This document shows, in pieces, positions 1 to 64,000 of a stretch of DNA of 64,000 nucleotides (its first letter is position 1; each line of letters starts with the position of its first letter). Under the pieces are notes generated by a model that was given only the letters and a program-made list of their open reading frames with translations, was not told the DNA's origin and made no database searches. The stretch lies in NCBI RefSeq assembly GCF_020379485.1, contig NC_063447.1:56471452-56535451 (forward strand), read 5' to 3'. The stretch is from Brassica napus. Taxonomy: Eukaryota > Streptophyta > Magnoliopsida > Brassicales > Brassicaceae. The position numbers and the translations under genes are program-made.

Positions 1-54
1 AGCGGAGGCAACATAGCTATCTTATAAGATGATATAAGAAGTTTAGTTAGACCA

Positions 55-465
55 TTAATCTATATCCCAAATATACATGAGCTTCATCGGCTCGCCGTTT
101 TTTGAAAGGTAAATAGCTTCATCTCGTGCTTCCCATATGTATAACAGGCCACATCCACGAGACACAGCTCCTTCATATGCCACAAAGTCTTTATGATATT
201 CAAGATTAGCCCCCTTCCGCAAGATACATTTGAATCTTGTAAAAAGAATGACATTATCATGAAAACTAAAACTGTATGCAATGCCTTGAAATTCCAGAGA
301 ATGCTCGCCTAGATCATCGTCTCTGGATTCGCAATGGACTTTGAGAATACTACGGCTAAGTGTAAGGTTGTTTTGAACAGCTACGGTGTTTTTAAGACAC
401 TTAGCTTCATTCGGCTCAACATGCAAAGAAAATATAAGATACAGAAAAATATATACAAGCTTCAT
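55..465 (-). CDS. S-protein homologue (SPH), plant self-incompatibility S1 family, copy 1
   Basis: This is a 136-residue, single-exon protein with an N-terminal signal peptide (residues 1 to about 21, ending in EAK), so it should be secreted. The body has the S1/SPH pattern: a short beta-rich domain, the segment LKVHCESRDDDLG, four main cysteines, an NLT glycosylation site near residue 33, and a C-terminal YIWD. In the family, S1 of poppy is a pollen-inhibiting stigma protein. Most SPH genes of crucifers, which use a different self-incompatibility system, have no known function, and none is assigned here. The adjacent paralogue has the same length and is about three quarters identical. A TATA-like box lies 34 bases upstream of the ATG. 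Confidence 0.85.
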   Translation of the reverse strand: MKLVYIFLYLIFSLHVEPNEAKCLKNTVAVQNNLTLSRSILKVHCESRDDDLGEHSLEFQGIAYSFSFHDNVILFTRFKCILRKGANLEYHKDFVAYEGAVSRGCGLLYIWEARDEAIYLSKNGEPMKLMYIWDID

Positions 466-498
466 TTTTATTTTAATTAATTGTGTGTGCCTCTACAG

Positions 499-505
499 AT
501 TTATA
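499..505 (-). promoter_or_regulatory. TATA-like box of SPH copy 1
   Basis: TATAAAT on the minus strand, 34 bases from the ATG. The second SPH gene has the same motif at the same spacing. The 5' leader must then be very short, or transcription starts elsewhere. Confidence 0.4.
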
Positions 506-530
506 GACTTCATTGTTCATAGGTTTCTCG

Positions 531-702
531 GAGAATGTTTATTGCAGGTCTCTTAGATTGAGTCTCTTAACATAATATAAGATACGGTCTCTTAGCTTTT
601 AACTAAAAAAACTAAAAAAATCTCTTAAATAAAAGATATAAGAGACCGTATCTTATATTACGCTAAGAGATCTAACCTAAGAGACCTACAATAAACGTGC
701 TC
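531..702. mobile_element. PIF/Harbinger-like MITE in the SPH copy 1 upstream region
   Basis: This foldback element of about 172 bp is almost entirely palindromic. Its left end GAGAATGTTTATTG matches the reverse complement of its right end GAGCACGTTTATTG, and the arms continue for about 60 bp with repeated GGTCTCTTA and ATAAGATACGGTCTCTTA motifs. The homologous flank of SPH copy 2 near 1743-1752 runs straight through this point and shows the empty site. The flanks are consistent with a three-base target duplication (TCG left, TCA right). The family assignment rests on TIR style and duplication size only. Confidence 0.75.
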
Positions 703-704
703 TC

Positions 705-1240
705 AGACCAAAGTCAACAATGGTTTCTTGAGATACCTCTATTGGTGTTTGTGCTCTATTTGGCAGACTTTTAGACACTTCATTAGTGTTTCGTAACTTG
801 AGCTGGATTATACTTAAAATAGATTTACTTTCTGAATAGTTTTATTTCCTAACCGTCAAATTCAGTAACCACATTTGTTGCTATCCTCAAAGAGAAATTT
901 AAATGTTAATTTAAAAAGAAAAATTCTAAGTTTTGTTTCTTTGTTACGGAACCTACTAATGGTGATACTTTTTTTTGTTATTGCAAGAAAAAAAGTTGGG
1001 CCTTCGTCGTTAATATCACTTTTCAACCCGAGCCAGTCTTTGACCTTACAATGAAACATGTTTAATCCACTTTCTCTACCGGGAAAAGTAGGAGCGCAAC
1101 AAAACCCACTTAGTCACTAGTCCAGGCAAACAAGTGGTATGGTGAGAAATATTGAGAAAAAATAGTAAGAAAACGAAATTCTTATTCTTTTGCGTTTTTG
1201 GTGTTTATTCAAGCACCAAGAAAGAGGCAACAGAGCTAGC
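705..1240. repeat. Upstream flank of SPH copy 1, duplicated beyond copy 2
   Basis: The sequence beginning AGACCAAAGTCAACAATGG and running to about 1200 recurs upstream of SPH copy 2, first at about 1750-1954 and then, after a transposon block, at 15615-15824. A shorter internal repeat of the AAGTCAACAATGG segment lies at about 1850-1950. No credible gene is seen between the two SPH genes. Confidence 0.7.
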
Positions 1241-1275
1241 CCATAAGATGAAATAAGAACTTTGTAGTTAGAACA

Positions 1276-1686
1276 TTAATCTTTATCCCAACTATACATG
1301 AGCTTTATCGGCTCATCCTTAGTTGATAAGTAAATAGCATCATCTCGTGCTTCCCATGCGTATAACGCGCCACATCTTCTATACTTATCTGCTTCATATC
1401 CTAGAAAAGTCTTATGGTATTCAAGATTAGCACCCTTCGACAAGATACATTTGAATCTTGTGTACAGAATGAAATGATCATGAAAACTAAAATTGTATGC
1501 AGCATCTTGAAATCTCAGGAAATGGTCCCCTAGATCATCGTCTCTGGATTTGCAATGAACTTTGAGCACACTTTTGCTAAGAGTAAGGTTGTTTTGAAAA
1601 GCTACGGTGTTTTTGTGGCACTTAGCTTCACTCGACTCAAAATGCAAAGAAAGTATAAGATATAGAAAAATAAATACAAGCTTCAT
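1276..1686 (-). CDS. S-protein homologue (SPH), plant self-incompatibility S1 family, copy 2
   Basis: This 136-residue, single-exon secreted protein is a tandem paralogue of the gene at 55-465. It has the signal peptide MKLVFIFLYLILSLHFESSE, LKVHCKSRDDDLGDH, an NLT sequon and conserved cysteines. Differences cluster between residues 93 and 110 and around 54-75, as expected for surface positions. The TATA-like box at 1720-1726 is at the same spacing as in copy 1, so the promoters were duplicated with the genes. Both reading frames are intact, so both may be functional. Role unknown. Confidence 0.85.
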   Translation of the reverse strand: MKLVFIFLYLILSLHFESSEAKCHKNTVAFQNNLTLSKSVLKVHCKSRDDDLGDHFLRFQDAAYNFSFHDHFILYTRFKCILSKGANLEYHKTFLGYEADKYRRCGALYAWEARDDAIYLSTKDEPIKLMYSWDKD

Positions 1687-1719
1687 TTTTCTATTAATGA
1701 ATTGTGTATGTCTCTACAG

Positions 1720-1726
1720 ATTTATA
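1720..1726 (-). promoter_or_regulatory. TATA-like box of SPH copy 2
   Basis: TATAAAT on the minus strand, 34 bases from the ATG, conserved in position with copy 1. Confidence 0.4.
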
Positions 1727-3744
1727 GACTTCATATTTTATAGGTTTCTCAGACCTAAGTCAACAATGGTTTCTTGAATGCCTCTATTGATGTTTGTGCT
1801 CCGTTTGGCAGACTTTCAAAGACTTCATTAGTGTCTCAGAACAAAGTCAACAATGGTCTTGGATACCTCTAGTTTTGTGTTTGGGCTCCTTTTGGCTGAC
1901 TTAAATAAAAGACTTCATTAGTGTCTCATAACTCAAGCTGGATTCTATTTTAAACTAGGGGTTGATCCCCGCAAAGCGCGGAAATTATTATTCATTTTTA
2001 ATTTATCATTTAACAATTCTTTCATCGATATGATTTATTTTTTATTTTATGTTAGAATTTTTTCTCATATTATCTCATTTCAATTATTATAATATATTAT
2101 AATTTGTTAACATTGTGTTTATTTGATTAACGGAAATACAACATCATCATTTTGTGTGATTAACCAATTTTTTCAACATGGAAGTTGAAATAGATGTAAC
2201 GTATATTGTGCTTAATTTTTTTTCATGTGGTTTTTAATGTGTTTGTTTCAAAATATTTTAGTTTTATATGATTTTTTATTTAATATGCTGTATCTCTCTA
2301 TTCTTTCAATACAAAATCTGGATGTGTTTGCATATTTCATTAGATACAATAATTATAGGTTTGTGATTTATATCATTCACTTCAACTGCGGGTTTTAGAG
2401 TTTTCTTGTTATTAAAAAAAAAATATTATTTTATTGCTTGTTTTTAACTATTTAAAAATATTAGTTTTATTTGTGTATCAATTCTTGGTCATGATTTTCT
2501 AATACGTTCTTATTGATTTCCCTTACCTTGAGTTTCTACCAGAGAAAAAAAAGAAAATTCAATAAGATACATTACTTACCTTTTTTTAATTTTTGGCCAC
2601 TTTGTTTTGATGTAACGTAATAAGCAATATTGTAAATCGAGTTGTCTATTTTTGTTCTTATGAATTTTCATTTTTATTGTTAAAACGGATGTATTTCTGA
2701 TCATATTATGCATTTTCAATAGTTTTAATTGTTATATGTGTTATATCTTGTTATTTTTTTAACATTTTTTGTTTAAATTGATTATCTATTAATATTTGGT
2801 TGTGGTTTTATAGTTTTGTTAGTTTCTCAAAACTTGAGTTTGGGACTAATAATATCGTAATGGATTTTTCTCGTTTTGTTCTTTTGAAAGTTCTCTATAT
2901 ATTCTTGGATTTATGTATTGAATTATATAATGTATTTTCACGATTATGTTAATTTTGACTAATTGTTTTTACCAAATTTAAGTTATATTATGTATTTTAA
3001 AATTTCACTATTGAACTTTTTAATCTTGTTTTTTTTTTTTTTTTTTTCTTTTTGTATGATTAATATTATGTATTGATCACTGATAAGAATTTTTCACTAT
3101 TTTCTTATTAATTTTTCTAAGTTTGAGTCTGGTGAACTTAAATCTTTTGTGATATTCTATTTTTTATTTTGTTAAGGTGGATCTGTTAAAACGTGAAAAA
3201 TATAGTAAATGATGTTTTTTTTTTCATTTTCGCTAATTTTCTCAATTTATTCATAGAATTTATGTAATTTAGAATTATATTATGTTTCACTATAATAACG
3301 CTCTACATATAATGTTTTGCACAGAGATACATACATAAGTACGTATATAGTCTAATTTTAAGAAGTTTCTTCTCTTTAATCGAAAGAAGTGTTCTTAGTT
3401 ATCACTGGATTAATTTGGCATATAAAACAACTGCTTGCGAGAATGTTTTACCTTGTTCTGTTTCCTTTGTTTTTTTTGGATCATGTAACTGTTCACAGTA
3501 TATGCTCAATTAATTATTGCATTTGGAGAACTTTGTCAAGGGACTAGTTAGAAGTGGCATATCTGTAGTAGCATTTTTCTTTTCTTTTCTATGACCATTT
3601 GCTACATTATGTAATTCACGTACTTCATTTGTTTAAACAAACGCTATGTGTCTTCAGGAAAAAAAAAGTAATGATGCTAATAAGGAGTGGAAATATTTGG
3701 TAATTAAGTTTACAAAAAAAAAAAATATATTTGGTAATTACTAA

Positions 3745-4285
3745 CACTACAAGAAAACATCAAGGATTCTGAGGGAAAAAATCGTCGGAATTTCGTCGGA
3801 ATATCGTTATTCCGACGAAATTCCGACGAAACACGTCGTCGGAAATAATTCCTCGGAATTTCTTTTTTCCTCTGAAATCCCTCGGAATTTTCTGACGGAA
3901 TTCCGAGGAAATAAATTTCCGAGGAAATTCCGAGGATCCCTTGTTTGTCGGAAAAGTCCTCGGAATATACCGAGGTAGAACTTCGTCGGGATAATTCCTC
4001 GGAAGTTCATCGATCGATGCGTGTTTGGACATATATACATCGATCGATATGAGTATACCGACGGACTTTTTCCTCGGTTTATTCCGAGGAACTGTTCCCT
4101 CGGTATATTCCGAGGGATCCGTTCCTCGGAATTTTCCGAGGGAGTTGTCCCTCGGAAAATTCCGAGGGAAATGTCCCTCGCTATATTTTTTAAAAAAAAC
4201 GGATCGATCGATGCGTTTTTGTTCAAAAACGCATCGATCGATCTAGTGAAAAATATAATTAATTTCCTCGGAATGTAAAAAATAT
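3745..4285. repeat. CACTA left terminal inverted repeat and subterminal repeat array
   Basis: After the terminal CACTACAAGAAAACA, about 500 bp is built of degenerate direct and inverted copies of CCTCGGAATTTCC and CCGACGAAATTCCG, plus ATCGATCGAT palindromes near 4010, 4040 and 4200-4240. In En/Spm, repeated subterminal motifs bind TnpA and bring the ends together; the same role is inferred here. The long arginine/phenylalanine-rich ORFs crossing this area are artefacts of the repeats. Confidence 0.8.
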
Positions 4286-4423
4286 TAATTTTTTTGAAAA
4301 AATAAAATTTCTGAAATTTAAATTCGAAAATATGAAATTAAAAGTAAAATTGAAATCATATTAATTAATATTCAAAGTTTCACAAATAAAAATAAAACAT
4401 TCCGAGATTGGGGAAAAAAAAAA

Positions 4424-6634
4424 CTACGGGTCTGGCACGTCCGGGAACACCTCGTTCGGGTACATCCTCTGCATCATCTCCATCATTTGCTGGTTCAGCC
4501 TCCTCTGTGCCTCATAGCCCGCCTGTTGAGCCGCCATCTGGGTCTCCAACAAAGATATTCGATCATCTTTGTCCTTCAACTGAGCCGTAAGTACTTCTGG
4601 ATCAACAAAGGGCGGTGGTGCAGAAGAAGGAGGAACCGACCGGGTGCGACGACCCAAACCGAACAAACGTCCCTTCTTCTTTGGAACCGACTGAATAGAA
4701 AAAAGCCAAATTTAGAAATTTAAACCAAGAAATAAATGAATTGAACTTTAAAAAAAAAGAACTTACGGATTCAACGATTTCGTTGATTCGAAACCGGGAC
4801 AAGTTGGTCGAAGCCGTCGAAGCGTCATCCTCGGTTTGAAGCTGAGACACTTCGTCTACCACCTGAGTTTGGACCAGGTCGACCACGTCCCTCACAAGAC
4901 CGTCATCAATCTGGCCGGTCTTCTTGTTGGTATACGCCCTCCTCATTAGGGCGAGATCATCGACCGGCTCGCCATCATTTTCTTCCGCCTTGAAAAAAAA
5001 CATAAAATTAAAGAAACATTAGAAATTAGAAGAAATGCACAATAAATTTAAATTCTGAAACTCAAATAATTGAAGAAAAAGCGGTTGAACTTACCATGCG
5101 ATCTCCGAGAGTGGCAATAGATTGAGCACCCAAGTTATGCTTGTAGATGCCCTTCCCTTTACGGTCGCTCCTGCGGTTGGTGGAGTTGGTGGAAGAAGTT
5201 TCTTTCGTCTCCTCCTTATCCCAATGCGCACACAACTCCTTCCAGACCGTGTCGTTCATCGACTTTGGGACCTTTTAATTAAAAAAAAAAGAAAAAGTTT
5301 AATAAATTAAAAAATAGTTTAATAAATTAAAAAATTGTTTAATAAATTAAATCGAACCTTATTGATTTCCCACTTCTTCTTCCACTCGTGGATCTGCTTC
5401 CCATAGTTGTCCATTACTTTATGGACGAAGTGGTGATAGATAAAGAGCGTCTCATCGGAATTCCAGTTGAACTCTTGCTGAAAAAAAAACACAATTAGTA
5501 GAAAATTTATATTAAAGATTAAAAATATAAGTAAAAAATTAGAATACTTACCGCAAACTGACGAAACCACAGAACCTGCTTGTCGGTTGGGAAGTGAGTG
5601 AAAGTCGGATGTCCACTGTCGAGGGCCGAGTACATCATACGGTTGATCCATGCGCTGATCCCGTTCCCGGATCGGTTGAACCTTATTAAAAGAACAAACG
5701 GTTAATAATGAATCCAAATTTAAAGAAAAAAAAATGTTTAATTACCATGTTTGACCCCGTCCATGTGGATACGGAGTGAGATACGGAAGATGGTCACGAC
5801 CGGGCTGTTGAACCAACTCCGCAACCCTCATCACTCCCGGAGGACCCGGAGGAACAGGAGCGGATGCAGCAGCGGGAGCGAGAGGAGCATGAGCGGGTGC
5901 AGCAGAGGGAGATGTATGGTTGGAGCTGTGGGGCGAAGGGGAATCCTGAAAATGGCTGGAATCCCGAGACTGGCTCCCCGTACCACCACGACCACGACGC
6001 TGTCGAGGCCGGGTCTGATCATCATGAGACCTGTAAATTAAAAAAATATATTAATAAATACAGAAATATATAAATTAATTTTTTTATTAAAAAAAATCCC
6101 AAATAATTTAATCACAGAAAAAGATTTATATATATTAAATTTTTTTAATAAATATATAAAAATAGTTCTAATAAACAAAAAATAGTTTTAATAAATAAAA
6201 ATTGTTTAATAATTACAAAAAAATAGTTTTAATAATATATATATATGAAAAATATTTTTAAATCCCAAATAATAGTATTTAATCACAAAAAAGTTTTATA
6301 GATATTTAAAATGTTTTGTAAAATCCAAAAAATCGAATTTATATAGAAATTTTTTTTTTAAAATCCAAAAAATCGAATTTATATAGAAAAATCGTTTTGT
6401 AAAATACAAAAATCGATTTTATATACAAAAATCGATTTTATAAATACAAAAATAAAAAAATTATAAAAAAATTCTAAATCAATTCAACAAAACAAATTAT
6501 TCAACCAAATCACAATTCTAAACCTATTATACAACCAAATCACAATCCTAACCAATCACCCTAACAAAAATCTATCAAAACTACACAAAAACCTAACAAA
6601 TAGAACCTAAGAGAGTGGGATAGGGTCCTTACAT
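4424..6634 (-). CDS. TnpA-like protein of the CACTA element (Ptta/En/Spm plant transposase type), 400 aa
   Basis: Exons fitted by GT/AG and frame: 6633-6634, 5746-6030, 5552-5681, 5358-5477, 5095-5271, 4767-4988 and 4424-4690, summing to 401 codons without a stop. The protein has an arginine/glycine- and proline/alanine-rich N-terminus, a conserved core beginning [20 protein letters not shown] and including [15 protein letters not shown] and [16 protein letters not shown], then an acidic linker and a C-terminal coiled coil ([20 protein letters not shown]). TnpA proteins bind subterminal repeats to synapse the ends. The first exon supplies only AT of the start codon, with G from exon 2. That start is an inference; the rest is firm. 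A TATA-like TTATAA lies at 6763-6768. Confidence 0.75.
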
Positions 6635-8196
6635 GATTTGTGTAAGAGAAGAGGGAGATCGCCGGAGATATCGTCGGATTTCAGGGGGAAATCGCCGGAG
6701 AGAAAGAGAGGAGTCGCGCAGAGGAAGAAGAGAGAAATGGGGAAGAAGAAGGGGCTCGTGGTTATAAAACCTAGGGTCCGACGGACATTATCCGTCGGAA
6801 TTCTAATTTCAATTTTCGCGAAATATTTGCCCGGTAAAATGAAAATATTCCGAGGAAATTCCGACAGATAGTAAAATATCCGTCGGAATTTCCTCGGAAT
6901 ATTCCGAGGAAATACCGAGGAACTAGTGTTTGGGGTTTCAAAACATCAATTTTTTTTGCCGTATTTCATTTCTTATACAATTGTAATGCATACCATTGAG
7001 GATTCTTTGTATACATGAGCATAAACCATGAAATAACAAATTTCAAAACTAATTGAAAGTATTCCCTTTACCGTTCATTAAAAGGTATAAGTGTTTCTCT
7101 TATGTTGCGAGATTTCGTTCATACAATCGGAAAAGTGTTAATTATACGGTAAGGAACAAATTTTTGACTTCATAATGAACGTAAGACACTTAATAAGGGT
7201 TATATAGGTGTTATTCAAACGGCAAAACGTTGTTTTCGGTTTAAAAACCCTATTTCCTCGGAATTTCCTCGGATTATTCCGAGGGAACTCCGAGGAAACC
7301 CTCTTCTTCCTCGAAATTTCCTCGGAATATTCCGAGGAAATTCCGACGAACTAGTGTTTGGGGTTTCAAAACGTAATTTTTTTTTAAAAAACGCATCGAT
7401 CGATGCGTTTTTGAACAAAAACAAATCGATCGATTACTAAGATGGCCCGGGCCGTAAGATTGTGATCGATCGATGAGAGTATCCCATCGATCTATCGACA
7501 ATCTGAATTGTTCCTCGGAATTTCCTCGGAAAATCTTGTATGTTTTTTTAAAAATGCATCGATCGATGCGTTATAGAACAAAAACGCATCGATCGATTAC
7601 TAGGATGGACCGGGCCGTAAGATTGTGATCGATCGATGAGAGTATCCCATCGATCTATCGACAATCTGAATTGTTCCTCGGAATTTCCTCGGAAAATCTT
7701 GTATGTTTTTTTAAAAATGCATCGATCGATGCGTTATAGAACAAAAACGCATCGATCGATTACTAGGATGGACCGGGCCGTAAGATTGTGATCGATCGAT
7801 GAGAGTATCCCATCGATCGATCGACAATCTGAATTGTTCCTCGGAATTTCCTCGGAAAATCTTGTATGTTTTTTTAAAAACGCATCGATCGATGCGTTAT
7901 AGAACAAAAACGCATCGATCGATTACCAAGATGGCCCGGGCCGTAAGAATGTGATCGATCGATGCGTTATAGAAAAAAAACGCATCGATCGATGCGTGTT
8001 CGGAAAACAGAATTATAAGGCAAAACCCGACCTTTTTTGGATCTAAACCTTAGAACTCTCATCCCCTCCGATTTCCCCTATAATTCGCCCCCCCTTTCTC
8101 TCTCTATAATCATCCGATTTGAACAATTTTGGGCTCTATTCCACTTGATTTTTCGAGCTCTACCTGATTCCTACACTCGTCTTCACCCTAAGACAG
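6635..8196. promoter_or_regulatory. Central divergent promoter region of the CACTA element
   Basis: This is the gap between the TnpA-like gene (-) and the third ORF (+). It holds a TATA-like box at 6763-6768 for the minus gene, blocks of the CCTCGGAA/TTCCGAGG motif at about 6775-6925 and 7250-7360 that match the subterminal arrays, and the 163-bp tandem array at 7377-8000 just upstream of the plus-strand transcript. TnpA binding here could couple expression to end binding, as TnpA does at the Spm promoter. That role is inferred. Confidence 0.55.
7377..8000. repeat. Tandem array, 163-bp unit, with ATCGATCGAT palindromes
   Basis: The segment TGTGATCGATCGATGAG recurs at 7461, 7624 and 7787, with a variant at 7950, an exact 163-base period. 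Each unit carries several CGCATCGATCGATGCG-type palindromes, a GGCCGTAAGA motif and one TTCCTCGGAATTTCCTCGG. The copies are nearly identical, so the array is young or homogenised. Similar palindromes occur in the left subterminal region. Confidence 0.9.
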
Positions 8197-8501
8197 GTAT
8201 ACTCCGCGAATCTCCACATTCTGAAATCGTGTTCTTGAGCAATTTTTTGGGTTTTGTGAATTTCTTATTTCCGTGTTGATTCCTTGATCAAATATGCATG
8301 AAACAGATGTTTAAACATGGAATAGAACACAATTGTCTGTGATCAACGAGTTTGGAACATGATTTGAGATGATTTAGGGATAGAGAATTTTTTTCAATTT
8401 CGTTTTTTTTTATCACAACTCGATTTCGCTTTTCATTTTCATGTTGCTTTGAGTTCTTAATTGATTATAACCATGTTGAGAGCAATGATTCTATTTTGTA
8501 G
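8197..8501 (+). other. Probable 5'-UTR intron of the third CACTA ORF
   Basis: A good donor (AAGACAG|GTATAC) and acceptor (TATTTTGTAG) bracket 305 bp just before the ATG at 8505. The upstream segment has the pyrimidine-rich look of a plant leader. This supports the ORF having its own transcript. Confidence 0.5.
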
Positions 8502-8504
8502 AGA

Positions 8505-9953
8505 ATGAAGCGCACGAAAACATCAGCAAAGAAAAACACACAAGAAGAGGGTTCGTCACAGCTGGAGAAGCAAAGGCCAAAGAAGTGGGATAAGTCTGAT
8601 ACCACCCACTACAACAACATGAAGAAGGTAGCCGTTCCGGCTACACAACTAGCATGTCCTGAGACGATGACAATATTGGGAATCAAAGCAGACATTGAAG
8701 GACTGTTCCAGAACATGGGTCTAGGCCAACTATGCAACCTCAAGGAACCCACTTATCCGGAGTTGGTACGCCAGTTCATAGCATCCGCATACGTCACCCG
8801 TCCCGATGATAGCCATCAGGAAGGTTTTCTGGCATTCGTAGTGCAGAAAGTATACTATGAGGTATCTTTCACAGACCTCTGCGGACTATTTGGATTGAGT
8901 GCGGGGGAGAGGACATATGGTCTTTATTGGACTTCAGAGCTGTTGAACTTCTGGGAAACGATTGGCACAGGGGTTTATAGATCTTCTCAGGCAAAGGAGT
9001 CACTTATCCGGAGCCCAGTACTGAGATATGCGACACGCCTCATTGGCTCATTGCTATACGGGACAACCACAGCCGCATCAGTCACGCAATGGGAGTTGTG
9101 CCTCCTGTACCAAGGTGTGAGGCATTTGCTACCGGCATTTGGAAACTCTACATTCCCACCTGCTACTGCCTTCAACATGGGAGCGGTGCTGGCCGCAAAC
9201 TTAGCAGGATACAAGGGGAAAGTAACCAAATCCAAGAGCAATGCATGTGGATTTGGTGCAGTGATTACTCGGATCCTTAGACATGTGGGTGTAGACTGCG
9301 AGAACCAGCAGGTAGCACTGGACAGATCGAACAACATTGCTTGGAACTACCTGGATGTCATTTCTCTAGTAAGTAAGGAGTTCATAGCTGGTCCCCACTC
9401 GAGGATCCATCGGGATGGTCCTTACGTCTACGTATTCCAGGACCGAGCGAAGAAAACACTCTACTGCCACCTGCCTCAGATCGGCCTGACTGCTCTACTT
9501 TCAGAGGCTGCAGTTGAGTTCCTACCCCCTGCTACCGCACTAGTAGACAAGCCATCCTTCTTCACGCCAAAATATCAGACCAAAGGCAAGGGCGTGGTTG
9601 ATGAAGAAGGACAAGATGAGGCTGCACAAGCCATTCCAGATGATTCACAACCCCATCAGCTACTCCCATCAGACTCCAGCCAGTACAAGCTGCAAGAGCT
9701 TCCACCGAACGCCACTTCGCGCCAGCAACAACATTGGAGAGATCAGAGCATAAAGACAAACAACGACATGCTACACAAGATCTGGGCTGCCATTTCACGT
9801 ATCAGGCCGTGTCGTTGCCAAAAGGATGATGTAGTTCATCGGGACAACTCTCCATCCAGCTCTGGTTCGGGTTCGAGTGGTACACACAGGGTAAGAAAGA
9901 GGTCCAAGAGACCCAACGATGCAGGAACATCTGGAGCAGGAGACGAGGAGTAG
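8505..9953 (+). CDS. Third ORF of the CACTA element, Athila/retrotransposon ORF1-like protein, 482 aa
   Basis: This is a single uninterrupted exon, antisense to both transposition genes. The N-terminus is basic (KRTKTSAKK). The middle, about residues 65-345, resembles the plant 'retrotransposon ORF-1' (Athila ORF1, gag-like) family: an opening PTYPELVRQFIASAY, FTDLCGLFGLSAGERTYG, WELCLLYQGVRHLLPAFG and an AAVEFLPPATALV end. The C-terminus is rich in Ser, Gly and Arg/Lys with a likely nuclear localisation signal (RVRKRSKRP). The family call is from memory of its pattern. Function in the element is unknown: it may be a nucleic-acid-binding accessory protein, or a captured passenger. Its intact frame and apparent leader intron argue for use. 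Confidence 0.75.
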   Translation: MKRTKTSAKKNTQEEGSSQLEKQRPKKWDKSDTTHYNNMKKVAVPATQLACPETMTILGIKADIEGLFQNMGLGQLCNLKEPTYPELVRQFIASAYVTRPDDSHQEGFLAFVVQKVYYEVSFTDLCGLFGLSAGERTYGLYWTSELLNFWETIGTGVYRSSQAKESLIRSPVLRYATRLIGSLLYGTTTAASVTQWELCLLYQGVRHLLPAFGNSTFPPATAFNMGAVLAANLAGYKGKVTKSKSNACGFGAVITRILRHVGVDCENQQVALDRSNNIAWNYLDVISLVSKEFIAGPHSRIHRDGPYVYVFQDRAKKTLYCHLPQIGLTALLSEAAVEFLPPATALVDKPSFFTPKYQTKGKGVVDEEGQDEAAQAIPDDSQPHQLLPSDSSQYKLQELPPNATSRQQQHWRDQSIKTNNDMLHKIWAAISRIRPCRCQKDDVVHRDNSPSSSGSGSSGTHRVRKRSKRPNDAGTSGAGDEE

Positions 9954-10233
9954 GAGCTATCACCGGCTATTTTATTTTCTTTTCTATTCTAACGTTTTAT
10001 GGTCTTATTTTCTGTTAATTTTGAACTGAGTTTTTTTTTAGGTTTCTTAATTATGAGTTCGTATTTCTTTTACATGGTTTCTTTGTTTTATTTGGTTGTG
10101 TTTTGTGTAGCTTTTAATTCGTATTCAGCTTTGCCTTGCTAGATAAACCAAATAACTATTATCCGAGGAAAGAGGTTATATCAAGTGTTCCTCGGAATTT
10201 CCTCGGTATTTCTTAAAAAAAAAAAAAATAAGT

Positions 10234-13200
10234 TCAATGGTAGTCTGTTTCCGAGTCATCATCACCAGATGAATCTGAATCTGGATCTTGGTGAAACTCT
10301 CCAATCACTGGTTCATCCTCTACGTGAACGACGGCTTCCTCTCCAAAGTCGGTTAAATCGACTACAAGGCCAACTCCAGCTAAATCTTCTGCTGCACTAC
10401 AGTTGCCGGATGTGCTTGGTTGTAGTGGGTCTTCCAGCTCAGAACTTCCCTGAACTCGGCCTCTCGGGTTGAGTCTTGTAACAGTAACCCATGGATCATC
10501 TCTGTTCCTTACCCGGGGGTACTTGATATAACAAACCTGTAACATTTAGAAAAATTATAAATTAATACACATGATGATGAATCATTCTGAATAATTAACA
10601 TTTAATTACCTGATCGGCCTGGGAAGCAAGAATGAAAGGATCATAATATTGCAGCTTTCGCCTCGAATTTACTGATGTAACACCAAATGCATCTGTTCTC
10701 ACACCTCGATCTGGGGTGTTGTCGTGCCAATCACAATAGAAAACAGTACAGCGCAATCCAACCATGCCCAAATACTTGATTTCCAAAATCTCATGTATGT
10801 GTCCGTAGTATACATCATCTCCTGATGCAGAACAAACGCCAGCATCATAAGTCGTACTCGAACGTCTCCTCTTCTGAGTTGTGAATGCATATCCTCGAGT
10901 ACAAAATCTCGGATATGACTTCACAACAAAGTTTGGTCCAACGACCATCTCACGTATCCAATCGTCAAATGTTTCACCTCTGGCCAAACCAGCAGACACC
11001 TATTAATAGCACATATATATATATTATATCAATAAATGTGAATTAGTATAAATATGTGATAAAATATATTTTAATTTGTTTAAAGCACTCACATAAGTAA
11101 ACATCCATCCAGTAAATTCTCTCTGCTTCATTTCTTCTAGTTCGTCCTCTGTGGCGTATCTATACTCGAACCGCTTTTCTGCCATGAAAATCCTGTATAT
11201 GATGACAATAATGTAATTAATTAAGATTTAAATTTCAACTTGTTAAAATAAAAATTTGTAAGCTCATTTATTTACCTCTCATATTGAAGAACGTCTTCGC
11301 AGTTGGTGAGCAAATATGTTTGCAAATGACTGCGCTCCTGCTCAGTAAGTCGACGGTCCTTTGGTTTTCCGCTAAGTCGTCCAACGTCTGTGAAAATGTC
11401 TGGAACCGTAACATGATATGTTGCCCGTTCGCCTCTATCATCATGCCGAGCAGGTCTTCTGTTTTTGGTCTGAACTTCTGCTGGAAAGTAGTACTCGGCA
11501 AAGTTTGAAGTTTCTTCATTGATCATCTGTGCGACTATAGAACCTTCCACCCTACTTAAATTTTTCACCATCTTCTTCAAATGGAACATATACCGCTCAT
11601 ACAGATACATCCATCTATACTGCACAGGACCACCAAGTTCCAATTCTCTTGCCAGGTGAATAACAAGATGCTCCATAACATCAAAAAATGAGGGAGGAAA
11701 TATCTTCTCAAGGTTGCACTGAATCACGGCTATGTTAGTCTTCAAATTTTCAATACCTTCAAGAGTCACTGATCTCGTGCATAAATCGCGGAAGAAACCA
11801 CTTATCCCTGCAATTGCTTCATGAACATTTCGTGGTAATAGTTCCTTGAAGGCGAACGGAAGGAGGCGCTGCATCATTACATGGCAATCGTGGCTTTTCA
11901 AGCCAGTAAACTTTCCTTCCTTTCTGTCGATACAGTTACGCAAATTTGATGCGTAACCGTCTGGAAATTCCACATCGTTTGAAATCCAATCAAAGAACGC
12001 ATCTTTTCCCGCTGCATCAAGTCGGTATATGGGAAAAGGAGCCCTACCATTCTCATCAACATGAAGTTCTGAACGAGCACATATATCGACTAAATCCAGT
12101 CTTGACTTCAAATTATCCTTTGTTTTACCTTGAACATTAAGGATCGTGTTCATGAGATTGTCAAAAAAGTTCTTCTCAATATGCATGACATCTAAATTAT
12201 GCCTTAGCAGATGATCCTCCCAGTATGGCAGATCCCAGAAAATACTTTTTTTGTGCCAGTTATGTAGTTCTCCAACAGCATCTACCGGAAAACGCTCATG
12301 TCCACCGACTTCTGGCGTCCTTTCTGCACCAAAATCTCTTAGTTGTATCTTCAAATCTTTCCCACAAATTTCCGGAGGTGGACTGTCAAACACCCTCTTG
12401 TTCTTCGTAAACAAATTCCTACTCCTACGATATGGATGATCAGGTGGTAGGAATCTCCTGTGACAGTCAAACCAACACGTTTTCCTTCCGTGCTTTAGTT
12501 GGAAAGCATCAGTGTTATCTTGACAATATGGACATGATAGCCTTCCATGCGTTGTCCATCCAGACAACATACCATATGCTGGAAAATCACTTATTGTCCA
12601 CATTAGTACTGCCCGCATTTGAAAGTTTTCTTTACACGAAACATCGTATGTTTCAGCACCTTGAGCCCATAGTTGTTGCAACTCATATATTAGTGGCTGA
12701 AGAAACACATCAAGTGATCTCTTAGGATGCTCTGGTCCGGGAACGAGAATCGAGAGAAACAAAAACTCTCGTCGCAAGCACAAGTTTGGGGGGAGGTTGT
12801 ATGGTGTAAGAATGACGGGCCATAGAGAATACTGTCTTCCACTCTTGCCAAACGGACTGAAACCATCAGTACATAATCCAAGGTAGACATTTCTTCTCTC
12901 ATACGCAAAGTCGGGATACTTTGATTGGAAATGCTTCCACGCTTTTGCATCTGAAGGATGTCTGATCTCACCATCTGTTGAGTGCTCCGCATGCCATCTC
13001 ATTGGTTGCGCTGTGCGTTCAGACAGATACAACCTCTGCAACCTTTCCGTCAAAGGTAAATACCACATCCTTTTATATGGCACTGGAACTCTTCCACTCG
13101 TATCTTTATAACGAGGCTTTCCACAAAATTTGCATGTAACCCGCTGTTCATCCGCCCTCCAATAAATCATGCAGTTGTCGCTGCATACATCTATTACCTG

Positions 13201-13851
13201 ATACGATAAACCAAGACCAGCTACGAGTTTCTGAACCTCGTAGTATGAACCAGGAGCTACATTATCCTCGGGTAGAATACCTTTTACAAAATCAGCAATC
13301 GCATCCACACAGTCTTCAGCCAAATTATAATCTGTTTTAATGCCCATCAATCTTGTAGCAGATGATAAAGCTGAATGACCATCTCTGCAACCTTCGTACA
13401 ATGGTTGCTTTCCAGCATCCAACATATCATAAAATCTCCTAGCTTCTGCATTGGGTAAATCTTCCCCTCTAAAATGATCATTTACCATCTGCTCAGTACC
13501 TACACCATAATCTACATCCGTTCTAATTGGTTCTTCTAATCTAACCGCTGGCTGAGGTTCACTAGTACTACCATGTTCATAATCAGTTTCCCCATGATGA
13601 TACCAAATTTTGTAACTTCGTGTAAACCCACTCAAATATAGATGAGTCCAAACATCCCACTCTTTAATAACCTTTCTATTTTTACAATTAGAGCAAGGAC
13701 ATCTTAACATACCTGTTTTTGCTTCCGGTTGTCGGTGAACTAACCCCATGAATTCGGTTATACCTCGTTGGTATTCTTCCGTAAGCAATCTCGTGTTCGG
13801 ATCCAAATGAGGTCGATCGATCCAAGAACGAAAATAATTTGAAGAAGACAT
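10234..13851 (-). CDS. CACTA transposase (TnpD/Tnp2 family), 1122 aa
   Basis: Four exons (11276-13851, 11093-11192, 10610-10999, 10234-10536) join into 1123 codons with no stop. Domains in order: N-terminal transposase-associated domain with CPCSNC (about residues 5-85); a CxxC pair near 240; the Tnp2 catalytic core with GLCTDGFSPFG (Asp 329) and ISDFPAYGMLSGW (Asp 422), then SCPYC; NLDVMHIEKN further on; a DUF4218-like region (LPFAFKELLPRNVHEAI); and a DUF4216-like region across exons 3 and 4. The C-terminus is acidic. It should catalyse excision and insertion at CACTA ends. A TATA box lies at 13937-13944. The length is normal for the family and no lesion was found. Confidence 0.92.
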
Positions 13852-13936
13852 ATTTTTTATGAATCAAATTCGTGTGTAAATAGAGTAAGAGGGAGGATGA
13901 AGATATGAAGTGAATGAAGAGGAAGAGGAGTGCTTG

Positions 13937-13944
13937 TATTTATA
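13937..13944 (-). promoter_or_regulatory. TATA box of the CACTA transposase gene
   Basis: TATAAATA on the minus strand, 86-93 bases upstream of the ATG, followed by a pyrimidine-rich leader. Confidence 0.6.
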
Positions 13945-13959
13945 GTTTAAATCCTGCCG

Positions 13960-14256
13960 ACATACCGAGGAAATTCCGACAGAATCCCGACGGACAAAAC
14001 TAGTTCGTCGGAATTTCCTCGGAATTTTGTAAAATCCCCCAACGGCTCTCCAACGGCTATAATATTTCCTCGGAATTCATCGGTTTTTTCCGAGGAACAC
14101 AGTTTTCCTCGGAATTCCGTCGGTATATTCCGAGGAAATTCCGAGGAAACCCAATTTTGTGTTTCCTCGGAATTTCCTCGGAAATTCCTCGGTATATTCC
14201 GAGGATTTCATTTTCCGTCGGAATGTCCGTCAGAATATCGCTGTTTTCTTGTAGTG
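13960..14256. repeat. CACTA right subterminal repeats and terminal inverted repeat
   Basis: Dense copies of TTCCTCGGAATTTCCTCGG and TTCCGAGGAAATTCCGAC lead to the terminal GTTTTCTTGTAGTG. The motif matches the left end and the central region. The transposase transcript starts within this block, so end-binding proteins could affect its promoter. Confidence 0.8.
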
Positions 14257-15614
14257 TAAGCCACTGCTCGTGTATCTTTGCCATTGTGCTTGGACTATTT
14301 TGTTTTAAGGTTCCTGTTTGATTTTCTACATCTAGAATCATTTGCAGATAGTTACTTCTTGTGATGAGAGCATCTTTTCCTTTGCATTTTTAGTTATCAT
14401 TCCTTATTGTTTTTACGATACATAGTGAACTCTGCTTGATTGTACATGAACCCATCAACCTTTTAAAATGTTAAATGTATAAAAGTACTATTTTCAAGGT
14501 TTGTGAATGAGTAATAATTCCATTTCACCAATAACAACAATCCATTGTTACTGAAATGCTGAAACAGACTTGAAATGTTTTTACAATCTTTCATACTTAT
14601 TTTGGTCATGGAACTGTACTGCTAATTAAACATAATGCAAGATATTGTCATAAATAGGACGCTGTGAAATTTTTGTAATAGCATTGTTATTTGCTAAAAA
14701 CTTTATAATCATTATTTATTTGCAAACTACAACTTAGTACGGTAACTGTAAAACTAAGAGAGAATCATGAAGTTGTGATTCAATAGTAGTTAAAAAAAAA
14801 ACTTTACCAATTAGTCATTTCATATATAGAACCGTTATGAGACTGTCAATCTTTCAAATTGCAAAACGAATGGTGAGTGAGTCAACTGAACAACCACCTT
14901 AAACCAGGCTCGTAACTCGTAAGCATACATCTCTTGTAACCTCAGGAGTTACTTGTGGCCTTGTGGGTTTCCTGGAGTCAGAAATGCTCCACAATTAAAA
15001 ACAATTCTGTATTTTCATGATTCAAGAAAAGAAAGAAATAAGAATGTATCATCAAAGTCTCCAGACTCTCCACCCATAAAAGAAGAGAACTGAATGAGAG
15101 GTGCACTGTAATGATCATGCTCGTTGATTCAAATGTTCGTCAGAGCCATGCCAAAACCTCTTAAGAATTTCGGAACTCCTTTCCAGATTGTTTCATGGAA
15201 GAAGCTCATACCCGCTCTCATTTCATCTTGTGGTGTAGGTGGAATTCTTCATATTTTCATCCGTGAGGAAAGTAGCTTGACTCTGGTGCAACAAATACAG
15301 AGCTTTAATATATTTCATGCAGTAAAGAAAGCTTTATCAGTAGGATTAGTGTTCTTTTCATATAACTGTGTACAACAGTCACATACCCTGATAACATTGA
15401 AAAAAAAACACATGAGTAATCAAGTGTCAAGTAACTTGAGAAAAAAGTCTACAGACCTTCCAAACTTTTGCAGCAAAGACCAATGATTAGATTGAGTGGG
15501 ATGAGCAGTTAAGACCAAGTCAACAGGCTAATTGTTGAGAGCATCAAACAGCTATTCAGGAGGTGGAACTGTCTTAAATATTTTTATCAACTTTTTTCCA
15601 ACTATTCAGATAGA

Positions 15615-15824
15615 TAGGTTTACTTTCTTAAATATTTTTATCTTCTAACCGTTAATTTAGTAACCACATTTGTTGCTGTCGTCAAAGATAAATTTAAATG
15701 TGGAAGATTATGCGTTTTGTTTTCTTTGTTACAGAACATTTAAATGGTAGGGAATATTGATCAGTATTAATAAGACAACGAGATTCTTATTCTTTTGCAA
15801 CAGTGAAACATCATTATACACGGT
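15615..15824. repeat. Continuation of the SPH copy 2 flank beyond the Helitron
   Basis: Beginning TAGGTTTACTTTCTTAAA and including AGTAACCACATTTGTTGC, it matches about 826-960 upstream of copy 1 and resumes exactly where the sequence before 1954 stops. It is cut again at 15825 by another element. Confidence 0.85.
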
Positions 15825-16376
15825 TAGGCCTGACACTTATTATCCGAGATCCGGATTCGATCCGAGATCCGGATTCGATCCGAGATCCGCTCCGGATCCG
15901 CTCCGAAAATAGGATATCCGGGGTGCCCGGATCCGAATCCGGATAGTATAATCTTGGATCCGTGCAAACCGAATCCGGATCCGGATATCTTAATTTTTAG
16001 GTCCGGATATCCGGATCCGGATCCATATTTTTAAAATACATTAAATTTTTTAATTTTATTAATATTTATATTTGATATATAATATTTATACATGAATTAA
16101 TCTTATAATATTATATTTTAGTTTTTACAATATTATAAACATATATAAATATATTTATAAATATTTAATTTATGTATTATATTAAAAAAATAGTATTTTT
16201 TGTTAAAAAAATTATTTTTAATTATTTTGACGGATCCGGATCCGGATATCCGCGGATAATAGAATATCGAGACGGATATCCGGATACCACGAATCCAGAT
16301 CCGGATATTAAATCCACGGATCCGACGGATCCGGATACCCTAAATTTTCCGGATATCCGGATCCGTCACAGGCCTA
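15825..16376. mobile_element. hAT-like non-autonomous element rich in GGATCCGGAT repeats
   Basis: The 552-bp element begins TAGGCCTGAC and ends GTCACAGGCCTA, flanked by eight-base duplications TACACGGT and TACACAGT (one mismatch), as hAT elements make. The ends are built of overlapping CCGGATATCCGGATCCGGAT-like units and the core is AT-rich. It has no coding capacity; the 72-codon ORF across the right half only reads the repeat (DPD, YPD). Confidence 0.8.
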
Positions 16377-16503
16377 TACACAGTTCATGAAATCGATCCT
16401 CTTTTTTTTTTTAATGTCATTACTCTTTGATGTATTGCTTACATATACATCCACAATGCAATTATTACAGAGTTTCAAGAATCATAGAATCTATATATCT
16501 TAA

Positions 16504-17353
16504 AGAGAAATTCTTGGGTTCACCCCCTATTCACCAACCAATAGTGGTTGAGTATTTGATATTTGATATCTTTTAAAAAAAGAAATAAAATTGAATATCC
16601 AAATTAGATTATATTTTTAAAATAAAATAATAAAAATACATAAAAATAGTTACAAAAAATAAATTAATTAATATTGTTAAATCTTCAGCAAAATACTAAA
16701 CTCTATACCCTAAATCCTAAACCCTAAACCCTAAACGTTAAACCTTAAACTTTGGATAAACTCTAAACCGTTGGAAAATCTTAAACCCTAAATCATACAT
16801 TAAAAACTAAATTTTAGTAACACTAAACCCTAAATCCTAATCACTAAACTCTAAACCCTTGGGTAAACCCGAAACCCTTGGGTAAACTCTGAACCCTTGG
16901 ATAAATCATAAACTCTAGGGTTTAATTTTAAATATTTTTGATTTAGAGTTTATGATTTATCCAAGGGTTCAGGGTTTATCCAATGGTTTAGGGTTTAGTG
17001 ATTAGGGTTTAGGGTTTAGTGTTATTAAGATTTAGTTTTTAATGTATGATTTAGGGTTTAAAATTTTCTAATGGTTTACGGTTTATCCAAGATTTAAGGT
17101 TTATAATTTAGGGTTTGGAGTTTAGAATTTAGGATATAGGATTTATTATTTTGGTAAAAGTTTATCAATATTTATTTTTATTTTTTTTGTAACTATTTTT
17201 ATGTATTTTTATTGTTTTATTTTAAAAATATAATCTTATTTGGAAATTCAATTTTGTTTCCTTTTTTAAAAGATATCAAATATCAAATACTCAAACACTA
17301 TTGGTTGGTGAATCTAGAGGCTCACCTTAGGGGGTGAACCCAAGAATTTCTCT
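16504..17353. mobile_element. Large palindromic TIR element with internal telomere-like repeats
   Basis: The left end AGAGAAATTCTTGGGTTCAC is perfectly matched by the complement at the right end. The arms (CCCCTATTCACCAACCAATA..., ATTTGATATTTGATATC) pair for several hundred bases, so the 850-bp unit folds into a long hairpin. Inside, arms of TAAACCCTAAACCCTAAAC and its complement resemble degenerate plant telomere repeat TTTAGGG. The flanks (ATATCTTAA left, ATCTTTAAT right) may be a decayed 8-9 bp target duplication, hinting at a Mutator-like origin. No gene inside. Confidence 0.7.
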
Positions 17354-17571
17354 ATCTTTAATATCTAGTTGAATTATCGAAGAGAATATCTTTTTTTGTT
17401 CCGACTTCACCACAAATTGTACATTGGATTATGTTCTTAATGGAATCACATTAAGGTAAAAAAAATGAATGAACTTGGTAAAAAAAAAAGCTTTTTAGAA
17501 AATGGAGATGGAACTGTTTCTGTATTAACTTCAAAAATTGAGCAATGACAGTGATAATTCACTCCACCTAT

Positions 17572-19736
17572 CTATCTGCTGACTTCTGTTGTTGTTGGCT
17601 GAGGTTGCTCATGAACCCTAGGCTGTCTCACAATAGGTGCAATCAACTTCCACACTATATACAAAATAAATAAAGAAACATATATATCTCGTATTTAGAG
17701 CTTCTGTAAGATCAAGAAGTGACATAAACGACACTGAAACCATCAGGTTACACGTTTTAACTTACGGTATATCCCTGCGGCAAACCACTCATTCACTATC
17801 TTCACCCATGTGCTTGTCCACCCAACATCCATGCTCCATCTATGCGTTACATTTAATTATAATATTAATTCATAGTCATTATTATTGCTTCCTAATTAAA
17901 GAGAACAAAGTGGAGATGAAATATGGAATGTTTCTTACTTCCGAGCTGAATGCTCGAGGTTCCAGCTGATGAACAACATAGCAAAGTACATTGCTCCTAA
18001 GGAAAACACAAGATGGAAGAATCCATAGCTATATGGAATATCATCTTCTTCTTTAGCTTCGTCTTTACGGAACTGGAACTGTAATTAGGTTTGCGTCAGA
18101 AAAAATCATGATGTTCAAGCTGAGATGTGATCGTTAAACTTACGCTGAAGGATTCTGAATCGATCCCGGTTGAGAATGTTGCCATCACAATGGCTCCTAT
18201 AGCTATAAGGAAACTCTGAACAGAGTACAAAAAAAAAGGTGAGACTGAGTCTAACTAAGTAAGTAAGAACGCAAGAAGAAAGAAGATGTTAACTCTTACC
18301 AGTACTGTGATCCAATCGGTGTGACCGTTCTGTGTATGCGCATTGCATTTGGTATGTGAAGGTTCGCTGTACATAACTAATACTTTTAGTAATGTTACGA
18401 AGAACCAACCAAACAAACATTAGCTTTTGATTTTTGGTCTTTACCTTCTGATGGCAGACCAACATAAAAACACAATGTAGGAAGCCATAATCCCAGATGA
18501 CATAAGGCTGCTCTTCACCTTAAATGAAAAGCAACTTAAACCATCAGAAATAGACATAGAGATCGACCAAAAGTTTAGAATTTATATGTACCTTTGAATG
18601 TAGTGACATAACCATCATAACGATTAGAAGAAGAACAGTCAATGAGATGAAAAATATATTGAGGGCACAAGCAGTTGAAGCTACATAGAAGTAGTACATC
18701 ACCGCGATCCCACAAACAGAGCCGATGTAGAAAACTACTGACATGGCCAAACCAAAAGAGCAGCTGCAAGAAACGCAATAGTAACCAACAGGTGATATAT
18801 ATATCCACATAGAACATAACACTTTTTGTAATGACAGCTACTCACTTACCTTTGCTTGTTTTGGTTATTAGGCATCCAGTAGTTATTCCACCAAGTGATG
18901 AATTCAATCACACTTATTAGTTGAAGTCCAAGAAATATCCTGAAACCATATGAATGCTATGTGATTTTTTAACATAATTGTCTATAAAGAGTGTAACTTG
19001 AGGAGATGAGTTTACCCTGCACCAACACGCGCGATTTCTCCTGTAAGGAAAAGATCATTCTTGTGATCAAACCAATCATATCAAATAGAAAAAAATATGT
19101 TATGAAACATGACCATACCGTAAATTTGGATGTAAAGCTGAGGTATGAAGAAAGAAGCAACCATGACTGAAACCAGCAGGAGAAACTTGAAGGACCAATT
19201 GTCTGAGTGCCAAGTGTTTTGAGCTTGGTGGAGTTTCATTGTGTTCCATGTTGAGAGGAACATAACGAGGAAAAATATCTTCATTGCTAAGGACTAATAA
19301 ACTTATATAACATTTTAGCAATGTGATTCTATAAGCACAAGTTTCATTTTCAGGATACGAAACATCCAAGACTCACTCTGAGTACCCCAAGAGTATGGAA
19401 ACAATGACTTCCTTCTGGTCCACAACTACTAACATCTGCTTTAACATTAGATTCTACATTAAAGATGTCAAAATTAACATAAGATAGATCCCAAAAGATA
19501 ATGACTTTACGTGGAAGCAAGGTCAGAGCCTTTTGTGCATAGTCTCGGATGAACCAAGCGCACAGATTTATAATCAAGAAGATGGTTCCATAGATATAAC
19601 GAGCTCTCAACGACTTTTTCTTCTCTTGGTGGTAAAAGAGACTCTTCTGCTCTATCTCCCTTATGAGATCATCAAGCTGAGCAGCCTCTAAGTCTCCAGG
19701 ACTGATCTGGAAAGATCTCACCCGTTGATCATTCAT
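17572..19736 (-). CDS. SERINC-domain membrane protein (serine incorporator family), 419 aa
   Basis: Twelve exons (19511-19736, 19359-19435, 19119-19278, 19016-19040, 18850-18939, 18592-18763, 18445-18518, 18300-18366, 18144-18215, 17939-18078, 17766-17839, 17572-17654) join into exactly 420 codons, all with GT/AG. The protein is a polytopic membrane protein with about ten helices. Family marks include RARYIYGTIFLIINLCAWFIRDYA, CGPEGSHCFHTLGVLRVSLG, FITWWNNYW and the closing MYFAMLFISWNL. SERINC proteins are linked to serine incorporation into membrane lipids, and in animals also to lipid scrambling; the plant role is poorly known. It matches what I recall as At2g33205. The start is at 19736; the six bases upstream extend the frame but lack an ATG. 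Confidence 0.93.
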
Positions 19737-21383
19737 TGCCAATACCTACACGAATCTGAAAATATCCATAAAAGAGTAAACAACAAGATTCTGAGAACTA
19801 AATCTCTAGGATCTAATTTAAGAACAAGACCATTAGTTTTACATGTTAAAAGGGAAACAACAAGGATCTGACCTTTTGGCTCTGGCTGGATTCAGAAATA
19901 GATACAGAATCCAAAGAAAGATGAAGAGAGAAGAAGAGACCGAAGCTTAAGAGTTGAAGTGTGAGTCTGTTCACTGTTCTCACACGACAATCTTGCAGAA
20001 AGAGTAAAGAAGACGCGGTTCCAAAGTCGATTTTAAAAGTATGCTTTGGTGCGTGATTCTATGTTGCAATTATATTTTAGTGATATGTACACCTCTGTTC
20101 ACAGCCGTACGATTAGATGACTAGTATCTTCATATACTTTGACTTCTTTTTTTTCTTTTTTGGCTATTATGTATGGTAGATCTTTGTTTAAATTTTCTCT
20201 TTTTATAAAAAGGTGTTCTTTAGTGAATAGTAGTAGACACACATGTTAAATTTCGCTTGAGTGTTTATTTTTTCAACGTTTAATGATATTTTAATTTCAT
20301 CACATGAATTTTGTTGATCGAGAACTTTGAACATTGCAAATTTTATAAATAAAATACGAAGAAACATTCCCTGAGCACGAGGAAACATTCCAATAGACGG
20401 CCACGTCGCGTAGAGGATGTATAAAGATTAAAGAAATAAATAACGTGGAGCGTTCTCAAATTACATCCATGATTACTTGTAGTTTAACAAAAACTTTTGG
20501 AAGTGTATAATCAAACGAGACATTAACTTTCTTGCCTAAACAGATTTAGTTTTTCTCGTTAAGCTAATTCATCATCAAGCTTCTTCTTTATCTTACTACT
20601 AATTAGATTTCCCAAAATAATTCTAGTAAGTTGTGACAAACTGACAATGTATTTTGAACTAGCTAGATGAGTAGGAACATTCTTTATTTTTCTTTGTTTA
20701 TTTTTGTCATATAGTTGAATGGATTTATGCTTCTTTTAGCTTCCACGAAAGTCGAACACAGGGGTTGTGTGGTCAAATTGAGAGTTTGACCAACTAACCA
20801 AATCAAATCAACTCGTTTCTTCCTGTTTATCCAAGCTGTAAATTAGTCTAAAATATTAGATTAATTGAATGTGGTTAACTGCTATAATTATATTATGGTA
20901 CGGACAAACAAGTGAAGACAAAAGAAGAGGCTTTTGTGTTCATGACATTTCTTTGTGGAGTGAATCGTTCGGGGCAATATCTTTTCTTTATAATCTTTAT
21001 AATCTTTTGTTTCGTTCTACATGCTACATTTGGCAATATCTTTTTTTTTTTTGGGACTTAGAGTCTGTTAATTGAACCACGTATTTTTGTGTTAATAAGA
21101 GACTAGGTTTTGGTGAAGGTTGGTAAGAAAGAGATATCTCCATGCGAAACCTCCTCGAAGATTTCCTTGAACTATAATCTGACGAATATTGGAACTAGGA
21201 AGATATAACACAAAAGACTTGTATGATCCAACAAAAATACTTATTTAAAAATAATTTATTAATCGAATGTGACAATATAGGGGAAAAAAAAACTAGTGCC
21301 TTGTGGATGAAGCAAACCATATGATATCGCAACAGTTTCAAAAGTAACCTAGCTAGGGTTTAGGATTCTCATAAGAAACCCCT
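19737..21383. other. Intergenic DNA upstream of SERINC
   Basis: Contains the SERINC leader (probably with a spliced 5' UTR near 19740-19990) and AT-rich sequence. No credible ORF, repeat structure or RNA gene was seen between about 20040 and 21300. Confidence 0.5.
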
Positions 21384-21695
21384 TCACTGTTTTGTTTTTG
21401 TAGAACCCTTTTCTCCCTCACCGCCCACGCCACCTCCCATAGCTGGAGACGCTTCTTCTTTCTTTGAAATCTTAGTTACAACTTCTTCAGTCGTTGTAAC
21501 CCTAACTTCTGCACCAACGTAACCGTCTTCTGCAAGCTCTCTTGTCAAAACCTCATTCAATTCGGCGTAGAATATACCGTCCGCTACAAACTACAAAACT
21601 CAACAAAGTTACTAAAACAGTTCAAAATACAATTAGTGCAGTGAGTTAGATCTAGTGAAATTCCCCTTTTTCTTCCCTTTGATTTGCGTCGCCAT
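21384..21695 (-). pseudogene. Chimera: ribosomal protein S3 N-terminus joined to a chaperonin-60-like tail
   Basis: On the minus strand, ATG at 21695 opens MATQIKGKKK, like the first exon of cytosolic ribosomal protein S3. After an intron-like gap, exon 21384-21590 (acceptor TTTTGTAG) reads [24 protein letters not shown], the next S3 residues. It then switches in frame to [17 protein letters not shown] and an AMGGGVGG stretch, which resembles the end of mitochondrial HSP60, and stops after KTKQ. The donor after exon 1 reads GG instead of GT, so splicing is doubtful. It lies 1 kb downstream of the HSP60 relative on the same strand, which suggests a rearrangement that used an HSP60 3' end. Probably non-functional. 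Confidence 0.7.
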
Positions 21696-22682
21696 GTGGT
21701 AGATGTTGAAGTCTGCCGATAGCTGGAAAGCTTGATACCCTAGAGTCGCGGACGGTGAGCCGTAATTAGCAAGTAAATAGTTGGGGCTATGGTTTTCTTG
21801 TTCGGGCTTAGTTGTTAACAAAACAAGCCCAATCAAACGTGGCCCATTCCATTATGTGGTTAAATGCCGCTTATTAGCAAATACAGTATCAGCTATTCAA
21901 TATTTCGAATCAGGTGTGGAACTACAAGGAACCAAGTACGCTTACAAGCCTGATCTCAAAATGTCAACAACTTCTGGAGCCAGAGGGTTTGTATTTTGTA
22001 GCAGGCGCTTCCCAAAAAGATAAGCATAGCGCATCATCCTTAACTTTAGAGTAATATTGAATTATAACCGCCCAACCTCCCCTCTTTTAGGCTCTACAAA
22101 CCAGAGCTCTAAGCCTTTCTTGTATCTCAAGAGAGATCACAAGCCCACACACAAATCCAATTGTTTGCGTGAAGAACCGTAAAGTAATCTTGGGTCCTTT
22201 TATAGATAAGGCCCAAGCACAAAATCTATTATTTGATTTATTCTCTTTGTAACAAACTCTCGCCATCTTCATCTTCGATAACTCCTTGATTCTTCCTTCC
22301 AACTCTTCTCGTATACACCCTCCACGGCCTATCACCTTCATCCCAACTCCCAAATATTGGTTCTTCTTAAGCATAAACCCTCATACAAGAAAACTATACA
22401 CTAAGTTAGAAAGAAATCTTTCGTACAATATAAGTTATCTAGTTTTAATTAATAACTTAGGTCATCTCTAAAACAGGAAAAAAAAAACAGATTAGAGTGT
22501 AGTACTGTAGTGTCAAGGTTATATGTATGTTTATGTGATTTTGATATAAAAAAATCCTCATCGTCAAGCTATAAAAAACAAAAGAATTGTATGAACAAAA
22601 TATCTTAAAATGCCTTGTGGATGAAGCAACCATATAATCTCACACCAATTTCCAGTAACCTAGCTAGCGTGTAGGGTCCTCA
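21696..22682. other. Spacer between the S3/HSP60 chimera and the HSP60 relative
   Basis: About 1 kb. The part just above 21695 may be the S3-derived leader. The 95-codon ORF at 22087-22374 (-) has no recognisable domain and is not called. Near 21300-21350 and 22615-22680 the two flanks share the phrases CTTGTGGATGAAGCAA and AGTAACCTAGCTAG, so the region after the HSP60 stop is itself duplicated. Confidence 0.5.
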
Positions 22683-25600
22683 TCAGAAACCCATACACCC
22701 ACAACCACCACCCATAACGGGAAACGCATCTTCTTTTGTTGGAATCTCGGTCACAACTGCTTCCGTCGTAGTCAACAAAAGCGAGACACTAACCAATAGA
22801 ATAACAAAGATTAGCAAACAAAGGCACTAAAAAAATAAACTACAAAAAATGACAATAAATTTTCAGACCATTTGAGTCCCTCGCAGCATCAGCCAATGCG
22901 GTTCTGATCATTTTCACAGGGTCGATATTACCAGACTTCACCATATCCACGTATTCTCCTGAATATATATGGGAACAGAAGTTAGTTCAATATATATATA
23001 GCAATATAACAAGGTGGACCAAGGGCAAGCAGTCTGTGAGCTACCTTTAGCAGCATCATAACCGATGTCAGGATTATTTGATTCCAAAAGCTTGTCAACG
23101 ATGACTTTACCGTCGACTCCAGCGTTGGAAGCAATAATGTAAACAGGTATCTGCATCAAAGTATTATTTAGTGTTCAAGATTCACAGAGGTATCTAAGTT
23201 GGAGATGAAGAAAATTTGTGATGAGAGAAAAAAAAAACCTTGAGAGCATTTTGGATGATTTGGACACCGATTTCTTGACTAATGTAATTTGTGGAAAGCT
23301 TCTCAAGTTCTTTTGACGCGTACAAAAGAGCAACACCACCGCCTGGAACAATACCTTCTTCTAAAGCTGCTTTGGTTGCATTTAGAGCATTGTTTACTCT
23401 ATCTATCTTTTCGCTAATTTCTCTCTCACTCGTTCCTCCGATCTAAAAGCCATCCCATCATTAGTTATATGCATCAATAAATATTGAGTCCATTAGTGTG
23501 TTGCAACAGATTAGTTTCACTACCTTTATTACAGCAACACTCTCAGAAAGCTTAGCCAACCTATCTTGTAACATATCCTTGTCATAGCCAGACTCACTCG
23601 TTTCAACCATGGATCGTATCTGCATGATTATTTAGATTTAGAACATATATAACAAACATCCTTCCTATTTGGAAGAAAAAAAAAAGAGAGTCAAAGCAGA
23701 TCATGCACTGACTGCTACATGATATATAATATGTGAGAAGTATAAACCACCCTACCTGTTCACATCGTTCTCCAATATATTTCTTGTCACCAGCCCCACC
23801 AATAAAAACAGTGTTTTCTTTGGATACAATTACCTGTTCAGAAATGAAGATCATATGATTAAGGCTGTCCTGAGATTTTGGGTATCATAGACAATTTAGT
23901 ATTTAATAAATTTTTCTTTTAACAATTTGGAAGAATAAGCCTATTTACATTAACTTTAAAAATTTAGGAGCTCAAGACCAATGTTTCATTTTGCTATGGG
24001 CAGATCAGCTTCTAGATGTGATATAAATGCTTTCGAAGGTACATAGGAATTGAGCCAAACGAACCTTTTTGCAGGTTCCAAGCATACCGAGTTCGATTTT
24101 CTCAAGACTCATACCTCTCTCTTCTGTTATTACCTGTAAATTGAGATCATCAAAGAAATATTATTACACATCATGCATGCAATTAGTGTAAGCTTGGCAG
24201 ATACTTTAATGGTCTTGCCTGGGCTCCTGTGAGGGTAGCTAGATCGTGCATATAAGCCCTATGGTTTTCTCCAAAACCAGGGGCCTTCACAGCACAGATC
24301 TATATATAATGTGATGGCATTTACAATTAAACCAAGCAAATAAAGATAATACTAAGAACATATAACAAAAATCCTGAAAAAAAACCTTCATTTCACCAGG
24401 AGGTGTTTTCCAACTTAGCCCTAGCCTAGCAACATGGTGAGAACGAGGCGTTTTCCAAACTAGCCCAGCAACAGAAAAGCTATCCAAATCCTCTGCAATG
24501 ATCAGCAGCGACCTTTGTTTCTGGAAAAAAAAGGCAGAGAAAAATAAATATTCAGATACAAAATAACTCAGACATTACTGAAATCATCAAATGATTTATA
24601 TACCTTGAGGGCCAAGTCTAAGACTTTAGACAGAGATTCAATATTGTGAACTTTGTTGTCGTGGATGTAAAGGAGAGGATCATTAACAAACTGATAAACC
24701 ATATCAAGACATTAAACTGATAAAGTAACAAGGTTTGGGTCAGTAGGCATTATTGAATTACTTATACCCTGAGAGCCGACTCTAAAACTGTAGACGTAGA
24801 ATCAGGACTAGTAATTTCCTTCTCGTGGATGAGAATGAGAGGATCTTCTAGCTCCTGCAAACCATATCAATTCTTGTGAATATTCCTTAAAACTGATAAA
24901 AAACATCAAGGTTTGGATCCTGATCCTTACACATGTTTGGTATTTCTCGTTTGTAATGAAGAGTGGGGATCTGTATCCCCTGTCGATCTTCATACCCTCA
25001 ACAACTTCCAACTCGTTAAACAAAGTGTTGCCACCCTATACCAAGAGAGATGGCAGAATAAAATTAGTCGTTGTCCTGAATATAGACAAATAAAACATTG
25101 GTCTATGGTTCCCAAAATTTCGAAAAATAATATATATACACTCCAAAATTATCAAAGAAATTTATAATTTTTCTATTTCTCCAAAAAATTGTCGGAGTCG
25201 GCCTATAAAATTAAACAAAATAACTATTGACATTGTAGGGATCAAATTCAACTCACTTGAACTGTGATCACTCCCTCTTTGCCAACACTTTCCATAGCCT
25301 TTGCAATAAGTTCACCAATCTCTCTATCTCCATTAGCTGATGCTGTTCCAACTTGGGCAATTTCTTCAAAAGTGCTAATCATGCGTGCTCTACTCTTCAA
25401 GTTCTTCAAAACAGTATCAACTGCTAACTTGATACCAAGTCTTAGGTGCATTGCACGATATGCAGCATGATATGCACTCTTTTCAGGAGTAACTGATTTA
25501 CAACCTTCCGTGAAGATAGCTCTAGTAAGGACTGTAGCATACGTCGTTCCTGTTTTTAGGTCGAATACAAAAACAACAATAAATATGAAAATCATAGGAG

Positions 25601-26396
25601 GCTAAGAAAAAGAAACGTTCTAATAGAGTGAAAGGGAGCCCCCCCTTACCATCACCAGCTACATTATTTGTGGCTTTAGCTACCTGTTTGACAGGACTGG
25701 CACCAACGTTCTTGACTCTGCCCTTGGACTCATTGCTCTTGGCAACAGTAACATCATCCTTTGTCACCTTTGGTGCACGCCAGCTTTGTGTGATGGTGAT
25801 ACTACCATCATCTTTTTGTTCGATGGTGACATTACACCCCTTAAAAAAAAAGTGATTTAGATACTTTGAGAGAGTGTTACAAAAAAAAAAAAGTGTTACA
25901 AAAAAAAAAGATACTTTGAGAGGTAATAAAAACAGGTAATTGATGATAGTTGTCACTACTCACTAGGGCATCACATGTTCCCTCGTTAACTATTATCACT
26001 TGCAATACTAATCTCTTGAAATGATCAGAAAAAAAGTTTATATATACCTTGGGTCCCATAGTGACTTGACCTGTATCAGCAAGCTCCTTAACACCGGACC
26101 GTATGTCTTTTTCTGAATAACTTCTAGTGGAACTGAGCATGCTTCCAAACTAAACAATACAAAAGAATGCACACTAATACATACCCACAAATGGCTAAAG
26201 CAGCATAAGAAGATACGAACTGAAGAACAACACGAACCTGGGTTGTACACTTTCTGGCGTTTCTGTCAAAACAAAAGAAAGATAAAAAAAAAACGATAAA
26301 TGATATATCAATAAAAGAAAGTAACTTTCAGAAATACAGAGAAAATGAAGAAAGTAACCTAGCTTGTGAAGCAATGTTGGAGACAAGTCGATACAT
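22683..26396 (-). pseudogene. Degenerate mitochondrial chaperonin HSP60 (CPN60) paralogue
   Basis: Seventeen exon-like blocks follow the HSP60 gene plan, from ATG at 26396 (MYRLVSNIASQAR, a mitochondrial presequence) to a GCGCMGF end at 22683, with GT/AG and frame kept almost throughout. HSP60 folds proteins in the mitochondrial matrix using ATP. Landmarks present: [42 protein letters not shown]. Damage: VTKDGVT is VTKDDVT; KLSGGVAV is KLSESVAV; the Asp of DRVTDALNATKA (catalytic Asp398 of GroEL) is Asn; about ten N-terminal residues after GV are missing; small in-frame duplications lie in exons 4 and 8; one exon is doubled (24604-24690); intron 9 starts GC; and the last donor is GG instead of GT (22878-22879). 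It corresponds in position to what I recall as At2g33210. It could still be transcribed. Confidence 0.8.
24604..24854 (-). other. Tandemly duplicated HSP60 exon, both copies 87 bp and phase 0
   Basis: Exon 24768-24854 reads [15 protein letters not shown]...LESALR. Exon 24604-24690 reads FVNDPLLYIHDNKVH...LDLALK. Both correspond to the same HSP60 segment ([21 protein letters not shown]), both are 29 codons, and both have usable acceptors and donors. Either can replace the other without changing frame; using both would repeat the segment. Confidence 0.8.
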
Positions 26397-26812
26397 GGTG
26401 ATAGATTCTCACTCAACCCGAGAAGATTACAATAGATACAGAATAGTTCGAGCTAAAATGATAATTCTCACTAACAGGAAGAGGAAGTAAAGCTAATATC
26501 TATTCTGAAAAACAGCATAGGGTTTATGTTTTTACGTGTTCCACAAGCTCATCCATTGAATTTAATATAGCATCCGATTTGGTTCCGTCTCAAGTTTTGT
26601 GGGCCTTACAAGGCCCATTTCATTAGTACAACAACGCCTAGGCGCTGTAAACCGGATTTTAATTTCGAACATTCTCGTGGACCAAACCGGTTTAGTGGTA
26701 ATTCGATTCCAATGGAGGAGATGATGACAACGTGGCGGAAGTTCAGTGGACATACACGGACCAGAACATTTCCTTCCTTTCACTTGCTCTCTCGCTTCCT
26801 CCTCAAACGTTA
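26397..26812. promoter_or_regulatory. Divergent promoter between the HSP60 relative (-) and the membrane-protein gene (+)
   Basis: 416 bp separates the two start codons. No strong TATA box was picked out on either side. The two genes probably share this region. Confidence 0.45.
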
Positions 26813-27822
26813 ATGGCGGAGAGAGGAGCTCTTCCGCTTCTTCGCCCCTCCTTGCCGCGACCCTCTATATTCCTCAGCTTCGCAAACCTCCGTGCGTCGC
26901 GATTCAAAAAGCCTACATCCTCTGCTTCTCATCTCCACTATCCCTCCTCCTCACGCTCTACAGTAGTTTCCGTTAAGGTAATCCCTCTGAATCGCCGGAG
27001 ATTCATCTACAAAATCCGCGCCGTCGCGGAGGAAGAGGGAAGATATGGACGGACGGAGAGGGGGAAGAGAGGAAGGAAAAGGCGGCAGCTTTGGGAAGAA
27101 TTATTGGAGGATAACGTTGAAGAAGACGATGTTGATAGTGGTAAAATCGATCTGTGGAAGATCTTAGAGGAGATTGTAGACAATGTCTGGATTCTAAAGG
27201 TATTTCATTTTTATGCTTCTAAACTATTATGATTGGTTGTCTCAATTGAACATTTGATTGGTGAGCAGTGACTCTTAAGTTAGTTTGGTCTCAAATGAAT
27301 GTCTTAAAGGTATTTATTTCATTTATGCTGTCTTGATTGTTTTTGTTGTTCACTGTGTAGGCATTCAAATCGTATGGATATCTCCTCCCTTTCATCCTCT
27401 TATCGCTTTTCTTCAGCACGGGACCCAAAGCTTTCCTCATATCGCTAGGTGTAGCCATCGGGCCATCACTGTTGTTTCTAGCGTTCCGGAAGTTAGTTGG
27501 TTGGGATAAACGTAGAAGAACGTCAACGGCTAGTCAGTTCGGGGGAGAGATGGAAGAGGAGAGAAGGAGCCGAGTTCGATACACCCCATCTCAGGTCAGA
27601 AACAGTGGTTCAGCTGGAATGGCTTCTAACTTTGGTGGGTGGGACGAGTTAGAAGGGCCCGGGACGGTTTACGAGCAGCCGAGAACCGAACCGAAGAGGA
27701 AACTGATGAAGAAGAGGAAGAAAATAAGAAGAGAAGAAGCAGCAGAAGCACAACCATTGTTGTTGAGATTGTTGGTGTCTTTGTTCCCATTCTTGAGCTC
27801 TTACACAAACATGCTCAAATAA
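26813..27822 (+). CDS. Predicted organelle-targeted membrane protein of unknown function, 282 aa
   Basis: Two exons (26813-27199 and 27361-27822) join in phase 0 into 283 codons. The N-terminus is basic and rich in Ser/Pro/Arg without acidic residues, like a chloroplast transit peptide. An acidic stretch (LLEDNVEEDDVDSGKIDLW) follows, then one or two hydrophobic segments (YLLPFILLSLFFSTGPKAFL and LGVAIGPSLLFLAF), then a charged C-terminal tail. The 26813 ATG is the first in frame; upstream only a GTG is open. By position it would match At2g33250, recalled as a transmembrane protein. No enzymatic motif seen. Confidence 0.75.
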
Positions 27823-27945
27823 AAATAAAACAACTAAACCGAATACAAACTAATTTTTTTTTAATTTCAGTTAAACCGAACCGGATCGGTTAAGAGATTA
27901 GTTATTAATCTTCGGTTTCATTCGTCACTTTACCATTTCTTCTCC

Positions 27946-29243
27946 ATGACATCATTCCTCTTTTCAAGATCATTCCTTTCACTAACACTCAGACCTTCTT
28001 CTTCGATCTTAATGGCGAATCTAACGACGAACGCAAAAGCTCGCCTGAGAGGCGTTGTGTTCGACATGGACGGAACCTTAACGGTTCCGGTCATCGATTT
28101 CGCGGCAATGTACAGGACTGTCCTCGGAGAAGACGAGTACAAGCGAATCAAGGCGGAGAGTCCTACCGGAATCGATATTCTTCACCATATAGAGTCGTGG
28201 AGCCCAGATAAGCAGCAGAAGGCGTACGAGATCATAGCTGATTATGAGCAACAGGGGATTGATAAGCTCCAAATCATGCCCGGTACGGATTCTTCCCCCT
28301 TGATTGTTTGAGGATTTGAGTTTAGAGGGTTTGTGTGTATCTTTGTTAGTTTTGATCTGTGAGGCGAAAGATTCGAACTTGGTTTGGTTTACGATTGAGA
28401 AAGATTGTAACTTTAAGTGTGAATATGAAGTAGTTCTCTTGTGTTTCTAATATATGACAAGTTATTGTTGCAGGTGCTGTTGAACTATGTAGCTTTCTTG
28501 ATTCCAAAAAGATAAAGTAGGTTTTCAGATTCTTCTCTCTACAGTTTGTGTTGTTTTGCCATGCTCAGTGTGAGCAACTTCTTGTTTCATTTTTGTAGGA
28601 GGGGGCTAATTACACGCAATGTTAAGAAGGCAATTGACATTTTCCACCAACGTTTTGGGGTGAGTATCATGTGCTATATGGTGGAATCTCTCTAGTTTAC
28701 TGCCTTATTTGTTTTGTCTTATTAGTTTTTGTTGTACTAGGTTATCTTTTCACCGGCACTAGGCAGAGAGTTTCGTCCATATAAACCAAACCCGGATCCG
28801 CTGCTGCATATATGTTCAGCATGGGACATCCAACCTAACGAAGTCATCATGGTTGGTGACAGCTTGAAAGATGATGTGAGTGGCTGACATGGTGGTAAAT
28901 GTTTCTGCTTGGCAGATATTTAAGAAATGCCTAAAGAAATTATGTTTTAAGCTCATGAAAGAGGCTTAAACACAGACCATCTTATGCAGTTGTTTAAAGA
29001 TTTGCTATGAAGGGACTTTGCATATTGTCTGAACATTATAACTGGTATTTTGATTCTTTTTTTCACTTGATTCTTTAGATAGCTTGTGGAAAAGGAGCTG
29101 GAGCTTTCACATGCTTGCTAGATGAAACTGGAAGGTATGGACCAGATGATTTTTCTGTCTCTGGACTGCATCCTGATTTTAAAGTTGATTCCCTGTCCAA
29201 AATTCAGAACATATTGGAGACGAACTTCGACCTCATCCCATAG
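27946..29243 (+). CDS. HAD-superfamily phosphatase-like hydrolase, 246 aa
   Basis: Five exons (27946-28282, 28474-28516, 28599-28659, 28741-28875, 29079-29243) give 247 codons. HAD motifs are intact: motif I FDMDGTLT (Asp 40 and Asp 42), motif II LITRN, motif III Lys in YKPNPDP, and motif IV MVGDSLKDD. A helical cap sits between motifs I and II, as in subclass I phosphoglycolate-phosphatase-like enzymes. The substrate is not evident. Residues 1-22 (MTSFLFSRSFLSLTLRPSSS) look like an organelle presequence; Met 23 is an alternative start giving a cytosolic form. It corresponds to what I recall as At2g33255. Confidence 0.92.
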
Positions 29244-30175
29244 ATTTTTTTTTTTGTTTGCCTCCAAATTCCTCATCTTGTGACCAAAATAGTCTCCTAC
29301 TCAACACAAAGGCTGTAGTTTGCAGCAGGATCATTATTGTAAGAGAGATAATGCCATTACACAGTATCTGTTCAGGATATCCATTAATACCAATTACAGA
29401 GTTCTGCTCATTCGCCATCTTATGTTCTAGCAATTCTTTGATATCATCATCTCCAGTCTCTGGATTTGATTTTTCTGTCCTTTTTCATCCAAAGTGAAAT
29501 TTGATTTTGCTATATGAAAAGACTTCTCAATTACTTTTAGTATTTCTACGAGGAACCAAAGAACGTCTATTTATTTGTGATGGTCCCAGTTGTGTCTAGT
29601 TAGCACAGTCAGGTCATGGCAGATGTCTGTGTAAAGTTGCCAACCCAACCTACAAAAACAGAAACTTTTGGTAACAGTTTACAAAACCAAGTTTAGGGTT
29701 GATCGTTTTCGACACCAAAGAGGAAACAGTTTGCATTATACCTGAGCTTTGTCTAATGAACCAGACATGAAGGATTGGTGGTTTAACCAAACGGATTAAA
29801 TCAGCTAAGAAACAGATCAAAGTACCGTATCTAACAATTCTTTATGCATCAGTGGTTTGGTTTCTTTAATGTGGTAGGAGTTTCATAAAGAAAAAGAAGA
29901 TAAAATGGAACCCTAACTGTTCTAAAATATAGAAATATAAAGCTAAAAATAGGTAATACTAATTAAAAAACACTGCTCTTGTTTTAGAAATTTCGGTTTG
30001 TAAACCTATTTCTTTCTCCCAAATCTCGTTTTTGAGAAGGATGGTGGAGAGAGCAGAAGAGAAATTTCACAAAACCTCTTCTCTCTCTGCTATTCAAACT
30101 TTTTTCTCTTTTCAAGTTTTTTTTTATATGACATGTTTCTTGTGGAACACGGCAATTATTTTTCTGTGTGAATTC
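29244..30175. other. Intergenic DNA between HAD and ACHT3
   Basis: Contains the HAD 3' UTR and the ACHT3 promoter and leader. A longer reading frame from 30032 is open into ACHT3 but reads low-complexity leader. No repeat or RNA gene seen. Confidence 0.5.
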
Positions 30176-33077
30176 ATGGCGACAGATACGTTCATCAAGT
30201 TGAATCCAATCTTCATTAATCCCAACCGCTTCAACCTCCGAGAATGTTCCAACCTAAGCCCTAAAAGCATCTCTTCTCTGAGCTGCATTAGCCCAAGACT
30301 GATATCTTGCAGCCATGTCAACCCTAGAACATTGATCTACGGCGAGAATGATAACATATTGTTTCCCAAGAAAAAGATTCCTTCCATGATCCGTTGTCAG
30401 GTTAGCTCAGAATCATTTTAATCTTTCGTTGATCGGGTTAAATAGTTTTGTTTAATTTATTCAGACGAGTCTTGGGATTGGAAGGAACCAAAAATGGTGG
30501 GAGAAGGAACTGAAACCTAACATGAAGTCGGTAACATCACCTCAAGATCTTGTCGACTCTCTACTTAATGCTGGAGATAAACTTGTTGTCGTTGATTTCT
30601 TCTCTCCCGGTTGTGGTGGATGCAAAGCTCTTTATCCCAAGGTAATCCGGTCTCAATCATCTGAAATTAAAAAACAAAAAACAAAACCGGATACAACAGA
30701 TTCTATTAGTAGACAATTCAAAATAGTAAACCGACTCCAAGTGTTATTATTAGGATTTAATCAAAACCATCTATGGGGCTGGATAAATAACCAGAATCCA
30801 CAAAATAAAATCAAACTCGACCGATAAAAGTGAATCCAAACCGATTCAAGCCCGGCATGGAAAACGGAATGAATTTTTTTCTATATGGCATTTCGAGTTA
30901 TGGATTTTACCAGAACCGAACCTGAACCAAGTGTATATCAAAAAAACCTGAAAAAAATTAAAATTCTAAAAATAATTTGTACCAAACTCGATTTCAATCT
31001 CTATTATGTATAAAATATAATAGGATATTATTGAGTACCTAAAATAATTATTTATAAATACTTAATTTAATATATACTTTTGGTATTTGGTTAATGTTGA
31101 TGTTTTTATGTTTTGATAATTATATTTGATTAAGTTTAAGAAAAGTTCATGTTTTGTTTATATTTTCATCAAAAGTGTGATTTTGGATTATATGTTTCAG
31201 TTATGTAAAATAGCAGAGAAGAATCCAGAGGTGGAGTTTCTACAAGTGAATTACGAAGAACAAAGAAGTCTATGTCAAAGTCTTCACGTTCATGTTCTTC
31301 CCTTCTTTCGCTTCTACCGTGGCTCCTCAGGCCGCGTCTGCAGTTTCAGTTGTACTAATGCCACGGTAATATTCTATTTTTATTCATTTTTTTCTTCTTT
31401 ATATAAAGAGAAATTAGGTTCCATATACACCAAAAAAACCAATATTTGCAAAATACCTTATGACTAATTTTGACACTGTTGATATCTTTATAATACATAA
31501 TTACCCATGTTCCAACTATCTGAACCATTCTCTCTCTTGTGTTTTCTTGTTATCTTCTGCCCAGAACAATCTTCTTACTTCTATCTCTCTTGTTTATTCT
31601 TAAAATCACCAAACACAATTTTTTTCCTATTAATCTACAAATATTTTTTTCCTTATCTTTTCTGTTTCCAACGATGTGAATCAGCAACGGGTACGTATAT
31701 TTCAATTAATATAGAGTATGAATCTAATGAGTACTATCCTCACATGAGTTTTGTATCTGTCATCTCTATTCTTTTACTCAATCTGACCGTGATATGAATG
31801 TTTAAGAAATTTTGTTTAATATACATGTGAGATCTCTTCGATTCATTCGCCGGTAAAAGCTCATGGCTGTATTGATGGTTTGTATAATCAAGAAATATAG
31901 AAATTTCCCGACATTGATGAAACTTGAATCTAACATTTAAGTTATTGTGCTTGTAGTCGATATTTATTAAGTTAACGGATAATTGTTTGATTACATGCTA
32001 CAAATCAAATATTGTGAGTATATGCATGTTTGGTTAGTTGTTACTAAACCGGTGGATGCCAATTTTTTCACAAAATATATTATCATTAGCTGATAAATGT
32101 TTACTTAGGTGTTATAAAACATGTTAACAACCTTTTAAAACGGTTTGTAATTTTTTTTAAAAAAATAGCTTGTCTTAGGCTGATAAATAGTTTGTTAGAT
32201 GCTATAAAATAAGTTAGTAGGTTAAAACAAGTCACATAATAGCTGACGTGGAAACTTTGTATTCATATTATATATAACATATTATGATTAGCTGATACAT
32301 GTTTGGTTAACTCTTACAAAATATGTTATCATTTTTTTACATTGTTTGGTAAAATGCTTAAAGTAGCAATTGTTAACTAATATATATATTATGTTAGAAG
32401 TTATAAATTATGTTAACATGTTAACTTAATCATTATCTATTCCACTAATATTTTTCTAGCGGTTAACAATTATAGTAGTATATATAATCAAAATTTAGGG
32501 CAAGAAAAAGAAACATATAAAAAATTAGGGCAGGGGTAAAACGGAAAAATATGACAAAAATATCTACAGTGGACATGAATTTTTTTTGCTTTAGGATAGT
32601 TTTTTAATTTCTTGGTGATTTGGGTATATTCAGCCAATAGTCTCTTATATAAAATATATGAAATTTATTGTTTGTTTATGTTTGCATTTACATCTATGCT
32701 TGTAGTTACTATATATACTGATTTTTTTCAAATAATCCGACAACTATTTTTTTTTGAGCAACTATAATCCGACAACTAATTCAAGCATTTCGAACACTAA
32801 TTGCGTATTTTGATTTTTTGAGCAGATAAATAAGTTCAAGGAGGCGTTGGAGAAACATGGGAGGGAACAATGTAGCATTGGAAAGACAAAGGGACTTGAA
32901 GAGAAAGAACTAGTCGCCATGGCCACAAATAAAGACCTGTCTTTGGATTATAAACCCAAAAATAATGAAGTAAACCGCGAGATAAAAGAAAATGACACAA
33001 TTATCGAAAGATCTCCAATCTCAAAAGAACAAGATGAAAAACGTTCTCTAGTAATTAGCCGTGCAGGAATTGTCTAG
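30176..33077 (+). CDS. ACHT3: Atypical Cys/His-rich thioredoxin, ACHT3-like, chloroplast, 272 aa
   Basis: Four exons (30176-30400, 30465-30641, 31201-31365, 32826-33077) give 273 codons. Residues 1-75 are a Ser/Asn-rich plastid transit region. The thioredoxin fold then has the active site FSPGCGGCKALYPK (Cys 125 and Cys 128), the CGGC form typical of ACHT proteins in place of WCGPC, followed by VEFLQVNYEEQRSLC and HVLPFFRFYRGSSGRV. The C-terminal tail is charged and ends in GIV. ACHT proteins oxidise or relay redox signals to chloroplast targets such as 2-Cys peroxiredoxin. Start chosen at the ATG before ATDTFIKL; upstream Met codons lie in leader. Intron 3 is long (1460 bp) and AT-rich. Recalled as At2g33270. 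Confidence 0.92.
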
Positions 33078-33352
33078 CGTCTGTTTTATTTGGGTACAGT
33101 TGCTGTTTTATTTGTCTGGGAGTTTCAACCTTTAGAGTATCCGTCCATTTGGAGGCATAATATTGTGCTATATATATATAGACCAGTGATCAACCCGCCC
33201 TACGGGCTGGGGTATGCAAATAAATGAAAAAATAATATATTTTAAATATTTAATTTATTTTTAACTAAAAATAAAATTAATTTTGATATATACTTTTTTT
33301 CATTACTTATTCCTTTGAAAAATATATATTTGAACTGATACTGTTCTATATA

Positions 33353-33915
33353 CAATAGAACCTCTATAAATTAATAATGTTGGGACTTTAAAATTTTATT
33401 AATTTATAGAGATATTAATTTACAAATGTTTTCTTTTTTAGTTTTTTTTTCTATTTTTAAATATTTTTATTAATAAAATAAGAAAATATTTGATTTTACC
33501 GTATATAAATTATTTAAATTTTAGAAAATTGATTTTCATATTATTTTATTATCTTATCTGGTGTATAGTGTTATGTTTCATAGAACTGTTATGTGGTTTT
33601 CGATATAATTTTACTAAATATTATTAAAATATATTTAAATATATTAAAATAATAAGAAAAATAAAAGTATTTTCATTGTGAATATAAAACCAACACTAAT
33701 GTTTAGTTTGTATTTATATAAAATATATATAGAGATACACTATTAATTTATAATTTTAATGGGACTATACATTTACATGGGAGTTTTAAAAATATTATTA
33801 TCTTATTATTTTATCGATTTGTGTCATATTTTACACCGGCCCAAGTTGGGACTGACGAAATTTATTAATTTATAGAGATTATTAATTTATCGAGTATTAA
33901 TTTATAGAGGTTTTG
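33353..33915. mobile_element. TIR element, CTCTATAAATTAATA family, copy 1
   Basis: The left end AATAGAACCTCTATAAATTA is mirrored at the right (AATTTATAGAGGTTTTG). A possible target duplication CTATATA lies on both sides (33346-33352 and 33916-33922). The internal phrase GTTGGGAC/GGCCCAAGTTGGGAC is shared with the second copy near 47.1-47.7 kb. It is non-coding, and Mutator-like by size and ends. Confidence 0.6.
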
Positions 33916-35230
33916 CTATATATGTTTATTCGGAAAAAAAATCAGGTGAGTAAACTTTTGTTTATTCAGTTTTATTTGTTTTTTTGGTCTATTTCTGTGT
34001 ATTCAGTTTAGTTGGTTGATATGTTCTAACCAATTGGTCCTTGCTTGCCTACCGAACCACAAACCGATTAATGAAAACAGAGAACCGATAATTTTGGTTT
34101 GGTCGGTTTCGTTTGCTTAAGTTTGTACCACATGTCCATCGCTAAAACCAAGCTTCGTTGAAGAATGAGAAGTGTCATGTTTGCTACTGGCATTTTCAAG
34201 GAAAATGTTGATGTTGAAGAGAAATTATCTGATCTTTTGTTTGCATAAATCTTTAAATTTAGTTGCAGGTGAAGTAAACATACATGTCTAAATTAATCCC
34301 ATTAGCCACAAGTATAGGTTCTCCTCAGGTTCGTACAATCTCTCAAAGCACCTAATTTGATTGAATTAGTATTTTATTTTCTTGAAGAAAAATTGGTGCC
34401 CGTTATGCTAATGGTCCAAGGTAATTTATTAAAGGTTGAGTTATTAGGGATTATTTGATCTTGGGACGACAATGAATTCCACAAATCCATATGTTGTATG
34501 CTTCCAGCTACTGAGATTCACTCAATTTAATGAAAACATTAATTTTTTTTTGAAAATTTTGACCTTTTAGCTTGCCCATTTAATACTCGTTTAAAGCATG
34601 TTTTCGGAATGAGTTAACGTACATTGGAATTATAAAATGTCAACTGATGTAGATTCTATGCATTGTGCTCTTATCGTAATCTGATTTTCCTTACTTGTGT
34701 ACTCTTCCAAATTTGCCTTCACACACATATTTTTGTGTTCATGTTAACAGGTCTAGGAAGCAATGATGATTATGGCTTCGTCTTATCTCTGATTATACTT
34801 ACGATAGTTATTCTGCCTTTTTTGACATGTCCTCTGTAAATACACCTTTGATCTGACCTCTGTTGCTTGGAAAATACCAAAATTCCACATGCAAAAATCT
34901 ATCTCGAAACTATTTTCTTCCTTCTCTTATTTACTCTGTTTCGTTCTCTCCACTGCTCTGACCTGTGTTTTCTTTAAGTCATACAACCATCACAGCCAAG
35001 CTGTGACCACACCCTACCCCCCCCCCCCCCCCCCCAACTCTGCCGTCACGCCATCGCTCACCATGACCTTACCACCACTTCTCCACCATTCTACAATAAC
35101 TTTCATTAGACTCACCCTGAAACTTTGGCATTTCCATTTTTGTTGCTTTCTATAACTTCTAAAGCGTCAGATGCAGCATCTCCAAAAAATTTTAAAACAT
35201 ATTATCTCCTACATTTTTGTTTCTTCTTCT
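33916..35230. other. Helitron interior without recognisable genes; contains a C19 tract
   Basis: Mostly AT-rich. An 88-codon ORF at 34889-35155 (+) has a hydrophobic start and a proline run encoded by 19 consecutive C (35017-35035). It is not conserved in any way I can recognise and is not called as a gene. Confidence 0.4.
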
Positions 35231-35233
35231 TAC

Positions 35234-35810
35234 CTGGGATAACTGAGAAGAATCATCAGTCTGAGGATTGATAAGTAGCTGCAACAATCAAGTTCTTTTA
35301 TCAGTTCAAATGTATATTAGATCAGACTCAATTGCAACAGAATCTTCAAAACAATGCAAATGTTAATGCAATTATGTTCATGTATAAGACCCGATGGAAC
35401 CATGAATCATTCAAGTGTCACTACTGATTATTAGAGTTTGCTAAATGGAAAACTCATTTTAAATAATGTGTTCAAATATATTTATTGATGTTATTTAGGT
35501 TATACCTCAACTTTGTCGGTCCTTAAAGTTGCACCATTGGAAGTATCTGTTGTTTTTAGCTGAGAGAATGCATCCCCCATAGCAGAGTTGAGCTAAGTGA
35601 ATTGCCAAGCCAGTACCTTCCAAATTTTCTTCATTTACCGTTCAAATCATTGTTAATAAGTAAATCAACAAAGAGGGAAATGCATAAGTGATCATATAGT
35701 GTTTATTTTCAAATTACCTCCAAAGCTTTGTACTCATCATATATGAATTTAAGAATTTCCTCCTGGGATCTGTTGGTCTTCTCCAAATATTGCCTTGCTG
35801 ATCTGATTTA
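35234..35810 (-). pseudogene. Captured gene fragment, three exons with intact splice sites, unidentified
   Basis: Minus-strand exons 35718 to about 35808 (ARQYLEKTNRSQEEILKFIY), 35506-35592 (LNSAMGDAFSQLKTT...) and 35234-35278 (LLINPQTDDSSQLSQ) join in frame with GT/AG at every junction. No start or stop is seen, so this is a piece of a larger gene, probably a coiled-coil protein. Its strand agrees with the surrounding Helitron. The parent gene is not recognised. Confidence 0.55.
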
Positions 35811-35989
35811 GTTCATAGAAACAACATCACACATAGACATATGTCGCCAAACGTTTTTGGGACGACAAGGGTCGATGGTGGAGCCATTGTTTTTTTTTTT
35901 TGCTGGAGTCTTTTTTGATGGGTGTGAGGTTGATGTTGGTGGGATAATGAGTTTTATAGCGATGTGTCTCAGAGCGAGATAAAAATTGG

Positions 35990-37870
35990 AAATAATAAAA
36001 ATGTAAGACTACACATTTTTCAATTAGACGTTTAATGTAATATTTTCATTTATTATATTGTATTTTTACTTAGTATTATTTTCTTAAATTTTATACTTAC
36101 TTATTCTAATTTTTTTGCTTTTTCAGATAGATGTAATATTTGGAAATAATTAAAATATAAAACTATACATTATTTAAGATATATATTTAATGTAATATTT
36201 ATTAATATTGTAATGTTACCATTTCTTAAAAATATTTGAAAATAATTAAAATGTAAAACTATACATTATTTCAGATATATGTTTAATGTAATATTTATAT
36301 TTTTAAATTTTTTACATTTTAAAATTATAATAAATATACATTTTATTATACATAATAAACATGGCATTATTACATTTTAATGGGAAATAAAATTACATTT
36401 TACGTATAATAAATGTACATTAATATACGTAATATTTACATATATTTAATTTTTACATTAATTTTAAGATATAATTTTAATGTAGTATTTCCATTTTTTA
36501 GTTGTGTATTTACTTATTATTTTTTGATGCAAAACTATACAATTTTTTTGTTTAATGTAGTATTAACATTTTTTTATATTATATATTACTTTTTAATGCA
36601 GTATTTCCATTTTTTAAATTTTAGTACTTACTTATTATTATTTTTTCATATATTATATATTTACATATTTAAATGTATGTTTACTTATATTTATTTTTTT
36701 ACATTTTAAGATAGATGTTTAATGTTGTATTTCTATTTTTTGAATTGTGTATTTACTTATTATTATTTTTCGTATATTATATATTTAAATGTATATTTAC
36801 TTCTATTTCGTAATTACATTTAATTTACATATTTAAATTATAATAATGTGATTTAATGTAATAAGATAATAATAGTAATGATGCCACGTGGCTTCTTTTC
36901 GAATAATGGTTCAATGCTGATGTTGTCAACATTGTATATTTTCTTATATTGTATATTTTCATATTCTAATTTTCGAATTTATTTATTTACTTTTTATATG
37001 AAATGTTAATATTACATTATAGACAGTTACAAAAAAAAAATAATGACACGTGTCATTTTTTGGGAGAAATGTTTTTGCTGATGTGGACACCTTATGGAGT
37101 CTCAAAAAATCTCTTTTGTTAGTATAGATTGTAGATTACTTTTTAAATGTAGTATTTTCATTTTTTAAATTGTGTACTTACTTATTATTATTTTTCATAT
37201 ATTATATATTTAAATATATATTTACTCATATTTAATTTTTACATTTTAAGATAAATGTTTAATGTAGTATTTTCATTTTTTAAATTGTGTACTTACTTAT
37301 TATTATTTTTTCGTATATTATGTATTTACAAATTTAAATTTAAATTTACTTATATTTCGTATATTATATATTTATATATTTAAATATATATTTACTTATA
37401 TTTTGTATATTGTATATTTATATATTTAAATGGTAATAATGTGATTTAATGTAATAAGGTAATAATAGTTGTAATGATGTCACGTGGCTTCTTTTCGAAT
37501 AATGATTTTATGCTGATGTGGACGCTCTATGTTTATTATATATTTAATTTTTACATTTTAAGATAAATATTTAATGTAGTATTTCCATTTTTTAAATTGT
37601 GTACTTACTTATTATTATTTTTTCGTATATTACATATTTACAAATTTAAATTTACATTTACTTATATTTCGTATATTATATATTTATATATTTAAATGTA
37701 TATTTACTTATATTTCGTATATTGTATATTTATATATTTAAATGGTAATAATGTGATTTAATGTAATAGGGTAATAATAGTTGTAATGATGCCATGTGGC
37801 TTCTTTTCGAATAATGATTTTATGCTGATGTGGACGCTCTATGGAGCCTCAAAAGGTTCTTTTTATTAGT
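35990..37870. repeat. AT-rich degenerate minisatellite within the Helitrons
   Basis: The phrase TTTAATGTAGTATTTCCATT with TTTAAATTGTGTACTTACTTATTATTATT and TCGTATATTATATATTT recurs many times, interleaved with Helitron 5'-end segments carrying CACGTGGC and GCTGATGTGGACGCTC near 36890, 37060, 37490 and 37800. No genes. Confidence 0.7.
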
Positions 37871-37875
37871 ATAGA

Positions 37876-40800
37876 CTAGGGTTAAACCCGCCATACGGGC
37901 GGGTGAACAATTTAAAAAACAACTAAACATATTTCAAATTTTAGTATATATTTGAATATAGCTTTTTATATATAAGTGTTTTCAATCTTTTGTATTAATC
38001 TTTAATATTGCAAAAGATTATAATAATAAGATATTATTTTTGCATTTTGGAAAGAGATACAAATTTGATAGTGATATATCATTTAACTAATTATTCACTG
38101 TTCAAAACCGAAAAGTAATTTTGTTTTGTTACTTTTAATTCCAAAATGGATAATAAACCAACTGATTATTAAAATATATAATTAAACTAAGTGCGGGCTT
38201 ATAACTTTATTTTTTATTAATAATTAAATTTTATTTCTAAATTATCAATATCTAATGAATTTACATAATTTTTTTGTTTGTGAAAATATAATGTTAACCT
38301 ACTTTATTTAAAATTAAAATTACACATTTAAAAAGTGTCACTGTAACTATCATAATTACCATAGTCTAAGAATGAAAGTTTAAACTCAATGAAACAACAG
38401 TTCATTAGAGCTTAATGGAGAAAATAACATTATATTCATGTTTTACTGATAAATTTTATTAGATAAATTTCCAAATGTGGTAAATTTCTTCACTTGACGA
38501 TGTGTTTCATGAGGAAAAAACAAATTCTACTTTATTAATAGAAATTTATTTATTAGATTTTATTAATTTTTAAAAAATAAGAATTATGTTTTGATTATGT
38601 AGTAATCACTGTTGTGTTTTTCTTTCAATTTTCATGTGAATATTTTTAAGATTGATCTTGGTAACCACAAAAACAGTATCCATGATATTACTTCTGTTTT
38701 CATTTCCATTTGTCGGATTTTGATGAAATGTCAAAAATAATATCGTAAATGGATTTTTTTCCCCGTTCTTATAAATATTTGTTAGTTTTCTGTAGTTTTA
38801 TATTTTGGATTAGATCATGTAAGATTTTAAATAAATTATTATTTGTTAATTATTTTTCACCAAATTCAAGTTATTCAATGTAATATTTACAAAAATATAT
38901 ATATTGTTTTATTTATTATATCTTACTAATTTTTAAACTGATTTTTATAAGATATTTGTTTTGATTATTTACTAAACCTTCATATTCTTTCGCCTAGTTA
39001 CTCCTCATGCAGCTAAAAAACTTATATTATTCCTACAATATTTTTGTGCAAGAGAACAAACCAATCATTTACAAAAATTGAAGGAGAAAGTGAAGACACC
39101 AATGATGTTCCAGGCCTCTTTGATCTTATTAAAGTTAAGGATGTAAGATGAAACTTCCATTCTAAGCAGCCTTGGAAAACTTACATTCTTCATTCTTGTT
39201 AGCTTAAGTTCCATGGCTTTTGAGTTTCTTATTTCTACTTTATTATCAGACTCTAAGCCATACCTCCTTATCAATCAAACTCCCTCACTTTTATCAAACC
39301 CGAATTAAGCTTCTTCAACTCAATGTTTTTTCTTATCCATTACCCTGTTGTTCAAAACTTCGGTTACGTTCTCTGCTGCTAACTCGGTCTTCTCTATATG
39401 ATTATTTTTTTTAACTGCATTTCTTTGCTCGTAAGCACTTCGCGTCAGCAATGTTCTGTATACTCTAATCTTGGTAGCTTGTGTTTTCCACTCCAACCGC
39501 AGATTGCGGCTTATCTCTTGCCTAATAAGTTTCATTTTTCTTCCAGAGTTTCCACTGCCCCTAATGATGTTTCTTTTGTTTGCTCTTTTTTCCTCAATCT
39601 ATCTAACACGTTTCTCTAAGTATTTAGAGTTCTGTAGCTCGAACAGAGTCTCGTGTGTAGAATCTAACTTCAATCTCTCCCAAGTTCTCAGTCCAGGAGC
39701 AAATAAAATTGCTAGGCCATGTCCGTTTATTAAATGCAACGACTTAGATGAGCGAGTGAAAGGTCTTCTTCATTGGTCGTTCCGGTGAAACACGGGAAAA
39801 CGCGGCGATCAAACAATAAGAGAGATCCAAGAGTATTTGTGATGCTAAATAAAACATCAACTCCATTTGTCTTCTTTTTCTCTCGCCAGCGACATGTTTC
39901 TCTCTCATCAGCTACTAAAAACACCATTCTCCTTTCTCTCTCTTACATATTTTTCGTTAAATTTTGTGCCGCTGGTTATTGTCATAGTGTTAACTAAAAG
40001 AACATGGTCTGAGCACTGTGGGGGACTAAATAAAGTCTATCACTGGTCACTTGCCCTTCCATGACATGAATATGCTGCAAGGTAACTCATTCTATTTGGT
40101 ACCAATAGGTTATTGGTGCAGCAGGAGCAGTCATGAACCTTCGTTGCAATTCTGTTGGATATAAAGAGAACATAATATGTTAGTTTTTCTATTTATTTTT
40201 TTGACATTAAAGGTATATTAATCGTAAGTGCAAGACAAAACATATAAGTTTGTGATGGCTTGATACCTTTCATCAAAGAGAACATCGAACCAGCATGCAA
40301 GACCATGCACTCGGGTACACACGAACACTGTAAATTTCAACGGAACATAAATGTCAAAAAATTGTATTTTCCACAAAAATAAATTGGCAGGTGTATAAAT
40401 TTAGACCATGTCATTCACCAAACAGAGAATAGTGCACACTGAGATTTCTTTTATGTGAAACGGCATGGACAAAAGATTCTGTGATGTTAACGAAATACCA
40501 TTGAAACAAATTTCATGTATAAAGAAGCTATACACCTATCTAAGTGAAATTTGATACTCACCTGCCAAAGCACACACATAACACACAAATTCACTCTGAA
40601 CTCTGCTTAACCAATGAATCAGTTAACCCCAATAACTTATTCTTCCTTGTTTTGTTAAAAAAAGCGAGAAGCTTAGTCAAATCATAATCGCATGGCATAA
40701 AAATCGACACCGCAAGCTCCACGTACTCGCGGCCTGACAGAAGTGAATATAATCAAATAAAAATCTGTGATTCTGAGATGCTCCAACGCGAAGAACCCCT

Positions 40801-41799
40801 ACAAAGTTAGTGGAGTCATTGTTTGTTTTTTTTTTGCTGAAGTCTTCTTTGATGAGGGGGCAATGGTGTGAGTTCAATGTTGCTGTGTGAATGGTTTTAT
40901 AGCCATGTTTTTTAGAGGGAAATAAACCGTCTCTTCATATAAAAATATAATATTATTAGTGTAGATTTGGAAATAATAAAAATGTAAAATTATACATTAT
41001 TTCAGATATTATATTTAATGTAATATTACCATTTCTCTTATTGTATATTTATTTATTCTGTTTTTTTTGTTTTTTTCTCTGATAATTTATATTTACTTAT
41101 TTTAATTTCTTGTTAATTTTTTGTATATTATGAAACGATAATATTACATTATGGAGATGGAGATAGTTTGTTTTTTGGCTTATTCCGGTCAAATTCAATA
41201 TTAGTAGGGATTTGGAAATAATAAAAATATAAATGTATACCTTTTTATATATGAAATAGTAATATTACATTATGGAAGATGGTTTGAACCGTAAGAAATA
41301 GAAATTGCTTATTTTTGGTTTATTCTGGTCAAAATTATTATTTTTGGTCATATGATTTAATGAGCCACGTGACTTCTTTTGGAAAAAAGATTTGTTTACT
41401 AACATGGACACTCCTCTTTGTAAAATTAAATATAAAAATGTAATGTTATTATTTTTCTTATATTGTATATTTTCTTATTCTAAGTTTTGAGTTTATTTAT
41501 TTAACTTAATATTATCATTTCTTATATTGTATATTTTCTTATTTTAATTTTCATTATTTCTTTAACCTTTTTGTAAACTAAATGTAAAAAAATGTAATAT
41601 TGTATATTTTCTAATATTGTATATTTTCATATTCTAATTTTCGAATTTATTTAATTAATTTTGTATATGAAATGGTAATATTACATTAAGGACAGTTACA
41701 AAAAAAGTAATAATGCCACGTGTCATTTTTCGGGAGAATTTTTTTTCGCTGATGTGGACGCTCTATGGAGCCTCAAAAGGTCTCTTTTATTAGTATAGA
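37876..41799 (-). mobile_element. Helitron block B, abutting block A
   Basis: The 3' end on the minus strand is CACCCGCCCGTATGGCGGG then ...AACCCTAG at 37876, immediately after the 5' terminus of block A. The 5' end TCTATACTAATAAAAGAGAC is at 41799. A degenerate internal 5'-like end lies near 40965. The interior carries a decayed coiled-coil fragment at about 39.1-39.7 kb. Confidence 0.6.
39065..39740 (-). pseudogene. Decayed coiled-coil gene fragment inside Helitron block B
   Basis: Several minus-strand frames together read a Lys/Glu/Arg-rich sequence (LRLEWKTQATKIRVYRTLL, HIEKTELAAENVTEVLNNRV, NSKAMELKLTRMKNVSF) broken by stops and shifts. It looks like the remains of a captured exon set from a coiled-coil protein. 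Parent not recognised. Confidence 0.4.
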
Positions 41800-44700
41800 C
41801 TAGGGATTAACCCGGGCTACGCCCGGGATTTTTATTTTTTTTCTACTTTAAGTTGTTAAATTATTTATATATTGATATATATTTATAAAATGTTAAGATG
41901 CATGTCATAATTAATATTTATTTTAAAATTTTAACACGTTAAATTAACATATTTTTTACTATTTAAATATTTTTTTGTAATTTTGTTGGCTATATAGTTA
42001 TCATATTTAGCAAAACTATATGTTGAGTGTTGATATAAATGTTTTAGATATTTAATTAAACTGCAGAGTATATTCGGATCGACCACATACTCAACAATCT
42101 GTAGATCCGTAAAAAGAAGGTCGATCTCCTTGGCCAGGTAAGTACAATTTTAGCAAAAATATCTTTGATTTTCAATATTAAATATATAACTATTCTTTTG
42201 AATATTGTTTTTTTGAATTGCATTTTTGATTAAATTATTGTATGATAATGTTTATGTAAATATTTTTTGTGATGTTTGAATTTGTGTTGTTCGTATACTT
42301 AACCTAGATGATATTAATGTTTAACAATTTATTGTTTTATGGAAATAGAAAATAATGATATATCAAAACGTATCTAATACTTGTTAAATGATAGTATAAC
42401 GTAAATTACATCCATTATTTAAAAATAAACATTTGTTATTTTTATCTTTTTTTAAATCAGAAATTATTTTTATTTAAAAATATTATTCATATATAATATA
42501 ATAGTTTAAGTTTGGAAGATTAATCTATATATATAAATTATGTATATTTAAAAAAATAATAATTTAAGAAATTATATATCGAGTAACTGAATAAAAGCTG
42601 AATTTCTTATCTTGAAAATCAAATATTTATATTTTTGTCTTCATGTTATACTCACCAATCCATCATTGATATTTATAACTCGGTATGTTTTAAAAAAAAC
42701 TTAGTTTAAGTAATAAACGAATTTAATAAATTAAATTCATCACATATAATGTTCTGTAAACTATATTTGAAAACTCTCTAAAATTATATTTTAAGCATAA
42801 TATTACTAATATTTAATTTAATTTATTTTAAGCATAATATATGCTAAACCAACTTAAACTATATTTACAATAGGATCTTCCTAAACCGGTTAATAAACCA
42901 AAAACAATACTAAACCAACATGAACCAATACCTGATTCGGCGAGGAAGGAAGTGTTTCGGGATAAACGCTTGAATGGTTATTAACTGTAATGGTTTGATC
43001 ATGAAAGAGTTAGTATGAATATTAACAATAAAATTATGGATTATGTTAATTTAAATTTGTAAGAATACCTTTGAGTCTATGAAAAGCAATTCAATTCCCA
43101 TGAATAAGTTTGGCTTTTGGAAGTTGTGGGTTTCCCAACAATGAATCCACCTAACAAAAAGTTTGTTGTTATAAAAAATCTCATTCAAGGTCATTAAAGG
43201 TTTTTGGGACGGCAAGAGTTGATAATGGAACCATTTTTTTGCTCGAGTGCTTTGAAGTTTTCCTTGATAGTGTGAGGTTGATGTTGATGGAATAATGAGT
43301 TTTATAGGGACTTTCTTGATGTAAAACAATACATTTTTATTTTTTTTGTTTAATGTGGTATTTCCATTTTTATATAATTTACTACGTATTTATTTATTTA
43401 TTTTAACATTTTAATATAAATATTTAATGTATTATTTCCAATTTTAAAATTTTCCGTATATTGTGTATTTCCATTTTAGACTTTCTTATATAAAATGGTG
43501 TATTTCTATTTCTTATACTTTCTATTTACTTAATATCTATATTTTACATTTTAAGATAGATGTTTAAATCTTAATATATTTTTGTCATTTTCAAAAATAT
43601 GTATTTAATTATTATTATTATTTGCATATATTATATATCAATTAATATATATATATTTTATATTTTAAGATTTAAATTAAATTTAATATAATTTTTTTAT
43701 TTATTTATTATTTATTTTTCTTTATATTATGTATTTTTATTTATTATATTTTATATTTACGTAATATCTATATTTTACATCTTAAGATAGATGTTTAAAT
43801 CTTAATGCACTTTTTTATTTTTTTATTGTGTATTTTCCTTTCTTATACTTTCTATTTGTTTAATATCTATATTTTACATTTTAAGATAGATGTTTAAATC
43901 TTAATGTACTTTTTTCATTTTATTAAATTGTTTATTTACTTATATTATAAAGCTACTTAATATCTATATTTTACATTTTAATATAAATTTTTAATGCTTA
44001 ATGTATTTTTCCTATTTTTTAAATTGTGTATTTACTTATTATTATTATATATATAATTCATATATTATATATTTACATTAATTACTTATTATTTATTTTC
44101 CTTATATTGTGTATTTTCATTTCTTATACTTTCTATTTACTTAATATTTATACTTGAAATTTTAAGATAGATGTACATTTTAAGATAGATGTTTAAATCT
44201 TAATGTACTTTTTCCATTTTTTAAAATGTTTATTTCCATTTCTTATATTTTTTATTTACGTAGTATCTATATTTTATATTTTAAAATATATATTAAAATC
44301 TTAATGTATATTTTCCATTTTTTTAAATTGTGTATTTACTTATATTATATATTTTACATTTTAAGATAGATGTTTAATGCTTAATGAACTTTTTCCATTT
44401 TTGAAAACAATTGTGTATTTACTTATTATTATATATATAATTCATATATTATATATTTACATTATTTACTTATTATTTATTGTCCTGTATATGTATTTCC
44501 ATTTCTTGTACTTTTTATTTACTTAATATCTCTATTTTACATTTTAAAATAGATGTTTAAATCTTAATGTATGTTTTCCATTTTTTTTAAATTGTATATT
44601 TCCATTTGTTATACTTTCTATTTACGTAATATCTATAGTTTAAATTTTAAAATACATTTTTAAATCTTAATGTAATTTTCCATTTTTTAAATTGGGTATT

Positions 44701-46150
44701 TACTTATATTATATATTTACTTATTATTTATTTTTCTTTATATTGTGTATTTTTATTTCTTATACTTTCTATTTACTAATAATTTTATATTTTAAGATAG
44801 ATTTACATTTTAAGATAGATGTTTAAATACTAATGTACTTTTTCCATTTTTTTAAATTGTGTATTTCCTTTTCTTATACTTTTTATTTGAGTAATATCTA
44901 TATTTTACATTTTAAGATAGATGTTTAAATCTTAATATACTTTTTCTATTGTTTTTAAGTTGTGTATTTCTTTTTCTTATACTTTCTATTTACTTAATAT
45001 ATATATTTTACATTTTAAGATAGATGTTTAATATTTAATGTACCCTTTCCATTTTAAAAACTTTGTGCATTTACTTATTATTGTATATATAATTCGTATA
45101 TTTATATATTTATAATATTTACTTATTATTTATTTTTCTATATATTGAGTATTTCTCTTTCTTATAATTTATATTTAGTTAATATCTATATTTTATATTT
45201 TAAGATAGATGTTTAAATCTTAATGTAATTTTCCATTTTTAATGTAAAACGGCAATGTTTAATAGAAGAACTTGGACAAATAGTCAAATAATTATATTTA
45301 TGTTTTTTTTTTATAAAATGGTAATGTTATATTATGGAGATAAGCCTTTTTTTTAAGTGAAAAATGGTAATCTTACATATGTTTAAAGTAGTTTTTCTAT
45401 TTTTTATATTGTATGTTTACATATTATTTTTTTAAAATAAATGTAAAATTGTAATCTTACATATATTTAATATTTCCATTTTTTATGTTGTATGTTTACA
45501 TATATTTATTATTTTCGAAATTATATATAATTTTTTTTTATAAAGCGGTAATGTTACATTATGGAGATAAGCCGTCTTTTTTTTTAAGTGAAAAAAGGTA
45601 ATCTTACATATGTTTAATGTAGTTTTTCCATTTTTATGTTGTATGTTTATATATTATTTATAATTTTCGAAAATTAGTAATATTAAAATGTAAAACTATA
45701 TTTTATGCCACGTGTCATTTTTCGGGAGAAGTTTTTTTTGCTGATGTGGACGCTCTACGGAGCCTCCAAAGCTCCATTTTATTAGTATAGATAAATGTAA
45801 AATTGTAATCTTACATATGTTTAATATTTCCATTTTTTATGTTGTATGTTTACATATATTTATTTTTTTTGAAATTATATATAATTTTTTTTTTTTTAAT
45901 AAAGTGGTAATGTTACATTATGGAGATAAACCGTCTTTTTTTTAAGTGAAAAATGGTAATCTTACGTATGTTTAATGTAGTTTTTCAATCTTTTATGCTG
46001 TATGTTTACATATTATTTATAATTTTTGAAAATTAGTAATATTAAAATGTAAAATTATATTTTATGTCACGTGTCATTTTTCGGGAAAATTTGTTTTCGC
46101 TGATGTGGACGCTCTCTGGGGCCTCAAAAGGTCCATTTTATTAGTATAGA
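41800..46150 (-). mobile_element. Helitron block C, abutting block B
   Basis: The 3' end on the minus strand is AATCCCGGGCGTAGCCCGGG then ...AATCCCTAG at 41800, directly after the 5' terminus of block B. The 5' end TCTATACTAATAAAATGG is at 46150. An internal 5' terminus at 45791 (TCTATACTAATAAAATGGAG) shows a second, nested or partial copy with nearly the same 360-bp 5' region. The interior is mostly AT minisatellite. No genes. Confidence 0.6.
43350..45250. repeat. AT-rich minisatellite, units of roughly 100 bp
   Basis: The core TTTTAAGATAGATGTTTAA with CTTAATGTACTTTTTCCATT and TTCTTATACTTTCTATTTAC recurs about ten times between 43.5 and 45.2 kb at variable spacing. Longer higher-order units containing ATTATTATATATATAATTCA recur near 44.05, 44.43 and 45.08 kb. 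Confidence 0.75.
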
Positions 46151-46936
46151 TTAGTGGCTCCGTGCTTCACACGGATTTGTTTTTTTTTTCTTCATATATT
46201 TTTCAACGGGTTATTGTATAATTTTGTTTAATTTATATTATGTTTTTGTGATTATTCTTTATGTGGTTTTTCCTTTATTCTTGTTATCATCTCTCCAATT
46301 TCTTTTGACCAATTATCTGATGTGAGTAAATACGAAAAAATGGGTGAAAGAAAATGTGAGAACTAGGCTGATGTATTAAAAAAGTTAGAGCTACTACGAT
46401 AAAATAACAGTTTAAGAATGGAATATAGCGTCTTTTATATGTAGATGATATGTATTCTTTGTTAACTTTGGAATATGTGCATGTAATCTCATAAGCATTA
46501 TCCATAGTAGAATCTGCCTTATAGTATGGTAACACATGTCTTAACTTATACGTGTCGAAACTAAATGAATTTGTCAGATGTAATATTTTCGCAAATAACA
46601 AGTCACAATCAGTGTTTCGAGGAGTTTATGTCAGAAAGGGACCCCACCCGAATCTTAAAAAAAACTCTCATTTTCGAAACACCAAGGATACTCCGCAACT
46701 GGGTCCCACGAAAATAAAGTTAACGTACACAAATTAATCTCAAGTCCTTATTAAGGGATAATTAAATACATAAAATTAGTACTATACTATACTTGTTTTA
46801 ATGACTATCTGATTGAAGACAACCTGTCCAACTTCTTCTTTTTGTTTGTTTGATTCTTATCAATCTTCGAGATCATTCTCTGATTCTATAGTTTCCTCTC
46901 TAATAAACAAAAAGATAAAGTGCTAATTATTGCATA
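46151..46936 (-). mobile_element. Helitron 3' end abutting block C (5' limit unknown)
   Basis: On the minus strand TCCGTGTGAAGCACGGA forms a hairpin followed by GCCACTAA and then directly the TCTATAC start of block C. The CTAA end satisfies CTRR. Its own 5' end was not found; it may lie beyond the next Helitron at 46937. No gene seen. Confidence 0.5.
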
Positions 46937-46975
46937 CTAGGATCGGCCCGCGCTACGCGCGGGATGTGATGTATT
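46937..46975 (-). mobile_element. Helitron 3' terminus, further copy
   Basis: On the minus strand CCCGCGCGTAGCGCGGG, then GATCCTAG, followed by T: a strong hairpin and CTAG end. The element must extend rightward into the 47-52 kb region, where gene fragments all lie on the same strand. The 5' end was not located. Confidence 0.65.
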
Positions 46976-47049
46976 GTTTTTATCCAAAATTAAAATTTTG
47001 TGTAAAAAGAAATATAATGGGTAATGTTTTTATTTTGTAAATACTTATT

Positions 47050-47686
47050 ATAGTATAAACTCTACAAAGTAATACTTGAAAAATTAATAATCTGTATAAA
47101 TTATTAAATTTTACCGGTCCCAACTTGGGCCGGTTTAAAATTTGACACAAATCAATAAAATAATAATGTAATATATTTTAAAAAAATTCTGTGTAAATAT
47201 ATTATCCCATTAAAATTTGACACAAATCAATAAAATAATAATGTAATATATTTTAAAAAAATTCTGTGTAAATATATTATCCCATTAAAATTATAAATTA
47301 ATAATTTATATGTATACATATTTTATATAAGTAAGAACTTACTCTTATATTGTTTGTTTTATATTCACAATTGAATTATCTTTAAATTTTCTTAACATTT
47401 AATATATTTTTGATGAGATTTAGTAATATTATATCTAAAATCACATTTAAGGTTCTATGCAATATATATTATATACACCAAATAATATAATAATATTAAT
47501 ATAAATTTCAAATTTCAAAAAATTACAATTCATGTATATACATTAAAATCAAATATGTTTCTTATCTTAGAATAAATAAATTTTAAAATAAGAAATCCAA
47601 ATAAAAAAACTTTTATAAATTAATATCTCTATAAATTAATAAAATTTCAAAGTCCCAACATTATTAATTTATAGAGGTTCTACTGT
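47050..47686. mobile_element. TIR element, CTCTATAAATTAATA family, copy 2
   Basis: The right end ACAGTAGAACCTCTATAAAT (complement) pairs with a diverged left end, ATAGTATAAACTCTACAAAG. It shares the GGCCCAAGTTGGGACCGG segment (as its complement) with the copy at 33.4-33.9 kb. A 75-bp tandem duplication lies at about 47137-47286. Non-coding. Confidence 0.55.
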
Positions 47687-48265
47687 ATGTAGTAGAATAT
47701 TATTGGCTAGGTTTTTTTTCCGGTGATACACACCTGTTTTTTGATTATTCTTTGAACTGGTAATTTAAATACATGGTTTTACTGCTAATTTGTTTCTTAA
47801 AGAGTTTTCTAAATTTAGGATATTTAAGAATAGATTTATAAATATATTAATTTTATTTCACTCACACATCATTTGCTCTCGGAATTATCAAATATAAGTA
47901 AAATTTGAATATACACATGAAAATAAATTAATTTTTTACATAGAAGTATTGTATAACCTTGTATTATTATTTTTTCGTTAGAAAAACTTTGCAATAATAT
48001 AATTTTAATGTTTTACATTGGAAGAGGATACACATAGAAATTGTATAGTTAACATTTATTATCTTTTGAAAATTTAAATGTGGATTTGTTTTGTTACACA
48101 GAATTTTTAGTAGAGACAAACAAAAATATAATTACGTAAATCTAATACATTTTCAAGAGTGACGCCTTATAATTGAGATCATAAGATATCAAGTATATTT
48201 GGCTTATTCCATTTGACAGAACATAGTTTTAAAAATATAGGCTTTCTTTCTTCGAGATTAGCCAC

Positions 48266-48457
48266 CTATTTTTCTGTATCATCATCTTTGATCCTTTGCC
48301 TCTGCTCCAAATACTGAATCTTATAATGTGACTGTTCGAGTTGCAACCCAAGATGGGATTTACATCTCTGTAACTCTGTCACATCTATTATTGGTACATC
48401 TTTAACATTATGCGCCTTCTCTTCAAGCTGTGCTTCTTGTCTCTGCAGCTCAACCAC
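48266..48457 (-). pseudogene. Coiled-coil exon fragment
   Basis: An open minus-strand stretch reads ELQRQEAQLEEKAHNVKDVP and QLEQSHYKIQYLEQRQR, with heptad-like character, ending in a stop. No partner exons were recognised nearby. It is probably a captured or residual exon of a larger protein. Confidence 0.4.
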
Positions 48458-49074
48458 CAGATTTGCTTAGTCATAGTTTACCTGTTGTCTTCTTTTTTTT
48501 TTTTTTCTGAAACATGAGTCTAGCATTTGTTAGTTTAAGTTGGGCTCAAACTGTGCTTTCTCCTTTAGAAACTCTGTTCCTGATTAACTTTAAGAAAGAG
48601 AGTAAGAGAAGTATGTATAAGCAATCAGTAACTCAGGAGCACATCACATAAAAGCTTCGATAGTGTTGCCTTGAAGACTGTTCCAATTATCGAGGGCTCA
48701 TAAGAAGACAGAAACAGGAAGTCTTGTGTTTTTTTTCAGATTTCGTATTTTAATCACACTCCCGAACGGAATCTTGTTGTATGTAAGATGGAACCAGAAT
48801 TAGTTTTCAAAAGGAACCTTGCTGTATATAATATGAAATCAGAAATTAGTTTTCAAATATTATTATTCCCTTAGAATTTCGTAATGTAACTCCTTTCTTT
48901 ATGTCTGTTCTTCTCTCTTTGCTTATTAATATATCCAAAACTTAAGAAAAAGGAAGTAAATGCTTTAGTTCTAGATTTCACATTGATTTTGATCTGAAAT
49001 AAATTTACAGGAGATAGATCAGAACATAAGGAAAATAAATAAATATAGAAGTAAATTGGAAAACCTATAAAAGG

Positions 49075-49194
49075 TTATTCACTACGCCTCATGATTTTGT
49101 CTGCAAAGATAACAGAATCATTCCAAGCAACTATGTTAAAAGCTAAACCTTGAAGTACTCTTGAACGGCTCTTCAACAACTCTCTCGTAACATC
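49075..49194 (-). pseudogene. Exon fragment resembling a plant RopGEF PRONE-domain end
   Basis: After a TGGCAG acceptor the minus strand reads DVTRELLKSRSRVLQGLAFN then IVAWNDSVIFADKIMRRSE and stops. RopGEFs carry a similar run (SRVLEGLAFNIVAWIDDVLFVD) near the end of the PRONE domain, which activates Rop GTPases. Only this exon is evident. The 81-codon ORF at 49288-49533 (-) upstream is not recognised. Confidence 0.45.
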
Positions 49195-50636
49195 CTGCCA
49201 ACACAACATCAATAATATTACTATGGTTAGTGTTTAGTAACTATTTCAATCAAACTTATATACTTTACTTTCTTGAGTTTGTTTACCTTATTTTACAGAA
49301 TCTTGCATATACAATTGAGATAATCCAAGGCAACAATGTTTCAAACAATAGAGCAGAATCTCTGCTCTCTCAGCCGTAACATAGTTACTGAACGTAACAT
49401 AAACCTTTGGAAGATTTGCCATGTAAGACACTAATGATGCTGCTGTTGATAGCCATTGCAGCTTTGTGTATATGATTACTACTCTCTTTACGTTCATTGC
49501 GACGGCTGACTTAATGAGGGAGACATAAACCAAGATTCATATTCACCTGTATAAGAACAGTTGCGAGAAGTCTTAACGACTGATGATTTGGAGCAGCTTA
49601 TAAAGAAAAATATCCAGAAGTTTCTTCGGAGCATCCTATAACACACTAATAGGATTCTATACAAAACCATATTTAAGTTTATTTTCAAGCAAGCATCATT
49701 GATAGAAAAGAAAAGCAATTGTATATGAGAACATTTAGATTTCCATTCAGAATAAAGTGTCTATAAATTGATGGATGCTTACCTCTTTAGGTGTAAATAA
49801 CTAAATCTGAACTTGCAAAGTATTCTTTAGGACTAAATCTAAATCAGTACATACAGAGAGACACCTAAAAAACATATAGATACACATAGCTGGTTAGTCT
49901 TTTCTTCAATCATCTATAATTGTAATGTTAAAAACGTAGTACTTACGACCACTGCTTAAAATTAACTCAGTAAGAGAAAACAGAGATCAAAGGTATGGTG
50001 GATGGGTTTACCCTAAGGTTGGAGTTGCGAAGAGGAAGAAAAGAGACTGTTTGAGAGGAACCAGCGCAAGCTTGTACACCACGCGGTTTCTGACTCCCAA
50101 CACCGATGTAGCTGAAGCAAAATCACCATCTACACAGTATTTGCATGCTGATCACCGTCATTCCGTCAACCACATGGCCACTGCTCCCCTAGATCTTATT
50201 ACCAGGAGGGATATATTATATCAACTGAACCTGAATAATAAATACACGATTGTTATAATGATTAGAAAATCCAGATTACGTAAATGTTTCAGGGAATTAG
50301 GAAGCTAAATAAATTGGAAGATGACCGGCGCATGTATGAAGAAATACTCTGTTTTCACAGATGCGAATGTACGTACATAAATGTTACATGGAATTAGGAA
50401 GCCAAATAAGTTGGAGGATGACTGGTGGGTGTATGAAGAATGCCTCTGTAGCTTAAAGATCTTTTAAAATCTATGCTGCCTGCAATCACTGCGATCAATA
50501 GGTTCTCGTCAGTACGTGTGAACATAGACAGATTGAACATGATGACTGTTAAAGTGAAACAAATTATCTTACGTACATTTGAGATGGAAAACAGAGTCTA
50601 CAAAATTACCTTAACTTCACAGATTTATCCCATCGT

Positions 50637-51693
50637 TTATAAACTTATAGATGAGTTCTCGCCAATCTTTTTGTCGCACCTACCTTTGAAACCGACTCCT
50701 TGACTGAGGTGAACACCAAGCTCATGAGCCACCCTCTCGGCAGTGGCGAGGACGGACAGCAACACGACGTGGCTGTGTAATACCAATAACCCCACTTCGA
50801 GAATTAACTTGCTTTGAACCAAAACCAGCTTCATAAAGGAACTGAAAGATTCAGAAACAGGATTAGACATGAACAAAACCACTAACCCGAGGAACTTAAG
50901 TGGTCTTACAGCAACCGGTTTTCTAGAAATAGTAACCAATCAAACGAAACACACATATCATAGCCGAAATTTTTTTAAAAAATTCACAAACCATTCTTCT
51001 TCACGGGACTCTTCAGCAGAGATTATCATTACTTTGGAATCGAGTTCATTGGGATGAATAAGTTGGTGAGAATCAGTATGAAGAGTTGGGATATGGATTT
51101 CAGGTGTGGTAGGCTCGTCCATACATGAATCAGAGTTGTCATTTTCCTTGACTGGTTCATCAGACAAAACACCAGCTTTAGATAGTTGCATTGGTCTCAT
51201 GCGTTTCTCCAGCTTCTTATCAGACTGAAATACACAAAAGGAGATTCAGAACAACACCATTGACTAAACGTTTTTAACAAAGAGAGAAACTGTGGTTGCT
51301 TGCTTACTCTACCTATGGCTTTTGAAGATTGGAAAAGCGAAGACACATCCTGAGATATTTTATACTTGCTGCAGAGAAACTCAATATCAAACTCACATAA
51401 ACAAAAGATGATGAATGAATTGGGAACTGAAGAAAAGAGTGTAAGCATACTCTAACAACTTGGAAGTTTTTGCAGAGAGGAGCTCTTTCTCCCTGTCTTC
51501 CTCAAGTTTCTTCAGCTTCCGTTTCTGAGATTTGCTTAAACATTTGTTTACAGGTATTAATCAGGTAGATAGAACTACTTGCAAAAATCTTATTACTATG
51601 ATTAGGGTTTATCTAACACCTAACCTTGTTGGGTCCTTTATTATGCTTCTTCCTTGGAGGCATTAAATCTAAGATCGAATCGTCTCCCTTCAT
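50637..51693 (-). pseudogene. Truncated DEAH-box RNA helicase pseudogene (FASCIATED STEM 4/DHX37-like)
   Basis: Exons 51625-51693, 51451-51524, 51308-51368 and one from 51224 read MKGDDSILDLMPPRKK, KLKKLEEDREKELLSAKTSKLLDKYKISQDVSSLFQSSKAIGR and KRMRPMQLSKAGV, the N-terminus of the plant Dhr1/DHX37-type helicase I recall as At1g33390. A later block (about 50650-50845) reads YEAGFGSKQ, then GVIGITQPRRVAV (motif Ia), a four-base duplication shifts the frame, then LATAERVAHELGVHLSQGVG and KKIGENSSI, after which the frame is lost. The GKT motif I and all later helicase motifs are missing. Such helicases act in ribosome biogenesis; this copy cannot. Confidence 0.75.
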
Positions 51694-52939
51694 GCTTTGT
51701 CGATAAACTGAAAAAAGAAGAAGAAGAAGGCAAAGATCAATTTAAAGACAAAATTATAGCAGAGAGAGAGAGAGAGCCACATCGTACACCGGGTTGAGCC
51801 ACTAAATCTCTCCAACCTCCATTCATGGAGTCAGAGAAGTCGTCAGAGATCGAACAATAGGATGAACCCTAAAAGGCTATGGGAGACGGATGAAGACGTA
51901 AGGTTTTCTTTTGCCAAAAAACATAAGGTTTCTCTGAATGAATTGAAGCGCTGCCGTTTGGGGTGATTAGGACACGTGTCACAATCACAGAAGTCGACTT
52001 TCTGATGTGGCGGATGACGTGGAGGCACCAGGATGGAGAGAACTGTACTTTATATTTTCAAAAATATATTTATAATAATATAATTTATCATTTATTTCCA
52101 TAAAGATTCACCCTTATAATTTTTTATATTTTTAAATATATATTTTTAATTATACTAATGGTGTTATTTTATTGGTTGAACTGATTATAATTTGCAAGAA
52201 ATACCTAAAGGTTGAATTCTCTACTTTCGTGCATGGACAGTGGAGCACGTTAACTTTAATATATGATTTCCGAACTTGCATTTTGTGTAATTAAGGCCAA
52301 GTTTAATATTGTGTTTCTAACAAAATACTGCACTGGTGGTCTCTTTGATCTGTCTGAGGGGATTAATATACATCATGATGAAACTATAACTTCCGTGGAC
52401 TTTCGAACGGTAAATGTATTGTTAATATTCTAAGCCCAAGAGTCATCCTTTTATTATTATGGATTATAAGAAGCCCAAATTGCAGAACTGCTTACTTGTG
52501 CCACAAGATATGAGTTCCTGATAATTATGTAATTATTATGTAATTATGTAAATGTAAGATTAACTTTTATGCATTTTAATATGAATAATTAAATAAATGT
52601 GCATATGTATAACAGGATTAGAATATAGTTTAATAGATATGGAATTAGCAGCTATCAGAATTTCTTTATAATTTCTTTAAAGTAAACATGAAACAATGCA
52701 GAAAAAAAAAAAAAAAAAAACAGTAGTAATTGGAACATGCATGGAAATGGAAATACTAAAAAAGGTAAACTTAGGTAAGTTGTTAGCAACGGGCCTGTCT
52801 AGCTGATTGTGTTGCATTTCCTTGTTGGTCACCTAATGGAATGTACGAACAGGAACGGTATACATGAGATAATGTGGCATAAATTGTGATGAAGGCAAAG
52901 ACAGATTATTCTCAAACTTAAAATCTGTATACGTGAATA
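51694..52939. other. Non-coding DNA upstream of the helicase pseudogene
   Basis: Carries the old promoter and leader of the helicase copy with a perfect ten-base G-box palindrome GACACGTGTC at 51971-51980, then AT-rich DNA with an A18 tract near 52700. No gene seen. Confidence 0.45.
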
Positions 52940-53077
52940 TCACGTACCAGCACTGGAGCCACCTGTTGCGTTTGCGATGTTCGTGGTATCAGCATGAGTA
53001 CACAAACCTCTATCAGGGGTGACCCTCAACTCAGTGGAGCCAGATGTTTGAGCTTTCGTACGTGATTTCTTTACCAT
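52940..53077 (-). pseudogene. Possible retrotransposon gag N-terminal remnant, 45 aa
   Basis: ATG at 53077 opens MVKKSRTKAQTSGSTELRV, ending after GGSSAGT. About 70 bp upstream on the same strand CATTGGGAGCCAAGGTTATC resembles the primer-binding-site neighbourhood of LTR elements (TTGGTATCAGAGCCAAGGTT). No LTRs were found. Weak call. Confidence 0.25.
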
Positions 53078-54063
53078 CACTCAAAAAGCTCTCACAGACG
53101 AAGGAGAAATGGAAGGTCTACTAAGCTAGAGAAAGATAACCTTGGCTCCCAATGTTTATTACCTAAACCGTTTCATAAGTGTCACTGTGCAAGTGAGAGG
53201 TCAGATATAATTTGTTAATTAGCCGAAATTAATGCCTCCGTTAATGTCGAATTAATTGGTCGACATACGCTACGAAATATATATTTATATTCTTTCATAT
53301 TCCGTACTAAGGTTCTACTATGTAGCTTACATAATTTAGTGTAAATCTGTCAAAATAACTAAAGCTGTATTATTTAAATACACCTTATCAAGGTTGCACT
53401 TTGTTACACTCCCTCTCATAAGTTAGATCATCAAATAATTTCAAAAATTGTATGTTTTTTGAACAATCATTATTGTAATAAATCAATACTCCAGAAAATA
53501 GTATATGGAGCTACTTGATTCATACCAAGGTTTTACCATGCCACATTATCTTTCACTAAATCACTCTCCAATAAGTATTTTCTGAGCGAATCCGTTGAAT
53601 ATATTCATAAGGTAGAATCTCAAACAATCCCGAACAATTGTTTTTTAACTAATTCCCGAAACATTGTTTAATATATGAACAATCAATACTTTTCAATATA
53701 CCAACATTTCAGAGATAAGTGTACGGAGCTACTTGAGCAATTCACAATATATACGTAATTCTTATGTTCTGTTCGAATCTATCAAGATCAACCATAACTA
53801 TACGTATGAATCTGACGGCAAACACTAAATCCCGTATGAATAGTGTATGGAAGCCATGGTTTATATCTAACCAATAAAAAAAACAATATATATAGGAGAA
53901 TGAATATAAATAGTATTTATAATAATGAGAATTGTCTGTCAAGTAACTGGTAACTAAAAGACAAAGCTGAAACAGATATGACCAAACACGCGAAAAAACT
54001 ACAGATTAATAAGAAACATTATTCAAAACCAGAAACTCCAAACATAACTTCTGATATCTCATC
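53078..54063. other. AT-rich spacer
   Basis: No gene or defined repeat recognised. Contains the downstream region of the RPA1-like gene. Confidence 0.4.
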
Positions 54064-56332
54064 TCAAACAACACGTGCTTTCTTGGCCTCCTTATTAGCT
54101 GGGTGGACAATATTCTCAGGCGCAAGACCATCTGTGTTGTCGTCACCATTCTTAGCTGCATCAATACTGCTCTCTCCAGTTTCCGTCTGAACAGGAACTG
54201 GACTACCATCTGGCTTGTCATCATCATCAGCATCGTCTCCCCCCTAATCCATTCGCACGGTTTAAAAAATTACTAAAATCACATATGAATTGACGTCAAA
54301 GAATACTGACAGATGATCAAAGCATAGCAAACACATTCTTACATCGACAACAAAGTCAGGAACTGGAATACGCTCATGCTCGTTGAGAATGCGGGTGATG
54401 GTGAATGTCTGATGATGAGCAGTGAAGTTACATGCACTAACCCTGACTTGGAATGTGAATGTTTTTCCTTCCATGTCCGTGATAAATGGAGGCACCACAG
54501 CATCCTTAGGATTCACTCCTTCCTCAGCCTGCGAGCCAAATTGAAGTCACACTTATGTAAGCAGCTATCTAATTATATCATGTATAAGAAGATGAATGCA
54601 TATCTTACCAACATCTGACCGGCTTCACTTGCTCTGAGGTTGTGTAGCTTAGTCATCACCCCATCAAAACACACGAACACACCTTCAGCAGTATCATCAG
54701 CAATTGCCAACTCAACACGATAGCTGTATGATAATGGAGAAACAAATGCTAAGTCAAGCACTATCACGTACATAAATGCGTATATATATTTTTTATAATT
54801 ACACTACAATACGTACCGAAGAACTCCGACAGCATTGGTATTACTGCATCGCGTACACTGCAAAGCAGAGACTGTACGCTGCAATTTTTTTACTGCATTT
54901 AGAGCAGGCAACATAACACCAGCCCTTGTCCACGTCGAGCCGAACAAATCTACCAGTGCAGATGAAGTCAATTTCCTACCCATGGTATATAAAGATCATA
55001 TATCGATACACACGATCCAAAAATTAATAGACCATCGCCAAATATGATACCTGTGATGTAGCAGAGGTTATAAAATTATTTAGCTCCGAGACGGTCAGAG
55101 TCTCCACCTTCGCATATCCTTTCAGTAATGGTGCGGCAGATGGGACCCCAGTGTCTCTACCGACCAAACAAAACAATTATCCAAAACTCAGGTAACTTGG
55201 AATTTATGGATGTGTACGTAGACACTCAACTGCTGATAAACTTAAGTGTAGAAGTAAACTTCTCCTGCGTTGGTCTCCTTGTCAAAGTAGATGTGTGTCC
55301 CTGATGTTGCATTGAGGAACAAACCACCTACAGATCATATCATATAGTTAGATTATAATGTAATTATATATCTCAGACAAATATTTGAACCAACCGAGAG
55401 ACCACATTACCTCTAGATCATCATTCATGTCTTCAAGTTTTTTTATGGAAAGACACAGCCTGAGCGTCAAAGATGCTTAGAATGACATTCGCACCACTGC
55501 AAAGAAGCATATTTAAACAATATATTAATTTGAATTCTAAACGGTGTAATTATATAAAGGAAATTTTGAAAAAGCAAAAGATTAAAAAATACTTATCAAG
55601 CTTGATAGTTGCCATGATACGGTCCTTCTCTCCAAGAGTGTCGTTAACGGTACTCTTAACAGCTGTGATCTCACCTATAATGTCTTTGAGAGACACAATA
55701 GCACTAATCAGTAGCATGTTCGATAAAAAGGATCATCCCAACATATTTAAACCTACCCGGGAGCTGTGTGTTTGTGTTAGCCAATCCGGCTAACTCAGAA
55801 TGATTGCAGAACCGGAAGCCTTCTTGTGGCAAAGGCGAAACCGGCTCTGTTAACTCATCAAAATCGGTTAAATCACTAAACCGGAGCAGCAAAGGAGAGT
55901 CGGTGAGACGGTAATTCTGAGCACACCGGGCAACATCGAAACCAGATATAGAAAACATCTTTCCGGCTGCGAGCTTAGACCGGAATCTCGGAAGGCGGTT
56001 ATCATAGATGGTGGCATGCATTATGGTCGACTGCACCGTATTGACATAACACAGAAACAAAACTCAGCCAGATGATCGAAGCCAAAATATATAAAACAGC
56101 AAACAAAAGAATTAAAAACAAAATTCAGACAGATGATCGAAGCCAAAATTTATAAAACAGCAAACAAAAAATAAGAACTTACATTAACGTCGATCAAGAG
56201 CATGTCAACCCACATCAACTCGCCGCCGCGTTTCACATTCCGGGATTCCCAGTATCGCAAGAGTCTCGCCTCGACGACGGATGAACACTTGCCGCCGGCC
56301 TTCAAATCTGAGAAGAAAACTCTGGTAGCCAT
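54064..56332 (-). pseudogene. RPA1/RPA70-like single-strand DNA-binding protein gene with frameshifts
   Basis: From ATG at 56332 (MATRVFFSDLKAGGKCSSV) exons 56183-56332, 55757-56030, 55593-55683, one starting 55496, and several more down to a stop at 54064 match plant RPA1-like OB-fold proteins: a DUF223-like first OB fold (STIMHATI, LAAGKMFSISGFDVAR), a middle OB fold (TIKLDNGANVILSIFDAQAV, SGTHIYFDKETNAGE), a DBD-C-like zinc site (CSKC..CTRC), FVCFDGVMTKLHNL and an acidic tail with a basic AKKARVV end. Two A-runs read seven instead of the six expected (55438-55444 and 54885-54891), each shifting frame, and a TAA at 55242-55244 closes the exon ending GEVYFYT. RPA-like genes are common cargo or relatives of plant Helitrons. 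Pseudogene, or an active gene with homopolymer errors. Confidence 0.65.
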
Positions 56333-56997
56333 ATCACAGTGGATTAGAAAGATTTGAGATTTACGAAGAGAGTATGAGTTCGAAGAGAGCAACACTCACA
56401 TCTATTTATACTGCTTTGAAACCGCCTTTCGCAAACCATTGAGAATGGATCGTGGAGGGGACAATCAATTTGATTCCATTAATAGAACCATTTCAGATCG
56501 AAGTAAGAAACTCGAAAGTCCCTCATCGCCGCCGCATCGAAGAGGAAGAACGCATCGAAGAGGAAGAAGGGGTTGTTTTTTTTTTCTCCGGATTAGGGCT
56601 GGCGCTTTGTTGAACAAAAAAAAAGGGCTGGCGCTTCTCTCCTGGGAACATAAAACACAAAGGGCCAACAACAAAAAGCCCATGTCACGACCCAAACCCA
56701 ACTTGCGTCACTTTCGTTTAAATGAAACGCAGTGCAGAGGACACGTGGCAGCGCGAGGAAAGCCGAATTTTCTAGCTGGATGCTGAGCTGGATAGCTTGG
56801 GAGAGATACAAACCCTTCTTTATATATAAAGATAGTATAATACAATGGTCGCCACATTATCTCTGTGGCTGATTTTCTTTCCTTCTTAAGAACCCACCCG
56901 TGAATCTCTCTCCTTTCTTCTCTCTGTTCCATCTCTTCATTATTTCCCACAGATTTTGAATCCCTCAGATCAAAAACAAGAGAAGCCTTAAGGAATC
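56333..56997. promoter_or_regulatory. Divergent region between the RPA1-like gene (-) and the transporter gene (+)
   Basis: Contains the motif ACACGTGGCA near 56740 (ABRE/G-box type). A TATATATAAAGATAG stretch at 56820-56834 is a plausible TATA region for the transporter gene, about 165 bp before its ATG. A 115-codon ORF here is unsupported. Confidence 0.45.
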
Positions 56998-58843
56998 ATG
57001 AACAATCCATTATTGTTATCCATCTCAAACCCAGTAAAGCTCTTGAAACCATCAACAATCCCCTACGGAAGAAGCCGAAACACCACCACTAACAAGAAAC
57101 ATCAGCATCAAAGCAGAACCCTTGTAGTAAATTCCAACACGAGATCAAGAACAACATTGACCAGTTGTAGTCTCTCGGTAGTTAGAGGGAGAAACAACAA
57201 TGGTGGTGGGGGCTTTGCTGAAACGAAAGTGGGTAGAAGAGATCAAGGAAACGCGGTTTTGCTATGTGCTGTAGGGTATTGGGTTCAAGGGTCAAGGTGT
57301 TTCCCATGGCTTGCACTTAACTTTCACATGTCTCATTGCCTTAACCTCAAGCCATCGACGCTTCAGCTTGTGCAGTACACTGCTATTCTTCCCATGGTGG
57401 CTAAACCTCTCTATGGAGTCCTCTCAGATGTTCTGTACATCGGTGGTGCTCGTAGAGTTCCTTACATCTCCATTGGAGGTTAGTCACAAAGATTTTCTTG
57501 TCTAGAAAAAAAATCCTAGCTGGTCGAATATTTTTGTTGTAGCATGGCGGGTTCTGAGCATAGCCGGATGAAACTTTTGCATGTCCAAATCTTAAAAAAC
57601 TATTACACATATAGCTCCCAAATTATTAAAATTAATTTAAAAATGTTTTTGCTCAATTTTTTTTTTTTTTTTTTTTTTTTAAATGTTTAAATCTCAGATC
57701 CTATTTGTCTCAGTGCTTTTGCAAGGTTTAGCATGGGGTTCATTAGCAATATTCCCCGGTTCTCGAGAAGCTCTTCCTTCACTTTTGGGACTTGCTTTGC
57801 TTAGTAACCTTGGAGCATCCATTGCTGAAGTTGCACAAGACGCATTAGTTGCTGAGTACGGTTTAAGATACCAAATGAATGGTCTTCAGTCCTATGCCCT
57901 CATGGCTTCAGCTGTTGGAGGAATCCTTGGAAACCTACTTGGTGGATATTGCTTGCTCAAGACACCTCCTAGAATCTTGTTCCTTGCTTTCACAGCTATC
58001 TTGTCTCTTCAGCTCACTGTTTCTCTGTCCTCCAGAGAAGAATCATTTGGCCTACCACGGATAAGAGAGACAAGTTTAAAGAAACAGTTTACAGATCTTA
58101 TGGGAGTTATTCAGGGAGATGAAGTCTCTCAGCCATTAACTTGGATCATAGCTTCCATTGCAATGGTGCCTCCTCTCTCAGGATCAGTCTTCTGCTACCA
58201 AACTCAAGTTCTGAATCTTGATCCTTGGGTTATAGGAATGTCAAAGGTTATTGGACAGTTGATGCTTCTATGTTTAACCGTGGTTTACGATCGTTACTTG
58301 AAGAAGACGCTTCCCATGAGGCCACTGGTCCATATAGTCCAGCTCCTATATGCATTGTCATTACTCTTTGATTACATTTTGGTGAAGCAAATAAATGTAA
58401 CGTTTGGAATCTCCAACAAGGCTTTTGTGCTTTGCTTTTCAAGTGTGGCTGAGATTCTTGCACAGTTCAAGATTCTTCCGTTTTCTGTCTTGCTAGCAAA
58501 CATGTGCCCTGGAGGATGTGAAGGATCCATTACTTCTTTCTTAGCTTCAGCTCTGTGTTTGTCATCGATAGTTAGCGGGTTTGCTGGAGTTGGGATGGCT
58601 AATGCGATCGGTGTAACGTGTAATAACTACGCAAACTTGCCTGCAGGAATCTTGATGCAGTCTTTGACAGCTATGTTGCCTTTGTGGTTTATTCATTATG
58701 TTCCAATGTCAGAGAATGGGGTTGAGAGAGAAGGTAAGAGAGCTTTGAGTAAGAGAAGTAGGAGGAGTAGACGTGTAGGAAGAGTAGTTGGACAGGAGAT
58801 TTTCGCTTACCGTCGAGAAAGAGATGCAGAAGCACAAACATAA
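56998..58843 (+). CDS. Folate/biopterin transporter family (BT1/FBT, MFS-type), plastid-targeted, 536 aa
   Basis: Two exons (56998-57478 and 57714-58843) join ISIG|VLLQGLAWGS into 537 codons. The acceptor at 57713 is chosen over the one at 57697 because only it keeps the frame. Residues 1 to about 75 are basic and Ser/Thr/Asn-rich, like a chloroplast transit peptide. The rest is a polytopic membrane protein with BT1-family marks: WLALNFHMSHCLNLKPSTLQ, LPMVAKPLYGVLSDVLYIGG, IAEVAQDALVAEYG and LPFSVLLANMCPGGCEGS. The family moves folates or pterins; the substrate of this member is not shown. The intron holds a T24 tract. Recalled as At2g33280. Confidence 0.92.
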
Positions 58844-59583
58844 ACAAGAACCAGTCTCAGTTAGCTTGTAGTTCTTCAGCTCATAGATTGAGATCAGAAA
58901 ATGAGATTTTGTGACCAAGAAGGATTAGGACAGATAGATAGTTTGGGTTTGGATACATGATCCTCTCTCTCAGTTAACAATCAAGACATGGATTCTTTTA
59001 GGTTCCTCTCACTGTTACATTCATGTCCTTAGGTTTGGATACATGATACTCTATTAAGAAGCATAAAATGTTTGAAAAGTGAGAACAACTCGGTCCAGCT
59101 TCTACAGACATTCCTGAAAAATTCCAACAACAGCAACACAAGAGACTGTTTCCAAGCTATATATTTACCAGATGCTCATCTGCAATGGGCGCGGTTGAGA
59201 GAATTCATTTCCAAGCTTAAGCATCTCATAAGACAATGAAGCAGCTTCCATGGACATTCCATCTGGCTCTATAGCCTAAGATGATAATGCTACAAGATAC
59301 TCCTATTTTGTATCTTTCATTAACCGAGTGCTCCTTTCTGCTATTAGTTTTTTTTTTGAAAAATATTTTTATTTTGTTATATCGTTGTCTGGTTAGATCT
59401 TTACCGTAAAAGCTACAACTTAACTTCAGAAGATTGATCATTGCAGTTCAATCATTCATACAACTCACGAACAATTTAAAAGATAGAAAGAGCTTTGCTA
59501 ATGTGTTTGTTACTGGAATCAACAAATCAATATGAGAGCACAGAGTTTTTCACGAATATCCACTCCTATTTGTTTCTTTGTCA
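58844..59583. other. Transporter 3' UTR and spacer
   Basis: No gene or element recognised. Confidence 0.4.
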
Positions 59584-60599
59584 GCGCATCTCCAAAAACA
59601 CTCTATAATTTCAAATATAATTTTTTTTGTTCTACAAAAAGAAACTTCAAAACTTCAAATTTGAAGTTTCATATTTTTGTTTGCATTTTGGTCCCTACAA
59701 TTACACATCACATTTATAATTCTTAAATATTTTCTCGTTTGATCCTTAAAATTTTGATATCTCATAAAAATTTCAGTTTTTTTTTTATAAATTTAATTTT
59801 TACACATAAAATTAAAGAAAAAATTATGATTAGATTTAAAATATTTTAAAACTAAATTTAGACAACAACAAATAAAAGAAACTTAAAACAAAAAAAAAAG
59901 CTTTTAAAAATTACATGAAATATAACTATTACACAAATTTAAATATTACAACAATCTTGATGGGTAAATTTGATCAGGAACCTCCACAATCTCGAAAATA
60001 TTGTACAAACAAATTTTGTAACCGAAGATGGTTGTTGTTGTTTTGATGTCTTTTTGTAAGATTCTTTTTTATTCAGATCGAATGTAATCATTGAGTATTA
60101 ATATCATCAATAGAAGTTAAGTATTTTTAGCAATATTTATTTTCTTCTTTTACTTTCTTTTTCAGATCTAATTTATTTACAAGTTTAAGATCTCCAGATT
60201 TCAACAATTTTTAGTTTGTAGTCTACAAACTAAAAATAAAAAAAGTCATTTTTACTTCAAAATGCATTAGTTGATCATATATGTATTACAAAAATAATTT
60301 TATGAAATAATGATATTTTTTTTGAAGTTTAATATTAACTATGTTATTTGTATTTAAAAGTTTAGTTTTAATTTAAATTTTTATTAATTAATATTGTTGT
60401 AGTATTTTTATACATGTGCTTAGTTATTTACAAAAGTTTTATGAATTTAAATTAATTATGACAAATAAAAAGACCATAGTATAAAATACATATAATTTTG
60501 AAGTTAAATTTGAAATTTTGTTTTTGGATAAGAACACATTTAAACTTCAAATATAGAATTTTGGAAACTTCGTAATAGAGTGTATTTTTGGAGATGCTC
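59584..60599. mobile_element. Harbinger-like TIR element, about 1 kb, non-autonomous
   Basis: Ends GCGCATCTCCAAAAACACTC at left and, in complement, GAGCATCTCCAAAAATACAC at right. The arms continue with inverted AAACTTCAAATTTGAAGTTT-type motifs. Flanks TCA and TTA fit a decayed three-base duplication. The AT-rich interior has no transposase. Confidence 0.65.
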
Positions 60600-60884
60600 T
60601 TATAACTTCTGCCTCAGTCGATTTCACACAAATCCTTTCTCAAACTAGGACTTGTCAAAGTGGAGAATCCCCATGGCCTGCTAAACACTTTCATGGTCTC
60701 CAAGACAAAACAAATGTTTAACACTTTAATTTATCTTTATTTAAGGTTTTAAATATCTTGATTTAAACTTTTTATTAGTAGTATTTTTATAAGTTTTTTG
60801 ATGGAAACAATTTTATATACATATGCAATATTTTTGGGTTTTTTTCAATTCAATTTATCAAAAAGATTTTAAACATTGTACACA

Positions 60885-62610
60885 TATATGCTCATGTAGA
60901 TGTAGATGTAGATGATACATCAGTTAATTTTGCTTACGAAGATACCATATATGTAATATTATTTTTAAAAATAAAAAAGTTGAGAGCAATTTTTTTATAG
61001 AAAATGTAAACGAATATATCTCTTATACAAGATTAAATTTTTAATTTTACTAAATAATGAAATTTATTAACATTTACTTTCCTAAAAATATATTTTTATA
61101 AAACAACTATTTTTTTATTTATTTTATTTTTAAAAAATATTGTACATGTGGCATTTTCGTCAGCAAAATTAGCTGGTATATCATCCACATCAGCAAAATT
61201 AGATGATACAACCGCTGATATAGCGACTTATATATGTTTTCGCCAAAAATTTAACATTATGTATGTTATTTAAATTATTCAAAAGTACATATATGTTTTT
61301 GCACGGTCATATAGTTCGGATATGAATTGATGGTTATGAAAAGACCATTTTCTCGTCTATATACAATATAAAAACATATCAAAATTAAAAAAAAAAACTA
61401 ATTGCTAAATAAAAAGATCTTATTTTTATAACAGAATGTTGAATAGTTTATACTTCTAATTTAGATCTTATTGTATATAGGAGGTTTATTGAATCAAATA
61501 TTCGAGTATATCCAAGATTCGAGTAAATCCAAGAAAATATGAGATTTGAGTAAATCTTACAAAAAATTTGTTACCATGTTTATGAGTTTTTGAAGAAATT
61601 TCAGAGTTTTTGTAGATTTTTTTTTTAAAATTTAAATATTTATTTAATATAATATTTTTCTTTTTAAAATTACCATAGCTCAATATTTTTATCGTTTTAA
61701 GAAACATATAAATATATAAAAAGAAATTGTATTTTCCCAAATATATGCTCATGTAGATGTAAATGATACGTCCGTTAATTTTGCTTATAAAGATACCACA
61801 TATATGATATTATTTTAAAAATAAAAAATAAAAATAGTTGAGAGCAATTTTCTTTTATAGAAAATGTAAACGAATATATCTCTTCTACAAGATTAAATTT
61901 TTAATTTTACTAAATAATGAAATTTATAACATTTACATTTACTAAAATTATATTTTTATAAAACAACTATTTTTATTTATTTTATTTTTAAAAAAATATT
62001 TTTATTTATTTTATTTTTTAAAAAATATTGTACATGTGGCATTCTCGTCAACAAAATTAGCTGGCATATCATCCACATCAGCAAAATTAGATGATACGTT
62101 CGCTGATAAGGTGACTTATATATGATTTCGTCAAAAAGTTAACATTATGTATGTTATTTGAATGATTCAAAATTACATATATGTTTTTGCACGATCATAT
62201 AAGTCGGATATGAATTAAACATATCGCGATATGTTGGTTATGAATAATGTCGTTTTCTCGTCTATATACAATATAAAAACATACCCAAAATTAAAAGATT
62301 AATTTCTAAATAAAAAGATCTTATTTTTAAAACAGAATGTTGAATAGTTTATACTTCTAATTTAGATCGTATTTTATATAGGAGGTTTATCGAATCAAAG
62401 ATTCGAGTACATCCAAGATTCGAGTATATCCAAGAAGATATGAGATTTGAGTAAATCTTAAAAAAGATTTTGTTACAATGTTTATGTGTTTTTGAAGAAA
62501 ATTTCAGAGTTTTGTAGAATTTTTTAAAATTTAAATATTTATTTACAATAATATTTTTATTTTTTAAATTACTATAGCTCGATATTTTTATCGTGTTATG
62601 AAACATATAA
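60885..62610. repeat. Tandem direct duplication, unit about 0.86 kb
   Basis: Unit one starts near 60887 (ATATATGCTCATGTAGATGT) and unit two near 61741. They stay alignable through ATATCTCTTATACAAGATTA (61018 and 61876), GTACATGTGGCATT (61142 and 62030), ACTTCTAATTTAGATC and GATTCGAGTA to about 62600, with small indels. Each holds the repeated CATCAGCAAAATTAG motif. No terminal structure or coding function was identified. Confidence 0.8.
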
Positions 62611-62904
62611 ATATATATAAAAAAATTGATTTTTAAATAATTGTTTTTACTTATTTTTTCATTTCAAATAATTTGTTTATTTTTGAAGATAAATATGAAG
62701 TGATTTTTAAAAAACCCTTTTTAGAAAGTTTCAAATACCATAATAGAACATCCTCTCATATCCTTGAGCCTATAAATAAGATCTCCACAGTCTTTGAAAG
62801 CATTTCGAAATCATCAAAAACCCATAAATTCGGATCCGGATCCGGGTATTGGCCCAAAAAAGCCCAGGTGTACTTTCCGTTTCCGTCCCGCTTCATTTAG
62901 GAGA

Positions 62905-64000
62905 ATGAATACTCCATTCGCATTTCCAGACCTTAACCGCTCGCCCCCCGCCGCCGCGATGATGTCACTGCCTCCGAGACTACACGTCAAGGCCGAACCA
63001 ATTGACGATCCTACCCCTCCTCCTACTCTCACCCCCTCCGATATCTGCGCCGAATACTACAGCCTCTGCGAACGTGTCGCTTCCGCATTGGCAGAGCGAA
63101 ACGCCGCCCCCCTCCTCTCCAAACCGGATTCCAATCCCCTCGCGATCGTCCCCGTACCGGACGAAAAACCCCGCCTCCACCCTCCTCCACCGATCCAAAC
63201 CCCGCCGGGATCAGGAGACAGCGGCGCTCTCTCCTCCCGCCTCCCGCCGAAGTTCCAGAGACCGCAGGAGCTCGCGAGGGTCGCCTCCCTAGGGCGCGAA
63301 GACCATATACACCGCAGAGAGATCGTGAAACGGACTCGAGCGATCTACGACGCTCTCCGCCTCCATATAATCGCGGAGGAGATGCGGCTCCCCGGTCGGC
63401 GGCGTAAACCTAGAGCCGATTACAAGGCCTCGACTCTGATGAGGGAGCGCGGACTGTGGCTGAACCAGGACAAACACGTCGTGGGTTTGATTCCCGGCGT
63501 TGAGATTGGAGACATGTTTCTTTACCGTTTGGAGCTATGTGTGGTTGGCCTACACGGCCAGCCGCAAGCTGGGATTGATTATCTAACGGCTCACCGGAGC
63601 TCAAACGGTGAGCCTATAGCCACTAGCATTATCGTCTCAGGCGGTTACGAGGACGATGAGGATACAGGGGAGGTTCTTGTTTACTCAGGGCACGGTGGGC
63701 AGGACAAACTCCACAGGCAGTGTCAGCACCAGAGGCTGGAAAGTGGGAACCTTGCGATGGAGAGGAGTATGCATTACGGTATCGAAGTTAGGGTGATTCG
63801 TGGGTTTAAGTATGATAACGTCGTTAGCTCGAAGGTGTATGTGTACGATGGGTTGTATAGGATTGTAGAGTACTGGTTTGATGTTGGCAAGTCAGGGTTT
63901 GGGGTGTTTAAGTTTAAGTTAGTTAGGATCGAAGGACAGGGTGAGATGGGGAGTAGGAGGATGAAGTTTGCTCAAGCGCTTAGAACTAAGCCCTTGGCGG
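62905..64000 (+). CDS. SUVH2/SUVH9-type histone-methyltransferase-like protein, 5' part (runs off the window)
   Basis: An open frame of 365 codons from ATG at 62905 reaches the window edge without an intron, as expected for the intronless SUVH2/9 genes. Seen: a proline-rich N-terminus, RPQELARVASLGREDHIHRR, a two-helix region, then the SRA/YDG domain from about residue 190 (GVEIGDMFLYRLELCVVGLHGQPQAG, GEPIATSIIVSGGYEDDEDT, SGHGGQ, ERSMHYGIEVRVIRG). In Arabidopsis SUVH2 and SUVH9 bind methylated cytosine through SRA, lack methyltransferase activity and recruit Pol V in RNA-directed DNA methylation. Pre-SET and SET lie outside the window. Position favours SUVH2 (recalled as At2g33290). Confidence 0.9.
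   Translation, partial: MNTPFAFPDLNRSPPAAAMMSLPPRLHVKAEPIDDPTPPPTLTPSDICAEYYSLCERVASALAERNAAPLLSKPDSNPLAIVPVPDEKPRLHPPPPIQTPPGSGDSGALSSRLPPKFQRPQELARVASLGREDHIHRREIVKRTRAIYDALRLHIIAEEMRLPGRRRKPRADYKASTLMRERGLWLNQDKHVVGLIPGVEIGDMFLYRLELCVVGLHGQPQAGIDYLTAHRSSNGEPIATSIIVSGGYEDDEDTGEVLVYSGHGGQDKLHRQCQHQRLESGNLAMERSMHYGIEVRVIRGFKYDNVVSSKVYVYDGLYRIVEYWFDVGKSGFGVFKFKLVRIEGQGEMGSRRMKFAQALRTKPLA

Follow-up and report, generated by a model that had tools for sequence, protein, structure and literature searches.

The domain PF03078 is reported by Neumann et al. from the extra open reading frames (ORFs) present in 16% of Athila elements (PMC6317226), and a Medicago study took the same domain as an ENV profile (PMC2533021). 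In sunflower, the aORF(+) of Athila 14 is described as a 3' extra ORF of 487 aa, PF20167-like and with a nuclear localization signal, and its authors relate PF20167 to PF03078 (PMC11728184). For the antisense extra ORFs of LTR elements, Vicient and Casacuberta (2020) raise a role as RNA; as set out in that review, such ORFs are without similarity to other transposable elements (TEs), which is held against an origin by TE insertion (PMC7264820). PF20167 itself carries the Pfam label of a putative plant transposon protein.

In the 64,000-nucleotide stretch of Brassica napus DNA analysed here (the window), an intact PF03078 gene lies inside a CACTA element. Its product belongs to a family homologous to that of the sunflower aORF(+), which has a similar length and a basic, nuclear-type signal (PMC11728184). 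Unlike the extra ORF of Athila, which lies in sense behind gag-pol, this gene is antisense within a CACTA element and is accompanied by no match to pol or to Athila-type flanks.

The Brassica CACTA element Bot1 reportedly carries a copy of the SLL3 gene; SLL3 is a small secreted peptide. The cargo of the window element differs from the one recounted for Bot1 in being a PF03078 protein and not an SLL3-type peptide. Compared by description, both are abundant CACTA elements, the window family probably in the C genome, Bot1/BoCACTA being described as C-genome-specific (PMC3469537, PMC5740159), with an estimated 956 units in B. oleracea and 143 in B. rapa (PMC5740159, PMC3469537) and a C-subgenome FISH signal (PMC5740159).

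Further parallels come from other transposons. KI-MULEs with an Ulp1 protease also have a foreign coding sequence antisense to the transposase and many copies (PMC2528002), but these are Mutator-like elements with a host-type protease, whereas here a CACTA element carries a retrotransposon-type gene. In Beta vulgaris, Coe1 similarly is a single element composed of class I and class II parts (PMC2426827); unlike in the window element, however, its tnp2 transposase gene is described as enclosed by putative LTRs, together with a reverse transcriptase that is broken, that is, in the reverse nesting. CACTA elements of Chenopodium and Cactavine-5 of grape have gained foreign sequence, in grape in the opposite orientation (PMC8978399, PMC2528002), but in the form of gene fragments or added domains, whereas here it is a complete ORF of a type known from another class of mobile element. 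Taken singly, foreign sequence in CACTA elements, extra genes in antisense orientation and mosaics of class I and class II are already known; their combination is absent from the literature searched, where we found no description of a CACTA element carrying PF03078, most subscription papers lying outside the search.

Structure of the CACTA element and its third gene

The CACTA (En/Spm) transposon is complete and occupies positions 3745-14256 of the window (10,512 bp). CACTACAAGAAAAC stands at its ends in inverted orientation, at 3745 (+) and 14243-14256 (-), and with up to two mismatches these are the two matches in the entire window (0.65 expected in shuffles). The terminal inverted repeats begin with CACTA, and the first 15 bases common to both ends are CACTACAAGAAAACA. 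A 3-bp target duplication (TAA/TAA) flanks the element. All features of the class, namely ends, target-site duplication, TnpD, TnpA and subterminal repeats, are present, so that what the earlier note, made from sequence alone, had called an apparently intact CACTA transposon is borne out by inverted ends, by the TAA duplication and by TnpD and TnpA that are both open. The exon structures of these two genes are predicted, by GT-AG splice rules on the minus strand. The features are as follows.

3742-3744, no strand: left target-site duplication TAA, read from the flank
3850-4273, no strand: left subterminal repeats, 9 TCCTCGGAA and 4 ATCGATCGAT sites
4424-6634, minus strand: TnpA gene, 400 aa, open GT-AG model with 7 coding pieces
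6634-6633, 6030-5746, 5681-5552, 5477-5358, 5271-5095, 4988-4767 and 4690-4424, minus strand: TnpA coding pieces of the GT-AG model
6848-7857, no strand: internal copies of the TCCTCGGAA class, from TnpA to the captured gene, 12 sites
7380-7964, no strand: ATCGATCGAT-rich 163-bp tandem array upstream of the captured gene, varying in length between copies by whole units
8197-8500, plus strand: predicted leader intron of the captured gene, GT...AG, from splice signals only
8505-9953, plus strand: Athila-ORF1-like gene, 482 aa, single coding exon, from the ORF list and Pfam
10163-10208, no strand: short internal repeat patch 3' of the captured gene, one TCCTCGGAA site
10234-13851, minus strand: TnpD transposase gene, 1122 aa, open GT-AG model and Pfam
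13851-11276, 11192-11093, 10999-10610 and 10536-10234, minus strand: the four TnpD exons of the GT-AG model
14016-14205, no strand: right subterminal repeats, 9 TCCTCGGAA sites and no ATCGATCGAT
14257-14259, no strand: right target-site duplication TAA, read from the flank

TnpD exon 1 contains the Pfam domains Transposase_21, DUF4218 and Transpos_assoc, the tnp2-type transposase (PF02992) being matched with an E-value of 3.2e-77. TnpA matches PF03004 (Transposase_24, E 2.5e-34), and in its model the start codon is split by the first intron.

The third gene starts with the ATG at 8505 on the plus strand and runs without internal stops to the stop codon that ends at 9953; it is the second longest of the 11 ATG ORFs of at least 120 aa in the window. 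It is placed between TnpA and TnpD, antisense to both, and overlaps none of their coding exons. The 482-aa protein matches PF03078 (ATHILA ORF-1) with an E-value of 4.4e-45 and 154.8 bits, compared with a curated cut-off of 20.2; there is a match to PF20167, below threshold, too, and a Pfam search at E-values up to 1 yielded nothing beyond these two families. The description of an intact, intron-free, Athila-ORF1-like frame of 482 codons in antisense orientation therefore stands, and the HMM search that the earlier note had proposed for it gave a score far above the cut-off.

Upstream of the ORF, an AT-rich stretch near 8080-8112 is a candidate promoter region. The GT and AG of the predicted leader intron are retained in 11 of 11 aligned copies, which says little because the copies are nearly identical. 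At the C-terminus, the protein has the basic stretch VRKRSKRP, a putative nuclear signal, and P0017, its nearest Athila-type relative, has ERRSKRR at the matching place. A search of solved structures with the protein returned one chance match (E 0.4), and an AlphaFold model from a 12-row alignment was poor (mean pLDDT 34.9) and not usable for reading the fold. Scans of viral and prokaryotic contigs confirmed no relative.

The repeats of the element are strongly confined to it. There are 31 sites of TCCTCGGAA inside the element and none in the other 53.5 kb of the window (0.2 expected from shuffles of the element), and 18 sites of ATCGATCGAT inside compared with none elsewhere in the window (0.05 expected), the latter being restricted to the left-end zone (4 sites) and the region upstream of the captured ORF (14 sites). 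The internal TCCTCGGAA region also includes a 75-bp direct repeat (6883-6957 and 7311-7385, 92%). Among 26 copies, the 163-bp array has the length found in the window in 14, one unit more in 10, one unit less in one and two units less in one. For pack-CACTA capture, a hybrid of neighbouring CACTA elements is the route proposed in the source (PMC13317346), and such a hybrid could have left the end-type repeats that flank the foreign gene here.

Several other features of the window lie outside the CACTA element. Two 136-aa genes of the self-incompatibility S1 family (PF05938) are found at 55-465 and 1276-1686 on the minus strand, 1.2 kb from start to start. Dense short ATCCGGATCCGGAT-type repeats at 15840-16370 surround an AT-rich core and resemble a small inverted-repeat element, and at 16529-17313 there is a large fold-back, with 369-bp arms that are 87% complementary and 47 bp apart, containing degenerate telomere-like CCCTAAA repeats. 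A BT1-family transporter (PF03092) extends over two ORFs at 56998-58843 (+), presumably exons of one gene.

Relatives of the captured protein and probable direction of transfer

Word-based searches of 5.8 billion proteins place the close relatives, among the named matches, in C-genome Brassica only (B. oleracea, B. cretica, B. napus and B. carinata). P0004, which stands for 304 sequences, is 99% identical to the window protein. The next family, represented by P0017, is 33-36% identical and is the nearest outside family; no intact intermediate between the two was found in these searches. Three B. carinata models with 54-74% identity consist of near-identical stretches broken by frame changes, P0036, P0038 and P0039 from this species reading like frame-disrupted copies; these models look like decayed or mis-modelled members of the same CACTA-gene family.

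A search of the genome with the PF03078 profile led to 92 scored places, none of which belongs to this (lower-scoring) CACTA family. Thirty of these places were cut out and fell into five clusters; the identity of the cluster representatives to the CACTA protein is 23-26%. When one representative per cluster was extended upstream, pol was found in sense 5' of the ORF in five of five, interrupted in L029 and L051; without extension, integrase was seen at the edge in 22 of the 30 loci. In the one copy of the P0017 family that was examined, the ORF is likewise in sense, 3' of reverse transcriptase, RNase H and integrase. In every one of the six other PF03078 clusters, each represented by one examined copy, the gene accordingly lies 3' of retrotransposon pol. 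We call these elements Athila-type on the strength of PF03078, the domain order and the literature, other Ty3-type elements being conceivable.

The gag-like nature that the earlier note had proposed for the protein is not upheld, given that PF03078 marks an extra ORF 3' of pol in six of six clusters; a gag reading is ruled out by the absence of any gag family among the Pfam matches at E-values up to 1 and by this position of the relatives. For the window copy, a recent nested Athila insertion is also ruled out: P0017-type pol matched nothing in the window and seven Athila-type loci matched nothing in the element, although the positive control was matched.

Some observations concern the retrotransposons themselves. 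In the P0017 family, 71 of 85 scored places are without a stop, most of them near full length and with 94-97% identity to P0017. Upstream of the Athila-type loci L061 and L064, in which pol is interrupted, ATCGATCGAT occurs in both and TCCTCGGAA in L064, which suggests insertions of CACTA type. Downstream of the P0017-type ORF of L060 (C348:2918912-2923900), antisense open stretches at approximately 2590-3790 encode a tandemly repeated, charged, coiled-coil-like peptide.

In a tree from the 27-row alignment minus 8 rows (two loci that were short and six Brassica proteins that were fragmentary or wrongly modelled), the CACTA protein is grouped with P0017 and P0020 with support of 100/100, and the six retrotransposon clusters fall on both sides of the midpoint. 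The root is this midpoint, and long branches were flagged, including P0024, which meets the CACTA/P0017/P0020 group. On the tree and by parsimony, the transfer would have proceeded from Athila-type elements to CACTA under the midpoint root, a root on the CACTA stem leaving the direction open. Capture from an Athila-type element is favoured because the six clusters are found behind pol and a single gain by CACTA suffices.

The opposite course, with the gene native to CACTA-type or other DNA transposons and acquired from them by Athila, would suit the report of the domain in just 16% of Athila elements (PMC6317226) and the naming of the related PF20167 as a putative plant transposon protein, but is highly improbable given that the six other clusters sit behind retrotransposon pol on both sides of the tree midpoint and that one gain by CACTA is enough. 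We regard it as extremely improbable that a host PF03078 gene was caught independently by CACTA and by Athila: host gene fragments are indeed described as captured by CACTA elements (PMC8978399), but all PF03078 clusters examined sit in mobile elements, and the named close matches in the databases are labelled retrotransposon ORF1 or hypothetical. Capture of the PF03078 gene by a CACTA element, followed by stable carriage, is very probable, and the earlier suggestion that a class I coding sequence was taken up by a class II element is, from the pol context of the relatives and the tree, the best-supported reading. A Brassica C-genome CACTA element would have gained the Athila-type extra gene, originally 3' of pol, in an orientation antisense to TnpD and TnpA, and as the element multiplied the gene would have gone with it as a permanent third gene.

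Copies, mobility and selection

The searched assembly comprises 997 Mb in 3116 contigs. Each protein query produced more than 2250 candidate places, the best-scoring of which were scored, so that the copy counts are lower bounds, and intact copies (480 or more codons open, with no stop) are over-represented in the lists because the best places alone were scored. Among these best places, the frame is intact in 88 of 88 with the window ORF as the query, in 88 of 88 with P0004 and in 108 of 127 with P0013, the other 19 of the last set consisting of 16 shorter open frames and three with a stop. The union of the three queries amounts to at least 202 places with an intact frame, of which 193 are on nine contigs of 48-74 Mb, whose number and size would agree with those of the C chromosomes of B. 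napus, and nine are on other, small contigs.

Ten copies, picked from the 88 places of the window-ORF query and hence with an ORF that is intact by choice, were fetched for the analysis of the ends. Matching 3-bp duplications flank eight of the ten and comprise seven different sequences, with AAT occurring twice: AAT, GGC, GAA, CAG, ATA and GGT in the six copies with both ends perfect, and AAT and TCT in C475a and C348a, which have a variant left end. Of the remaining two, one has its left end beyond the fetched piece, and in the other no right end could be identified. The matching target duplications in eight of ten copies show that the frame moves with the CACTA element. Whereas the ORF was selected to be intact in all ten, TnpD is intact in five and TnpA is stop-free in nine.

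Anchors outside the ORF lead to the same arrangement. When TnpD exon 1 served as the sole anchor, 53 places were obtained. In at least 33 of them an intact ORF from the lists sits where it would be expected, antisense and with a spacing of 1315-1328 bp in the first 27 that were matched; the other 20 are in no list of intact ORFs and may be broken or deleted. Similarly, an identical non-coding stretch of 291 bp picked out 40 places, of which 26 coincide with an intact ORF of the lists, two have a shorter frame (412 and 366 codons), and 12 are in no ORF list and may be broken, deleted or below the cut. A shortened frame is also found in L066, a young copy with no synonymous difference counted. 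Six annotated Brassica proteins (P0010, P0015, P0016, P0018, P0035 and P0039) fuse pieces of the left half of the CACTA element with pieces of the ORF, all on one strand; therefore, copies in other records, including B. oleracea, share the arrangement. In P0006 and P0015 (models from B. napus and B. oleracea), a MADS-box start is joined to the ORF, which may reflect either a copy within or next to a MADS-box gene or chimeric models.

The window element is neither an artefact nor ordinary debris but a member of a CACTA family that is present in high copy number and possesses a complete third gene of retrotransposon type; a single-copy oddity is ruled out by the at least 202 intact places together with the TnpD-anchored ones. 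The same ORF, which the earlier note had proposed to look for in other CACTA copies, is present in many copies of this genome, antisense and at the same place. That note had also taken a dN/dS near 1 with mostly broken siblings as the mark of a passive passenger; many siblings prove intact (at least 202 places, from best-scoring lists), and the copies compared are too similar and too selectively drawn to yield a useful dN/dS.

Selection was assessed in the window copy and ten others, a sample picked by ORF similarity and with tiny counts. In the ORF there are nine distinct nonsynonymous and five synonymous changes, about 0.64 of the neutral expectation (few changes, in copies picked by the ORF), compared with 37 and 12 in TnpD and 18 and 6 in TnpA, both at 0.99 of neutral. 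Divergence among the 11 copies is 0.63% in the leader and intron, 0.48% in the TnpA introns and 0.42% in the stretch 6960-7240; the values for TnpD (0.40%) and the subterminal regions (2.39%) are inflated by one copy without the right end. The ORF, with 482 codons, 33-36% identity to the nearest relative and a basic C-terminus that is kept, appears, on this indirect evidence, to have been long constrained, although this constraint could date from its retrotransposon phase.

The gene could instead be a passive passenger, captured by chance, amplified in a recent CACTA burst and intact because the copies are young. Such a history agrees with the longest aligned block relative to the window element, which is 98.2-99.5% identical in six copies, and with an ORF divergence (0.23%) about equal to that of the 3' flank (0.21%) and of the TnpA coding sequence (0.24%), but the ORF is still less divergent than the leader, the introns and another non-coding stretch, in this ORF-biased sample. 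The restriction of the named close protein matches to C-genome Brassica is consistent with recent spread as well; nevertheless, the full frame, the stop codon and the basic C-terminus persist despite the 33-36% identity to the nearest outside relative, and among the 5.8 billion proteins (word-based search) there is no intact intermediate, the B. carinata models with 54-74% identity looking like disrupted copies of the same family. The lack of an intact intermediate implies either an old, maintained capture or a near donor that is lost or unsampled. All in all, a passive passenger seems somewhat unlikely. It is very unlikely that the antisense unit acts as a transcript, as a source of small RNAs or by interference with TnpD and TnpA messages, with the protein being irrelevant: the antisense orientation to both transposition genes would fit, as would the RNA role raised for those extra ORFs of LTR elements that are antisense (PMC7264820), but an RNA has no need for 482 codons to stay open at 202 or more places, and the ORF does not overlap the coding exons of TnpD or TnpA. 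The account that we favour, with some reservation, as the best explanation of the whole is that an Athila 3' gene was acquired by a C-genome CACTA element, spread as a standing third gene and has an accessory role.

Possible functions of the captured gene

For a useful accessory function of the protein taken by itself, the chances appear evenly balanced. The captured gene would be transcribed from its own promoter, and the protein would be imported into the nucleus and bind the element, where it may serve, by a weaker line of reasoning, as a nuclear accessory factor acting in trans. The most plausible target would be the chromatin or the transcription of the element, through the repeat arrays that adjoin the captured gene.

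The VANC protein of VANDAL elements is described as binding short motifs of non-coding tandem repeats, which vary in size by expansion and contraction, and as causing a loss of methylation (PMC5735166, PMC10398659). As in this system (VANDAL, Mutator-like, Arabidopsis), the window element combines an extra transposon gene with motif-rich tandem repeats that vary in length between copies; unlike VANC, the captured protein matches PF03078 and PF20167 alone at E-values up to 1, and a different transposon superfamily is involved. DUF1985, the VANC-type domain, is absent from the Pfam matches of the captured protein at E-values up to 1. Anti-silencing via the tandem array is a tentative idea that we consider unlikely. 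A more specific form, built on this analogy and quite unlikely in our judgement, is that the Athila-type protein is the CACTA family's own anti-silencing factor, which would be expressed from the antisense promoter, enter the nucleus and bind the ATCGATCGAT-rich 163-bp array and the left-end motif, so that copies stay demethylated and mobile. If this were true, such a factor would help to explain the amplification of CACTA elements in the C genome, and a VANC-like system would have been built from a retrotransposon accessory gene, providing a testable function for the extra ORFs of Athila.

More generally, the extra ORFs of plant LTR retrotransposons are without a settled function, and the Athila 3' ORF family now has an intact, high-copy counterpart in a CACTA element. 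This counterpart suggests that a PF03078 protein may serve a purpose where there is no reverse transcription and where particles and LTRs are missing, and such usefulness would argue against a role in an envelope or particle and for a nuclear or chromatin role. With these abundant elements of a crop genome, a protein of the Athila ORF1 type can be tested separately from Athila itself.
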